NCBI GenBank assembly: GCA_001600175.1
Contig: BCJC01000007.1
Coordinates: 892,115-956,114, forward strand
DNA length: 64,000 bases
Origin: Erythrobasidium yunnanense
Lineage: Eukaryota > Basidiomycota > Cystobasidiomycetes > Erythrobasidiales > Erythrobasidiaceae
Direction of reading: 5' to 3'
The notes beneath the pieces were generated by a model. That model was given only the letters and a program-made list of their open reading frames with translations, searched no databases and had not been told where the DNA came from. This document shows, in pieces, positions 1 to 64,000 of the stretch. Positions within the stretch are counted from its first letter, which is position 1. Each line of letters begins with the position of its first letter. The position numbers were made by a program, and so were the translations under genes.

Positions 1-2377
1 CTTGTCCAGCTTCTGCTCCATTCTTGCATACCGATCATCTGCTACCTTCTGTGGAGTATTTGTCTTCTGAGTATCACCATTCGATGGTCTGAACAGCTGA
101 GCCAGCAGCGATGCAGCTTGATTGCCTCCTGAAGTGTCTGAAGACGATGTTGACAGTCCGAGAGCACGCTGTCCACCAGATCCTCTGATAGCTACTGGAG
201 ATGTAGGAGGTTCACTAGGCTGATCGTCTAGGCCGCGTACTGTCCTGCCGGCTAGCGAGACTTTCCGCTCGAATAGTCGATCCTCTACGGACCGCCCAAA
301 TCCTCGAGGTAACGTACCCCACAAATCGCCTGTACTTCTCGTATCGTTAAGCTTCAAGTTCTGACGAGACGTACGCCTGCTCAAGCGATAGAATGCCCAG
401 ATGATCGCTAGGATGGGGAAGTTGGCCAAACGGATCAAGAAGACATTGACTGTATGGAAGCGGCGCTATACCTGTCATCAGCACTAGTCTCAAGAGTGGT
501 ACGTGTTCATACTCACTGCATCCAGGAGGAGTTTTGCCGGAATCAGAAGAGGCAGCGCTATAAGATTGGTCGGCGCCATGAATTCGAAAAGGGCATCGCC
601 TTTGACCATATCCAGAGTTGTCACTGCATTCTGGTACAGAGACTCTTCCACCAAATTATACTGGATGACACTGAATGTGTTCGTCAAGATCGATATGAGG
701 ATAGTAAGAAGGAGTGTGTTGGAGAAGACAGCAAAGACCAGCATCAGGGCTGGACCTAGGTGTTCTCCGAAGAGGTTCGCCAGATCGAAGCCGACTGAAC
801 GCGAAGAGTTAGCTAACGATGGATACAGTGGACGCTGCTTAGCCAACCGTAGCTGTTTCCGAGAAAGACTTTGACCATGACCCAGGCTATCTGACCAACA
901 GAAAGCTGCCCTTCCGCGAGTACCCAGAATGCGACAAGGAATCCCGCTGACGCTAGCACAGCGAGGAACATGAACGCAACGTAGTCAATAAGCATGGCCC
1001 GCAGCCCGAGCAGGACCACCGAGTCCCGCAATAGCATGCCACAGAGTCGTGGAAAGAGGACTGGAGCGCCGAGCTGTGTAGTAGAATCTCAGCTACTATC
1101 TATCGAGTATTAGATCCTCATGCTGGCGTACCGCGAGAACGTCGAAAGCCTGACTTGAAAGTCCGTCATTGTGCCTACGCAAGCCAATGCTGCGCATTAT
1201 CACGTAAGTGAAGAAGATTGCTTGATGGCTGCAGTTAGCCAGCTGCATCCGAATCAGGTAGTAACGGAACACACCGAGAAAAGTGAAGTCGAATATATTC
1301 CAGATGTGAACAAAGTATGTTTGCCAGCCGCGTTCACGTAGACCCGCGAACTCTTCTAAGGCGAATCCAGTTGTGAAGAGAATGAAGAGTACTTCTGCTA
1401 GCTCCATCCGGCGAATGTCTCGGACTTGCTGTACAGTGAAGAAGAGAAAGACCAGCGCAAGCAATTCTGCAAGCTCGATGATGCGCCGTATCCGAGGCAC
1501 ACGCAGGACGTTGTGGTCCAGCAGCGGACGAGACGACAGCTGAAAGAACTCGACTGTGTCCGCTTTGTAGCTGTCTTTCATGATGGAATGCTGACTGGAG
1601 GGACGGTAGAGAAGCTCGCCTGTCCATATGCTCGTTACGAATTGCTGAATAGCCGGTGAGCGAATGAACCGCTTGGCTCCACTTTCGATGGCAATTTCGA
1701 GTGCAGATGACATATCTTCTTCTCCTTCTTGCAGCATTTCCTGTATCTCACTCTCCAGTGGCTCATGGCCAGCATCGAACGATTGCCTCTTAACGCCAGC
1801 AAAGGCATTGAAGCGCGTCGTGAGAATGACAGGTAGCTCAGAGCGAGTTTCGAATAGCGAGACGAGCTTTGTCGCTAGCAATTCACACAGCTGGGCTCGC
1901 GAGTTGTTGACAGCCTGGAAAGCCAGATCATCCTCCGCCCGGTCTTGGAAGTGAGTTCGCACGAGTAGAAGAGAATAGAGGAGAGCAGGATGTCTAGTGC
2001 GCGCGAAGAGGGTAGTTAGAGGTCGCACTATCGCATAGTCACAGGTCGGCCCGGTTAAGCTAAGGCGACTCTCTCAGCAAGAGCCATATGTAGCTCGAAC
2101 ATGTTTAATATACTCGTTGATTGTCAGAACGGAATCTGCGACAGTAATTAGCAAGGCGGATCAGGTGCATTGGGCCAGATCGCACAGACAAACCGACAGC
2201 AGATTCGACCTCTTTGCGTATACGACGGATCAGCGGGAATACCTGGGCAGCATCGTTGGATCCAGAAGACGTCGGCTGGCTTTCCCGGCCTGTCGAAGGC
2301 ATCGAATTGGGCTGTTCTTGAAGGGGGAAAATGTCATGACGGCGTTTGGCTCTTTTCGTACTTCCAAAATCTGGCAT
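1..2377 (-). CDS. YVC1: Yvc1-type vacuolar TRP cation channel (3' end beyond window)
   Basis: TRP-family channel that in yeast releases calcium from the vacuole. The N-terminal part carries the family's cytosolic block (motifs VRPL, NNSRAQLCE, AKRFIRSP), followed by several hydrophobic spans and a pore-side stretch ending in TNTLLLTILIS-like sequence, then a polar Ser-rich tail running off the left edge. Exons read: 2377-2194, a 22-base micro-exon 2135-2114, one from 2059 to about 1120, then three or more further exons with GT-AG junctions near 1080-1120, 795-845 and 450-515. The peptide joined across the first two introns (VDSVLT, then DYAIVRPL) matches the family, which supports the micro-exon. 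The start ATG lies 25 bases from the ATG of the divergent START gene; a later ATG near 2302 is possible. Family assignment is firm, the start moderate. Confidence 0.88.
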
Positions 2378-2402
2378 CTTCCTGGAGGGAGACTTTGGTA
2401 TC

Positions 2403-4237
2403 ATGGACAAGGCGCTCGTCAAGAGCTCGAAGGGCATCACGCCGGCGTCTCTCGCTGGCTCGCTAAGTCCCATCCTGGCCTTACTTATGAGCGGCAGACT
2501 CCCAGCGTATCAAGTCGCAGCGCTGCAGCTCATCACCGTCTTCCTCGTACAATTCCTGTCCATCCTTATGCGAACTGGTGGCTTAACATCTGACAAGAAG
2601 GTCATCAAGGAAAGCGAGCCCATCAAAGTGCAGGTGGTCAATCAGCCAGCGCAGAAGCAGCCTGAACAGCCGGCACCTTCTGTGCAGGTATTGCAGCATG
2701 AATTGGTGCAAGATGAGATCCTGGCAGCGAAACAGACAGCTCTAGCGAAGCCTTTGATCCTCGAAAGCCAAGTCCGGCCCGACGACATCATAGAGAAGCT
2801 ACCTAGAGCAGTCAAAAGTAAAGCGATAGAGGAGCACCCTCTGTATTCCAATGACAAAATAGACGCATGCCTGCGTCATTTCCTCGCAATACTCGACCCT
2901 AGCCAGCTTGTTCATATGCCCGCCTCATCAGACGAACAAGTCATTCCAGCACCTGTCCCGCTCGCTTCTTGGGAACAGCTCTTGTCAACGTCATTCAGCA
3001 CTGTAGCAAAACATCCTACCATTCCCCATCTATATTCCATATCAGCCTACTATCCAGATGTACCGATACGCAATCTGTGGGAACTCTTGATCGATATAAC
3101 AGGAAGACCAAGCTGGGACAGCATGTGCTATACCACAGAGGAGATAGAACAGATAGGTCTAGCGGATCAGACAGAGGGTGCGACTCGGCAGGCGACACTC
3201 TCATACTTGGCCACAAAGGGCATGTTTCCCGTCAAAGCGAACGATATGGTCATGCTGTCCGTCAATGCTCGTCTATTACCTGACAAGCCTCTTCGTCTTG
3301 TTTGTGCAACGACAACGTAAGTTTACCTTCTCAAAGCTTGAATAAACGCTCTGATGCAGGTATAACAGCGTGGAACACCCTACAAAACCTCCGACGCGGT
3401 CGTACACACGTATGCAACTTACAACATCGGGGTTCATCGCGGAAGAAGACAGCCAAGGCGGTACTCGCGTAACTCAGCTCACCGATCTAAGCGCATTAGG
3501 CTCGTGGGTGCCAGGAAAGATTATCAAGATGGTAACAGAGAGTATGATACCTAAGAGTCTAGTTAAGATTGGCGAAGTTGCGAAAGTGTAAGCAATCTGG
3601 CCCACCTGCGGTTAGGATGGTTACTGATACGGCTTTCTTTAGACGCGCACCGCAGGGGCCGCGTGCCGCGTTGCATGGTGATACATGGCTTCCGCCAGTC
3701 ATAGGAACATGGGACGCTCCGACTTCGTCTGCTGCATCCAGTACAACCATGGTTGACGAGCCGCGTCAAAGTCATAGATCAGCTCCCTCGGTCAGCTCTG
3801 TCGCGACAGCAGAGACATTTGCCGACTCAGTAGATGACCATTCAGATTCCGAGAAGGTACCTGCCTCGACAAGCAGAGATATGAAGGAATTAGTGGTGCA
3901 GTTAAGGGCAGTCAACTCTCGCCTGGCGCATCTCGAAGGTCTGGCTGGCTCGGCTGCTTTACCCAAGCCGGCTTCAGGGTCGCCCTCTGCAGCAGATATC
4001 GCCAATGGTCATACCGGCGGATATCACCCCCCCTCTGCGCCTTTCGGGATGAACAGAGTTACGGACAATGCGCTTGCAAGGACAGACATAGGTGGAGGAC
4101 CTCTTGGATGGATGAGTCGGCTGAATGTTCGCTCTTTCGTGTCGGGCTTGGGTGCCGGCATATTCTCAACTACTACTGCAGCTACGGTTGCTGCTTTGGT
4201 AGTCTTTTACCTGCGGAGGAAAAAGATCATAGGATGA
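2403..4237 (+). CDS. START-domain protein with terminal membrane anchors
   Basis: Three exons (2403-3316, 3360-3587, 3643-4237) give 578 residues. A hydrophobic segment lies near residues 30-55 and a second one close to the C-terminus, followed by RRKK. The centre (about residues 190-390) has START/Bet v1-like features: WELLIDITGRPSWD, then a long beta-rich stretch ending in a predicted helix. Proteins of this kind bind a lipid in a closed cavity and often sit at membrane contacts; the ligand cannot be told here. A Ser/Ala-rich linker with a short heptad-like stretch (VVQLRAVNSRLAHLEG) precedes the last membrane segment. Both introns are short with GTAAGT or GTAAGC donors. The gene is divergent from the channel and convergent with the decay factor downstream. 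Confidence 0.8.
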
Positions 4238-4592
4238 ACGGGCAGACACCGTACAAGACTGTGTAAATATCGCAGAGTACTTGTTGTTGATATTGCATTC
4301 ATCACTCAGCTTTCAGCGCTTTCCTCACATTCCGTCTCTGTCTGACAACGATGGGAAACTACTAAACACTTTGCCGCCTCACTTGACGGACATACCGAGC
4401 TGTGATGTAATCAAGCTACCGGCTTCTGCTGGTCCACGTTCCCGTTGGATAGGTTCATGGCTGCAACCCGACTTGGTGGTAAGACAGTCTGCCAAGGACT
4501 CTCCAGAGCCTCCTTATCTGGCAGCACTTGGCTATATGTAGATTGAATATTCTGAGCGTGCCTCTCTGGATACGCTATATCCTGCACGCCAT
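4238..4592. other. Convergent intergenic region
   Basis: About 355 bases between the ends of two convergent genes. No conserved coding signal is seen; it should hold the two 3' untranslated regions. Confidence 0.5.
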
Positions 4593-7500
4593 CTAGCCAT
4601 ATTGTCTCCCGAATGTACGCTGAGCTGGGTTGAGGTTAGAGGGTTGCGGCGTTACTTGAACATTCCGTCTTGGCGAAGGTGGATTCCATATGTCTGCTTG
4701 ACCCTGAGATATAGCCGGCATTCCTCCCGCTACAGCGGGTCCAAATGGCATGCTCCTGCTCGCATCGAAGGCATATACATTCGAGCTCGGAGAAGAGCGA
4801 TTGTTTGTCTGCGGCTGGCTCTGGTTGGGCATGCTGTTGAATAACGCCTCTGCTCCGCTGGCTGAACTTGACCCAGGCCTTGCTGAGCCGATTGCACCCA
4901 GTGGAGAAGATCCCGATCCAAGTCTGGTATGGCTTGGAGTGCCAGCGGTAGGACCAGCTAAAGGCGATGACCATATTGACTGACCGCGAAGGGTACTAGC
5001 TGCAATTGGTGGGCTCTGCTTAGTGGCGAATGGAGCGGCCGTGACTGGTTGGTGAAGGACAGAAGCAGCATCCATCGTAGGGGAAGTCCGAAGATCCATA
5101 GAATTGCCTTGTAGAACTTGCAAAAGTAGATCCGAAGCTGTTCGGGAAACTGCAGCTGGATTCGTGACCTGATTGGGCAAGGCGGCTGCGACTGGCTGCT
5201 GCATAACAGGCGAGTTCCCCTTTACAGGTGTTCTGCCCGGTGAAGCCAGTCAGCAAATGTCGCCGCAGCAGACTTCTAAACTTACCTAGTCTGAGCTGGC
5301 TGCAAGACTCTTGAAGGATACAGGATCTCCTCATCGTCATCCTCCTCCTCATCTCCCAAGTTGTCAGTGCCAGTGTTCCCAGTTGCAACCCGCATAGCCA
5401 GATCTAGCACATCGTCCTCGGTTGTCAAATGCTCTGACAGGTTCTCCTCCTCTTCGCTGAAGTTTCCTCCCTCAGCATCGTCATCTCCTTGTTCGGGCAT
5501 GTCATCTTCAGACTCCCAAGCTGGTGTGGCAAGGGCAGCCGGCGCACCGGCTTTGACGGGGCTCCAGGGTTGAGATGCCGGGTTGAGACGCTTTGATCGG
5601 ATAACAAAGTAGCCGCGCTCGATGACGAGAGGACAGGAATCAGACTGAGCGAGGAGACTGGCGTCGCTTAGCAGATCGCCAAGTCTGAGGACTTGCTCTT
5701 CGTTCGGATGTAGGTTCGCGCTAGAATTGGCTGCCGCCGCAAGGGCTGCTGACACATTCTTCGCTGCGCTTCCAACCGAAGCATCCTTCATTCTTCGTCT
5801 GAGCGGTGCAAAGCCTAGCATGTCGATGTCCTCCTCGAGCATGAAGTCACCAGCGGTGACCGGGGGCATTTGTAGCGGGAAAGCAGATGCTAGAGCATTG
5901 GCGAAGCTAGCGTACGATGTCCAGAAACCACGAATAGCGGAACATACTTCTGGTGCGACAGATGGGTCAGCCGTCTTGAAGTTGGCTGATGTGGTATCGA
6001 ATTTGGCGAGATAGTCGGCATTGCTGAGTAGCCACATGCTTGCGATTCGCAGAGCAGGCAAAGCGCGTCGTAGAACAGCGGAGATGGACTGGGCCAATAG
6101 CATGCTGCGCTCCGATTGTGGAGCACTAGCGGGTCTTTGCAAGGCTTCGTGAAGCTCGACGCCTCGGCTTTCGGTGACGGCAATGCTCATGAGTTCGGCG
6201 ACCAAAGCTAGAGTGTGCAGAAGAGCAGATGACTCGAGCGAAGCCGGGTCGATATTGACATTCTTGGAAGCTGAAATAACAATTAGCGATCTAGACTTGG
6301 TCCCAAGATTAGTCAAACGCACCTATGTCTGACTTGCTGCTCATTCGTCTGCTAATTCTGGCATACCACCATGCGCTCATTGCCGTTACAATCGATTTGA
6401 CGATCACATCCGACGGCAAAACGCGTTTGTTGACAGAATTCGAAAACAGCTGAGTGACTCGAGTGAATTGCGCTGGAAGGGAGTTCAGGCTATAGACAAC
6501 TCTTGGTCAGCCTGCATCGGTCTAAGCTGAAGCACCTCGGCTTACTTGGATCCTTGAAAGAGCATAGCGTGTAGCGCTACAAACTGCTTCTTGAAGTCTT
6601 CCAGCAGATTACCCGGGTCGCTAAGTACTGCAGCTCTTCCTACAAACTCATCTACGTCTTTGTAGCTACCGGTTCTTGTAGTCTTGCGGTCTGTCTTGAG
6701 CTGTTCATCGGCTTCCCAGCTCTTCAGTATCTTGACGAAAGTAGCTGCAATATTGTCTTTGGCGGTGTTGAATGCCTTCTTGACGCAGAGAGCTCGGTAA
6801 TAGTGATATATGGAGGAAAGTGTGTCGTGCTGATACCCGGCTAGGACTGCTAGCTGGTTAGAGGGGTTTCCTGACGCAATACGTGAGCAATGATGATATG
6901 AATGCGCTTCTGAGCTGCCTCTTACCGTCATCTGGGACGAGCACGCGAGCCTGATGATACGCCTCAAACGCTTTCGCCCAGCTTCCTTCCCGCTTCTCGT
7001 TGGCTTGAGCTACTGCTGTGGGTGCTAGCTTTCCTCCTCTTGGCTTCGGTATCACTGCATTGTTGGCTTTCTTGCTTCCTTCGGCATACAGCTCCTTGTA
7101 TCTTGCGATATCCCCAAAGCAGATGAGGACCTTGTGGCATAGAAGAACAGCCTGATCGTGTATCTCTTTGCTAGCTTTGAAGTCTGGATCTGCCTCCCAA
7201 TCGCCTACGCCTAGCTGCAGCAATCGCAGTGGTGTTCTCGCCTCTTCTACATCGAATACGCCTACGATCCTGATGAGGAGATCTCGCCAGTAGGCTTCTT
7301 CCTTGCCTAGAAAGTCTCTGAAGGTATGTAGGAGCTTGCGGCGCTGTGCTGCGCTTGAAGAACCTCGATCGCCAGCACCATCAGGTCGTCGCTTGGAATT
7401 GCTACTGCCTCGAGGATTGCTGTTGTTAGCGGCGAGCTTGTCCAATGCATTTAAGCGTTGTCTGAAGTTCTGGATGATGTTGTGGGACGTGTTGAGAAAC

Positions 7501-7824
7501 AGTACGTTTAGGCCAAAGAGACGTCGTCTAGCCTGCGCCTGACTTTCCGTTGTGGTATCGCTAGCCGCTACAGGCTGCTGGAAGATGAGGGCCAGACAGT
7601 GTCTTCGTAGACTGACACCACGGCAATGCGTAAGTACAATTAGCTCGACGACAGCTGCACGAGGCTGGCGAAGCTGAGCCTTACTTTTCCCTAGCGAAGA
7701 CAACATCCGGATTCCATGGGTCCTTCTTGCTGAGGAGATCTGAGAGCTCAGTGCAGAGCTGTTTCGCCTGCTTCTCACTGCTCTGGCGCGCTGCGCTGAT
7801 ACGGTCTCGTTCTCGGCTCGTCAT
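4593..7824 (-). CDS. Est1/Ebs1/SMG7-like protein
   Basis: Member of the Est1/SMG5-7 family, which has a 14-3-3-like TPR fold and acts in nonsense-mediated mRNA decay or telomerase recruitment. The diagnostic stretch lies where exons 2 and 3 join (6926/6870): NPSNQLAVLAGYQHD followed by SIYHYYRAL, the family's conserved TPR helix pair. Exons follow clear GT-AG junctions: 7824-7685, 7611-6926, 6870 to about 6546, then others starting near 6492, 6272 and 5236; phases agree at all junctions tested. The C-terminal third is acidic (SEEEENLSEHL, EEEDDDEE), then a low-complexity Ser/Pro/Gln tail of about 200 residues. No PIN domain is visible, which argues for an SMG7/Ebs1-type role rather than SMG6. 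Start chosen at the first ATG of exon 1. Confidence 0.82.
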
Positions 7825-8285
7825 GCTGGCGGGTGAGGCCGTATTGACGGCTGGTATCCTTTGAAGTCGTAAGATGTCGTTATGCTACTCCATCACTGCG
7901 TATATCGATACTCAAGTTGGTTGAAGGGAGTAAGTTAGGAATCGGTCTCTGGCGAACCGTTTCGCTATGGCATGCGCTTTTACGAGCTGGGTTGTATTAT
8001 TTGCCCTACAGACTACACAAGTCTTCTACTTTGTACATTCTATCACTGATATGGCGCGCGTGGGAATGGCCCGCTTCAACACAGAAGCTTTTCGAGCTCG
8101 ACTTCCAATATCTGCTAGGCATCGTGTGTGAGTATATGAGCCAGTGCAGAGAGCCATATGCATCATCCAGATGCTCACCAGCTACCGTACGAGTCGAGTG
8201 GAACAACAGAGATTGACTCTGGTAGCCAAGCGTAATCTTCGATACACCGGCCGGCCAGGATACAGAGCAGCGGTCAAGGAGGGGA
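7825..8285. other. Intergenic region, no gene seen
   Basis: About 460 bases between the start of the Est1-like gene and the stop of TIM8. Open frames on the plus strand (7917-8216) have no recognisable content. It probably holds the Est1-like promoter and the TIM8 3' end. Confidence 0.4.
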
Positions 8286-8766
8286 TTAGATGAGCTGCGC
8301 AGAACCCGCTGCTGCTTGCTGCTTGGACTGGAGGGTGCTAACAAGGAAGAGAGATGTGTCGAGGAAGCGGTTTACCTGCAAACGATATGGTAAGCTGCGG
8401 TTTCCGTGACAGAGCGGCATTGCAGAACGCCTACACAAGTCGACAAACACTCTTGATCTTTCCTGTAGGTGGTGACCGGCATCAGCGACGTACAGAAAAT
8501 GTTCGAGACGTCTTGACGGACCGGCGTAAAGACGAGTCGTTCAGCCGCACATCGCAGGTATTCAAGCAGCGTTCTGTGAACTCGTTTATGCTTGTCTGCA
8601 TCCTCGCTTTACTCTGCTCTGCCTCCAGAAAGCTAGCGAGCTCACGCTGGAAAGCAAGCATTGAAAGATCTGATTTGAGCTGGGAAAGTCTCAAATTGAT
8701 GTGTAAGGTCGCAAGCTGCACCTTTGTAGCGTCATCAAAGCTGTTAATCGTCTCGGCGGTGGACAT
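8286..8766 (-). CDS. TIM8: Mitochondrial small Tim chaperone Tim8
   Basis: Intermembrane-space chaperone of the small Tim family, which works with Tim13 to pass hydrophobic precursors to the TIM22 or TIM23 translocase. It is spread over four exons (8766-8722, 8646-8522, 8462-8435, 8375-8286), giving 95 residues, the normal family size. The twin CX3C motif is complete but split: CLNTC in exon 2, CLSTC in exon 3, followed by VNRFLDTSLF from exon 4, which matches the Tim8 end. FLEAEQSKAR and EFTERC before the first pair also fit Tim8 rather than Tim9, 10 or 13. The first intron (75 bases) has no stop in frame, so a longer protein is possible; removing it restores family length. The second intron has an unusual GTCCGT donor. 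Confidence 0.85.
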
Positions 8767-8830
8767 TTCGAAGGTTTGAATTGTCAGGTGGTAAAGCGAC
8801 TCTTGACTTCTTAATCACTATTTCTTAATC

Positions 8831-10252
8831 ATGGATACATCGAGTGTTTCATCTTCCACAGGGCATTCACATCTCAATGGCCATAGACCTATCCCGCCTG
8901 AAACACTTAAGACAGTCGTTGAAGCATCACTAAAAGCTGTCGGCCAAGTTAAAGCAATCCGGGAAGCTGTCCGCTTGCTGTCACGACGACACCAAGAGTA
9001 TGAAAAGTACAACGATGAGCGGTGGGAAGCCATGAATGAGCGGATGAGCCAGCTCGAGAGCGCTCGTCCGAACGAGGTACCTCGGGAGCGTGTCAAGCTG
9101 GTCAACGGACATCATCCTTCGCAAGACGACGTGTCTGAAAGCCTCAGAGATAGAAAGGATATCGTTAATGGCCAAGACGACGATGTTCCTACCCTGACTA
9201 CTTTTACGCCCGTCCAAGCGAGCTTCAGTAACCCAGCCCGCCAATCACCTTCACCTTCCCCCTCTCACGTCACACTATCGCACCCATCGCATTTGCAAAC
9301 CTCGCCCTCCTCTGCTGTGTCCAGCAGGCAAGCGATACTGTCTCCCATCAGACAACGGCTATCAGAGTCGCAGAGGCTACAGTCGCCCACTAGAGCCGGT
9401 CAATCATCGGAGACCATACTTGATGTGCAAGCAGGCACCTCGACGGCCTACCAATCCTTATCTCCCACCTCCGTGACCGAGTTCCAGAACAAACCTTTCG
9501 ATATCGTTTTCGAGCGCCTTCCGACCAGACGGCAAACCACTCCAGACAGAGAGGATGACGTGGAAGGTTACGAAGCTTTCATTGAGGAGATGGAAGGTCC
9601 GGGCAAAGGGAAAGGCAAAGCAAAGGATAGCCCAAATGGATACCGAGAAGATCCTTCCGCCGGCGAGAAAGGGGCATACGTTAACTTGAGAGATGTTGAG
9701 GTTGATGTGAATCAGGAAGAGAGTAAGTGCAGCGATGAGTACCGCCCTCGAGGCCTGATCTGACTTTTCACAGCAGCCCGGTCCCCATCTGTTTTGAGTC
9801 CGCTCCGATCATCTGGCTCTTCTGACAAGGTACTGAAAGGAAGAGATATCGGAGAACAATACAAAGCCATCAAAATAGAACACAATCGGTTGAAAGCTTG
9901 GGAGCGGCAGCTTGAGAAACAGGCCGCACGGCAAGAAGAGATCAAAGCTATCCATCTTGACCACGAAGAAGAGCTTGAGAAACGCTTACAAGCAGTCATT
10001 AAGCGAGAAGAAAAGGTACAGCGGGTTGAAGCTGTGCTGGAAATGCGGTCAAGAGGCGCAAGACCGCATGAAGTGGAAGCTGCGATCTATAGGAGAGTAG
10101 AAGATGCAAGAGCTATACGCGAGGAATGTAAGAGAAGGGCAGAGGAGCTGAACGAAGCTGAAGAAGCTTGGTGTCGAGCGAAGAAGGTGGACTATGTGCC
10201 AGTCATCAAGGACGGGCAATGGCCTTTCAACATCTTCCCTCTGGATCGTTGA
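8831..10252 (+). CDS. Coiled-coil protein of unknown function
   Basis: Two exons (8831-9722, 9774-10252; acceptor could also be three bases later) encode 456 residues. Residues about 20-75 and 315-430 are charged and helical with heptad-like spacing (RLKAWERQLEKQAARQEE), typical of coiled coils. The middle is a Ser/Pro/Thr-rich disordered linker. The final residues DGQWPFNIFPLDR are more hydrophobic and might be a short binding motif. No catalytic or known domain was recognised. It lies divergent from TIM8 with about 65 bases between start codons, so the two probably share a promoter. Confidence 0.7.
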
Positions 10253-10347
10253 TGGATGTAATGTTGTCCTCCAGATTGCAGATGTCTCTCGTCACGCAAA
10301 TAGATCTCGCAGTTTGTCATTGTAACTACTTTATCGTTTCCAGCGGC

Positions 10348-11472
10348 ATGTCGGGCCAAGCAGCACCTCTAGATGCACCTCCTTCCTACGATACCACTTC
10401 TTCTGCTACTGCAGCCAACTCAAGTTCTGGAAGTAGCGTGACCGTGCAAGGCGGATCGGCGCCCGTTTCGACTCCAACACCAGCTCGTCACAGCGACCGC
10501 GATATCGAGCAAGAGAACCGGCCACTACCACCACACTGGATTCCTCAGTTTGACAACCATCAAGACCGCTTCTTGTGAATATTGATTTGCGCAGCCGGCT
10601 TCGGTGACGCGCGACTTGACGTTATGATCTTGTTGCTTTCAGCTTCGTCGATACGGATGCGAGACCTCCTCGCTCAACATGGCTGCATCCACTCGACGAC
10701 CCAGAATGGCTAGCGACTGTTCCAGCTGGAAAGGACCCTCTCCAGCACATAGACGATTTGTGGCATAACGAGCCTCATCCAACGCCAGAGCCGCAGAGGA
10801 GGATGCTACCGCAGTATAATGTACAGCAAGGTCTACCTGGAGTCAGACAAGGCGGCACTCCTCGAATGCAAGGCAACTATCCTGGAACTCAGACTATGAT
10901 GCAAGGCCAGGGTCAGCCTAGAATGGTCAGCTTGGTCCGCACACGCTTTGGAAGAATGAGACTGATGGTGTCATGTACAGGTCACTATGGAAGACCTGGT
11001 ACAGCATGAGTTGTCGAAGATGGGCACGCCGGAAGAATACGCTCGTCAGCATCCTCCTTCGAAAGGCAGCAAGCTCTTCCATCACAAAGAATCTGCTTCA
11101 AAGCGCCAGAGAAGACATGCAGAGCATCGTGCCCAAGACCTGGCAGACGAGCTTTCGTACAGGTCGCCAATGGTCAGCCCGTATGCAAGTCCGTATGGAT
11201 GTAGGTCAGCCGCATGCTTGTGCTCTAGAGGTCTGCTGATCAAGCCGCTTCTAGACCCTGGTTACGGGCGAGGCTGTGAGCATCAAAGCTGTCAGTCATA
11301 GCTGGTTCAATTCTGACAACTTACCCTATAGATGGAGCCTACTACCCTGGTATGGGCATGTCCGGCGCTTTCTTGGGTCTGGGTAAGATCTGACTGGCTT
11401 GACACATCTGCGGCTAGCTAATCCACATTCTAATCAGGTGCCGGAGCGTTGCTGGGCGCCGCATTGTTCTGA
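10348..11472 (+). CDS. WW-domain protein, Wwm1-like
   Basis: Six exons (10348-10574, 10643-10925, 10981-11200, 11255-11275, 11332-11382, 11438-11472) give 278 residues. A WW domain is split by the first intron: LPPHWIPQF, then FVDTDARPPRSTWLHPL, with both tryptophans and the final proline in place. WW domains bind Pro-rich ligands. The centre is Gln/Pro/Gly-rich; the C-terminus is a Gly/Tyr stretch then a small-residue hydrophobic zipper (GAGALLGAALF). This order, WW first and Gly-rich zipper last, resembles yeast Wwm1, which binds the metacaspase Mca1. The fourth exon is only 21 bases. The second intron donor (GTCAGC) is weak, so that junction is less certain. Confidence 0.75.
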
Positions 11473-11800
11473 TAATTTGACTCCAGCAATGAGCGCTTCC
11501 TTCGTACCGTCAGTATTGTTGATGATCAGATTATGCGCCCTTTAAGATTTGCAGGTAGCTGGCGTTGCTATCTCCTAGCCTGCTGGCAGCTGCTGGCACT
11601 ACAATCTTCCAAGACTACTGACCAAGCTGGGATGCTGACCCACCTTGTAGAACATGACGTCGAGCGTTTCTTATTTCTTCCACTTCCATGACAGTGGAAA
11701 ACGCTAGTTTGGCGGAATCCGCAGCAAACGTCAAGTTTGACGGAAGATTTGGCGCTGGAAGACGTGAATCACGAGTATAAATACTCCCTAAATTCGCAGC
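11473..11800 (+). promoter_or_regulatory. Likely promoter with TATA box
   Basis: AGTATAAATA at about 11773-11782 is a good TATA element, followed by a pyrimidine-rich leader with two near-repeats of TTCATTATCTA. It lies just upstream of the broken region below and may be that gene's old promoter. Confidence 0.4.
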
Positions 11801-14800
11801 CTCTTACTTTCCTTCTTTCTCTTCATTATCTAACAACACTAATGCTCTCCTTCTTCTTCATTATCTATCACACTAATCAATCATCTATCACATCTCCTCT
11901 AATGCAGTGACTTTCTTTCACCATCATCTGGCAACCGAGAATGATACTCCACATCCAGCGCTACCTTCAAATCGAACCTTCCTCGAGAGACATTCGAAAA
12001 GTTTCTTGCTCGGGGATTCAGTCTTAAAAGTCCGAAAGTCTGAAGGCCATATGCATCACTACTTCAGAACAGACCTTGGAACACCATGAAGATGTTCCCT
12101 CAGGACTACATCAATGTCATTAGCATACCGTCCGTTGTTCAGTACGCCGCCTTCGACGTATACTGCTGTCTATACATCGCAAAAAGTGACCCGGCTGGTA
12201 CGGAGGAAACCCTCAAAGCCGACCTTGGACAAGCTCTGCAAGAAGGACTGGGTAGAGAAATCAACAAGATTTCTGCCCAATCTCGCAAATTCTCAATACC
12301 CTTTCCAGAAAGCATTAAGAGGTCATCATGGGCAGCTACCACGGGCTCGCCAGTAAGGACAGAGCTCTCAAGACCCGCGTCAAGGCTGCGGAAAAAGCAG
12401 CGGCTGATGCATCATAGGAACATCGGAAATGAAGTGGTGGAAGTCGACAGATGGGCTCGCTTGATTACCGCTCAGGCAAAAAAGGTGATAGATCAGTATG
12501 GTCCTCCGCCTGACGAAGGTCTCGACATGACGCCTTGTGCAAGCTCGCATCCGGCAGGCATTCCAAGAGGGCTTTTGACTCCCTAATTGTGCACAATGCT
12601 TCTCGACATACGAATACGGGAAGAGCGTTGTCTTTTGTTTCTACAGCGAATCTTCCCCACGGCTCTCCTTGTCGAACATCCTCGCGTTCCGACCTCTCTC
12701 TTCCTTCTAAGCTCCTCTCAGCCGCTCAGCCTGTTCTCTGCTCTATTATGAGTTGGGGACAGACTTGTCCAGAACAAGGAGAGGTCCTACTTACAGGGCC
12801 CGCTGCGAATCGAGGAAGCATGATGCAAGGCGCGATTGGAAGATAGGTTTACCACGTGGTGCCTTACCATAAGGGCATCTTATGGCAGATCCGTCTGCAA
12901 AGCGCTTCTAGCAGCAAACAATCTACGCCAGCACACCCTGCAGCCTATTGCGGAACCTGGAAGCCCTGACCACGTTGCCATACCTTATTCGGAGCCCGAC
13001 AAACGAGAGAATCCAGAACCCCTAGACCCTCTACCCAGAAACCTTGGCGCAAGAACGAATGCAAGAATTTGCATTGATAAGTGAGCATGTTTTCGATACA
13101 ACTGCTGCAAAATGGCATCCTCAGCAGCGACAAGCGCTTTGGGCCCATGCAAGAGGGCAAGATCTCATTCATATCGATCGCACAAGTAAGTTCTGACAAC
13201 ACCTCATTGGTGACTCGTTTTCACTGCCGCAGGACCCAACATGGGAGTCGTCGGTCGTCTAAGAGCGGCAGCAAAGAAGGACAGGGTTACGCCTATCAAG
13301 TCTTTTCAGTGGAAGCGTAACACAGGAGATGACCACACTGGCCATGAGGATGACTGGCTTGGTACACGGTTCTCATCTATCGCGTCGTCCGCGCATGGTT
13401 GGCGGATGGGCAATCTACCCAGAATACGTGAGGTTGTTAGTCAAACTGCGACAATCACTTGTGTGGTATTATGCGAAGGAATTTCGTGGTAAGCCGACGT
13501 TCCTCCGCACTATAGTAATTCGGCATTACTGAAGATCTTGGACGTCCAGTTTTGTGAAACCGGGCCAGCTGCACATGGTGTATACTCCGACCATCGGGCT
13601 TGAAGCTGTCCTCGGACGTGCTCAGCTTATGCTATACTAGTCACTTCGTTGCTGGACCCTTCATCCGCAAATGCTGGCATCTCGTCAAATTCCAGAGTCT
13701 ATGTGAGCGAACTGAAGCTGTACACTCTATACTATCCACCTTTACATCATTCACTAACTCCCTACGCTCAATCTCATATCCTGCTGCCCCTCTTTGCAAT
13801 CTCTCGATCTTAAGCCTGCGCATCCTTCGTTGATCCGCACCTGCGCAATCGCAACATGATATCAACACTTTCAGTCACTGCGTGGCGTTCGCGCAAGCGT
13901 ATCACGAGAGGACGCAATGTTATGAGAGTTCAAGGAGGTCACACCTTCGTTCGAGAATGCGCTCGCAAAGAGAAGTTGCGCAGGCAGCTACGCGCTTGGC
14001 AGTCATACCATGCTCTTCGATCACTTGCCTGCGCAACTGAATGTTCGAATCGTAGAGGCCTTCCACGCTCATACCCTAACGAACGCATCACATACTTCGG
14101 TGTGCAGAGTTCTCGATTCAACGATCATCCACTATCTAGACCAGCTCGAAAGACAAAGCCAGATGACATGGACATCTGGTTCCAGCAAATCCGCTTGCAA
14201 CTTATAGCTCTCTATCGGATGGTCTGCTTCGCAGTGCTGTTGCTGCAGAAGAGTCCTGACCTCCCAGAAGACCTGAAGAGTTCGGAATTGCCGGCGTTTT
14301 TGTTGTCTGAGTTCAGCGACGGGTCAGACCGACAGGCAGCGCTACGATCAATCGCTACCTTCTGTAATAAGCTATCAAACCTTGGCGGTATTCGAGTTCC
14401 TCAAGCAGCATCTACCACCTTCTTGGAGATGGTCTTCGCAACGACGGGAATTCGCCCAGTCATTGCAGGCGTACAAGAAGTCAAGTCTTGCGGAGTTTCT
14501 CCAAGAAGAGTACATACCAACGATGGTTAATCATCCAGAATAGCGGGCGACGTGGAAGAATGCCCAGAGCAAGCCAGAAGACGATACGTCGGATTTTATC
14601 GAGCGCAACGACTTCTCCTTGGATCAGGACTCCCTCTTCTACTTCTAATATGATATCCAAGGACTCCCTCTTCTACTTCTAATATGATATGAATGTAAAA
14701 GAGTGCTGACTGTCTGCCCAAATGAACGATAGGATGCACACGAAGCTGCACACGAAGGCGAGACAGGCGGAGCACGGTGAAGACCCAGTAGCTCACACCG

Positions 14801-15480
14801 AATGATGACAATGGGATTATCTCTGGTACCTCTGCTATCGTTGACGGGGCTGGCATTGTAGAAGGAGGTCTGGCACGTCGATAAATGGTGTAACAAAGCG
14901 CCCGAGCGGAAGGACAGTGGTCGCTCAACTGGAGGAGCAGTACCGCTGGGTGCCTATCTCCAGACAGACTACCGGTGGGACAACATCAAGACCACGTTGA
15001 TCAGAGCTGTTAGGAACATGAACTCTATTTCGATGGCGGATCACAAGATCAAATGTCCGTCGCAGAGCGATCTGAACGTAGAGCGCTTCAGGGAAGAGCT
15101 CAGCAAGTACACTCCATTGAATGGTGGCTTGGAAAGCTGAATGGGATTTGGGGATTACCTGCTGGAAGAACAGCCTGCAACACCTGCGCCAGGTGTCACT
15201 GCTGGCTGTACTGACGAGAATGAAGCAGCTCACCGCGGTCTGCAGCGGGCTTGAGCAGATGAGCATGACAAGGAGAGTATCGTTGAAGACCCTCCGCGCG
15301 CAGGAATAAGGCTGAAAACGTCGCTTCCGCAGGTCGAAAAAGCTTATGATGGGGTTTGGTAATATTGCGGAACAGAAGAGTCTGTCTTGATGGTGCAGCA
15401 TAATACAGCGTGTAGACAGTTCGTTTCTGCATAAAAAGGCCTGATACACCGAATGTACGTTAAGGCGTTAGAATAGGTCA
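11800..15480 (+). pseudogene. Broken region with exonuclease-like motif
   Basis: Several plus-strand stretches are clearly protein-like but lie in different frames and are interrupted many times, so the region looks like one or more decayed genes. At about 12140-12180 the peptide QYAAFDVYCCLYI resembles the third motif of RNase D/WRN-type 3'-5' exonucleases (Y-x3-D). Other coding-like blocks occur near 13030-13190, 13240-13500, 14010-14360, 14530-14650 and 14930-15130. No reverse transcriptase, integrase or capsid motif was recognised, and no terminal repeats were found, so the family is unknown. Some junctions could be real introns (for example GTAAGT near 13186), so part of it may still be expressed. 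Age cannot be judged. Confidence 0.4.
14626..14690. repeat. 34-base tandem duplication
   Basis: The unit beginning AGGACTCCCTCTTC is present twice head to tail (14626-14659 and 14660-14690, the second copy three bases short), with no mismatch seen over the shared 31 bases. A perfect duplication implies a recent event in otherwise decayed sequence. Confidence 0.85.
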
Positions 15481-15765
15481 ACGCTAGAAGTACGAGCACT
15501 GTCCTTGATGCTGGTGACTGCAGGACGAGGCTACAGGCGTGACCAGTTGCAGACAGACAATCTTTCCGATGGTATGGTTGCTGGACTGTGAGGGAACGGG
15601 CGATAAGCCTGTCTTCTGAGAGGTAGATGATCCAAATATCGGCCTCTCGGTGAGGACAAGGTCACCGCCCGTGCTAGCATGTGTGCGTGCAGCCAGATTC
15701 GAAGGGCGCTGATCCTGCAGACGCCAACAGCAGGAAGCCCCTTGTAAAGGCAGAAAACCTTTGCG

Positions 15766-16470
15766 ATGGACATATCCAAGACATTCATAAAGCAGCTTGG
15801 ACTTGCTCCTCATCCTGAAGGCGGGTTTTATGCCGTCACGTATGTCGACAAAAGCTCTGTCGCTTCGCCTGTCGCTGCTGGTACGTTCGCGCATTGCTTC
15901 TGCTGGCAAGACTTCGTGTTTGATGCATGTACTGCTCAACAGACAAGGGCCAGCGACCGCTCGCGAGCGTGATCTACTATCTGTTGGCGCCGCAGGAAGT
16001 GTCGGTCAAGTCATTGGGATTTCAAGGCATTCCTAAGGGGCATCGAAGCCATGCAGGATACTTTCATACAAATAAGAGTAAGTTACAACAGTCGATCTGA
16101 TCCCACGGGAAGCCAGAACTGAAATATCGTGAAAGGCACAACATGTCATACTTGGCACAGCGGCCGAGCAGTATACACGCTCATCAAGAGGAGCTCAGAG
16201 GATGATAAGGATGATACCGAGCCTATTCAGAAGCAAGTGGTCATCGGGCCGAACATCGAGGCTGGCGAGACGATGCAGCTCATTGTACCGGGAGGATGGT
16301 GGAAGAAGAGCGAGACGGACAGTCACTGTCTTATCTCGGAGTGTGTCACGCCAGCTTGGGTCCCGGAAGATCATACGTGGATGAAGCAGGAAGATCTGGA
16401 CGAGCTGGCCAAGCGGCACAATTTGAGCGGGGACGAGGTTGCAGCTCTTAGAGAGCACCTTCTTCCTTGA
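15766..16470 (+). CDS. DUF985/RmlC-type cupin
   Basis: Three exons (15766-15880, 15943-16077, 16136-16470) encode 194 residues. The family pattern is clear: HPEGGFYAVTY near the N-terminus, VIYYLLAP at the first strands, TCHTWHSG at the metal or ligand pocket, VIGPNIEAGE, and VPGGWW near the end of the barrel. DUF985 proteins are single-domain cupins of mostly unknown biochemical role. The C-terminal 40 residues form a helix-like tail. The gene starts just after the decayed region. The sequence GGTCACCGC occurs about 100 bases upstream (15660-15668). Confidence 0.85.
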
Positions 16471-17520
16471 TGATGACTACGTCTAGCTATTCGATATGGC
16501 TTGTGGTAGAAGGATGAATGTGTAACACCGTGATTGATCACTGGCGAGAAACAGCCAACTCCGCATGTAGCGGAGTTGTATTGCGTTCTACTGAAGCTAG
16601 CTGCGAGGGAGAGAATTCTGTGCATCAAAGACTGTGTGGTAGATAGCTGTCAGCTATTCCGGACACCGATATAAGCACCAGCCCTGATTTCTGGGCATCA
16701 ATACACTCGATCCTGCAGATATGGGCGTGAATTTCGACAGTGGCTGGCAACAAGGAAGAGATGCAGGCAGTTGCGAGGTTTCGTGAGAATGGAGTAGGCT
16801 GCAGCAGCCAGGACTGGATGATTCAAAGCTAGTGTTGAAGATCTAATGAATGGGTGAGTCTCAGGAAGAAGAGCAGGGAAACGAAAGAGGTCAGCAAGCA
16901 GCGTGAGGAGGAGAGCATCTTTGCATTCTCGCAAAGCTTGTAGGGCGTTGTTGTTTGCAGAAGAAGACCCTCGTGCGGAGACTTTGTATGTTATTCCTCA
17001 GACCGTCTACATGAGCGCGCAGAGGACAGGGAGCATGTACAGTATGGACATCCATTGCGTGGAGGTTGAAGACAAGGCTTTCGAATCAGATACGGGAAAA
17101 ACATCAGGGCTTCTTCACGGGAGGCCAAGACTGTCCGGGACGAGATCGGATCATACCTGGACGGCAGACTCGAGAGATGGACTTGCGTCGATATTACTTT
17201 GCTGTCGTCTAAAACAGCTGTCGGTAGTAATGTCAACGTGTGATGCATACTTCATGATGATTTCAGTTGTTGTTATTCGTCAGAAGTGATCGGGGCAACT
17301 TGCCTCTTTCGTACTTTCTGGCCCAGCCCGCCCTCCCTCCTGCCAGTTGAGGATTCCTTTCTTTACTTACCTTCTCTAACACTTTTTCAAGGCTCTCCTT
17401 TACGACAATCCTTTGAATCTCCTTCGGTAAGCCGTGGCCTGAAGCGCAAGGATATCTCAATTCTGACGTTCTGTTCTCCACGCACCTTCCCGTCGTCGGT
17501 TTTCCCTGCAGCTAGCAGCC
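16471..17520. other. Gene-poor stretch
   Basis: About 1,050 bases between the cupin stop and the SUR7-type start. Open frames on both strands (for example 16903-17289 plus, 16698-16934 minus) lack recognisable domains. A pyrimidine-rich block at 17310-17520 is probably the promoter and leader of the next gene. Confidence 0.4.
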
Positions 17521-18635
17521 ATGTCTCGCTTCTTCGCCTGCGCTGGTCTGGGTATCTTCCTTACTCTGGCAGCCTCTGTGCTCGCCATCTTCGCTCATGT
17601 GGGTTGCGCTCGCTGAGCCTGGAAAAGTCCTGTTTGCGCCCAAGCTGATCGACAATCTCGTGAAAATACAGATCTCCCAGCTCAATGGGTGAGCAGAGCA
17701 GAGTACTACATAGTCGTAACAATACTAACGTAACATGACAGCAACATCGTCCCACGGAATCTGCGGATGGTCGAGGTCAACACTGGCGGTTTGGGCCAAG
17801 CGTTAGGAGTGGGAAATGCAATCTACGGATCTGGTAACCAGCAAACTGCAAACTCTGGTCTGCGTCAATCATACCAATGGGGTCTATGGACATACTGCGC
17901 CAAATCTGGCTCCAGCGGCGGCCCTCCCGATTACTGTGACGGCACATCATGGGCTCACGAGTTCCGACCTGTCCCTGCCATCCTCTTCGACGTACCTGCA
18001 GACGCCCAGACTCAGGTCGCAAACGCTCTCCCCGGCGGTGTATTCACTAGCGACGACTACCTCGGAAGATTCTCGTGAGTTGGACATTTCTCACTCCCAT
18101 TTAGGAAGGAGGGCAAGCAGTCGCTGCAGCTCACCCACCACTACCTACGTAGAGATATTTACTGACTCTGTCTCTTGCAACTTTGCAGTAAGGCCGCCTT
18201 CTACCTCCTCATCATCGGAACGATCCTCGGAGGCGTCGCTCTCATTCTCGGATTCTTCGCTCACAGATTCGCATTCCTCCTCTGCGGTATTCTCACGTTC
18301 CTTGCCTTCTTGTGCACTGCCGTAGGATGCATCATCTGGACTGGTAAGCGCGCAGACCTCGACTTCAGCCTCAAACGCTAGAGCTGATCAAAAACACACG
18401 CACAACAGTCATTATTGCACGAACAAAGCACTCGATCAACCAGTCCAACATCGGAATCTCCGTTACATACGGCGACGCCCTCTGGATCTACTGGGGTGCA
18501 ACCGGATGCCTGCTCTTCGCCGTCCTGCCATGTGGGTTGCCCTGAGCAGTTTTCAGTCTGCCTTTCATCCGATACTGACATTCTCCTGTTCCACCAGTCT
18601 TCTTCTCCTGCATTGCTGGACGTGATAGATACTAA
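17521..18635 (+). CDS. SUR7/PalI-family four-span membrane protein
   Basis: Six exons (17521-17598, 17672-17688, 17742-18074, 18189-18343, 18409-18531, 18598-18635) encode 247 residues with four membrane spans: residues about 5-25, then a long extracellular loop, then three spans at about 145-235. The loop carries WGLWTYC and a second cysteine, the W-x2-W-x2-C pattern of SUR7/PalI and claudin-like proteins. In yeasts, members mark eisosomes or sense pH at the plasma membrane. The second exon is only 17 bases. Two introns use GTGGGT donors. The last exon encodes FFFSCIAGRDRY. Confidence 0.85.
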
Positions 18636-19129
18636 ACGCTACAGCCTGGAGTGGCCTGAGTGTCTAAAAGTACTATCATATTCAACAACCCTTTCCCTTC
18701 GTCACATATATCGTTTCTTCCTATATTAACTCTTTAACATAATTTGCATAGATTATATCGCATTCCCTGGTCGCCTGCAGAGGAGATGGCACGCTGGCGA
18801 GGGTTAATCTGCGAACTTGGAATAGATGGTCTAGATGTCTATAGGCAATAATAGGACCTCTATCTCCTTTCTCCTTCACCTTTCCTTCATTCCTTCGATC
18901 CTTTCATACACAACCTAGTACATCCTTTTTATTTTTGTGTGCAATACTTGGACTTTCCTTTACCTTGTCCGCGTTCGTCTGTAATGATATACCTTCACAT
19001 AATTCACCCAATCGCCATAAGTTCTGGTTCTTGCATCATGCTTCGGTCTTACACGAACTAACCGATCAAACGCGTCTGACCTATTCATCCAAAAATCGCA
19101 GCTCCGGCTGCGCTGCCCAGCTGCTTCTA

Positions 19130-22100
19130 ATGGCAGCAGACGCCAGTGACTTGCTTCGTTCGAGCGACTTTGGCTCTTCCAGCGAGGACGAAGGTGTTTC
19201 GAACAACAACAGGCCTAACAACTACGAAGAGAGCAGCAATGCGACTGGACTAGGACAGGAAACAGCAGCCAACTTGAATTCATTCGAAGACTCTTTCAAT
19301 CCAAATGACAGCGATGTATATGCTCCAGTCAATGCTCGTCAAGCGGGCTTCGCGAAACCGCGTCTCCCAACCACGCCGGCTATCATCAAGAACCAAGGCG
19401 CCGGCAGCAGCTATGGAAGCAAGAACAAAGTAATGAAGGACGCTGCTGGGTTCATCAAGGAAAACGGCCCGCGAGGCGTCTTTGACAGGGATAATGCTGT
19501 CGTTCAAGACCTGTCTCGCTCGAGAGACAATGGGGCTGGACATGATGAGCAGCAAGATGCTTACGATGTATCGGAAATAATCAAGAGCGGAGAACCCAGC
19601 TTTGAAAGGAGCGAAAGCCAGTCTCGTGTACTGGAAGAACGCAAGGTCAACACGCTGCATAATGTCAACAACGCCAACAGCAGGAGAGTCAAGGCGAACG
19701 GTGTGAATACCAAACAGCCTGCGACCGCTGTCAAGCAGAATCTCACCTTGCGCGAGCAGGAGAAGGTGTGATCAGTTCCGCTGAGTCGCGCTTCGGCATT
19801 GTAGCTGATAAAGATCATAAACAGCAACTGGACGATGCAAAGAAAGAAGTCTTCTCGCTGAAGCTCAAAATCTACTTTCTGGAAGATCGACTTCGGCAAA
19901 CTACGCCTGAACACATCGAGAAGGCCCTGAAAGACCATATAGACCTTCGCGTAGTATACGAGAATACCAAAGAAGATCTGAAGAAGCACAAAAAGATCAT
20001 ACAGGAGCAGACGCGGGCCCTAGAAGAAGGTGAGCGGAATCAGAATGTCGCTAGTGGGAGACAGAGTAGAGCTGGAATGGAGGCGCAAGCGGAGATCGAG
20101 CGCTTGAAGCGAGAGCTCGAAGAGGAACGCGAGAGTAATGCCCAGTTGAAAAGCGAGAGGGATGACTTGGCAGAACAACTGGAGGCCGCGCATACGAGAG
20201 CTTCAGCAAAAGATGCAGATACTGAGAACCTGGAGAATGAGATTGATCTTCTTGAGAAGGTGAGTCAGACCTCACACGCACCTCGTATCAGCTGTTGATC
20301 GATTCGCGGTTGCAGGAGAACGCAGATCTCCGTTCGCAGACGAATGCTCAGGTGACTATGCTCTCAGCCAAGAACGAAGAGAAAGAACAGCTATACGAAG
20401 AGATGGAAATGTTGAAGCAAGATATAATCGGTCTCGAGGGCGAACTTCAGAATGCGCAACAGGAGGCAGAGGAACGCCGCAACGAATCGCCTGGCGAGAT
20501 ACAAGCGCTGGAGGATGAGCTGAACAGCTATAGAGATAAGCTTGCTGGAGCAATGTTGGATCTCGACAAGCGCGACAAGGAGATCGAGGAGCTGAACAAT
20601 GAGCTGGATCTTCGGGAAGACGAACATCAGCAAGAAGTCGCGCGCGTGACGGACGAGTGGAGAATCGCGCTGGAGGACGCTAGACGCGACAAAGACCAGT
20701 TGACCGATGTGAGTCAGCTTACGTGACGCGCTTGAAACGCGAGAAGCTGATGTTTTGTACCGCAGGCACTGGAGGACCGGGAGCAGGAGATCAAAGAACT
20801 CGATCGCAAGCTCGACGAGATGGATGCTCTCGCTCAAGAAGGGCACGACAAGCTCGAAGACGCATTGAAAGCTGCTGAAAGCAAGGAAAACGAAGTCGTC
20901 CTTCTAGGAGAAGAAGTCGTTGGCCTGACTGACGACCTGCAGAAGGTAGGCCTAGTCCGAATTTCGCCCTGAAGGTGGACTCATGCCTTTTCTGTCTGTG
21001 ATAGCTTGGAAAGCAGATCGCAGATTTAGAATCCGAACTTGACGAAAAGAACGCGAAGCTGAATGACCTGGAGGGCGAGCTGGAGGCTGTCGACCGGGAG
21101 CTAGAGGATAAAGAAGCTATGCACTCACAAGTGATAATAGCTCTCAAAGATGTACGCTTTTCTCACTATTCCAATTTCCTTTACTGACTAGCTGTCTTCA
21201 AGAAACTCGGCTCGTCGAAGAGTCGGCATACGGAGCTTAGCATACAACATGAATCACTGTCGACTGAAAGGAAGTTCCTGGAGAGCAAGATGGAAGAACT
21301 GGCTCTACGATGCGCAGAGCTAGAAGAGAGCAAGAGAGCCGATGAGCGTGCCCGCAACAGACTGGAGCAAGACAGACAAAGTCTGGAAGCATCCCTTCGC
21401 AAGAAGGAAGATCAGCTACAAGAGACTGAGCTTGCAAAGAAGCGCGAAAGAGCTGAACTCGAGAACAAGTACAAAGGCATAATTGCTGAGCGGGATCAGG
21501 TAAATGTTCTACCTTAGCCGCTGTATTCCTGCTGACCGTGTGTCCACAGTCACTTGCTAGCCTGCGGAATGAAGTCCGTCAAGTGCAAGACCGTCTGCAA
21601 GTTCGCGAGCAAGATCTGGAAAGACTCAATCAAGCACTGAAAGCCAGAGACTCCGAGTCCAGGAAAGCCGGCGAAGACCATACCTCTGACAAGATGTCGT
21701 TGATCCTGGAGGTTGAAAGACTAAACCGGGATTTGGCCCACTATGAAGCGGATCTCGATCATGCACGGTCAGAGTTGGATCGGAAGGAAGACGCTCTCAG
21801 GCAGCACGAAGCCGAAGCAGCTTCGCTGGTAGGCAAATCCAGCTAGTATGCCCGGAGAAGATCTACTGACTTGTGCTACTTGCGTAGCGGGCCAACAACA
21901 ATGACATAGCGGCCAAGCTGGCAATCCAGACGCAGACACGGCTTAGTCTGTCAGAAAAGCTGGATGAGACTCTCAACGTAAGCAGCTAGCCTAAGCAGTA
22001 GGCTTCGTACGATACTGACGCTCTGAGCAGAGCCTTCGAGATGCGCAGGATGACTTAGCCAACGCAAAAGACCGATTGCGTGGTCTGGAAAGCCAGACCG

Positions 22101-23210
22101 GCAAGGAATCTCGGTCTACAACTCGACAGACTGCAGATTACCGTGACCAGCTATCCGAACGCAATGCTCTCTTGCAAAACGTGTACCAAACCATCGAGAA
22201 GATCCTTGGTACCGAGCGGGTGAGTACACCCAAATGGAGTCGCTAAGCAAGCTGAAGTGTTTCGTATGCAGCGTAAGGTTGGACAGAGCGAGATCAGACC
22301 ACATAGCAACTTTGCTGTGTTCCACGATACCCTTACCGCCCGACTACGAAGTATCTCGCAACTGCAGCAGATGTTCGACAAACGTTCCCGAGATATCGAG
22401 TATAGATTCACAGAGCAGATCAGGTAGGCAGATCCCGCACAATGAGCAATTTACAGAGGCTAAGTGCGGTCTTCCAGCTCGATCAAGCGGCAGCAGGACT
22501 CGCGCTTGAAGCAGCTCGACCGCTTCGAGGCTTCCATCAAGTCTGCTACAGAGACACAGAGACGATGGAAGCAGAAGGTCATGCTGAAGCAAGGCGAGGT
22601 CGATGCTGTGAAGGTGAGCGAGCAACACAATACTTTCATATTTTGGGCTAACACGCCTACCCTAGGCTACCAATTCCGAACTGAGCAATCAGATCACTTC
22701 GCTCAAGACTCGTGTGAATGTTGCCGATTCTTCTCCTGGCACTTCGCACAAGTTGCAGACTCTTGCGGCTCGAGCATCTGCGGCGGAGAAGCGATTAGCC
22801 GCTACTCAGGCTCATCTTCAAGAAGTAGAGGGCAAGTTTGCGGATGCTAAAGACAAAGCAGCTACAGCCGAAGATCAGTGGGCTGCAAGACTGAAGGAGA
22901 TGCTTGAGCGGCAGAAGAAGCTGGAAGAAAAACTCAAACGGGAGAGACAAGGCGCGAAGGAGAGAGTCCGAGATCTGGAACAGAACGTAATGTGAGTGAA
23001 GCGACATCTGTTCACAGAGCGAAGCTGAAACCCTGCCCGTTGCAGCGAGTACAAGCAGCAGATTCACGATGCAAACGCTCGCAGTAAGAAGCTATCTACG
23101 TATGTGTGAAGTAAGCTGCGCAATTTCGACATTGACTGATCCTTGTGACTGTCCGCAGCGTGCTTAACCGAGAAGGTGACTACGATCGCGATGAAACCGT
23201 ACGACGCTAG
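19130..23210 (+). CDS. Microtubule-organising-centre coiled-coil protein (Cnn_1N type)
   Basis: Fourteen exons (first 19130-19765, second from 19825, last 23159-23210) join without frame conflict into 1,121 residues. The start of the coiled coil is the Cnn_1N signature: LTLREQEK, an intron, then DAKKEVFSLKLKIYFLEDRL. This motif in Mto1, Pcp1 and centrosomin recruits the gamma-tubulin complex. Before it lie about 210 acidic, disordered residues (SSDFGSSSEDEG); after it almost continuous charged heptads to the end. It most likely anchors microtubule nucleation at the spindle pole body or other organising centres. Every internal junction is phase 0 except the last few. The pattern of many small, in-frame exons within a coiled coil is notable. 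Assignment to Mto1 or Pcp1 specifically is not possible. Confidence 0.82.
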
Positions 23211-23414
23211 CATGTACCTTCACCCTCTCTTTCTTGTTCTCAGACTACCATCAAGTCGCAGTAATTGTAACAGCAGTATTCATGTGTCGTTGTAGTCCAG
23301 TACTGTATCGCCCAGGTGTTCTTTTTCGAAGGACAATCAAGTACTCATGGCAGGCCGCGGTAAACGCTCCAAGATTATTGAACGGTAGCACTTGGTCCGC
23401 TATCATCTTGAACG

Positions 23415-26400
23415 ATGTACTTCCCGACGACTTCTGCGAAAGTGAGCGAGCCAACGACGTGAATTCATGCGCGACGAGCTGGCGCCGATGTCCCTGTGTA
23501 TGCTCCACAGCTCCTTCGCCCATCTGCTGCATCCACACCGCACGACCTCCCTCCCCTTCCAGACTCGCTCGCTGATATCGCCAGGCTAGGTGGTGCCCAT
23601 GATGAAGTCCTCTTGGGAATGGCCGCGCAGACGACCTCGAGCTGGAAGACACTGGGCAAAGGCAGAAGCAGCAGGAAGCTCGCAGCTGTGATAGGAGGCG
23701 CTGAACTTAGTATATGGACAATCAGAGTGCGTTTGGTTGCGGTCGAATGCTGAAAGCCGAGACGCGATGAACACCTCTGAACCAATTGTTTGTCCTCAAC
23801 AGCCTGCTCTGGTAGTGTGCAAGATTAAGCGCACTGGTACATCTTTGCGACGATATGGCCTGAACAAAGCTGTCGCATGGGTGGAAGATCCAGAAGCGGA
23901 GCCTGGTCAATGCTACTTGATCGTGCAGGCAAGTCCTCGAATCCATGTAAATGTAGCGATGGTTGACCTGCAACGGATTGATCTGCGCAGACAACCAAGT
24001 CTTTTATCTTTCAATACGCCGTCACTCTCTTAGGCAACAATGCAGCCTCACCAGTCTATACGGTACCGACCACAGGCACAGGAGCACAGCGAGGACAATT
24101 TGTTGCAGGGACCGGTGAGGGGCTGTCTCTTCCGCCTCTCGCAATCGAAGAGGTCGGATATCTCGACTTTAGCGAACACGAGGTTACAGCGTTCGTAGGC
24201 TGTTCACGCGTGGAGAGGAGTAGCTGACCTGTTCTACAGCTTCGCTGCGACACCGAGTTGCCTTCTTATCGCAACAGCAAGTCCGCCTGCCATCCACTCT
24301 GTACATTACAGTGTCTTCACGCACGATCTGGCGTCGCTGGAAGAAGACGAGTTAAGTGAGCTAGAACATGTCGTATACGTATCAGAGCTCCTCTGGGTAG
24401 TCGATCCCTCCAGTAGGTGCTTGTATATGAAGGTTTGGCTTCGACTTACGTTTGCGTCGAAGGCTGCTTCATCGACATTTCCTTCAACCAAGCTTTCGGG
24501 CTATACGTCTTCCTGTCTTCCGATGGACGAGCATATGCAGTTAAAGACGTTGCTACTGCTTTGAACAGTGTAAGCATTCGTGAGCGCCAATTGGGTCTAC
24601 GCACTTACGCCTCGCATAACATCCTAGACCCGTAGACAGGCGTCTCAAGGAAGCGAATATCAATCTTTGGCTGTCCCTGAGTGGGATGGACAGTGCTTCT
24701 TTGGCGACAATCGGTCTCCTGACCCAGCCGATAGCGATGGTCCGGACTCAATACCTCCGCCTTTAAAGCACAAGGCGCTGTCTGTGGCCTTCAACGAGCG
24801 ATTTTCTCTGGTCTCTCTAGGTCTACAAAAGTACGTCAAACCTGATCTATGCTTCAATATGTCCACATAGGCTGATATGCGCTTGCTCTATAGTGGCCAA
24901 TGTATCCTTTTCTCCATTTTGAATCCATCGCAAGCTTTCATGTGGTCACATCAGTTCTCTCTCCGTCAAACTTTGAAGTCGACGGCACCGCATCTCGATA
25001 CAGGTTCCGTTACCTGTCAAGCTTGGTCGGGCTGGTTTATCAGACATTCGTGACAAGATGGCTAATTCTGTTTTGCAGGACTTCGGACGGCTATGCCTTG
25101 GCAGTGGGATGGAAGTCTGGCTGGGCGATCTGGACCGTATATGGGAAGCTTACCACCTGGGCTGTAGGCGGAGATGCTGGAGGAGCAGATGGAGGCGAAC
25201 CGCCGTCAACCTTCGAAGACCGCTTCATGTATGGCGTGAAGCAGATGGTGAGTCTGTCGTGCATCGCCAAACGCCAAAGGACGAATGGCTTACTTTGCAT
25301 GGTAGTTCTGGGCGCCTGGAAATTATGAGCTCTTCGCTGTGTGCGAGGCCTCCGGGAACCCGAAAGGCAAAGGTGAGGGTATCTAAGCCATTAATTGAGT
25401 TAGCTGACGTGTCTGTAGCGATGGATGAGCAGCTCTTTGCAATCCCTTTCGCTAAAAGTGCTGTCACGGGCCTGCACACGCCCGTATGTAAACTGTCCGT
25501 CATACATACTCCATAGCTGAGCATAAAGATCAGGACAACACGAATCATGCCTTCATGCAGATGGATGATGGCCTGCTCGTCTACCGTGGTGCTGATCAAC
25601 CAGACATGAGCGTGATAAATCCTGAATCAGATGTGTGGCAGAGCATCAAGGTGTGTCCCGTCAGTCGGCACGCTGATGGGTCTGCCTAAATTCTGTTCTT
25701 GACAGATACCAGCCAGCTATATCAGCAATAATTGGCCGATTCGTTATGCCTGTATATCAAACGATGCAAGGCTGATAGCAGTCGCCGGTCGTCGCGGCTT
25801 CACGCATTACAACTCTCTGTCTGGTCGATGGAAGCTCTTCGACAATGACCTACAAGAGCGAGCCATGAAGATTCGGGGTGGAATGCAATGGTATGGCAGC
25901 ACGCTCATCGTTGGAACGGAAGAGACGGATGATGAAGGCAGAATTCTGTTTAAAGTGACTAGCAGTCACTCACTACAAAAGGCTCACTATGCTGATACAC
26001 TGCATTTCCAGCTTCGGCTCTTCGCGCGTGATCGGCCACTCAATACTGTCTATACGCTGGACGAAGAGGAGTTTCCCTCCCGAATCGTTCTTACCTCCTT
26101 ATTCGACTCTTCACTCCTCGTCTATACCGAAGACAATACCTTCTACCACTTCTTGCTTACGTCCGATGTAGGCGGGCCGAAGCTCCGCTTATGCGGAAGC
26201 ATAGGCTTCGAGGGCGTTATACTCGATCCCAGCAGGGTCAGAGGCTTGAGCTGGATGGTACCGAAGTCGCAGCAGCGTGAGTCTGCGTGATATTATGCTG
26301 TTTGTGAAGCTGATAGCGCACCCGTGCGTCTGCCTAGGCTTTGGCGATCCGTCCGAAGACCTCAACTTTGCGACCGTTATTTTCCTCATTGAAGGCAAGC

Positions 26401-28065
26401 TGGTTCTGCTTCGACCTCGACGAGTGCGTACAACCTCTTAACTCGCACTAGGATACTGAAAGAGCTATCCAGGCGATCAAAGATGAAGTCAAATACGACA
26501 TGCAAATCCTAGCAGATCGAGTCGAGTTCTACTGGACGCACCTGACAGGCATCGGAACACTCGAGAACTCGCTTTGGGGCTGGGACGGCGAGCAAATACG
26601 AGTCTGGCTCAATGCTCTGACTATTGATACGACACAAGCTACACAAGGAAGCCAAGGTCAGCACCTCGAAACTGTCGAAGAGAGCTTGGCAATCAATATC
26701 GATTTCTATCCTCTTTGTTCGTTCTTTCTGCCGTGGAACTATTGCCCGGAAAATTTACTAATATACTTCTGTGCAGCCGTCTTGATGGACAAAGGCATTA
26801 TCGTTGGCGTTGAACACGAGACGTCCTATCGAAAGTCATTAGACTTTGCTATTTTCCGGCTGATCACCAATGTAAGCGCATCTCACATCATCCTGCTGTG
26901 GGCTCCCTGCTGACCCCGTACATAGACGCATTTATTCATCCACCACGTCCTACGTTTTCATCTTTCCCACAAACAGATTCGAGAAGCCGTTATCTTCGCT
27001 TCGCACTACCAGCATCTGGTCTACTTCGCACACGCCCTCGAGATCCTCTTACATGCTGTACTAGAAGACGAAGCTGATTCACTTCCTTCGAACGGATCCC
27101 CGAAAGTCAGCATGAGCGGCTTGACCTTCCCTTCCCTTTCCTTGTCTTCTGGACCAGCTGTCCCGCCAGATGCGGTCCTTCCTATCGTCGTTGAATTCTT
27201 GGACCACTTTACAGAAGCTCTGCAAGTGGTCGTGAATTGTGCGAGAAAGACGGAAATTACAAGATGGGGTTATCTATTCCAGTTTGTCGGAAAGCCTCGA
27301 GATCTGTTCGAGGTGAGCTGCGCTTGTCTCCGCAAAGCTAGGTGCAGTAACTGACTTATCATCGAACAGAAATGCATGATTGCGAATCAACTCAAGATAG
27401 CTGCCTCATACTTGCTTGTTCTGCATAGCCTGGAGCCCCTAGAGCAAAGCAGTCGGGTGAGTCTGCTCATTAGCGATACCGAAGATTTTGCTGAAGCACA
27501 AAACCAGGACACCGTTCGTCTTCTGAAAGCAGCAATGGCGAAAGACGATTGGCAACTCTGCAAAGAACTATCGCGCTTCCTATACTCGCTCGATCACACG
27601 GGCGCTATCCTACAGACCTGCTTAGCCGAAGCAGGCGCTCTTCCTCCGGAGTACGCAGCTCGTCTTTCTCCCAGTTCCACACAAGGAGCAGAATCGTCTC
27701 AACCTCCGATACGTCGATCAGCTTCCGTACCCGTCACTCTGGCAGATGCAAGCAAGATTACGTCTGTTCCTTCACCTCCTGCTAGTCAGTACAACCCTTC
27801 CGGAGCAGCGCCTTTCCAACGTACAGGAGCAACTGCCAAAGCTCTGCATTACCGCATGTCGTCTGGCAGTGGACTAGGATTGGGCACGCTATTATCAAGA
27901 GTGGGTACACCGCCTGGAGGAGAGAGACTGAGACCGTTAAGTAGAAGCAATAGTAGAAGAAGTAGTAGTACAGCGGAAGAGATGTCGCCTGAAAGACCTA
28001 AGAGCGCAGCTTCAAACCATTCTCTCAGGGAACGAGAGGCAGACGATGATGAAGCGGATCCGTAG
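23415..28065 (+). CDS. RIC1: Ric1, subunit of the Ypt6/Rab6 exchange factor
   Basis: With Rgp1, Ric1 activates the Golgi GTPase Ypt6/Rab6. The start is the short exon 23415-23441 (MYFPTTSAK), matching the MYFPT start of the family. Further exons: 23511-23726, 23803-23928, 23991-24190, 24240-24372, 24417-24569, 24628-24830 and at least nine more. WD-type repeats include SDGYALAVGWKSGWAIW (25080 on) and WPIRYACISNDARLIAVAGR (near 25735), both diagnostic of Ric1. The C-terminal RIC1 domain runs from about 26470 to 27670 (LCKELSRFLYSLD), then a Ser/Arg-rich tail. The third intron begins GC, not GT (23929-23990). The donor between 24960 and 25080 is uncertain: GTCGGG or GTTTAT, both phase-compatible, differing by three residues. 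Confidence 0.88.
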
Positions 28066-28578
28066 ACTTAATCGTTGTGGATTGTTGTCATCGATGCAAA
28101 AGACGGCCTAGACCAACAGATCGATAGCTGGACGCTCACTTCCAACGAATACGGAACTTGCTCTCAGAGCAGAGAGCATGAGGCTTCCAGAGACGGAGAG
28201 AAGTAATCTTTTCCTCACAGATGCTGCTCATACAGAAGAGACTATGCCAAACTAAATCTTAGGGTAAAACAGCGAGCGACTAGAACGAAAGAGGAAAAGA
28301 AAGGAAGAACGAGGCACTACCTGGGTATGTGAAAGACAGGGTACGAGGTATATATGAAGAGAAACAAATTGCTGTTGCCTGCAAATGTACGGAGAGCCCA
28401 ATGACCGAAGGACGGCTTGGCTTCCGTTGATCGTCCTCGCTGAGGAAAAAAAGAGACTATCTATTGTGTAAAATGAGTGTGAAAAGTAGAAAGTTGCCGG
28501 GCAGAGGGACAGAAAGGCGAAAAGGCCAGAAGAACTAGAAAGCTTTTTGGGATTATGTCAAGCCTTGACACTGCGAAT
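28066..28578. other. Convergent intergenic region
   Basis: About 510 bases between the RIC1 stop and the stop of the secreted barrel protein. Purine-rich on the plus strand; no conserved coding signal seen. It should hold two 3' untranslated regions. Confidence 0.5.
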
Positions 28579-29991
28579 CTACTGCTCAGCAGCGGCATAG
28601 GCAAGGCCGGCCTGGATGGAGTGATCATGTCAGCTACAACTTCCTTTTTACGCGATGAAAGAATGAAACCCACGATATCCAGGATGATCTGAGCGGTTCT
28701 GCCCAAGTTTCCAGTAGTTCCATCTGCGTTCTTGTTATCACTACCACTGGCAATCGATCCTGCCGTGATGTTTGTAGCTGCAGAGCCATTCCTTCCTGGT
28801 CCTCCTAGGGATACTTCAGTAGAGTTAGGCAGGAGGGTGCTATTGTAAAGTCCGGTAGAATTGCCGAGCGCTGCGTTGCCAATGGTGGAATTGAAGCTTG
28901 TTCCATTCACGATTGTAGTAGAAGAAGGCAAAGCGCTGGATGAAGTAGAAGAGGAAGACCGGCTGGACGAAGATGATCGGGTGGACGAGAAGGACGATCG
29001 AGATGAAGATGTCGAAGGGCTGGGCTTTGGTGGCTCTGGAGTCCATGCGGGTTCAGACCATGAAGACGACGAGGGCTTCCATTCCTCAGCTGGGGGAGTC
29101 CAAGGCTTCTCGACGGGCGGCGGCGGTGTCCATTTCGAAGAGGGAGCAGGAGGAGGCGTCCATACGGGCTCAGGCTTGGGCTTAGGGGTCTCGGCGGGAG
29201 GCTGTGGCTTGGGAGATGGAGCGGGAGCGCCTTCGCCAGCTAGATGCCAGGTGATGTCCACTGCAGTCCAAGTAAAGTAACAGTCAGCACGTAGACTCAC
29301 GGAGAGGAGATATCACGGGAAGCGTGACGTACTGACACCGGCATCCTGACTAATGAAGTATGAGAATAGGCTAGGAGTCATATCGAGGCCTGCTGCTCCT
29401 CCACATCCTGGACAAGCGTCTACGACAGTCACAGTCGTAGTCTTGCCGTTTCCAGTAACGACGAGCTGCTTCCCGCACCAGTAGCTCTTCTGGCCATAAT
29501 CTCCGCTGTAAAAATCTCGGATTCAGCCCGTTTTTCAAGGAAAAGAGCGCATAGACGTGTATCTACTCACTATAGGTGTCCTGCTATTGCCACCGTCCAG
29601 TCTGTATTCTTGATGAAACCTCCGCAAGCGCCTTGGTTGCCTCTGCGATGATTTGCTCCGCTCAGCCTATCTCTCGCCGTTTTCGCTTCGATCAACGTCC
29701 AACTCACGTCTCTGCATTCTGTTGACCATCAGTAGTTTAGGAGATTTGAAGGGATTGAAGAATTGGGAGGGCAAAGAGGGTGAGCACGGTCCTCCAGCTT
29801 GGGACACGGGATATACGACGCACGTAGAATGTTGCTATACCGGTATAGTCTCTCTTTACTAGTTTATCGCTTCTCTTCATGTGCTGCTTGTGTCCTCCTC
29901 GTTTGACCACATCGCTGGATCCAGTTGCTGCAACGCTGGATAGTAAGGGGAGGGACAGTGCGAAAGCGGTGACGATGGATGGGAGGTGCAT
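28579..29991 (-). CDS. Secreted double-psi barrel (expansin/RlpA-like) protein
   Basis: Six exons (29991-29824, 29718-29708, 29642-29571, 29505-29339, 29260-28674, 28611-28579) give 345 residues. A signal peptide (residues 1-22) is followed by three KR sites (SDVVKR, HMKR, KLVKR), likely Kex2 cleavage points. The barrel spans about residues 48-165: YTGIATFY, GACGG, SYWCGKQL, VVDACPGCGG and LDMTPSLF are the DPBB signatures, with the catalytic-type aspartate of VVDACPGC present. Then comes a Pro/Ser/Thr-rich stalk with many N-glycosylation sequons and a short hydrophobic end (AQIILDIAGLAYAAAEQ). Such proteins loosen cell walls or act as secreted effectors. The second exon is only 11 bases. Removing the last intron (GTGGGT donor) replaces an improbable 80-residue tail by this clean ending. 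Confidence 0.82.
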
Positions 29992-32197
29992 TGTAGGTAT
30001 ACTGAAGGCTAATGAGCGTGGTCGAAGGTGTACAAAGGCTGTCTTGAAGCAGAGTCTTGAAATTCGAAGGGGGTTGTTGGAGGGTAACCAGGAATCTTGA
30101 GACTTGAACTGGTGGATTTGAATCTGCTTTTGTCGTGGGTTAGCAGAGGGTCAAAGCTCTTGCAGTCGTTCAGTCGTTAATGCGGGTCGAGCTCACTCCC
30201 TCACTGCGCTCAGACGCTGTTTGGGTAGATCCATCGCTCAACATCCGGCAGACTAGTCTTGGCAGAAACACAGAATGACAGCTCGTTCCATCTCTCAACC
30301 CCAACATCATCACAACATCATCTTATCTGATAAGGCTGGCTACCTCCTCCTGCTCCTATGGCTCGTGTTTACCTCTGTTTGCTCGATGCACGTGACTGGC
30401 TCAGCAAGACGCGACAACATGCTTTATACAAAGCAGCAAGATAGCGAACGCTCATTCAGCTGCAAAGTAGCTCTGAGCTCTCCGTCTCTACGCTGGACGT
30501 AGCTCGCATGTGTCAATTGCGGAAAAGTACGCCGCAGAATCGTGGGCAATTCGATTCACCAGCTGTGAGGCCATACCTCATCAACTCCTCCATCCCTAGT
30601 GCTGCTGGCTTCCTGACGACAATCTGAAATACGACCTGCCCATTAGCAAGCCTTTGTCTCTCGCCCTTCGGTCATAAGCACTCCAAACCCTTGGAATCGG
30701 TATTAAGCACCAAGATCCTTCGAAAGTACTCTCCCTTGTCTCTTTAGGCCTACTTGGCATCGTACCGAACCTGCTGTAGCTACATCGCCTTCCGCACCTC
30801 AGAACTCGCTCAGCCTCTCTGCTCTGCTTCCTCTCTCTTTCCTGCATCACTCGATTGCTTCCTGAATCCCCTCGGTTCCTCGAAAGCTGCTTGATCAAGA
30901 CAGTGAAACCTCAATATCGACACATACCGAATCATCCACCGGCGACGTGTCTAGAGAGAGCATACGTCAACAAGTCGTCTTCTACGATGTGAATGAGGCC
31001 AACTAGCGATGGTGAGTGAAGAGCCCAGTACGGTATGCATGGCGCTATACACTATACAGCTGACGACTTTGCCTCTGTTTATCATTCACGCTCATAGTGT
31101 CGAGGCTAATGTCCGCTCCCCATATTACGAAGAAGGTAGACGGTTGCGCAAAAGGTGGTTCGGCGTCCAATGCATTCCGCCGGCGAATCAAGCAGGACCT
31201 ACGGTATACCGACTTTTTAGCTGGGTACAAACCTTTTGACTGCATACCGGCGGTAGACAATGCTCGTAGCCTGCTCCCTTTCCTCGTTCTTCCAATATGC
31301 TTCTCGGATCCGACTGCTTTGTCCCAGCTAACGAAGCGCCTACAAGTTGTATGCTGTTAGCTAGACCCTGGGGGCCTAGATAAGGCTTACAAGTAGAGCC
31401 AGGCCTACATCCCTTTTGTCTCCGTCATCTACCATGCCTAGACGTCTCTGCCATGCACCTCCATCCCCTCACTATCTCTATGCTCCTCACGCATCCGCAC
31501 TCCCGCTGCCTGATCCAGCTAACAAGCACTCATGAATAGCATAGGCATCGCTCATCTCTTCAGACCCTCTTCTCAGGTTCAGCGCAGTTATGAAACGCAG
31601 CCCACGAGGTTATAAGCACAAAGTAAGTCGATGTCTGTTCTATCCGAAATTGTCCCTGCGAGGTACCACAAAGCTGACTTGTACCCCTATACGAAACAAT
31701 ATCTCACAGTCAGCGGGGGACTATCCGCTGGACTGCACAAGCAAGCATGCACAAGCTTGCGAAGACTATCGGGCAGCATCGAGGCTCTTCCCTTGGCATA
31801 CGCTGGCTCATGAGCGCCGACGACATTGCAGTCCTTCTTTACAGTATCAACGAATGCCTGCTCCCGATCTCCTCATGACTGCCCATCCTGTAATCGATCA
31901 CGTGGCACCGCTCAGCGAACCCGACGGCGTTGAAAGAGATCAGACAACAGGAACTCACCGCGGCAGGTCCATTTGCCTATCTCGCCCTCCTCCTACCGAA
32001 AAGTGTGAAGATCGGACAGTCGTGGCGAGACTCTCCGCTTTACAACCCGTACCGCCTCTCCCACGCACAAAACTCCTGCTTCAAAGCTCGTCTCCTCTCT
32101 CTCTGTCTCTCTCTCTTCTTCATTTACTCAAGCCTCGCAAGCAACCGACACTTGCCAACTGCTCCCGCAACCTCGCCGATACTATAGTCCGACTAGT
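29992..32197. other. Long gene-poor region
   Basis: About 2.2 kb without a gene I can support. Open frames at 30275-30502, 30596-30898 and 31590-32225 have no domains and biased composition. A CT-rich run at about 32085-32125 probably belongs to the leader of the small gene that follows. Confidence 0.4.
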
Positions 32198-32550
32198 ATG
32201 TCTGCAAACAATGGAACATATCTAGGTGCATACCAAAGAGATGGTCGCACAGTAGCCTACGAGGAGAGGAGAGAAGCTGTCAGAGTTTGGTGGGTTAGAA
32301 CCGCTTCACTAGCACACAGCACCCGAGGCCCGGTTGATCTGCCTGCCTTCGACCTCGCCTTCTCCGCCGTAACGAATGCAGCGATAGACTCAATCGAGGT
32401 GCCAGGAGGTACAAGCACGCCGATGTATGGTATAAACCGACCTGGCACGTGGAAGGGCCTTACAATGCACGAGCAGCAGAGATCGATGCCAACGTCAAGG
32501 TCTACTACGTCATGAGCTATGCTACAGAGCTTCGTAGATCTACTAACTAG
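32198..32550 (+). CDS. Small hypothetical protein (two exons)
   Basis: Exons 32198-32289 and 32383-32550 (acceptor at 32381) join into 86 residues: a charged helix-like N-terminus (DGRTVAYEERREAVRV), then WYKPTWHVEGPYNARAAEID and VYYVMSYATEL. The donor GTGGGT is used elsewhere in this window. The coding look of the second frame (aromatic-rich, no stops) supports splicing over the unspliced 105-residue alternative. No family recognised. It lies 410 bases before the first serine hydrolase-like gene and may belong with it. Confidence 0.4.
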
Positions 32551-32959
32551 TCCTTGTTTGTGTTACTCTGCTCTTCGTCTTGGTCTGCCCCTCCCATGCA
32601 CACGTTCAAGCTTTCCAAACTGTTTCGTACTACTCTAGCCGATGTCTCCTGTCGACCATATGCGACATCATCTGTCTTGCTGCCTCAGACCTAAGTCTGT
32701 TGGGAAAGCTGCCTTGAGCTTGAGGCTGGCGGGCCCGCGCTTCTTGGAGTGCGTTGCACCATGCGCTTAAATGTCGGAGATAGGTTGCGTTCTGTGGTGT
32801 AGAGATCTCGTTTCGGAGCCTCTGCATTTTCACACTGATGCAAATCCTGATGTCCAACCAGCAGCATAGCCCCTGAAGTACATCGAGTGAGCATCCTGGC
32901 TCCTCTCATCATCTTGGCTTCATTACACACGCTCACCGACTATCTCGAGGTCGCCAGAT

Positions 32960-34114
32960 ATGGCGCAGATCATGCCTCCCCGCCGTAAGGACATGAGCGC
33001 AAGCCTATACGACCGGATCAAGCCTTTCTACTTTGACGAGATCAAAGCGCAAGGCAAGCATCCCAAAGCTATCGAGACACGCAAAGAACTTGTCAGTATA
33101 CACAAGGAGCGACTCAAGTACTACAGAGGACTTCCTATGGACCAAAAACTGCTAGATATCGAGCTCCTCGCCTCTCAGCTATCAGATAGAGATGCACAAG
33201 CCGGAGAATCTGTTATTCTGAGAGATGGCAACTACAAGATCATCAAGGTCTTTGCAGCTGGTGGCGGTTATACCATACTATTGCGGCCCACTCGCGGACG
33301 GTCAAAGCGAATCCCGAAGCTTGTATGCAGAGGTACAGCAGCAAGCTTACGAGCCCAGGAAGGCTTAAACTCCATCAGAAATGACTTCACCCCTCAAATA
33401 GCAAGACTCGCGGTTATCACCAACTTTTCGGCAATTCTGGTATACCTGAAAAGCAAGAACATCACCCGTATAGACATCCTCGGCAAGAGTATGGGAGGAG
33501 CTATTGCACAGCAGTTAGCTGTGCTGTTCGAGTACGCATCCGATGTTAAAGTCAAGTCTGTGACGACTCTCTGTTCCACCGGGGTTAGGACTGAAGTGAA
33601 CGATTTCTTTAAAAGACGTGTCTTATCAAGAACATCGTCGAAGATGACAATCACAGTTCTCCGCACCGGGGGGAGTATCCGGTATCGACACGAGCCAGAT
33701 TACGTGCCCCTGATTGGCGGCGTTCACCTAGGTCATGGCACCAGAACGTCCAAATGCCGCATCAAGATAGTCTATCTAGGTGCAGAGTCCGGTCGTATCA
33801 CTCGGCCTAGTGGTATACGGCTAAGAGGTTACAACCTAGCAAGAGCGTTCATAGGATCCTTTGGTGGGGGCCATGGACGACAAACGACGTTGCTAGATTT
33901 TGGCTACGACATTATCGATTCCAAGGATAGAGACAGGCACCTGGCGATGGGAGAGCGCATGGAGTCGTGGAGGCGCACGATCGTAGCCGTCTTGCATGTG
34001 CTACCTTGGGAAGCCGCTTTGGATGAGCCGTTCGCCGACTTTGCAGATAGAATGAAGAATGAAGGTCGGAAGCGCATTTCTTCGAGTCGTCGGCGGTCCA
34101 GGAGAGGTCGCTGA
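32960..34114 (+). CDS. Serine hydrolase-like protein, paralog 1
   Basis: Intronless, 384 residues (a second ATG lies four codons in). No signal peptide. The N-terminal 90 residues are helical (LYDRIKPFYFDEI, TRKELVSIHKERLKYY). A lipase-class-3-like core follows: a strand, then DILGKSMGGAIAQQLAVL, a G-x-S-x-G nucleophile elbow with Lys before the serine, and DYVPLIGGVHLGHG, which fits the acid and histidine positions of class 3 lipases. The C-terminus carries GGGHGRQTTLLDFG and LAMGERMESWR. Two further copies of the family lie at 48-51 kb. Substrate is unknown; hydrolase assignment rests on the elbow motif and order of parts, not on full homology. It is convergent with the transporter, with as little as 30-250 bases between stops. 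Confidence 0.7.
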   Translation: MAQIMPPRRKDMSASLYDRIKPFYFDEIKAQGKHPKAIETRKELVSIHKERLKYYRGLPMDQKLLDIELLASQLSDRDAQAGESVILRDGNYKIIKVFAAGGGYTILLRPTRGRSKRIPKLVCRGTAASLRAQEGLNSIRNDFTPQIARLAVITNFSAILVYLKSKNITRIDILGKSMGGAIAQQLAVLFEYASDVKVKSVTTLCSTGVRTEVNDFFKRRVLSRTSSKMTITVLRTGGSIRYRHEPDYVPLIGGVHLGHGTRTSKCRIKIVYLGAESGRITRPSGIRLRGYNLARAFIGSFGGGHGRQTTLLDFGYDIIDSKDRDRHLAMGERMESWRRTIVAVLHVLPWEAALDEPFADFADRMKNEGRKRISSSRRRSRRGR

Positions 34115-34363
34115 AGGGAAGCTCGTAAAGCTGTAACACCTTACTGTTGCGCTGTCCAGCCTCTCATCAGAGAGCAGATAGAACCCACATTGTACCGCGT
34201 TAAAGTGCTTCCTTCTACAACTACCGAAACCTGAATTATGTACAACTTGACAGCACACTGACTACCGATGCGTCCCAGAGCCTTCTTTGTTCGATCTGCA
34301 TCATAACAGATAACGGAAACGGACTGAAGAAAACGCGAGCTTGATCAGCTTCACAGTAGCCTG

Positions 34364-36108
34364 CTATGAGGACAGACACTTACTGTCATTATGTGAGATC
34401 GGTCCTTCAGGCCAGACATGATCAGCCGGAAGCTTGGCTATAGCCTCCTCTCTTTGCTTGTTCGTTCTCTTGAGCATCCATACCATAATCCACGGTAAGA
34501 CCGTCAGGACGACTGCCGCTGCCAGAGAGACTTTGGCGGCCGTAGGATAGTAGGGAGCTTCGTTACCGGGAAACAGCCAAGTAGATGCTATACCGCCAAT
34601 CTGAGTCCACGTGAAGCACCAGGCAATTTGGGTGCCTCGAGCGTAATGCGGAGCAGCATTGTCCACAAGCCAAGTAGATGCCGCTGGAGAGGTACCGTAG
34701 CCGCCAACTGTCGATGGTCAAACAACGTCAGTAATTGAGACCACTTCTTTGCAATTTGTGGCCTTACAGAGCCAGAAGAAGATACCAGCATAACGGGCCA
34801 ACGGATCTTTGCTGACCAAATTGATGACGATACCGATGATCGCAAGAGCGCCATAGAAGGAGACTAGTGGCCCTCTGATCTGCTTCTTGTCGGAAAAGTA
34901 GGCCAGTGTCACGGTGACGAAGAAGACCACGACCCAGGGAGGCACTGTGCGAAGCTGAGTCATGATGGGTGAATAGCCGAAAGTTCGTACGATGGTCGGC
35001 AGACTGTAAATGTAGGATGATCATATCAGCGTACTTCGGAAACAAAGCAAGAAAAGCTTACAAGAATGCCATCCCGAATAGATTGATGGCACAAGTGAAG
35101 TTGAGGATGGGACATAGCCAAGCGAAAGGATGCTTGAATGTAGAAGCCACCTCGCTCCAGCTGAATTTGGTGTCCTCTTCGCCTTGGCGGGAGGAAGCGT
35201 TATAAACGGTTCGCAACGCTTCTTTCTCATCTGCGCGTAGCCACCAGGACTTCTCGATGGAAGGTGTCATCAGAAAGAAGGCTGGTATACCCACCGCGAT
35301 TGTCAGGGCGCCTTCGATAATGAAGATATAAGCCCATCCAGGTTTCCCAGCGACTCCATCCAAGTTGAGAATTGCAGCTGCGAACAATCCTGCGAACGCC
35401 CCCGCCATGGCGCATGCAGAGAACAGCAGAGTGCATCTGAGCGAGTATTGCTCGACAGGAAAGAAGAGGGATAGGTATAGGCAGAGGGAAGGAATGACGC
35501 CGCCTTCGGAAAAGGCCAGGAAGATGCGGCAGACGATGAGACCGCTATACGAAGTGACCAATCCTTGCAGAGCTGTGACAAGACCGAAGGCTACACAAAG
35601 CCCTGGCAGCATGCGATGCGGTCCGACTTTCTTCATGAGCCAGGTAACGGGGTACTGGAAACGGTTCAGCCTACATCAAGCTCACAGTAACACAAACTTC
35701 ACCTCAGCAAGGATGTATGGAACGAAGAAGAGGGTGAGTATGACTGAGTACTGATAGCTTGTTATATTCAGGTCTGTTCTGAGACCAGCTGCGGCTGCGT
35801 TGCCCAGATTGGCCTGCGAGAACATGAATCAGCTTGGAATAGTTGTGCGAACATGCGGAAAGCTTACTTTGTCCAAAAAGCTTCGAGGCATCACTTGTCT
35901 TTAGCTTTGCAGAACTGGTTGAGAAGAGTACGGAAACGTACGACATGAGATAGATAAGCACACTGAAGCCAGTTACGATAACATCCACTTTGAAGAGACC
36001 AAAGCGATAGGTCTTGCTTGCTTTGATAGTCGCGACATCGGCATGATTGGGTTTCTCACCAATACCAGCAGCCAGAGGGTCGAAAGTCTTGTCTTCTGGC
36101 GAATCCAT
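34364..36108 (-). CDS. MFS transporter, allantoate permease (Dal5) family
   Basis: Anion:cation symporter of the Dal5 type, which brings in small carboxylates, ureides or vitamins. Exon 1 is 36108-35942; a 13-base exon 35880-35868 supplies SFLDK; exon 3 starts at 35814 with ANLGNAAAAGL. The join LIYLMSFLDKANLGNA is the family's conserved first-loop signature, which proves the micro-exon. Further spans include AFSEGGVIPSLCLYLSLFF and WAYIFIIEGALT, about 12 in all, with several more introns. The C-terminus is uncertain: a GTAAGT donor near 34380 could extend it towards 34141. It shares a 360-base divergent promoter with the FAD monooxygenase. Confidence 0.85.
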
Positions 36109-36331
36109 GATGTGAAGAACAAGAAGTGAAGGGAAAGGAGGGTGTATCTCTGGTCTTCAAGCTTCCTAAGTCTTATCTGCTGCTATTCGGGCCGGACATC
36201 TGGGAGAGGACAAGCCAAGATGGCCGCTCTTTGTTATCATCTGACCATAGGCCATGGAATCCGTCGGAGTATCATTGGTATCTCTTATGATCGTCCACCG
36301 TGCATGCGAAGGGAAGGGAACGAAAGAAAGT

Positions 36332-36344
36332 TGCGGTCACCGCA
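36332..36344. promoter_or_regulatory. Palindrome TGCGGTCACCGCA (CGG-N3-CCG)
   Basis: A perfect inverted repeat of TGCGGT around one base, containing CGG-TCA-CCG. Inverted CGG triplets are the classic target of Zn2Cys6 regulators. It sits between the divergent transporter and monooxygenase genes, about 125 bases before the latter's start. Confidence 0.6.
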
Positions 36345-36468
36345 CCGGCTGGCGAGGTCGCCGTACTAGGAGAAGAAGAGCGGTCAGACACAAGTACCTC
36401 TCTCAGACAGCGTAGAAGTAGTCGCAAATCGTGATTCAGCATTCTCTATCTCCCTTCAGTCAAGCCCA

Positions 36469-38465
36469 ATGATCTGGCTTCAAGCAGTGGGGTCCTTGGG
36501 TCTTGTTCTCTATCTGCTTCGGCGCTGGCTTCTGGCATGGGCTACACATCGATACTGTGCTTTTGGAGAAGTCAAGCACGCGGGCACATCAGCAGCTGCG
36601 CGACGTAAAGGACGGGCTGTCGTTGTTGGCGCCAGCATCACCGGGATCCTGGCAGGTGAGCCGGACAAACCTGAGAAAGCAACAGCGTTCCAAGCTGATG
36701 CCTTCGACGTCTTTCAGCTCGAGTGTGTGCTGATCACTACGAACAAGTCCTCCTTATCGACGCAGAAGACTGCAGTATCGATCCATCAGTCAAGCGCAAG
36801 CGAGTCAAACAGCATGATCAGCTGCACAGTGAGCTGCTTTACGTATCAATTGAAAGTGCAATCAGTCCTGACTTTCCTATTTCACAGTCTTTCTCGGCTT
36901 GATGTACCCGGCTCTCTCGAAACTCTTCCCTTCTTTCCATCAAGAACTTGAGCAGGCCAAAGGTAGCATCATTCCACCTCAGCCTGTCGTCTACCGTGGA
37001 GGTGGTATTGTCAAGCTGCCGCGCTCAGCGAGCGAATGGGCCGTAAGACAGCTATATGTCAGCCGAGAGGTTCTCGAAGCTCTGCTTCGCAAGCTCCTCC
37101 TGCAGAACCACTGCGTTGTGTCGACCGTCCTTGGTACTGTAGGAGGCATAGTGATGGAGAACGGCGTTGTTAGCAAAGTCAGGCTACGTCGGGGAGAAGG
37201 TCACGAGGAGGACATACCTGCTAGCCTTGTCATAGATGCGACGGGGACGGCCAACGGTAGTAAGCTAACTATTCTCACCATAGACTGTCTGAACGGGAGC
37301 TAATACTAACTACAGGCATCCGCTGGCTGAAGAAAGCAAATTACCCTGAGCCAGTAAAGCAGACTTACGAGTGCGTCGCATGCTCTGAGGCAAGCTTCAT
37401 CTCGCTGACTGACAATGTGACTATCAGCCCCGCAATAGTCTACACCTGCTATACCTTCCAGCTCACGCCTGAAATGATTGCGAAATACGATGCTGTCCGG
37501 CCTGCGTTCTCTTGGGCGGAGACCGGGCATGTGGGTGCTTGCTTCAGTGCAGACCACCACTCAGTATGGATGAAGATCGACAACGACCGCGTGCGAACTA
37601 TGTACCAAACATATACAGGCAGAGGCGGAGAGCCTGATACTGTCGAGGACCTACTCGCGTACACGCGCGCAGCTCAGTATCAGCAATGGCAGAAGGATGC
37701 AATAGCCGTCATATGCGGGGAAGGTGGAGAGTATGAAGTGTCGTATAGCAAGTCTAAAGGTAGGACAGCCAGCGACTTAGTAAAGTTGGCTGGAGCGCTG
37801 ATAGTGGGCCTTCTCAGTGCAAGTCGGCGTATGCTATAGAGTAAAGTATACAAGCAGGGACATGCCGAGTAATCTCTTTCCGCTCGGCGATACAGCCTTG
37901 CGCGTAAACCCAAGTAAGCCGAGCTGCTTGGTCCGCCTAAAGCTGTTCTGATGTCCTTCCTCTCCAGTCTTCGGACAGGGATGTACCAAATCTGTCGTGG
38001 ATACTCTCACGCTCGACGGCGTCCTGCGGCGCTGTCCCGATCCTGCGTCCTCTCATCAGGCTCTAGACAGCTTCCTGGATTTGCACTACGCAAGAACCGA
38101 CGCTTTCTGGCGCGATACTCGCTTGCAGGATGTAAGATACGGCAGTATCCATGCATAGAACACAAATGCTGATACCGAATATGTGCATAGTATGCCTGTG
38201 ATGCGACAACGCCTGCCAAGGGCGAAACGAGCGATACTGGATCTTTCCACCGCAACTTCCTTAGATGGATTGTGAAGGCTGCGCAAAAAGTGAGCAGGAC
38301 TTCGTCGACGATCTTTTGGAGCTTTGACTAATTTCTCTTCTATGGATTCAGGACCCAAAAATTGGTAGAAGGCTTACCGAAGTAATGGGAGCGCTGCGGC
38401 CGTTTACAGATTACTGGGATCCAGCATTCCTGCTACAGTGTACTCTCGCGCTTCTTGTGAAATGA
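36469..38465 (+). CDS. FAD-dependent monooxygenase
   Basis: Begins with a membrane span (residues about 3-22), then the dinucleotide-binding loop GRAVVVGASITGILA, interrupted by the first intron (36656-36717) and continued by DHYEQVLLIDAED. QHDQLHIFLGLMYPAL and KLFPSF fit the group of FAD oxidoreductases with the RxxVxQxxxxH motif. Later DIPASLVIDATGT, the GD-x-NP-x-GQG flavin motif (FPLGDTALRVNP, intron, VFGQGCTKS) and a helical C-terminus are complete. About nine exons, the last ending at 38465. All key flavin motifs are present, so the enzyme looks active. Family members hydroxylate or epoxidise small, often aromatic or isoprenoid, substrates; the substrate here is unknown. Placement beside an amidase, a transporter and a DUF4863 gene suggests a catabolic role (inference). 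Confidence 0.8.
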
Positions 38466-38508
38466 GATTAGGTGCAAGCATTGAGGTGTCGCTTGACACT
38501 TTCCGATT

Positions 38509-38522
38509 TGCGGTTCTGCGGT
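38509..38522. promoter_or_regulatory. Direct repeat TGCGGT-N2-TGCGGT
   Basis: Two copies of TGCGGT, two bases apart, about 100 bases before the regulator's ATG. The half-site is identical to that in the transporter/monooxygenase palindrome, suggesting that the regulator controls its own gene. Confidence 0.55.
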
Positions 38523-38619
38523 GCCGATATGTTCTTACCCTGATCTGACAAACGAGCTTGAGCCGTACGACTGCGACAATAACCAACAAGAGCTGCCACT
38601 TGTCTGTTGAACACCACTC

Positions 38620-41108
38620 ATGTCGGCTAATGAGACCATCAATGCCAATCAAACGCACGCTGCATCCACGAGCAACGCACAAACTCCTGCAACCATCAAA
38701 GTAGCATGCTTGAACTGTAGACGAGCCAAGATACGCTGTATCAACGGTCCGGGCACGAGATGCTCGCGCTGCGATAAGCAAGGTCTTGTCTGCGAGTTCA
38801 GAGAGCATGCTCGCGGGGTCAAGCGGTACGCATTAGTAGCTCACAGATCAAGTGACTGTGACTCCACTGAAACGCATGCAACTGCTGCAGACAGCCCGAG
38901 CCTGCTGAGACTTCTCGGCCAACCCAGATCCGTCGATTGTCGCCTGAAAGCCAAAGCACCTGCACCACTCCTGCTTTGCAAGATGGCGAGGACATGCCGC
39001 AACTGCATCTGAATGGACCGACGCCCATATCTGAGCCTCCTCCGCCAACATGGTCGCTTCGCGGGCTCTTCGACGGAGACAGCAAACGCGCTCGCTTGCA
39101 CTACACTGACCAGTTTCCAGATGCGCTGACACTGGGCTTGTTGAGCGCGAAAGAGGTCGATTCGCTTTTTGCGCAGTGAGTCTTGCCCGAAACCAAGCAC
39201 CTCTCACTGAAAAGTGACACGATTGAGCAGCTTTTTTGACGACATGAACCCTTTCCTTGGCCTATTCGATCGTCAACTACACACTGTCGAATATGTGCGA
39301 ACAACGTCCTCTTTGCTCTTCACGGCAATTCTCGCTGTGGCCACGCGATACAGACATCAGGATGCTCACCACGTCTGCCTCAAGCAAGCGCAGGATCACA
39401 TTGGCTCCCTGGTTACTCTGCAAAAGCGGGCTTCCTGGCTGCCCATAATCCAGGCAATCTGTACCCTGGCGTTCTGGAAAGATCCTGAAAGTGAAGCTGG
39501 CTGGAGGAATGTGGGCTTCGCGATTAGGCTAGCGTATGAAGAAGGCCTGCATAGACTACCAAGAGGAGCGGAATCTACGATCATTGAGACCGATGATAGG
39601 AAGGCCAGGATTCTGCTCAGCCAACAACGAACATGGCTCTGTCAGTCAAATGCAATGTCTCATATCTCAAGGCTACTTACTGATGCCTTGCTCCGTACAT
39701 CCAGATCTATGCTGTATGGACCAGATGTAAGCTATCAGACCAAGTAGCAGCCCAGAAGATTAGCTCAATCTCAGGTTAGGATGTCGTTTCAGCGCGATCT
39801 ACCTGTCATGGTAGGTGTAGAATCGTTATAATAGCTGGCAAGTAGATATGCTGATGAATAGCCTATTTATCTGTAGATTTCGCAAGAAAGGTTCAGTGAT
39901 TGGCGGTCCTGGATATCGAACAATGAGAGCTACATATTTCCGGAAGATTGGTGGCTCGCGGCTGCTCTCGAGTACTCTGCCCTGAGATACACGGTCCGCG
40001 CTATTCGGGTGGAGAATGACGATGTCATCGCTCGGGGCAAATTACTTACAACCTCGGGAGGCATCACTCGGTGGAACAGCAAGTTTGAGGCAGCTACTCA
40101 AGACTTCAACCGCTGGAGAAAGCGATGGCATGAAGATGATCGTATATACTCGTGCACTTTTGTCAATAACAGCGAACCTGCTGACTTGCAGTGGCAGCCA
40201 AATTCCAGAAAGCCCCTAGGTCTCGGGTCTTGCTTTCTTTCTACACTCGCTTCATGGCATTCTATATCAGTCGCACGCGCCTCGAAGTAGTCGACAAACT
40301 CATGCGCCAGAACCACGATTCGGAAGACGGCACGTATACCGCATTGCTTCTTGAAGCCTACATGGATGCACAAAACCTGTTGCAAAGCTTGCCAAGAATG
40401 AACACGCACGGGAACATGTTACAATACCTTCCCGTAAGTAATATGTTTCGCAGTATAATGCTTACCCTAACGGCTAGCTAGGACACGTTTCCAATCGCGA
40501 TCTGCGCGGCTGCAATTTGGTCTGCCCGAGTAAGCCTATGGCCGCCAAGCCGACCTACATCGCTCGCAACTAATAGCTCCACCAGGCTGTCGAGATGGCG
40601 ACCCTCCAAAGTCAATACGACCAAGTGAAAGCGACTTTGTTGAATGCTGCAACGGTGTGCACAAGCGCCGCTATTCATCGAAAAGATCTGCCTACTCAGC
40701 TTGGACGGTTTTTGCATGCACTCACCCGCAATCTCCGATCTTCAGGAGTGGCATCGCAGACTGTGGACGCGGCCAATAGACCAACAAATGCCAATGAAGA
40801 CTTTGCCAACCAAGCAACAGACATATTTCGGGAAAGGCCTCAACAGAGTTCTTCTGCGGTCCCTATCATACTCGCGCCACAACCTCTTCTTGGCACAGCG
40901 CCAGACTATACTACCTTGTTGGGCCTATTCACAAACGACAATGCACCTGAGTCACACACTACTTTGTAAGGAAATTGGCACAACAAACTTCGATAGACTT
41001 GGACTAAACGTTTCTATCGCTAGTTATACAAGCCAGACGGCCGATGATACCAACACTATACCTGTCGATTTGGAAGAATTCTGGAACTATTTTCGAAACG
41101 TCGAGTAA
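38620..41108 (+). CDS. Zn2Cys6 transcription regulator
   Basis: Fungal binuclear zinc cluster activator. The cluster is complete at residues about 30-58 (CLNCRRAKIRC ... CSRCDKQGLVC), followed by an intron after GVKR and a disordered linker. The middle-homology region matches fungal-specific TF domains: FFDDMNPFLGLFD, then LLFTAILAVATRY and AICTLAFWKDPESEAGWR. Several more exons follow; the last (from about 41021) encodes YTSQTADD and DLEEFWNYFRNVE to 41108. The unspliced alternative would end near 40969; splicing at GTAAGG gives the better ending. It lies between the monooxygenase and the DUF4863 gene and is probably the pathway-specific regulator of both. Confidence 0.83.
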
Positions 41109-41247
41109 GCCGATTGGCTGCGTCTAGTCATCATTTGGACCGAAGCCCAATGCAGCGCCAGGATCCTTCGGCTGCGGCATGTCAGGCGTAGCGTTGTCTG
41201 AAGAGATGGCAGCTTTAGCATTGGGCTGAGACGATGCCGCGCGAGTA

Positions 41248-42170
41248 CTACGCACAAGCGATCCTACCAGCAGGAAGGAAGAAAAGCGCAATTACGCCTC
41301 CGCCGCGTACTCTTGGAAAGTGGTGCTATCATCACGATAGCAGATCAGCAGAATTCTCTCTGCAGAATGGCAAGGGCGCTCACCGAGCCTGGTCCTGGGC
41401 ACGTCCATCCTTTCTGCAGGCGATTCCTCCTTCAGAACGCAGCTGTTACTAAGAGACTGACTTCGAGCGACTCACACCGACCCAGAAATTGTCCAGACCT
41501 TCTAACTGAGGGTTGGGTCCGGTGCCGGGTACCTGTATTGACATGTTGATCTCGCCGTACGGGTGGGCATGGTACTACGAAGAGCAAAGCGTCAGGAGAT
41601 CCGGCAGGAGAACATGTTTCTGCTGGCCTACCTGGCCAGAGAATTGGCTTTCATCGAGTGAATCCTGTATTGATCGTTCAGCGCAACTTCTCCGCTTTCG
41701 ATTCCGCATACCATGTAGACAGCAGTTATAGAGAACCAATTGAGATCCTCGCCTGTCATAGCTAGCTGAGCTTATATACCGAAGATACAGATTTGAAGCT
41801 CACTCGGCTGTCGCAGACGAGACCTCCGGTATCTCTTTCCCTCAATCTCGATGTTCGCCAGCCAGCCCTGTATACGCAGAATCGCTCATCTTTAGCTTCT
41901 GGTGCGACCTGTAACTAGCCGAAATGCAGCTTACATCCTCCAGACCGCGAAGTGCGAGCTCTTCAAACTGGACCAGACCATCAGCAAAACCCGGCAATCG
42001 CCAATCTGCCCACGCACTCCTTTGTAGAATCTGCTGTCTGGTCCATAGTCCTTGTTGAGTTTGGCTTCAAGACGCTTTCCAGGTGTCAAGTCCTTGATCT
42101 CCTGCATGAACTCTTTGGCCAAGTCTACGAGAGCCAGCTCATCCTGGTGTACGCTGGCTGGAGCTGTCAT
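41248..42170 (-). CDS. DUF4863 protein (4-hydroxylaminobenzoate lyase family)
   Basis: Eight exons (42170-42018, 41967-41935, 41867-41804, 41752-41712, 41664-41632, 41574-41476, 41413-41384, 41325-41248) join with all phases correct into 176 residues. The order of motifs is that of DUF4863: LEAKLNKDYGPDSRFY, GWLANIEIEGKRYRRSRL, NWFSITAVYM, GQYHAHPYGEINM, KGWTCPGPGSHHFP, and VIALFFLPAGRI at the end. The histidines of YHAHPYGE and SHH are likely metal or active-site residues of the cupin-like fold. To my knowledge the family includes PnbB, which splits 4-hydroxylaminobenzoate to protocatechuate and ammonia. The longest exon is 153 bases, so simple frame-based searches would miss the gene. It is divergent from the amidase (215 bases between ATGs). 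Confidence 0.82.
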
Positions 42171-42276
42171 CGTGGAGTGCAGTATATCAATCACAGTAAA
42201 ATGTACGAGAACAAATCCAAGGACCCAGCCTGCAATCCCTCATTGTCTCGCTATGCGGCCCCCGAAAGAGGTTCGC

Positions 42277-42317
42277 CGGAGGTCACCGATGTTGAAGGCG
42301 ATGATAAGCGGCCGCTT
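42277..42317. promoter_or_regulatory. CGG-type palindromes between DUF4863 and amidase
   Basis: CGG-AGGTCA-CCG at 42277-42288 shares the core GGTCACCG with the palindrome in the other divergent promoter. AAGCGGCCGCTT at 42306-42317 is a second perfect palindrome. Both lie in the 215-base region between the two start codons. Confidence 0.5.
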
Positions 42318-42385
42318 CCTCATGCCGCCGACATGCAAGACTTCCTTGCTAAGCTCTGACACAGGAGCGAGCACCGGTGTCTTGT

Positions 42386-44409
42386 ATGCAGCAAGAAATG
42401 CCATCCTGTATGGCAGCTCAGGATCACGAACAGCTCAAGTGGCCTCAGGTGAGTCGCAGGACTTGCCGAGTGAATGTAGAGGTATTGATACTGATCTTTC
42501 TCTGCAGAAAGCCATTGATTTAGTCAATGACCTGAATGCGTTCATCCCTCCGGCCTGGCTTGTGCCGAAAGCTCTTCTTGACAAGTTCCCGCTTGGATGC
42601 GATATAAGACCTTTAGCTCGTGAATCAGGCATACTGTCTGCTCGCGAGCTTGAGATAACGGATTTTACCAATGATGCGACTGCTCTACTCCAAGACATTG
42701 CAACCAAAAAATATTCGGCAGCAGAGGTCCTCACTGCTTACGCCAAACGAGCTGCGTTAGCCCAGCAAGCAGTGACATGTCTAGCCGGCTTCACCTATCG
42801 AGAAGCCCTACAGCGTGCGATCGAACTTGACGATCATCTCCAGAGGACCGGCGAGACTGTTGGACCGCTACATGGACTGCCCATTAGCACAAAAGTGGGT
42901 CATTCTGTCGAAATGCACATGCCCGTTGATCAACAGCGCTCCGCAGAGTCAGTACCACATCAAAGGCAGGGTCTGCTCGGCAGGATTCACGAATGCCATA
43001 GTAGCCCACGATACAGCGCACAGTATCGAAATACTGCAAGATGCTGGAGCTATTGTCTTCTGTCAAACGAACCTTCCACAAGCTATCATGCACTTGGAGA
43101 CCTGGAGTTTCTGGGGTCTTACTAGGAATCCTCTCAACACCAATCTCTCGCCTGGGGGTAGTTCAGGGGGCTGCTCAGCCTTAATGGCCGCTGGAGGATC
43201 TCCATTCTCAATGGGAAGCGACATTGGCGGAAGCGTCAGGCATCCTGCCTCTGCAACCGGGCTTTGGACACTCAAGCCTACTGCTCTTAGAGTACCTCGA
43301 GGTACGGCTTGCCAACGTACTCCGCACACCGCAATTGTGTAAACTGACAATCTCCTCAGCTAGAATGTTTGGACTCAATCCTGGCGCAGACTCGATTAAT
43401 GCATCTCATGCACCTCAATGCAGAAGCTTACGCGACATCAATCTCTTCTTTACTGTCATATTCGAAAGTAAACCATGGCTAAACGAGCACAGTTTAGTTC
43501 CGCTTCCTTGGCGTATCGACGAGAAGCCTGGCTGGAAAGGCAAAAACGGAAAGATCAGAATCGGCATCATGGAAAATGATGGAGTGGTGAGGCCACAGCC
43601 ACCCATTTGCAGAGGACTCAAGCATATTGAAGGAATCCTTCTGCAAAACCCCGACATCGAAGTCGTCCGCTTCCAGCCTTTCAAGCACGACATCGCGGAA
43701 GATCTTGTCATTGAGCTATACTTCTGCGATGAGGCCGCTCGTGTCAAGCAAGTCATCAAGGAATCGCAAGAACCCATGCTTCCGCTGACGGATTACATAC
43801 TGAATCACCGAGCTGTCAAGAATCACAATATGCACGAACTTTGGGCAGTGAGCGCAAAGTCCGGTCTAGCATAGCAGAGCCTTGCTGAAAGTTTGGATAT
43901 GACAGCTGAATGCGAGAAGAGAGGGTTTCAGAGCCGAATATCTGGACTACTGGAACACGCAGAATGTAGACCTGATCATCTGCCCAGTTGCACCGCAAAC
44001 TGCACCTCAGCTGAACACAAGCACCTACTGGAACTATACCTCGATTTGTGGGTGGTTTGAATTTCTCGCAGGTCAAGCCTAGGATCCGGCTAACATCTGT
44101 TTCAGGGAATTTGCTTGATTACGCTGCCGCCACCTTTCCAACAGGTTTGACGGTCAATCCTACACTGGATATGCAGTATGAACAGCCGTACGATGCATTG
44201 AGTGAGACCGACAAATATGTTCAGAGTATCTGTGAGTTCAGCTATACGGCATTGGAAACGTGCACTTTCTAATGTCCGTCACTATAGACGATCCGGCCAT
44301 CTACAAGAATACACCTATATGCCTACAAGCTGTTGCAGGGCGTTTTGAAGACGAAAAGCTTGTGCACGCGCTCCGCATCATCGAAGAATCACTGAGAAAT
44401 ACGAACTAG
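42386..44409 (+). CDS. Amidase (acetamidase type, amidase signature family)
   Basis: Hydrolyses an amide to acid and ammonia or amine. Exon 1 42386-42448 (MQQEMPSCM...), exon 2 42508-42894, exon 3 42947-43301, then others to 44409. ELEITDF, AYAKRAALAQQAVTCLAGF and GPLHGLPISTK mark the N-terminal half, with the catalytic lysine in PISTK. The Gly/Ser-rich signature follows: SPGGSSGG and GSDIGGSVR carry the cis-serine and nucleophile serine. The C-terminal part (IICPVAPQTAPQ, NLLDYAAATFP) is complete after removing three introns. All catalytic residues are present. The conserved Asp after the lysine (usually SLKD) is Ser here. Substrate unknown; acetamide to aryl amides are known for the family. 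Confidence 0.87.
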
Positions 44410-44665
44410 ATTTCGTGCTCTCGGAGTCCTTTGCAAGATGGGGTCATGCTTCACATAATCGCACCGATGGTGTGAGATGTTTCGAAGCGCCTACGGCAAT
44501 TAAATCTGCAAATGACTTTGGTCGCGACTGCGCGTCGAGTTCAGATATTCCGCATCGCTTGACAGAGCGTAGCATAGCGCGTTGTATGAGTTGCTCACTG
44601 GTTGTGCTATGTTACTGATGATGAGACAAGATGTCGGAGTCGGTTGTCCTTTCGCCTACATTGCC

Positions 44666-45385
44666 ATGCTTTCGTCACGGGCAGCACAGCAGGCTGCTAC
44701 AACCGCTCGTCGACCATCCAGACAGACTATACTGGCTCATCTCAGCTCGACTGACGGCGCAGTCGACCTCGTTGGTCCACCTGATCCTATCACAAATCTT
44801 CGGCCAGTGCAGTATGCAGCGCGCTTTCGGGCACCCAATCCTACCACAAACACAAGAAAACTACATCCATACTCGCTCGAAGAGTTCTCGTCTCCCTCTC
44901 CAGCTTCAACTTTATCACCGGCTTCTCTGCTAGATCGCAAAGCCAGGCAATCCAATGATAAGCTACAACGACTCGAGCTGCTGAGACAGCGCTTTGAAGC
45001 TCAAGATCTTGAATGGAGACTGCAGAGAAGACGCCTTGACCAGATCTCGCACGAGCACTGGGCAAGGTCGAATACTGCTTTTACATCTCAGAAGTCAGAA
45101 GCAGAGTCGCAAGCACACGAGAGGATAGCTTTATCTACTCTCTCGCCTTCTCCATCTAGTGCCTTCGCTGCAACATCTCGCAAGAAACCCTCAGAGCTTC
45201 GCGTAGATCCCCAAGTCATGGAGAGATTTCTGAAGGATTGGGTAGAAAGCAGAGGAAAGGAGTATGAGAACTATCAGCGAGTCTGGGTTGGCGGGATACT
45301 GGGCCAGATGAAGCCTGCTATTAGAGCGCAGTACAGGGAGTGGAGGTGGAAATTCGAGCTGTGGAGATGCGGACTGCTTCGATAG
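44666..45385 (+). CDS. COA8: Cytochrome c oxidase assembly factor COA8 (APOPT family)
   Basis: Mitochondrial matrix protein needed for stable complex IV assembly in animals. Intronless, 239 residues from the ATG at 44666. The N-terminus is basic with few acids (SSRAAQQAATTARRPSRQT), a good import sequence. LVGPPDPITNLRPVQY is the family signature. A Trp/Arg-rich helical middle (RLQRRRLDQISHEHWARSN) and the ending DWVESRGKEYENYQRVW then YREWRWKFELWR fit the C-terminal half of the family. An ATG upstream at 44582 would add 28 residues with no import character. Confidence 0.8.
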   Translation: MLSSRAAQQAATTARRPSRQTILAHLSSTDGAVDLVGPPDPITNLRPVQYAARFRAPNPTTNTRKLHPYSLEEFSSPSPASTLSPASLLDRKARQSNDKLQRLELLRQRFEAQDLEWRLQRRRLDQISHEHWARSNTAFTSQKSEAESQAHERIALSTLSPSPSSAFAATSRKKPSELRVDPQVMERFLKDWVESRGKEYENYQRVWVGGILGQMKPAIRAQYREWRWKFELWRCGLLR

Positions 45386-45670
45386 GCGGCGATAAAGCAG
45401 CAGGCAGACGGCTATATCTGCAAAGAATTGCGCAAACTCCATCAAGGCTAGAAGCAGATCCCGCTCCTCGCATACTGTTCGAAGAGGAGTCATTTCCTAA
45501 TGCAATGCAAGGTACTCGAGACACGGAGGTCCTCACTTTCGGTAAGCACAAAAGAACTACTCAACTTCCGACTATCGTTATTGATCCAGCGCAAAGGTGA
45601 TATACAAGTCAGCTACAGCAGCTTGTCCGACGGTAGATCTCAAGGTGTCCCGCTCGCGTTGAGGGTATAG
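45367..45670 (+). CDS. Possible small gene overlapping the COA8 end
   Basis: From ATG 45367 a frame runs to the GTAAGC donor after FG (near 45541), then continues after the AAG acceptor near 45596 as GDIQVSYSSLSDGRSQGVPL to a stop at 45670. The second part reads as protein and the phases agree, but the start overlaps the last 19 bases of COA8. It could instead be a 3' exon of an unusual COA8 transcript. No family recognised. Confidence 0.25.
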
Positions 45671-46304
45671 CTAGCTGGACTATGGCAAGAGCACCACGCA
45701 CACTCTGCCTCGACGTTTTCGAAAGCATACAGCACTACGCACATCTGGCTCGCAAGCTTGCTATGATGCAAGTCCGGCCTGGATCGGGACAGTCAGGTTG
45801 GATGATACATTCGCCTAAGAGTATATATAGCATGAGTCGGGAGTCAGCTGCCGTGCACTGCGTATGCGGCCAGACATGGTAGGGTTGACTCCAGGAGGAG
45901 CAGCGACATGCTCGAGCCGCGAGCTAGTACATAGCATTAGTGCGGTACATCGCTCACCAGCGTGATTGTCCAAGATGTACACAACTTCTCTCACATACGC
46001 ATGCCCCTCCGTACGACTCGCAAAGACTGTCTTCGCTCGATCTTCTCGCGCGGATTTCTGTTTCGGGGTGCTGCAGGCTGCAGTTCTTCTCGCCATACCT
46101 ATTACCTATGTCAACATGCAAACATTGAAGGTTCTGTCAAGATTGCATGCCTGCCTTAGGCGATCAATAAATAATTTATGCCCTGGCAATGTTTGTTTGC
46201 CAGGAACGAGGCCGAGAAGCACCAGCAATGTACGTTGCCAGAGTTGCGAAGCCTGCAGCTTGCTCTGTCTGTATTTTCCACCACCAACGTCCATCTTGCG
46301 AGCT
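45671..46304. other. Intergenic region
   Basis: About 630 bases with no convincing gene; presumably the promoter of the glycosyltransferase-like gene. The 113 codons in frame before its chosen start have poor coding character. Confidence 0.4.
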
Positions 46305-48218
46305 ATGGTCAGGCTCCTCAGTCCGATTCCAGATGAAGGTCACGATTATGCATGGCTTTCCTCTTCGCCTGAGCCCGCCGTTGGGAGGAGAATATCGGAC
46401 TCAGACTTGACAGAAGGAGACGAGAAGCAAAGCCATGTCCAGAAGATCTCTAAAGCGTGGTATTGGCGCAACGATACGCGAACTCTGGCCGTCCTCCTGC
46501 TGCTCGTGACTATCGTCGTCAGTCTCGTCAAGAGCGATGTCGTGCCGGATACTGTTCCTCATGTCAAGACTATGTTGAAGCAAGCCAGCGCTCTACTGGG
46601 CCAAAACACTCTTCCCCTATATCCGCCCTCGGCAACTGCATTACCTCCAGCTCTATCTACTCTACCCTCCAAGTACAAGCGTATAACCCTTATCGCACTA
46701 TGGAATAACGATGCAAAGCCTTCCTATCTTCCCAACTACTTTCGTACCATCGAACTCAATGCAGATGTAGCCGATCTTCTGGTGGTTCAGATCTTGGAAG
46801 ACAAGAAGAAATGCTTCAAATCGACAGACTTTGGTATTCCAGGACCAGAAGATGGTGGAAACGTGCGGATACTGTGTGTCAACAGAGAGGAATTCTTGAC
46901 CATCGAAGCCGAGGCGCTTTGTGCGGAGGGCACAGGATGGGGATGTTCTGAGGTGCAGAACACGAATGTGGTGAGTAGTCCCTGATGGTGTGCAGCATCT
47001 CCGCAGTCTGATCGATTCCGCTTCAGCTTGAACGCTTGCGGGAACGCGAAGACTACATCAACAACGACTGGAAGGCCATGCGGGGCGAGATGTTCCGAAA
47101 GTACTTCATCCATCCAGAAAACCCACTCTGGGCGTGGTCGGATATGGACATGCACCTTGGACGATTGGATTACCTTCCCTTCTCCCTCCTCTCGACTATG
47201 TCTTTCGTGACGCTTCAATACTTTACCGCGACTCTACTCTTCCTTCCGGGACAATTGACATTGTTCAATATGGCCTCTCCTGGTCTCATTGGAGCTTGGA
47301 GGAATTACGATCCTCTATCTAGCCCAGAGCAATTCTGCAAGAACCTGCCTCCAAGTGAAGGCGGATACGCAGAAGGAGCTATCGATGAAAGCTACCTATC
47401 AGCAGCATATCTGCGCAGTACACCCGGCTATGCAGGACAGAACCTGAGCTGGGCAGCCGTGCCAGATGTACATGGTGCGTCTTACCCTCAGGACGTTCCG
47501 CTTAGTAGTTGCTGATGTGATGCAGTACAGGTCAAGACATCTTCGTACCTGGCCGCAAATTTGTCATCTCAGGCAGGAACGTGCTAGAAGTCGACGCAGG
47601 CCTGAATCGCGAAGAGCTGGAAGCTATCATTCATACTGCGACAATCCAGCCTATCGAAGAATATTCGGGCTGGTCTGATGAAGCGGAAGTCATCCCTATC
47701 CCGATGCTATACGGGAAAGACTGTAAAGACTACTGGTTTGACGAAAGTGTTGTGTGAGTTTGGATGCAAGGAAATGTATAATAATTGCTGATTGAGCAAT
47801 CTGCAGACAATGCGCGCCTGAGGTGAATCTTACTCGAGGCAATCAATACCTTCGAATCGACTCTGCTCGGCGAGGGACAGTGCTGCGGATAGCAGGCGAT
47901 GAGCCAGGCCAGCTTCATATGCATATGGAACCTGACAGACGCCCTCGGCGCTGGCAGCGGAAGCTCTTCCTACATTATCAGGAGATCAAGAGGCAGGATT
48001 GGTGGTGGGCTTTGCCAGACTATTTCATCGGTGATGAGCAAGAGGTCATGGAATTCGATTGGAAGTCTCAAGTAGTATGGAGGATGGGTCAAGACAGGGA
48101 GAGGACCATCTGGGAGCGGCACAACGAGAGACTGGCTACAGACGGCACGAGTGCCCATATTCAGACCAGCGAGGAAGTTGCGGAAGGGAGAAGGCAAAAG
48201 CGCTCACGTCTGTCTTGA
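46305..48218 (+). CDS. Type II membrane glycosyltransferase-like protein
   Basis: Four exons (46305-46970, 47027-47474, 47531-47753, 47807-48218) encode 582 residues. A short cytosolic tail (about 60 residues) is followed by one membrane span (TLAVLLLLVTIVVSLV), then a lumenal part, the layout of Golgi glycosyltransferases. KRITLIALWNNDAKPSYLPNY resembles the first strand of a GT-A fold. RKYFIHPENPLWAWSDMDMHLG carries a DxD-type metal motif in the context seen in DUF6625-type transferases. The C-terminal third is Trp/Arg-rich. Sugar and acceptor are unknown; the transferase call rests on topology and the DMD motif. Confidence 0.65.
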
Positions 48219-48268
48219 TCAGATTACAGTATTTGTTGTTGTAAAAATACACGTTCAAGAGCGCCTGT

Positions 48269-49367
48269 CTAGGTCGTGTGCCTTTTCATCCTGTCGCTCT
48301 CCTTGCACATCCGGTGGGCGAAGTCAGCGAACGACTCAATCAACGCTTTTCTGAATGTTACAGTGCCTAATACCGAGCATACCTTTGCTCTCCAGCCTTC
48401 CATACGCTCTCCCATGGCCAAATGAGAGTTCATATCGCGCTTGCGGACGTGATGAATACCGAAATCGAGGAGCGTAGTTTGGCGTTCGTGGGGCGTGGCG
48501 CTGGCCACGAAAGCTCCTAGTAAACTTGTATCGGATCGCGTAGTGTCTGGTAGCTCGATATGCTTGCGGTCTGCGCCTAGGTAAGCTATGGACACTCTGC
48601 ATGTCGACCGATCGATTCCGTGCCCTAGGTGAACCCCGCCAATGATAGGAACGTAGTCCGCTGGGAAACTATGCTTCAAGCTACCTCCTGTTCGAAGAAG
48701 TCGGATCTCCCGTGGCGCAGTAGACAGGTGCGAGACGTGCTTCTTGTAGAAATCGTTGACAGCAGGACCAACTCCCACGGAGCAGACCGTGGTCAAGGTC
48801 CGAACTCTGATGTCTGTACAGTAGGCAATCAGAACTGCCAATTGTTGTGCTATAGCGCCTCCCATGCTTTTGCCGAGCACATCGATCATTCGGATATCGA
48901 GCTTATCGAGATGTTTGGCGATCGCTGACCAGTTTGTCAGAATAGCCAGTCGAGCTATTTGAGGAGATAGGTTGTTCCTCACGGAGTTGAAAGCCTGTTC
49001 AGCGTGTGGCCAACCTGCAGTCCCTCGGCAGACGAGCTTAGGTATCCTTTTGTTCCGCGGTCTTTCATCGTTTGCGCATAACAGAAAGATATAGCCTCCT
49101 CCAGCGGCCCAGACCTTGTCCACGACATAGCGACCCTCTCGCAGCTTCATAGTTTCGCCCAGCTGAGCCTCTCGATCAGCAAGCTGAGATGTAAGGAACT
49201 CCGCTTAGCAGTTGCAGCCGCTCAAGGTCATCTTCGTATACAGTATGGAGCTCCTTGTGTATCTGCGTCAGAGCTTGGCGAGCGCGGACAGCAGAGGGGT
49301 GCTTGCCAAGGAATTTGAGATTATTAGAATAGAATGGCTTTAGTCTTGCGATAAGATCGACGTTCAT
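48269..49367 (-). pseudogene. Serine hydrolase-like paralog 2, frame interrupted
   Basis: Second copy of the family seen at 32960. The N-terminal block (IARLKPFYSNNLKFLGKHPSAV) begins at the ATG at 49367, and the core runs from about 49200 to 48269 with VLGKSMGGAIAQQLAVL and DYVPIIGGVHLGHG intact. The reading frame shifts by one base near 49200, between LERLQLL and TSQLADREAQLGE, in a region where the other two copies are continuous. No intron could fit there. It is either a recent pseudogene, a sequencing error, or translated from the internal ATG at 49150, giving a 293-residue protein without the N-terminal block. Tail to tail with the glycosyltransferase-like gene (about 50 bases between stops). 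Confidence 0.65.
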
Positions 49368-49635
49368 AGCTCGATATGTTCACTCGCTGCCAAGGAGTGC
49401 GAGTGCAGGCAAGCTGTATTGTTGAACTGATGACACAGCCTTGAGGCCAAGAAAAGGAGCATATCGATTCAGTGTACCCGGCGCTTGCTTGGAACCATAT
49501 GTTTGCATCCGTACCGTGTCTGTTTGATGAGGAGTATCAGCAATGGAAGGCAGAGCGCGCAGAGTACAGAGCATTCATAAGGAGCCAAATCAGCTTGAAG
49601 TGCGAAACAGAGCTTTTGGGGTGATTTCAGCTAGT

Positions 49636-50802
49636 CTAATTCGCAGATGATACACTTGCTCGCCGAATAGCTGAAGAGAGTCGCCTGCTGCCTTCAGTCT
49701 TCATTCTGATTGCAAAGTCTGGGAACGGCTCAATCAAAGCGACTTTGCCTGGGCGATAGTTGAGCACGCTGACGACTTTGCTTCTCCAACCTTCTATTCT
49801 CTCACCCATCGCAAGATGCTCGTTGAGATTTTCGGATTTGACTGTGTATACACCGAAATCGAGCAGCGTTGTCTGTCTTTCGTGACCTCCACCGAAAGAC
49901 GCGACGAATGCTTTCGCAAGCGTAATTCCAGTGAGCTGCATATTTGGAAGGGCGATGTCTCGAGCATTCGCGCCTAGGTAGAAGACTTTGACCTGGCATT
50001 GACTGTGTGGCGCACCGTAGCCGAGGTGGACTCCGCCAAGGAGAGGTACATAGTCTGGCTCATGCCGATCTTTGATACTGCCGCCCACGCGGATCACCTT
50101 GATGACCATAGGAGAGGCTCTTGCCGGCAGAACATGCTGCTTGAAGAAGTCGTTGACTGCGGTGCCGACTCCTACCGAGGAGAGGGTTGTTAGGCAGTTG
50201 ACTTTGATGTTTGAAGCGTACTCGAATAAAACAGCGAGCTGCTGAGCGATTGCACCACCCATGCTCTTCCCGATAATATCGATTTGAGCAATGTTGATGC
50301 TCTTTAGGTGAAGCAGAATTGCTGAAAAGTTGGTGACGACTGCAAGTCTTGCTATTTGAGGTGTGAGATCAGTTCTCACAGAGTTCCAGCCTTCTTGAGC
50401 ACTCCAGCGTGCAGCGGTACCTCTGCAGACGAGTTTCGGGATCCCCTTTGTTGGCGTGCCCTTGAAGTTTGGGTATAGAAAGAGGATGTAGCCTCCGCCA
50501 GCTTCAAAGACCTTTTTAATCGAGTATTCACCATCGCGCAGGCACACAGACTCTCCAGCTTGAGCTTCGCGATCTGCCAGCTGGGAAGCGAGGAGCTCGG
50601 CATCCAACAAATCCTGCTTGTCTGGATCCTTGGCGTAGTACTTCAGTCGTTCATTGTGTATGCTTATGAGCTCCTTACGGGCTTGGACAGCTTTAGGATG
50701 TACGCCCTCTCCGGTGATCTTGTCAAAGTAGAACGGCTTGATGCGCTCGTATAGGTCTGCGTTGGCAATGCTGCTACGTCTTCTTGGGAGGATCTGCGAC
50801 AT
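49636..50802 (-). CDS. Serine hydrolase-like protein, paralog 3
   Basis: Intronless, 388 residues from the ATG at 50802 (MSQILPRRRSS), which aligns with the start of paralog 1; the frame is open 115 codons further but without family likeness. LYERIKPFYFDKI, LLDAELLASQLADREAQAGES, IIGKSMGGAIAQQLAVLFEYAS, DYVPLLGGVHLGYG and GGGHERQTTLLDFG match paralog 1 closely. The last HG of the GGVHLGHG motif is YG here, so the histidine in use is likely the one before (VHLG). It lies directly upstream of paralog 2 on the same strand, so these two are a tandem pair; paralog 1 is 15 kb away on the other strand. Confidence 0.72.
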   Translation of the reverse strand: MSQILPRRRSSIANADLYERIKPFYFDKITGEGVHPKAVQARKELISIHNERLKYYAKDPDKQDLLDAELLASQLADREAQAGESVCLRDGEYSIKKVFEAGGGYILFLYPNFKGTPTKGIPKLVCRGTAARWSAQEGWNSVRTDLTPQIARLAVVTNFSAILLHLKSINIAQIDIIGKSMGGAIAQQLAVLFEYASNIKVNCLTTLSSVGVGTAVNDFFKQHVLPARASPMVIKVIRVGGSIKDRHEPDYVPLLGGVHLGYGAPHSQCQVKVFYLGANARDIALPNMQLTGITLAKAFVASFGGGHERQTTLLDFGVYTVKSENLNEHLAMGERIEGWRSKVVSVLNYRPGKVALIEPFPDFAIRMKTEGSRRLSSAIRRASVSSAN

Positions 50803-51299
50803 CTTTCTCGGGTTGTCTTCGTGTTGGTGAGAGCGACGTCCCGCTGGCAGCAGGAATTGCCAAGTCGTAGAGCCGGAAGAAAGGGAGTGTGGGATGGAAG
50901 GGAGCTTCAGACTAAGGGCCTTCAGTAGTCTCCATCTGCTGATCACTCTTTCGCACTTGAGGTCTCTTTCACACGTCCTCCGATAACGGATTCCGAAAGA
51001 CAAGTTGCCAAGCTCCAGGTGCCGGCTGCAGACCGTTTGGCATTGATATGCATGCTTCAGCACGCTGCACGTCGACTGCGCATTGATTCGAGATTTGGCG
51101 CAGCCAAAACTGCAAAGATCCAACATGGCCGTTGAAGGCTCAAGCAAGATACGCCATATAGCGGTAGAGGCAGCGCAATCTTCGTACTACAAGGACACTC
51201 CCTAGGTCTTCTTTGATGGTCCTGCGTGATTCGGCCTTCGATACGTTATGCTCGGAGTTGAGCTGAAGATATCATGGGAGCTGCGGCCGCTGTACGAGA

Positions 51300-51601
51300 T
51301 CAATGCACAGGAAGATTATCGTATGACCCTATGATCGACCTTGCTGCGCTGCCAGGCCTTCTGAAACACCCTCAACGCCCGCTGTTTATGCTGAGCGCGA
51401 CCTGACCTACCCAGATCCACGATTGTCGGGTCCTGTCAAGATTTCCCGCAATTCACTCCATTCAATCCGTAGCTTCTCACGATCTCCAACAACATGCTGG
51501 CAAAACTGATCCGGGCGTTTCACGACAACGTCAAATATTCTCTCCATGGCTTGTCCTCCTTTGCCAATCTCGCTAGGCGGATTGCTTGTTGTCACGTCCA
51601 T
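51300..51601 (-). CDS. Possible small hypothetical protein
   Basis: From ATG 51601, 62 codons (AMERIFDVVVKRPDQF, GDREKLRIEWSELREIL) run to a GTAGGT donor; a 50-base intron ending TTTCAG leads to RPGSAARSIIGSYDNLPVH and a stop at 51300. About 83 residues, amphipathic and charged. No family recognised and no other support. Confidence 0.3.
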
Positions 51602-52101
51602 ACGTCTGTAGTCTATACAGTCTTACAGACCTCGTTCGAACTGATCTCGCCGAGTAGCTCGGGAAGCTCAACGGATCCAGAGATTTGGTAGGACAAATTC
51701 AATGTTGTAGTACATCTAAGTTGCACTATTCTGTGCATCACAACAATCTCTGGGGGTTTTTGTAATCTGACACCTAGGTCCCGACTTCGTTGGTTGCTTC
51801 CGGCTCGCATAAACATCAGCAAACAACACATACAAGGCCTAAACAGATCCAGCGAAAGATACAGAACGCAGACCTACGACAATCATTCAAGAAGAGCGGC
51901 CATCTGTACCTCATCGAGCATACCTCACCCACGCGCAAAGAGCTTCGCTGGCCCGAAAAACCGGTCGCCCTCGCTTGCCAGCTTTTCGCCTGGGATATCT
52001 CAGCAAAAAACGACGAACAGATATACACAAGATAGATAGCAAAGTGTTGCGATACTGCGCAGGAACGACGGGCGCTGGGAGCGGGAAAGCGCTGGGTTTG
52101 G
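51602..52101. other. Upstream region of the large Ser/Gln-rich gene
   Basis: About 500 bases with no supported gene; likely promoter and leader of the gene starting at 52102. Confidence 0.35.
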
Positions 52102-55100
52102 ATGCAGAGCGCCCTCTACGATGTCGGCCTGCAGCAGCAGCAGCAGTTGAGACATCAAATGATGCAGCAGAATCTATCAAGTAACATTGATAGCAACATC
52201 ACCCATGCATCTTCGTCGTCCAGCAATGGCTTCCCATCTTCATCCTCAAATAGCTATCACAATCTGGCAAACGGTCCGGGATACGCTGTAGCGCTGGCTT
52301 CTGGCAACGAAAGCTCCATCAACAATGTCAATTCATTCACTCCTACTTCGTTCAAGTTGCAGCCAGATCCCGCGACCCTTCTCTCCAATTCTTCTCCTGC
52401 AGCCGGGATACCGTCGGGAACCACATATATTCAGCAAAACTACGATGGAACTCTCAGCAACAACAACAGGAAGAGCAATGGTCTACTGGATAGTACCCTC
52501 GCTGCCCTGAATGGCAGTCCGGTGTCAGCGGTGACTTCTCGAGCACCCTCGGTGGCCTCCACCGCCTCAAGTCAATCGCAGTCGCAGATGCAGAGAAATC
52601 CTCTCAGCAACAGCACAACAAATGGAACAATGCATCTAGCTACATCCGCTATGATCAACGGTGGTAGTGCTGCACCGCAAGCAGGCCTGTCCAACGTTCC
52701 TACTACCGTCTATGCGAATATGCCGACGACACAGCATTCAGCTTCGGGAGCTACCAACTTTGCTGCAACTGCTTCAGAGAGTATGTCGGAAGAGGATAAT
52801 CAACAGTCGGCTATCTCTCAAGTCGCATTGGCAGCTTGCGAAGATGTGAGTAGAGAAAGCATGAATTCCGAAATTTCAGCCAGAATGTCTGACAAGTACT
52901 TGCACTTCTGGTTCATAGCTTGCAAACACGTACAATCGAATAGCCAACGTGCTCTCGCAAGGCACAAGTCTGGACCAGGCGCAGAGAATGTCCCTCCGAC
53001 ACGATTTTGTGAATGCTGTATCACAGCTAGACAGAGCCTTCTTCCTCTCGCCTTCTGCTCAAGGCTATGTCGGCGCACACAACGAGTCATCAAATCCACT
53101 CTTGGCTTCGACTAGGAAACGAGCGTTCACGAGATCCAGCGCGGACGGAGGTAGCGAGAGTGACCCAAACAAACACCGAAGGACAGGCAGCGAGTTGGGA
53201 TTTGCTACAAGCAACGGAGAACCTATCTCTGTCGTATCTCCGCCCTCGTCGATCACATCTTCCGTTCCAGCCTTTGGCTTACCACAGCGGCCTCAACTTG
53301 TCCATCATACACACTCGTCCCCTCTACTACCAGTCGAATCACACTATCGTTCAGGATCAGACGGATTCAGCGAAGCTATGCCTGCCCCTAGAGCAGCAGA
53401 CCTAGCTGCCTCGGGGTCACATCATGTTGGCAAGCTATCTTCACTCTCGCCATCGAATCCGACCCCTCTATCAAACTCGATACTTGCCAGCGATGATTCA
53501 ATGATGGCGGACAGCAGTATCTACATGCCATCTGCTGCGGCAGGAGATCTTGCAAATGCCAATGGAAGCATAGGAGGAGATTATACGGTACCTTCCTCAG
53601 GCATGCCGACGCCTCAAGCCCTCTCTAGCACATCGGACAATCACCAGAATATCCTATCTCCTATACCTCAGGTACCGCTCACTCAAGCTCTACAAGCTCA
53701 TGTAGCCGCTGCCTCTTCGATGGACATGGTGGCCGCACCCATGGACCCTCAAGCTTATGCGCAGCAAGCTCTGAGAAACCAGCAGATTCACTTGGCTGCT
53801 CAACAACAAGCTTCCATTGTCCATGCGGCAGCTGCTGCCGGTCTGCAGCCTATGCATACCCAGATAGACATTTCACCCTCAAACACGCCTGTCCCCTTCA
53901 ATAGCAACGGTAACAGTGGCAACGCTACGATAGCTCCAATGATGCTGCCCTCTGGCATGAGCGCGATGCAGGCCAACGAGCAGATCATGATGAATTCCAC
54001 AGGATCTAGCTCTGCACCGCAAGCATCTCAGCTGCATGAACAGAACACGCAAGGTGGACAAGCCTATATTACACCTCCTATGAGCAATATCGCCCAATTC
54101 GCCCTGGATTCAGGATTCTCGGATATGGACATGAACGATGCCTCAAATAGCAATGACGATGGACAGCAGACGCAGGCAATGTACGGAATTGTCTCCACGC
54201 CGCAGTCAAAAGGCACAGGCGGTACCACAACTCCATCGAACAGCGCACAGCGTAACCACAATCCTGGCAATCTGAATCTCGACTTTACAACCCTACGAGG
54301 GGTGAAAGAGGAGGATACATTGATGACTACCAGTCCTTTTGGGTCTTCGCATGCTTCTATGTCTTCGTTTCCTTTTACAAACTCTGGCACAAGCGTTACA
54401 TCGGGGTCCCGCTCACGAGCTACAAGCATCTCTCGAAACACATCCGCGTCGCGATCTCGGGCTCCATCATCCAGCTCAAGTAGCCATCCGTTCTTCGCAC
54501 CCGATGCACTCGAGCTGGAGACTATATTAGGGGGCCTCAATACCAGCCTACCTTCGCCTATCGAGGAAGACGATATCGAGGAGGAGGATGAGCTATACTA
54601 TGATCAGGATCAGTCCTACGACGCTCCATGGCAGAACTCGTCCACGAACGATTTCCTGGGTGAGAGCCTGAACAAGAGTGGCGATCTGTCGGACAGCATT
54701 GAGAGATTCGGGGAATCAGAAGCTGGCAATGCTTCTGCAAAGGCAAAGGATAAAGACACTATCACTGCAGAATTACAGAAAGCCTACGATGATGTTTTCT
54801 ACAAATGGTTGCCTGGCGTATGCGCAGACCTCGAGGCTACAGACAGAAAGGCCGAAAAGATACACCAGCCGCTCATGGCTAAGAAGATGGCAAAGTTGGA
54901 CGAAGAGCACGCGTGGAGGCCCTTCAAATTCCGTATCCAACCATTCACCAACGCCTTTCAAGATGCATGCCGAGAAGCTGGAATGTCAGAACAAAATGTG
55001 ATCATTAAACGCGTAAGTTACCAAGTCTTCGGCGGAGGTAGCTTGACCGATACTGACTTCGCTTTGCAGATAAAGGTCTATCTGTGGAATCAGCCTTTGA

Positions 55101-56479
55101 TTTCTCGCTTCAATGACGACGGGAAGAAAACCAAATCTAGAGGCAACCATGTATGGTCCATCGAATCACGCTTCCTGGAAGCTGGCAAATACGAGTTTCG
55201 GCCGCCTCCGGCCAAGATCGTGCCTGTTCCTTCTACTGCTGTTCCTGGAGTCCGCTTCTCCTGGACGCCTCAGGTTCTGGACTCGCAGTGTCAAGGCCCA
55301 CCGTGAGTTTCTTGATGCTCTACGTCAGGGGCTGAAGCTAATGAGGACATTTATTGCGATAGGATGGATGCGGAATTCTCGTCGCCCCTTCTTCCGCCTT
55401 GGCTGAAGTGGACCAAGGGAACGCTTGTCGGTGTCCCACCGCCGGACGCCCAATCTGCTGCGATCGAAGTTACTGCCAAGTATCAGGAATGCTCATTGAC
55501 GCAGAACTTCACTATTGCCGTGATTGCAGACGACGGGGTCAGAGCATTCTATCTGGACCTTTCCGGGAACGGCGCCGCGAAACCAGTCAAGCAGCCCGAT
55601 ACCATCATGTCGAATGGCAATGTTTCGCAGGTATCGTACCCTGCCGTAAAAAATGGCAACGTTATCTCCCACCGCAGTAATGGATCGGACCAGACTTCCA
55701 TTCCAGCTGCTCAGATTACACCTCCACCATACGTGCAAGCTGCCAACAATGGCCAACATGTCTCGACTCTTCTACCCTCGGCTCTGCCGGATACTGTGGC
55801 AAGTAGGCCAAGATCCAACAGTGCCGCTGTGGCCAACAGGTCAAGATCGAACAGCACATTGACGAAGATTCAGACTCCGCATGGCCGTCAATTGAGCGGG
55901 ACAAATCCATCCTCTCCGATATCCCCACAGCCGCCTACCTTTGGAACCCAGTCCAATCACCAACCTATGCAAGGTGTTCCATTCTTCCTTCCCACTCACC
56001 CGACGGATGCTACAACATTAGCGAGTGCTTCTCACATCAAAGCGAAGCTAGTGGAGCAGACAACAGTCCATCACGAGAATCTATCTACACTCAATCCTGC
56101 TCATCCACTCGCAGATCCCGTCAAGGTATCTGCTGCGGTCGACGCAGCTATCATCCATCAAATTGCAGTCACAGCCCAAGTGCCTTCCATGCCGAGTGCA
56201 TCTGAGGTGTTCAATGCAACTTTGGAAGTCAGCTCCCGCTCGCAGCAGATGCAGCAGGAACAGCTATCACACGCCGTTGCAGTCGTTACCGGGCAGATCC
56301 AGTCTGCACAGACGCTTGCTCCCACTGCGCCTATGGGTGCTCTTCAATCACATCCCGCACAACACAATCAAAATACCAATCAACTTGCCGACTTTTCGTT
56401 CACCACGCCGTGCAATACCCCTCTTACTCGCTCACCTGAAGGGCCTTTTCAGCTTAGAGGTTTACCGCCACTAGAGTAA
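52102..56479 (+). CDS. Large Ser/Gln-rich protein with conserved C-terminal region
   Basis: Four exons (52102-52845, 52919-55012, 55070-55302, 55363-56479) encode 1,395 residues. The first 860 residues are low complexity (Ser, Asn, Gln, Ala; polyQ from CAG repeats near 52130), with one helical island across the first intron (TYNRIANVLSQG, FVNAVSQLDRAFF). An acidic patch (IEEDDIEEEDELYYD) precedes a folded region of about residues 880-1120: FYKWLPGVCADLEATD, RPFKFRIQPFTNAF, KVYLWNQPLISRFNDDGKK, NHVWSIESR, then PPWLKWTKGTLVGVPP, which looks like paired beta-sandwich domains. The tail is again disordered. I recall this layout as a fungal-specific conserved protein but know no function; composition suggests a nuclear regulator (inference). 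Confidence 0.75.
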
Positions 56480-56994
56480 CCGCTCGGTCTATCCGACATA
56501 CCTACTTCAGTGCAAAAGGGATCGCCTTGGATTCCCAAATACTTTCGTCTCACGAAAGTGCTTCATTCGTATAATGTTCAATAGTCACAACTCGCGACAA
56601 AGTGGTGTAGAATTGGGTCATCCAGGACCGGTGCCTTTCACAAGCACAAAAGGTGCCTGGACTTCAAATTAGACGATGCTGCGCTGGCGCTCGACGTCGT
56701 TGCGTAAGGCAAACGTTTGTATCAAGCCCAAATTCGGCGGCGTTGGCGACAACAACATGTATCTAGTAGAGGTAGAAAAGCAGGGCAAGCACAAAAGGGC
56801 ATGCTAAAGATGCTTGTATCAGTAATAACGAATACACGATATGTCTTCGCTGTAGTTTGCAGCATTGCTCCCGAAACTCCATTGCAAGACCAAAGCCTAA
56901 CCACAGAGAAGAGCGAAGCACATAACAGCAACGGGCTATCGTACACGACAGGGCGATTGGTATATCTAAATCTACTTACGACTGCATCACGTAT
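56480..56994. other. Convergent intergenic region
   Basis: About 515 bases between two convergent genes. A short stem-like repeat CTTTCGTCTCACGAAAG at 56545-56561 could lie in a 3' untranslated region. No gene seen. Confidence 0.4.
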
Positions 56995-59900
56995 TCATAT
57001 CGGAGAGTCTTGATTTCGGACATCCTTGCTCCAGGTGATATGCCTTCCGGGAGTGTTGACGCGGGGCGTACCCGGTCGCAACAAGGACGATCTTGCTGTC
57101 AAACCTCCGTAGCTCTTCCTTCTGCGTACTGAAGCACCTTCTGGTGTTCCCGTCATATCCTCCTCCTCCTCCAGCAGGCCATATGAGCCTCCTACCCATT
57201 GCCAGACCCGCATTTCTTCCCCATGTTGTTCAGCTACTTTAGCTCGGACGTTACTGTTGCCTTCTACTACCTTCTCGACTCGCTTCCAGAGTTCAGCTCT
57301 GCGCGCAGGCGAATGCTCATGCGATAGAACGAGATCACGAAGCTGGGCAGGCGCTAGGTAGGGCGTTGGATGGATGACATTGTCGATGTGATGATTCTGC
57401 TCTTGTGCTTGGAGGAGCTGTAGAGCAATGGGAACCAACTCTTCGACCTGCTCGCCGATTGCCTTCTTCTGAGCCAACTTTAGACGACCGTACAGAGCAG
57501 CCAGGAGTGCAGCTGCTAGTCCTGCAAGCGATGTCTTGTGTTCCGCAGCAGCGTTGTAAGCAGCTAAGCGAGTCCTGCATCCGAGCGGTAAATCGGCAGC
57601 AATGGCTGAAACCCAGGCCTCCGCTCTACGGATGCGATGTCAGCGAAATCCTGAACATTGGTTGCAGACACTCACTCTTGATCAATACCATGGATGACCT
57701 CATTATGGCTAATCAGGTCCAGGACAGCTTGCTCAAAGATGTCGTCAAACGAGGCATCTGGAATACGGGGCTGTAAGGATCGAGAGATCAGTCTGATCCA
57801 GTATCTAGGGTGACAAACTGCTGCCACTCACGTTCTTCTTTTCGTAAATAACCTTCTTGAGCCAGTCTTGGCTGGCACCATATACTGCCCATTCTTCGGG
57901 CTGTCCGTTTCGATCTTTCAGCGCAGACTTGCGCCTCGCCTTCTCCTCTCCTGAGCATATAATATTTCCTTTAAACGCTCTCAGGAAAGCCGAGATCTGG
58001 GAAGCTGTTTCTGCTACTCTGACGAGTCGCTCGGTATCTGGTCTGCAGTATGGCTTGAAGAGAACAGGCGCTACCGATCTCTTAGGATCCAGACCGTCTG
58101 AGAAGAGGAACGCAACTGCATTCGGCTGCAGGATGTAGTCTTTCGTGCACGACTTGACTTGGCCATCTTCGCAGACAGCGTGCGGCGGACAAGGCTCGCA
58201 TGTGGCTGGCGTAAGATAGTCTATCGAGTCCTTGAGCAGACTATCGATCGCTAGATTGCTGGTGTATGGCTTGGGAGCAGTCAATTGCTGCATCCTCTGG
58301 TGGATGACAGCGCGATTGGCAGATGCTTCCGTGTCGCAGAAACCTAGAGTCTGTTTCTGAGCCGCCCAATATTTGCCATAAGAGCCGAAGAGTGCTAGTA
58401 GAGGTACAGCAGCTCCAAGCGTCTGCACAGCTTTTGGAAGGGCCGATTTGGCTGGCCGAACGACCACGCCTTGCGTTTTGGCTGGCGTGACGACTGTCTC
58501 TACAGCTCGGGCTACAGCACGTTCAGGTGGTGCAGGACCTCGCTTGGCGGGTTTCACCGCTTCCTGAGAGCTGGCTGGGCGCACTCTGGATGACGTGTTC
58601 GGAGCACGAGAAGCTGCGACAGTCACGCTGTCTTCGTCATCATCATCCGTAGCGACCTCTCGACCAGCCATGAGCGGTTCATTGCTTAGATCATCGAGAA
58701 CTTCCGGATCTTCTTGCAAGAGTTCCGGAACGTCGTTGTTGGAGCGGGTTTGACGTTCGCTCGAGACGATAGAAGCTGGCATGGACTGTCGACCGCGAGC
58801 TCTAGGAGTAGGTAAGGGCGGCGACACATCCTTGATAGGCGACACTTTCTTAGGCGATCTGGCTTCAGACACCGTCTCCTGCTTGGTAGGCGAGAGCGAC
58901 AGACTGAAGTCTTCAGGTCTAGTCCTCAACCCTTGTAGAGGTGTACTAGATGCTTTGGACAAGCTCGACATAGACTTGCTGCTTGACATTCTCGAAGGTC
59001 CGGCAGGTACAGTGTATGCAGCTGGGATAGCAGGTACAGCTGGAATAGCTGAATCGCGGCTGCCTAGGCTCGAAAGGGATTTACGAGCAGATGATGGGCC
59101 AGTGGACAAGGTATCGTCGGTCTCGCCGGAAGCTTTGCGCTTGCTGCCGAGCGCTTGCATAGTCGCACTTCTACGGATGCCAGAGCCTACTTCGTCAGAA
59201 GCATTGGCAGTAGATGGACCGAGGGACGACTGTCAAGGCAATGCCTGTCAGTATGGTGATAAGGGTATCGAGCTGAAATTGGCATTACCTTGCGACGCTT
59301 CTTGGCTGACTGTTCGCGATCTGGGCTATCTTGGAAGGGGTTGTAGTCTGAAAAGCCGGACTCTGCTTTCGTTTCTTCGTCTTCTACCGGTGCAGGGACT
59401 GAAGTAGCAGTAGGCTTGAGTTTGCGCTACAGCAATGGCAATCAGCGCCGAGTCGCAGATATGTTGCAGTTTGTATATCAGAGTATAGCTCACCTTGAGG
59501 CCTGTCTCGACTATATCAGACGAAGGCCGTCGATACGGGATCTCAACAACCGGCTTGGTGGGCGAGAGCTGTTCAAGCATGAGAGGGTCAGCTCAGCTTC
59601 CTACCACTCTTTCCAGCGTTGGTACTTACGACAGTCGACTTGCGCCTGACGGCCGGCTTCTCTGTTGCAGGTGGTGAACGTATTTCCTCAGGCTCGTCGA
59701 CCTCCATGACAGTCGCATCCACTGCAGGTTTGATAGACGGTCTTGCTGATCGAGCATTCGTCTTTGTGGATGAAGAAGAAGAACGTTTCTTAGATGATAC
59801 GCCAGGGGTCGCTTCCATATCTGCGTCGTCGTCCTCGTCTTGCTCAGAAAGGATATCTACGGAAGCACTGCGTCGCATGCTAGTTCTTGTAGGAGCAGTA

Positions 59901-60373
59901 GATGTACTGGGAGCGGTAGACTTGCGCTTCTTGGGTAGTACTGCAGATGTTGCCGGGCCGCTGTCTGCGATGGCTGCCAGATTGCCCATCGACATACTCT
60001 TCCGCGCGCTGCTTCTGCTGCTGCTCTTTACTTCAGGTGACTTGATACTTGTAAATTGCTCATCTTCGCTTGCGTTTGCGACGCTCTTTCTTGATGATCT
60101 AGCCGGGGTCGCGCTTGCCTTTGGCTTTGGCGAAGTGATCATTGTTTCCCTTGCGTCTTCTATTCCTCTGCTACTAGCTCTGACTCTCTCTCTTTTAGCC
60201 AGTATCTTCGCAGCGCGTGGTCGGATCTCCTGCTCGTACAGCTGCACGAGCTCGCTCTTCTTGTTTGCGCCGTTGGCTGGGATATCATGTTCTATCAGAA
60301 TCCGACGTAAGTCTGCCATCTTGACGCTGTTGGGGTCGAAATCGGGCTGCAAATGAGCATTCTCGTCGTCCAT
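56995..60373 (-). CDS. Inner nuclear membrane protein Heh1/Src1 (MAN1 type)
   Basis: LEM-family protein that tethers chromatin and helps survey nuclear pores. The start (MDDENAHLQPDFDP) leads into a HeH domain, MADLRRILIEHDIPANGANKKSEL split as MADLRRILIEHDI and GANKKSELVQLY, within the first 50 residues. Then a long basic/Ser linker, the conserved GFSDYNPFQDSPDRE motif at the third exon, and a membrane span (AAVPLLALFGSYG). After it comes the lumenal Man1-Src1 C-terminal domain with CEPCPPHAVCEDG, ILQPNAVAF and CRPDTERLVRVAETA, ending in a winged-helix-like part (ELWKRVEKVVEGNSNVRAK). Exon 1 is 60373-59630; seven or so exons in all, the last ending at 56995. All domains are present, so the protein is complete. 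Confidence 0.87.
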
Positions 60374-60798
60374 TTCTTGCGGTTGATTGATTGTTGACGT
60401 GTCAGAGCAAAGCAGAGCAAAGGGACTATCAAAACAACATGATCGAGATGCAGAAGAGGCAGGCAAAGAATAAGGTAGTATATGCTACCCATGTATTAAG
60501 CAGGTAAGAGCAGTTGCGAACGCGAAGAGGCTTGTTGAGAGCGAAAAGTCTGGGAAAATGAATCGTCGTTGTGAAAGATAGTGAACTGTGCTACAGAAAA
60601 AGAACGACGTCTATCTACTCCCGCGTAAGACCTACGTGGCATCGAGCCAGTATCGTTATCATAGTAACTCCCCTCCAAGAGCCCTGCTCTATCGACATTC
60701 ATTCCGCAACCCTTGGTAGGGAGGTCAGAAGAAGGTGCGGCTGATCTACAGCCCTATATAGTGTATAGTGGTGGAATAGTCATAGTAACTATGTTTAT
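60374..60798. other. Intergenic region
   Basis: About 425 bases between the HEH start and the stop of the esterase gene, both on the minus strand. No supported gene; it should hold the HEH promoter. Confidence 0.4.
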
Positions 60799-62057
60799 TT
60801 AGAGTGCCTTGACGGATTGCCTGTCTGCAAGGATCTTGGCGAGACTCAGGGAACGGCGTTGCTCTGCATGAGAAGCGAGAGATCGGTTGCTTCGCTTGCG
60901 GCGACGCGTGCACTTCTTCTTGCTGCCTGAAGAGCTGCCTGAAGAGGTGGATGAGCCGGTGCTCGACTTGGAGGAAGACGAGCTTGAGCCGTTGGAAGGA
61001 GAGGTGTCTGATGAGCCGGAACTGCTGCCACTGCCAGAGCCCGAAGACGTGGACGTAGATGAATCATCTGAGGAGGAAGATGATGTATCTGTCGACGAAG
61101 AGGAGGAAGAGCCGCCCGAGCGTTTCTGTTGCAGCATCCAGTTCAGGAGATCGGCAGTAAATGGTCCCACGCTCAGACCCGAATGGTCCGTATTGACGAT
61201 AGTCAATGTCGATTTTGTATCACCCAAGCTCTCCATCTTCTGCTGCGTCTGCTCCGCACCCGCAGGCGGGACAGTCGTGTCTCCTGATCCAGCGAATGCT
61301 CTGACTGGAATAGACGCGATAGAACTCAATTGACTCATTACTGCTGGAACAGTCTGTCCGAGTGAATTTGTGATGGAGTTCTGCTCGGCATTCCCGCCGG
61401 AAGGCACGATGGACGCGATGAGTTCTGGTCGATGTACGGCATATCTCCATGATCCGAAGGCGCCCATGCTGCAAATCTCACACAATGTCAGACTTGTTTG
61501 AGATAGCGTAAAGTAAGATGAGTACCCACCTATACCCTGCAACGTGGAAGCGGTTTGTGTCTACTGGATACTTTGCAATCACCGCGTCTACCACCTTGTC
61601 CAGCAGCTCAGGGTACCAATACTGAGGATCCAGTCCATTGTTGGTATTTGTAGGTGCTACAGGGACGATGGAGATGAATCTGCGCTCATATCTATCAGCA
61701 TGAGAAAGCGCTTTGGCCTCTCCTCTATCGCCTTTGAACTCACTTTGTTGCAGCGATAGTATGAGCATCATCTGTATTCCCAGACTCGTACTCATTCACG
61801 AGTTTCCCAAATCCATCGTAGGTCGATAGAGTCTTGACTTGGGACGCATCACCTCTTGCGCCTCGGCCTTGGAGGAATAAAACAGTAGGCAGCTTCTCGC
61901 CATCGCTTGCACCGTCGGGTACGTTGATGCAGTAAGGATAGAATGTGCCCAATGAGGTATCGCAGGTCCGTTTGGCAGAGATTGAGCTGATGTGCGCGAA
62001 AAGGCTGAGGACGGCGGCCAGCGCGGTCCTCTTCGAATTTGACGACGATGGATGCAT
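60799..62057 (-). CDS. Secreted serine esterase (feruloyl/PHB-depolymerase type)
   Basis: Signal peptide at residues about 10-28 (LAAVLSLFAHISSISA). An alpha/beta hydrolase follows: LPTVLFLQGRGARGD near the first strand and oxyanion side, the nucleophile elbow VAGYSMGAFGSW split by an intron in the serine codon, acid GSGDTTVPP and histidine TDHSG. The three-part order matches the esterase D/LpqC group that includes feruloyl and polyhydroxyalkanoate esterases. The C-terminal 100 residues are a Ser/Thr/Gly stalk followed by a basic cluster (KKKCTRRRKRSNR), unusual for a secreted enzyme; it could bind wall polymers. Three exons; the junction TKYERRFISIVP after the first intron fits the family. 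Confidence 0.8.
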
Positions 62058-62385
62058 AACGACTGAGGGAGAGTGTTGTAGGAGCAGAAGAGAACTGAGA
62101 ACGAGATGACTGCTTGAAGGTGGAAGGTGAAAGATAAAGGGAGATAGATGTCAGACAATTTGTAGGAGCGAAGGGGCCAACGCGTCAAAGGACGAGGCGT
62201 ACATGGACATTCCTCAAGAATCAAGCACAGCTTGGCCAAGGACAACGACGAGATGCGTATAATTAGTCATATAACAACGATGCGATTCGCGCAGATGTCT
62301 GATTGTGCTTGAGGATTCTTGCCATCCGCGATGCTGCTGCCTTTTGCCGACACGTCACTCTGTGTCCAGTCAACTCTCCTGTACG

Positions 62386-63330
62386 ATGCAGCCATCAGGC
62401 TCTTCAGCCTCAGCCAACAGTACTCGAGCAACCTTGTCTCCTTCTCCGGGCCGTCCAGCTGGCTCGAAGTTCCTCACTGTATCTCCGCCATTCGGCAGCA
62501 CCACCTTTCTCTGGCCAAACCTCGCTTCCCCTAAACCGCTCGCATGTCACTCCCTCATTAATGGCAACGATGTGGCCTTCGTATTTCCCTTCGAGCAGGT
62601 CGCTCACCCACCCCCGGTCCTCTGGGCCCGACAGGCCGACCTGATGGTACTCTCCTCTTACTTTTCTTCAATGTTCATGGGAGGCTTCCGCGAGAGTCAT
62701 AACGTTCTGCTCCAAACATCCAAGATCCTCGAGGCATGTCAGAACGATCTTGCAAAGATCGTAGCTGAAGAGCGAGCCAAAGGCCAGCCAGACCATACCT
62801 TAGGCGATGAAGATGGAAAGACAGCATGCACATCATCTCGGCCGCTACAATGGCACTTTTCTCTTCCGATCCGCTACATTGTCGTTCGCGACTTTTCTCA
62901 CGCAACATATGAAGCTTTCTTGAAGTGGCATCTTACTAAAGAGATCCATTTCACCCCTCTCAAGCACGAAAAGGATGCCTTCTTCCCACAACGTACAGTG
63001 TGCTGTAAATCGGTCTACAAGCTCGCCCATCAGCTGGGTATAAAAGCGCTGGAGGATCTAGCCGCAAAGAACTTCGAAGAGCAGCTTACCCACTCAAACG
63101 TGCTAGAAGAACTATTCTCACCCATCTGCTTCACCTATCCGACCCTGAAAGAAGCTGCAATGCGAGCCTTGGAGCGCAATTGGGCACAGATTATAGCTTC
63201 AAACGGATTGGACACGATCTCGACCTTGGTACAGTCAGATGATAGCGATGCGAAAGAGATAGCTATGCTTGCCCTCGAAATACTCAAGATGGCGCCGAGG
63301 ATCTTTTACGGCCAGACTCTCTCCAAGTGA
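62386..63330 (+). CDS. BTB/POZ-like protein
   Basis: Intronless, 314 residues from the ATG at 62386 (MQPSGSSAS); a 27-codon upstream extension from 62305 is Cys-rich and unlikely. The fold order fits a BTB domain: NGNDVAFVFPFE strand, LWARQADLMVLSSYFSSMFMGGFRES helix pair seen as VLSSYFSSMF, then after an insert RYIVVRDFSHATYEAFLKW and the closing helices VYKLAHQLGIKALEDLA. The C-terminal helices (LTHSNVLEELFSP, LKEAAMRALERNW) resemble a BACK-like extension. Fungal proteins of this type are substrate adaptors of Cul3 ligases or of unknown role. Divergent from the esterase. Confidence 0.65.
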   Translation: MQPSGSSASANSTRATLSPSPGRPAGSKFLTVSPPFGSTTFLWPNLASPKPLACHSLINGNDVAFVFPFEQVAHPPPVLWARQADLMVLSSYFSSMFMGGFRESHNVLLQTSKILEACQNDLAKIVAEERAKGQPDHTLGDEDGKTACTSSRPLQWHFSLPIRYIVVRDFSHATYEAFLKWHLTKEIHFTPLKHEKDAFFPQRTVCCKSVYKLAHQLGIKALEDLAAKNFEEQLTHSNVLEELFSPICFTYPTLKEAAMRALERNWAQIIASNGLDTISTLVQSDDSDAKEIAMLALEILKMAPRIFYGQTLSK

Positions 63331-64000
63331 AAAGGCTGATTCGCGATAGGTGCGTGCGTTCTTCATCGGGTAGTTGGACGATAATGTTGAGAGTGCTTAT
63401 GTCAATCTCGCCGAACAGACCACATAGCAACAAGGGAGCATTAACAAAACAAGGAAAGGGCAGCCGATCTTGCGCTGATCAGGATAGACTGCCTAGCTTC
63501 CTTAGGTGACAGCTAATTGTCAAGGTACGTCCCGCAGCGTGCGATTATCAGAGGAGATCGCGAAATATGCTTCTTTTCTCCTCAGCTTGATTATCCGCTA
63601 TTGTGCTTAGGGAGATATGCTTGAAGCTTGTAGTCCTCTGATGTATAGGTCGTTCGTCTAGCTAGCTGCTTGTTCGACATGCACTTCTTCTCCTGTTTCA
63701 AGCATTCATTTCTTTCCAACGCGAACTCGAGAGTTTGAAAGTTGGTACAAGCAGCTTACGGACGCTATCTATGGCCCAAACCTACAAGCTATTGCTTGCT
63801 ACAGCTGAGATGATGATTGACGCGAACGATGTGCTATCGTTCCGCTGTCTCGGCTCAGTCGGTCTGCGTCACATGCTCCTCTCGAAGGTCTCCACCTCCG
63901 CTAATGAAGGCTATTGAGCCGTAACAATACAACCCTTACTGCCGAATTGATACTCTCTATCTCTTTCCCATTCCCTTCACGGTCCTGATCTGCAAGACTG
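63331..64000. other. Right-end stretch without a supported gene
   Basis: About 670 bases. A short plus-strand frame at 63735-63917 is partly protein-like (YKLLLATAEMMIDANDV) but has no support. Probably the promoter or first exons of a gene beyond the window. Confidence 0.35.

Follow-up and report, generated by a model that had tools for sequence, protein, structure and literature searches.

The question raised by this locus is whether five adjacent genes of Erythrobasidium yunnanense, one of which encodes a DUF4863 protein, form a catabolic unit, and on which compound such a unit would act. In the window, meaning the whole 64,000-nucleotide stretch that was analysed, positions 34301-44409 hold five intact, intron-bearing genes encoding an MFS transporter, an FAD monooxygenase (FMO), a Zn2Cys6 regulator, a DUF4863 protein (PnbB in Pfam), and an amidase. 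This run is a real gene cluster and a variant on a known catabolic theme. No paper on this five-gene set was found in the open-licence literature.

Gene models and conserved motifs

The gene models were spliced by hand; all introns are GT-AG, of 47-67 nt, and there are no internal stops. The putative last exon of the MFS gene (34301-34323) was placed from its splice pair, the frame without it stopping at 34364. The order and strands of the five genes claimed in the sequence-only reading were confirmed by the spliced models, its two pairs with divergent promoters were borne out, and its right edge proved to be the amidase stop at 44409.

Features of the five-gene locus (positions in the window)
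Feature	Position	Strand	Details and evidence
MFS transporter	36108-34301	-	7 exons, 488 aa; spliced model, PF07690 (2.2e-34)
Divergent promoter region, MFS/FMO	36109-36468		360 bp between starts
FAD monooxygenase (FMO)	36469-38465	+	9 exons, 508 aa; spliced model, phmmer, motif strings
Zn2Cys6 transcription factor	38620-40969	+	9 exons, 630 aa with an uncertain C-terminus; PF00172 and PF04082
DUF4863/PnbB-type lyase (putative)	42170-41248	-	8 exons, 176 aa; PF16155 (1e-55), trees
Divergent promoter region, PnbB/amidase	42171-42409		239 bp between starts
Amidase-signature hydrolase	42410-44409	+	7 exons, 552 aa; PF01425 (5.4e-83), phmmer

The catalytic motifs had been read as intact, and the expected strings are indeed present in the amidase (GPLHGLPISTK, GGSSGG, and GSDIGGSVR, for the lysine, cis-serine, and nucleophile serine), in PnbB (HAHPYGE at 110 and PGSHHFP at 149, with HxHxxxE intact), in the FMO (VVVGASITG, VIDATG, and LGDTALRVNPIFGQG), and in the six-cysteine zinc cluster of the regulator. 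The amidase, PnbB, and FMO strings are presumed to include the catalytic residues. The regulator matches Zn_clus (1.4e-5) and Fungal_trans (1.4e-8). The transporter, tested at family level, matches MFS_1 and is presumably of Dal5 type (the Dal5/allantoate permease group). The amidase belongs to the signature family, with a full-length match to Pfam Amidase, and its best solved match by phmmer is 6kvr, named a fatty acid amide hydrolase (3.5e-89). The 25 exon matches in the genome can be grouped into about ten amidase genes, therefore an amidase as a neighbour is not extraordinary. The PnbB and FMO genes were each found at a single locus in the 20.9 Mb genome, by a search scoring the best candidates only.

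The DUF4863 protein is of the PnbB type

The identity of the DUF4863 protein, previously judged from the letters alone, is upheld by a profile search with the spliced protein, which matches PF16155 over its full length (positions 2-152 of 153; 188.3 bits against a curated cut-off of 26.9; 1e-55). The fungal protein is 47-56 % identical to every one of the 80 PnbB-type proteins of bacteria that the scan retained. In the tree it lies inside the nitroreductase-linked PnbB group (ultrafast bootstrap/SH-aLRT 100/99; SH-aLRT 97 in a broader, quickly built tree), the fungal and outgroup branches being long and flagged as such by the tree tool. This group stands apart from the DUF4863 types that are found beside 3-hydroxyanthranilate/meta-cleavage genes or box genes. 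Based on these comparisons, the protein is of the PnbB type and a putative 4-hydroxylaminobenzoate lyase.

Residues H110, H112, E116, and H153 are invariant in an eight-row DUF4863 alignment. The predicted model of a bacterial PnbB relative is cupin-like (pLDDT 94.1), and in a Foldseek search it comes closest to DddQ DMSP lyases and cupin dioxygenases. A PDB sequence search gave nothing for the fungal protein and only a chance-level match for the bacterial profile, and no NCBIfam model matched any of five DUF4863 proteins tried. The fungal lyase departs from the bacterial proteins at 15 of the 71 columns with a conservation of 95 % or more and has a long branch, therefore its substrate may differ.

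Neighbours of PnbB in bacteria

A nitroreductase is encoded nearby in 68 of the 80 bacterial PnbB-type loci (within about 300 bp in 54 of those 68), with one of these calls, at locus L049, a weak match (24 %), and with eight of the 80 loci ending early at a contig end. This ties the PnbB type to hydroxylaminoarene chemistry. No relative of the fungal FMO was found at any of the 80 loci, and an amidase match was present in only two. For the 12 loci without a nitroreductase match, Pfam identified no monooxygenase among 20 of the neighbouring ORFs, drawn from 11 loci (all but L074), nine of these ORFs having no Pfam family and perhaps being spurious. Nine of 19 genomes taken from the 80 PnbB genomes have distant matches to the FMO (25-34 %), an uninformative result. 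A search of viral contigs confirmed no relative. A Streptomyces plasmid locus with an FAD oxidoreductase beside DUF4863 was set aside, as BLASTP gave no match between the oxidoreductase and the fungal FMO, and its DUF4863 protein is divergent in the tree.

The monooxygenase and the source of the hydroxylamine

The best Pfam family for the FMO is FAD_oxidored, at 26.3 bits and below the cut-off of 27. In a phmmer search against the PDB all nine matches are MonCI or LasC/Lsd18 (8.5e-15 for MonCI and 3.3e-13 for LasC), and there is no sequence relation to a solved N-hydroxylase or aromatic hydroxylase among them. LasC is named a putative epoxidase, and MonCI we take to be an epoxidase. The interpretation in the sequence-only reading stands in part: PnbB by profile and tree, the intact genes, the two divergent promoters, and the resident regulator agree with it, but oxidation of an aryl amine by the FMO does not find support in these matches. 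No PF00881 nitroreductase was matched in the fungal genome in an exon-by-exon search, nor among the five genes by Pfam, therefore the N-OH group would most simply come from the adjacent monooxygenase.

Proposed route

An oxidative route of amide cleavage, a predicted N-hydroxylation as the key step, and lyase action is the most economical reading. The MFS protein would bring in an amide-linked aromatic amine, from which the amidase would release an aminobenzoate-type amine. The FAD monooxygenase would N-hydroxylate the freed amine, and the PnbB-type cupin lyase would then release ammonia from the 4-hydroxylaminobenzoate, or a close analogue, so formed, leaving a catechol acid, for example protocatechuate. 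Expression of the cluster would be activated by the Zn2Cys6 protein. That the five genes are a small regulated cluster for the catabolism of an amide-linked aromatic amine is quite possible, without being probable; the substrate, the order of the steps, the N-hydroxylation, and the co-regulation are what we infer. It is rather doubtful that this amounts to a fungal oxidative entry to the nitrobenzoate pathway, in which an epoxidase-related monooxygenase would N-hydroxylate an amidase-freed aminobenzoate, replacing the bacterial nitroreductase, and the PnbB lyase would yield ammonia and a dihydroxybenzoate.

In favour of the oxidative route are the full-length PF16155 match, the support for the PnbB group, the nitroreductase link, the cupin-like model of the bacterial relative, and the intact HxHxxxE. 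Against it are the kinship of the FMO to MonCI and LasC/Lsd18, the bacterial loci (FMO in 0 of 80, amidase in 2 of 80), the divergence of the lyase (15 of 71 columns), the lack of a promoter word above chance, and the failure to recognise a protocatechuate 3,4-dioxygenase. The last of these concerns the aromatic acid that had been expected to enter ring cleavage. Intradiol dioxygenases were found in the genome, but this sink is less simple than assumed, as they look to be of hydroxyquinol/catechol type, plus one apparently secreted form, with no protocatechuate 3,4-dioxygenase recognised among them. In this genome a downstream route through hydroxyquinol would be more likely than one through protocatechuate 3,4-dioxygenase.

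Alternative explanations

Catabolism or detoxification of another, more lipophilic amide is possible, if somewhat unlikely. The FMO would then epoxidise or C-hydroxylate, the amidase would cleave, and the PnbB relative would act on some other intermediate, phenolic or hydroxylamino, for which plant hydroxamic acids are a possible source. The putative epoxidase LasC, and MonCI, among the FMO relatives, the name of the best solved amidase match, and the presence of a DUF4863 protein in a box operon, a pathway without hydroxylamines, are consistent with this; the placement of the fungal protein in the nitroreductase-linked group, away from the box and mutase-like proteins, argues against it. That placement also bears on a 2-hydroxylaminobenzoate mutase, which would turn an anthranilate derivative into 3-hydroxyanthranilate. 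Although a 3-hydroxyanthranilate dioxygenase gene lies near two DUF4863 loci, the five rows taken as the mutase type, an identity based on their neighbouring genes, are 29-38 % identical to the fungal protein and form a separate group (95/86, against 100/99 for PnbB), making this reading extremely unlikely.

It is unlikely that the unit comprises no more than some of the five genes, for example PnbB with the amidase or the MFS protein with the FMO, and that the remainder are chance neighbours. The number of amidase genes in the genome and the promoter comparison, in which two 8-mers and zero 9-mers are common to both divergent promoters against random-pair means of 3.5 and 0.9, agree with such a partial unit, but the lyase and FMO were each found once in the genome, and a transporter and a regulator accompany them within 10 kb, where two gene pairs are divergent. 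Nitroaromatic catabolism of the bacterial kind, with a reductase outside PF00881 making the hydroxylamine for PnbB and the FMO and amidase serving other steps, fits the lyase type and its bacterial partner gene; it is quite unlikely, given that PF00881, the reductase family searched, has no member detected in the genome or among the five genes.

Comparison with known systems

The bacterial pnbA-pnbB system, converting 4-nitrobenzoate to protocatechuate, has the same lyase type, which is full length and keeps its cupin-type motif in the fungus, whereas the fungal set has an FMO, an amidase, and a fungal-type regulator in place of the nitroreductase. The 4-aminobenzoate hydroxylase of Agaricus bisporus is a parallel in so far as it is a fungal monooxygenase for an aminobenzoate; its reaction, described as an oxidative decarboxylation, would require no PnbB. 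The enzyme is named in the reference list of PMC3546652. The DUF4863 proteins whose neighbours are flavin or NAD(P)H oxidoreductases and genes of the 3-hydroxyanthranilate/meta-cleavage kind, putatively mutase-like, share the Pfam family and HxHxxxE with the fungal protein. The box benzoate operon protein is also of this family, but is 31 % identical in the one locus examined, on a separate branch and with other neighbours. For PnbB itself, the step described in PMC9590159 is from 4-hydroxylaminobenzoate to protocatechuate. Members of DUF4863 are also placed in box benzoate operons in PMC6449761, therefore the family name alone leaves the substrate unfixed. Predicted p-hydroxylaminobenzoate lyases are listed for Verticillium (VDAG_07609) and Fusarium oxysporum (FOXG_15608) in Table 3 of PMC3145793; by that description, these fungal proteins have the same predicted function as the PnbB protein here.

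If the oxidative route is correct, fungi would have an oxygen-based removal of nitrogen from aromatic amines, using the lyase type of bacterial nitroaromatic degraders, and an arylamine deamination route with no need for a Rieske dioxygenase. It would hint at what an uncharacterised group of monooxygenases does, would caution against taking fungal DUF4863 as a sign of nitroaromatic degradation, and would directly name the substrates to be tried, which are N-acyl aminobenzoates, aminobenzoates, and 4-hydroxylaminobenzoate.

Composition and promoter sequence

A foreign origin is not indicated by composition, the GC content being flat (0.50-0.53). The sequence GGTCACCG is present in both divergent promoters and has four copies across the window.

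Integrity and surroundings of the cluster

The five-gene cluster is genuine and intact, its lyase is well placed within the PnbB type of DUF4863 proteins, and the classical partner was not found. Introns were placed by hand at GT-AG in all five genes and the spliced genes translated; each gave an uninterrupted protein (5 of 5), bearing out the genes named in the sequence-only reading, the order and strands given for them, and the divergent pairs. In Pfam, the spliced DUF4863 protein (176 aa) matched PF16155 over 2-152 of 153 (188 bits), so that the family call made from sequence alone survives a profile search. For the amidase, the match to PF01425 spans 1-444 of 445; for the transporter, that to MFS_1 spans 3-346 of 347. 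Homology thus continues over the splice junctions, which supports the gene models. The MFS gene probably reaches 34301, and the far C-terminus of the Zn2Cys6 regulator is uncertain. In a comparison of the two divergent promoters, no shared regulatory site stood out statistically.

Searches of the open-licence literature turned up no description of this five-gene set. A p-hydroxylaminobenzoate lyase is predicted in Verticillium and Fusarium oxysporum (PMC3145793, Table 3), therefore the lyase, taken alone, has fungal precedents.

Open frames resembling alpha/beta-hydrolases flank the cluster on both sides, three paralogues 53-64% identical, as if the cluster were located inside an older local family. 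Two of them have only sub-cut-off matches in Pfam, and one has none.

Open frames around the five-gene cluster
Feature	Position	Strand	Remark
alpha/beta-hydrolase-like open frame	32963-34114	+	paralogue set
COA8 open frame (cytochrome c oxidase assembly factor 8)	44573-45385	+	PF10231, 8.6e-13; comes after amidase
alpha/beta-hydrolase-like open frame	48269-49204	-	paralogue set
alpha/beta-hydrolase-like open frame	49636-51186	-	paralogue set

Placement of the lyase

The DUF4863 family is not uniform. A tblastn search of plasmids gave 26 records with a match, 12 of which were examined for neighbours (H8 and H14 being without annotation). Four annotated records are 46-53% identical to the fungal protein (H1, H3, H5, H9), and in three of these a nitroreductase is the adjacent gene (H1, H3, H9); none is annotated within 9 kb in H5. 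In four more, at 30-38% identity (H11, H12, H13, H20), the neighbours include a flavin reductase or NAD(P)H-dependent oxidoreductase, together with meta-cleavage genes (H11, H13) or 3-hydroxyanthranilate dioxygenase (H12, H20). At 31% identity, H15 lies within a box benzoate operon, and H25, a divergent partial match, neighbours an unrelated FAD oxidoreductase. The DUF4863 copy on a Streptomyces plasmid (L120:4911-5357) looks degenerate, as much of the C-terminal part usual for the family is missing.

Bacterial and archaeal species genomes yielded 192 relatives, the best 80 of which were retained, in a scan biased towards the PnbB type by its PnbB-type seeds. The 36-row tree held 25 of the 80, three of the four annotated PnbB-type plasmid rows, five mutase-like rows (two as matched stretches only), one box row, the divergent Streptomyces row and the fungal row. 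Support is 100/99 for a PnbB group that takes in the fungal protein, and a quick tree of 87 rows with all 80 bacterial sequences concurs (SH-aLRT 97). Inside this group, the smaller tree puts the fungal row with actinobacterial ones on branches short of firm support (84/87 and 89/95), and the larger tree does not resolve its place; the fungal, Streptomyces and box rows were flagged as long branches. A bacterial origin of the fungal lyase is possible.

The structure model of a bacterial relative (L010, from an alignment that adds 57 more, 58 of the 80 loci in all; pLDDT 94.1) has three helices followed by strands, with the DMSP lyase DddQ and cupin dioxygenases as best Foldseek matches (TM-score about 0.5 or below). 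A cupin-like fold for pfam16155 had been noted before (PMC6449761). Since the fungal protein keeps the HxHxxxE motif and the second-motif His, a metal-assisted lyase would be the natural reading. It departs from the bacteria at 15 of the 71 columns conserved at 95% or more, and its substrate may therefore have changed.

Partner genes and reading of the cluster

A nitroreductase match lies within the 8-kb flanks of 68 of the 80 bacterial loci (one weak, L049, 24%); eight of the 80 are truncated where a contig stops. In 54 of the 68 the distance to the lyase gene, taken from an approximate gene end, is within 300 bp, and 53 of those 54 are on the same strand. The fungal monooxygenase had no tblastn match in the 80 loci at 1e-4; the amidase matched in two. 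The nitroreductase family PF00881 was detected in 14 of 14 prokaryote controls and nowhere in the fungal genome, searched in six frames exon by exon, where a heavily split gene could escape. The enzyme that supplies the hydroxylamine in the bacterial pathway therefore has no apparent counterpart; near the fungal lyase there is a flavin monooxygenase instead.

Further genes were seen in bacterial PnbB loci L005, L006 and some of L010-L089. Across the 80, glutamine-synthetase-like (5), Rieske oxygenase (9) and glutamine-amidotransferase-like (2) neighbours recall gamma-glutamylation routes for anilines and aminobenzoates.

The best single reading, held tentatively, is an oxidative arylamine route, in which the amidase would free an aryl amine, the monooxygenase N-hydroxylate it and the lyase release ammonia. 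The monooxygenase retains GxGxxG-type, DATG and GD...NP.FGQG strings and scores 0.7 bits below the Pfam FAD_oxidored cut-off. All nine PDB matches are MonCI, which we take to be an epoxidase, or LasC/Lsd18, named as a putative epoxidase (LasC) and a flavin-dependent monooxygenase (Lsd18). Judged by sequence, such relatives neither favour nor exclude N-hydroxylation, and we therefore infer the aryl-amine oxidation step from position alone. Amide catabolism or detoxification of another kind ranks next, only slightly less likely. In the amidase, the Lys, cis-Ser and Ser motifs are present as expected. Among solved structures it is closest to 6kvr, named fatty acid amide hydrolase (3.5e-89), followed by 8wv2, an amidase family protein (9.8e-87).

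Fate of the proposed product

Under the oxidative arylamine route, any protocatechuate made would more likely go onward via hydroxyquinol. The fungal genome has eight PF00775 matches, which we grouped into six genes; from translations read by eye and PDB searches with two, they resemble hydroxyquinol/catechol 1,2-dioxygenases and one apparently secreted form. No protocatechuate 3,4-dioxygenase was recognised among these matches. The second PDB query was closest to chlorohydroxyquinol dioxygenase (5.7e-20), with weak protocatechuate 3,4-dioxygenase beta chain matches (1.2e-4 and above). FAD_binding_3 monooxygenases gave 21 exon matches, and two of the loci adjoin intradiol dioxygenases. Elsewhere in the genome (L107, G000 C1:1997000-2003000), a flavin monooxygenase that by eye looks like a phenol hydroxylase adjoins a catechol 1,2-dioxygenase-like gene.
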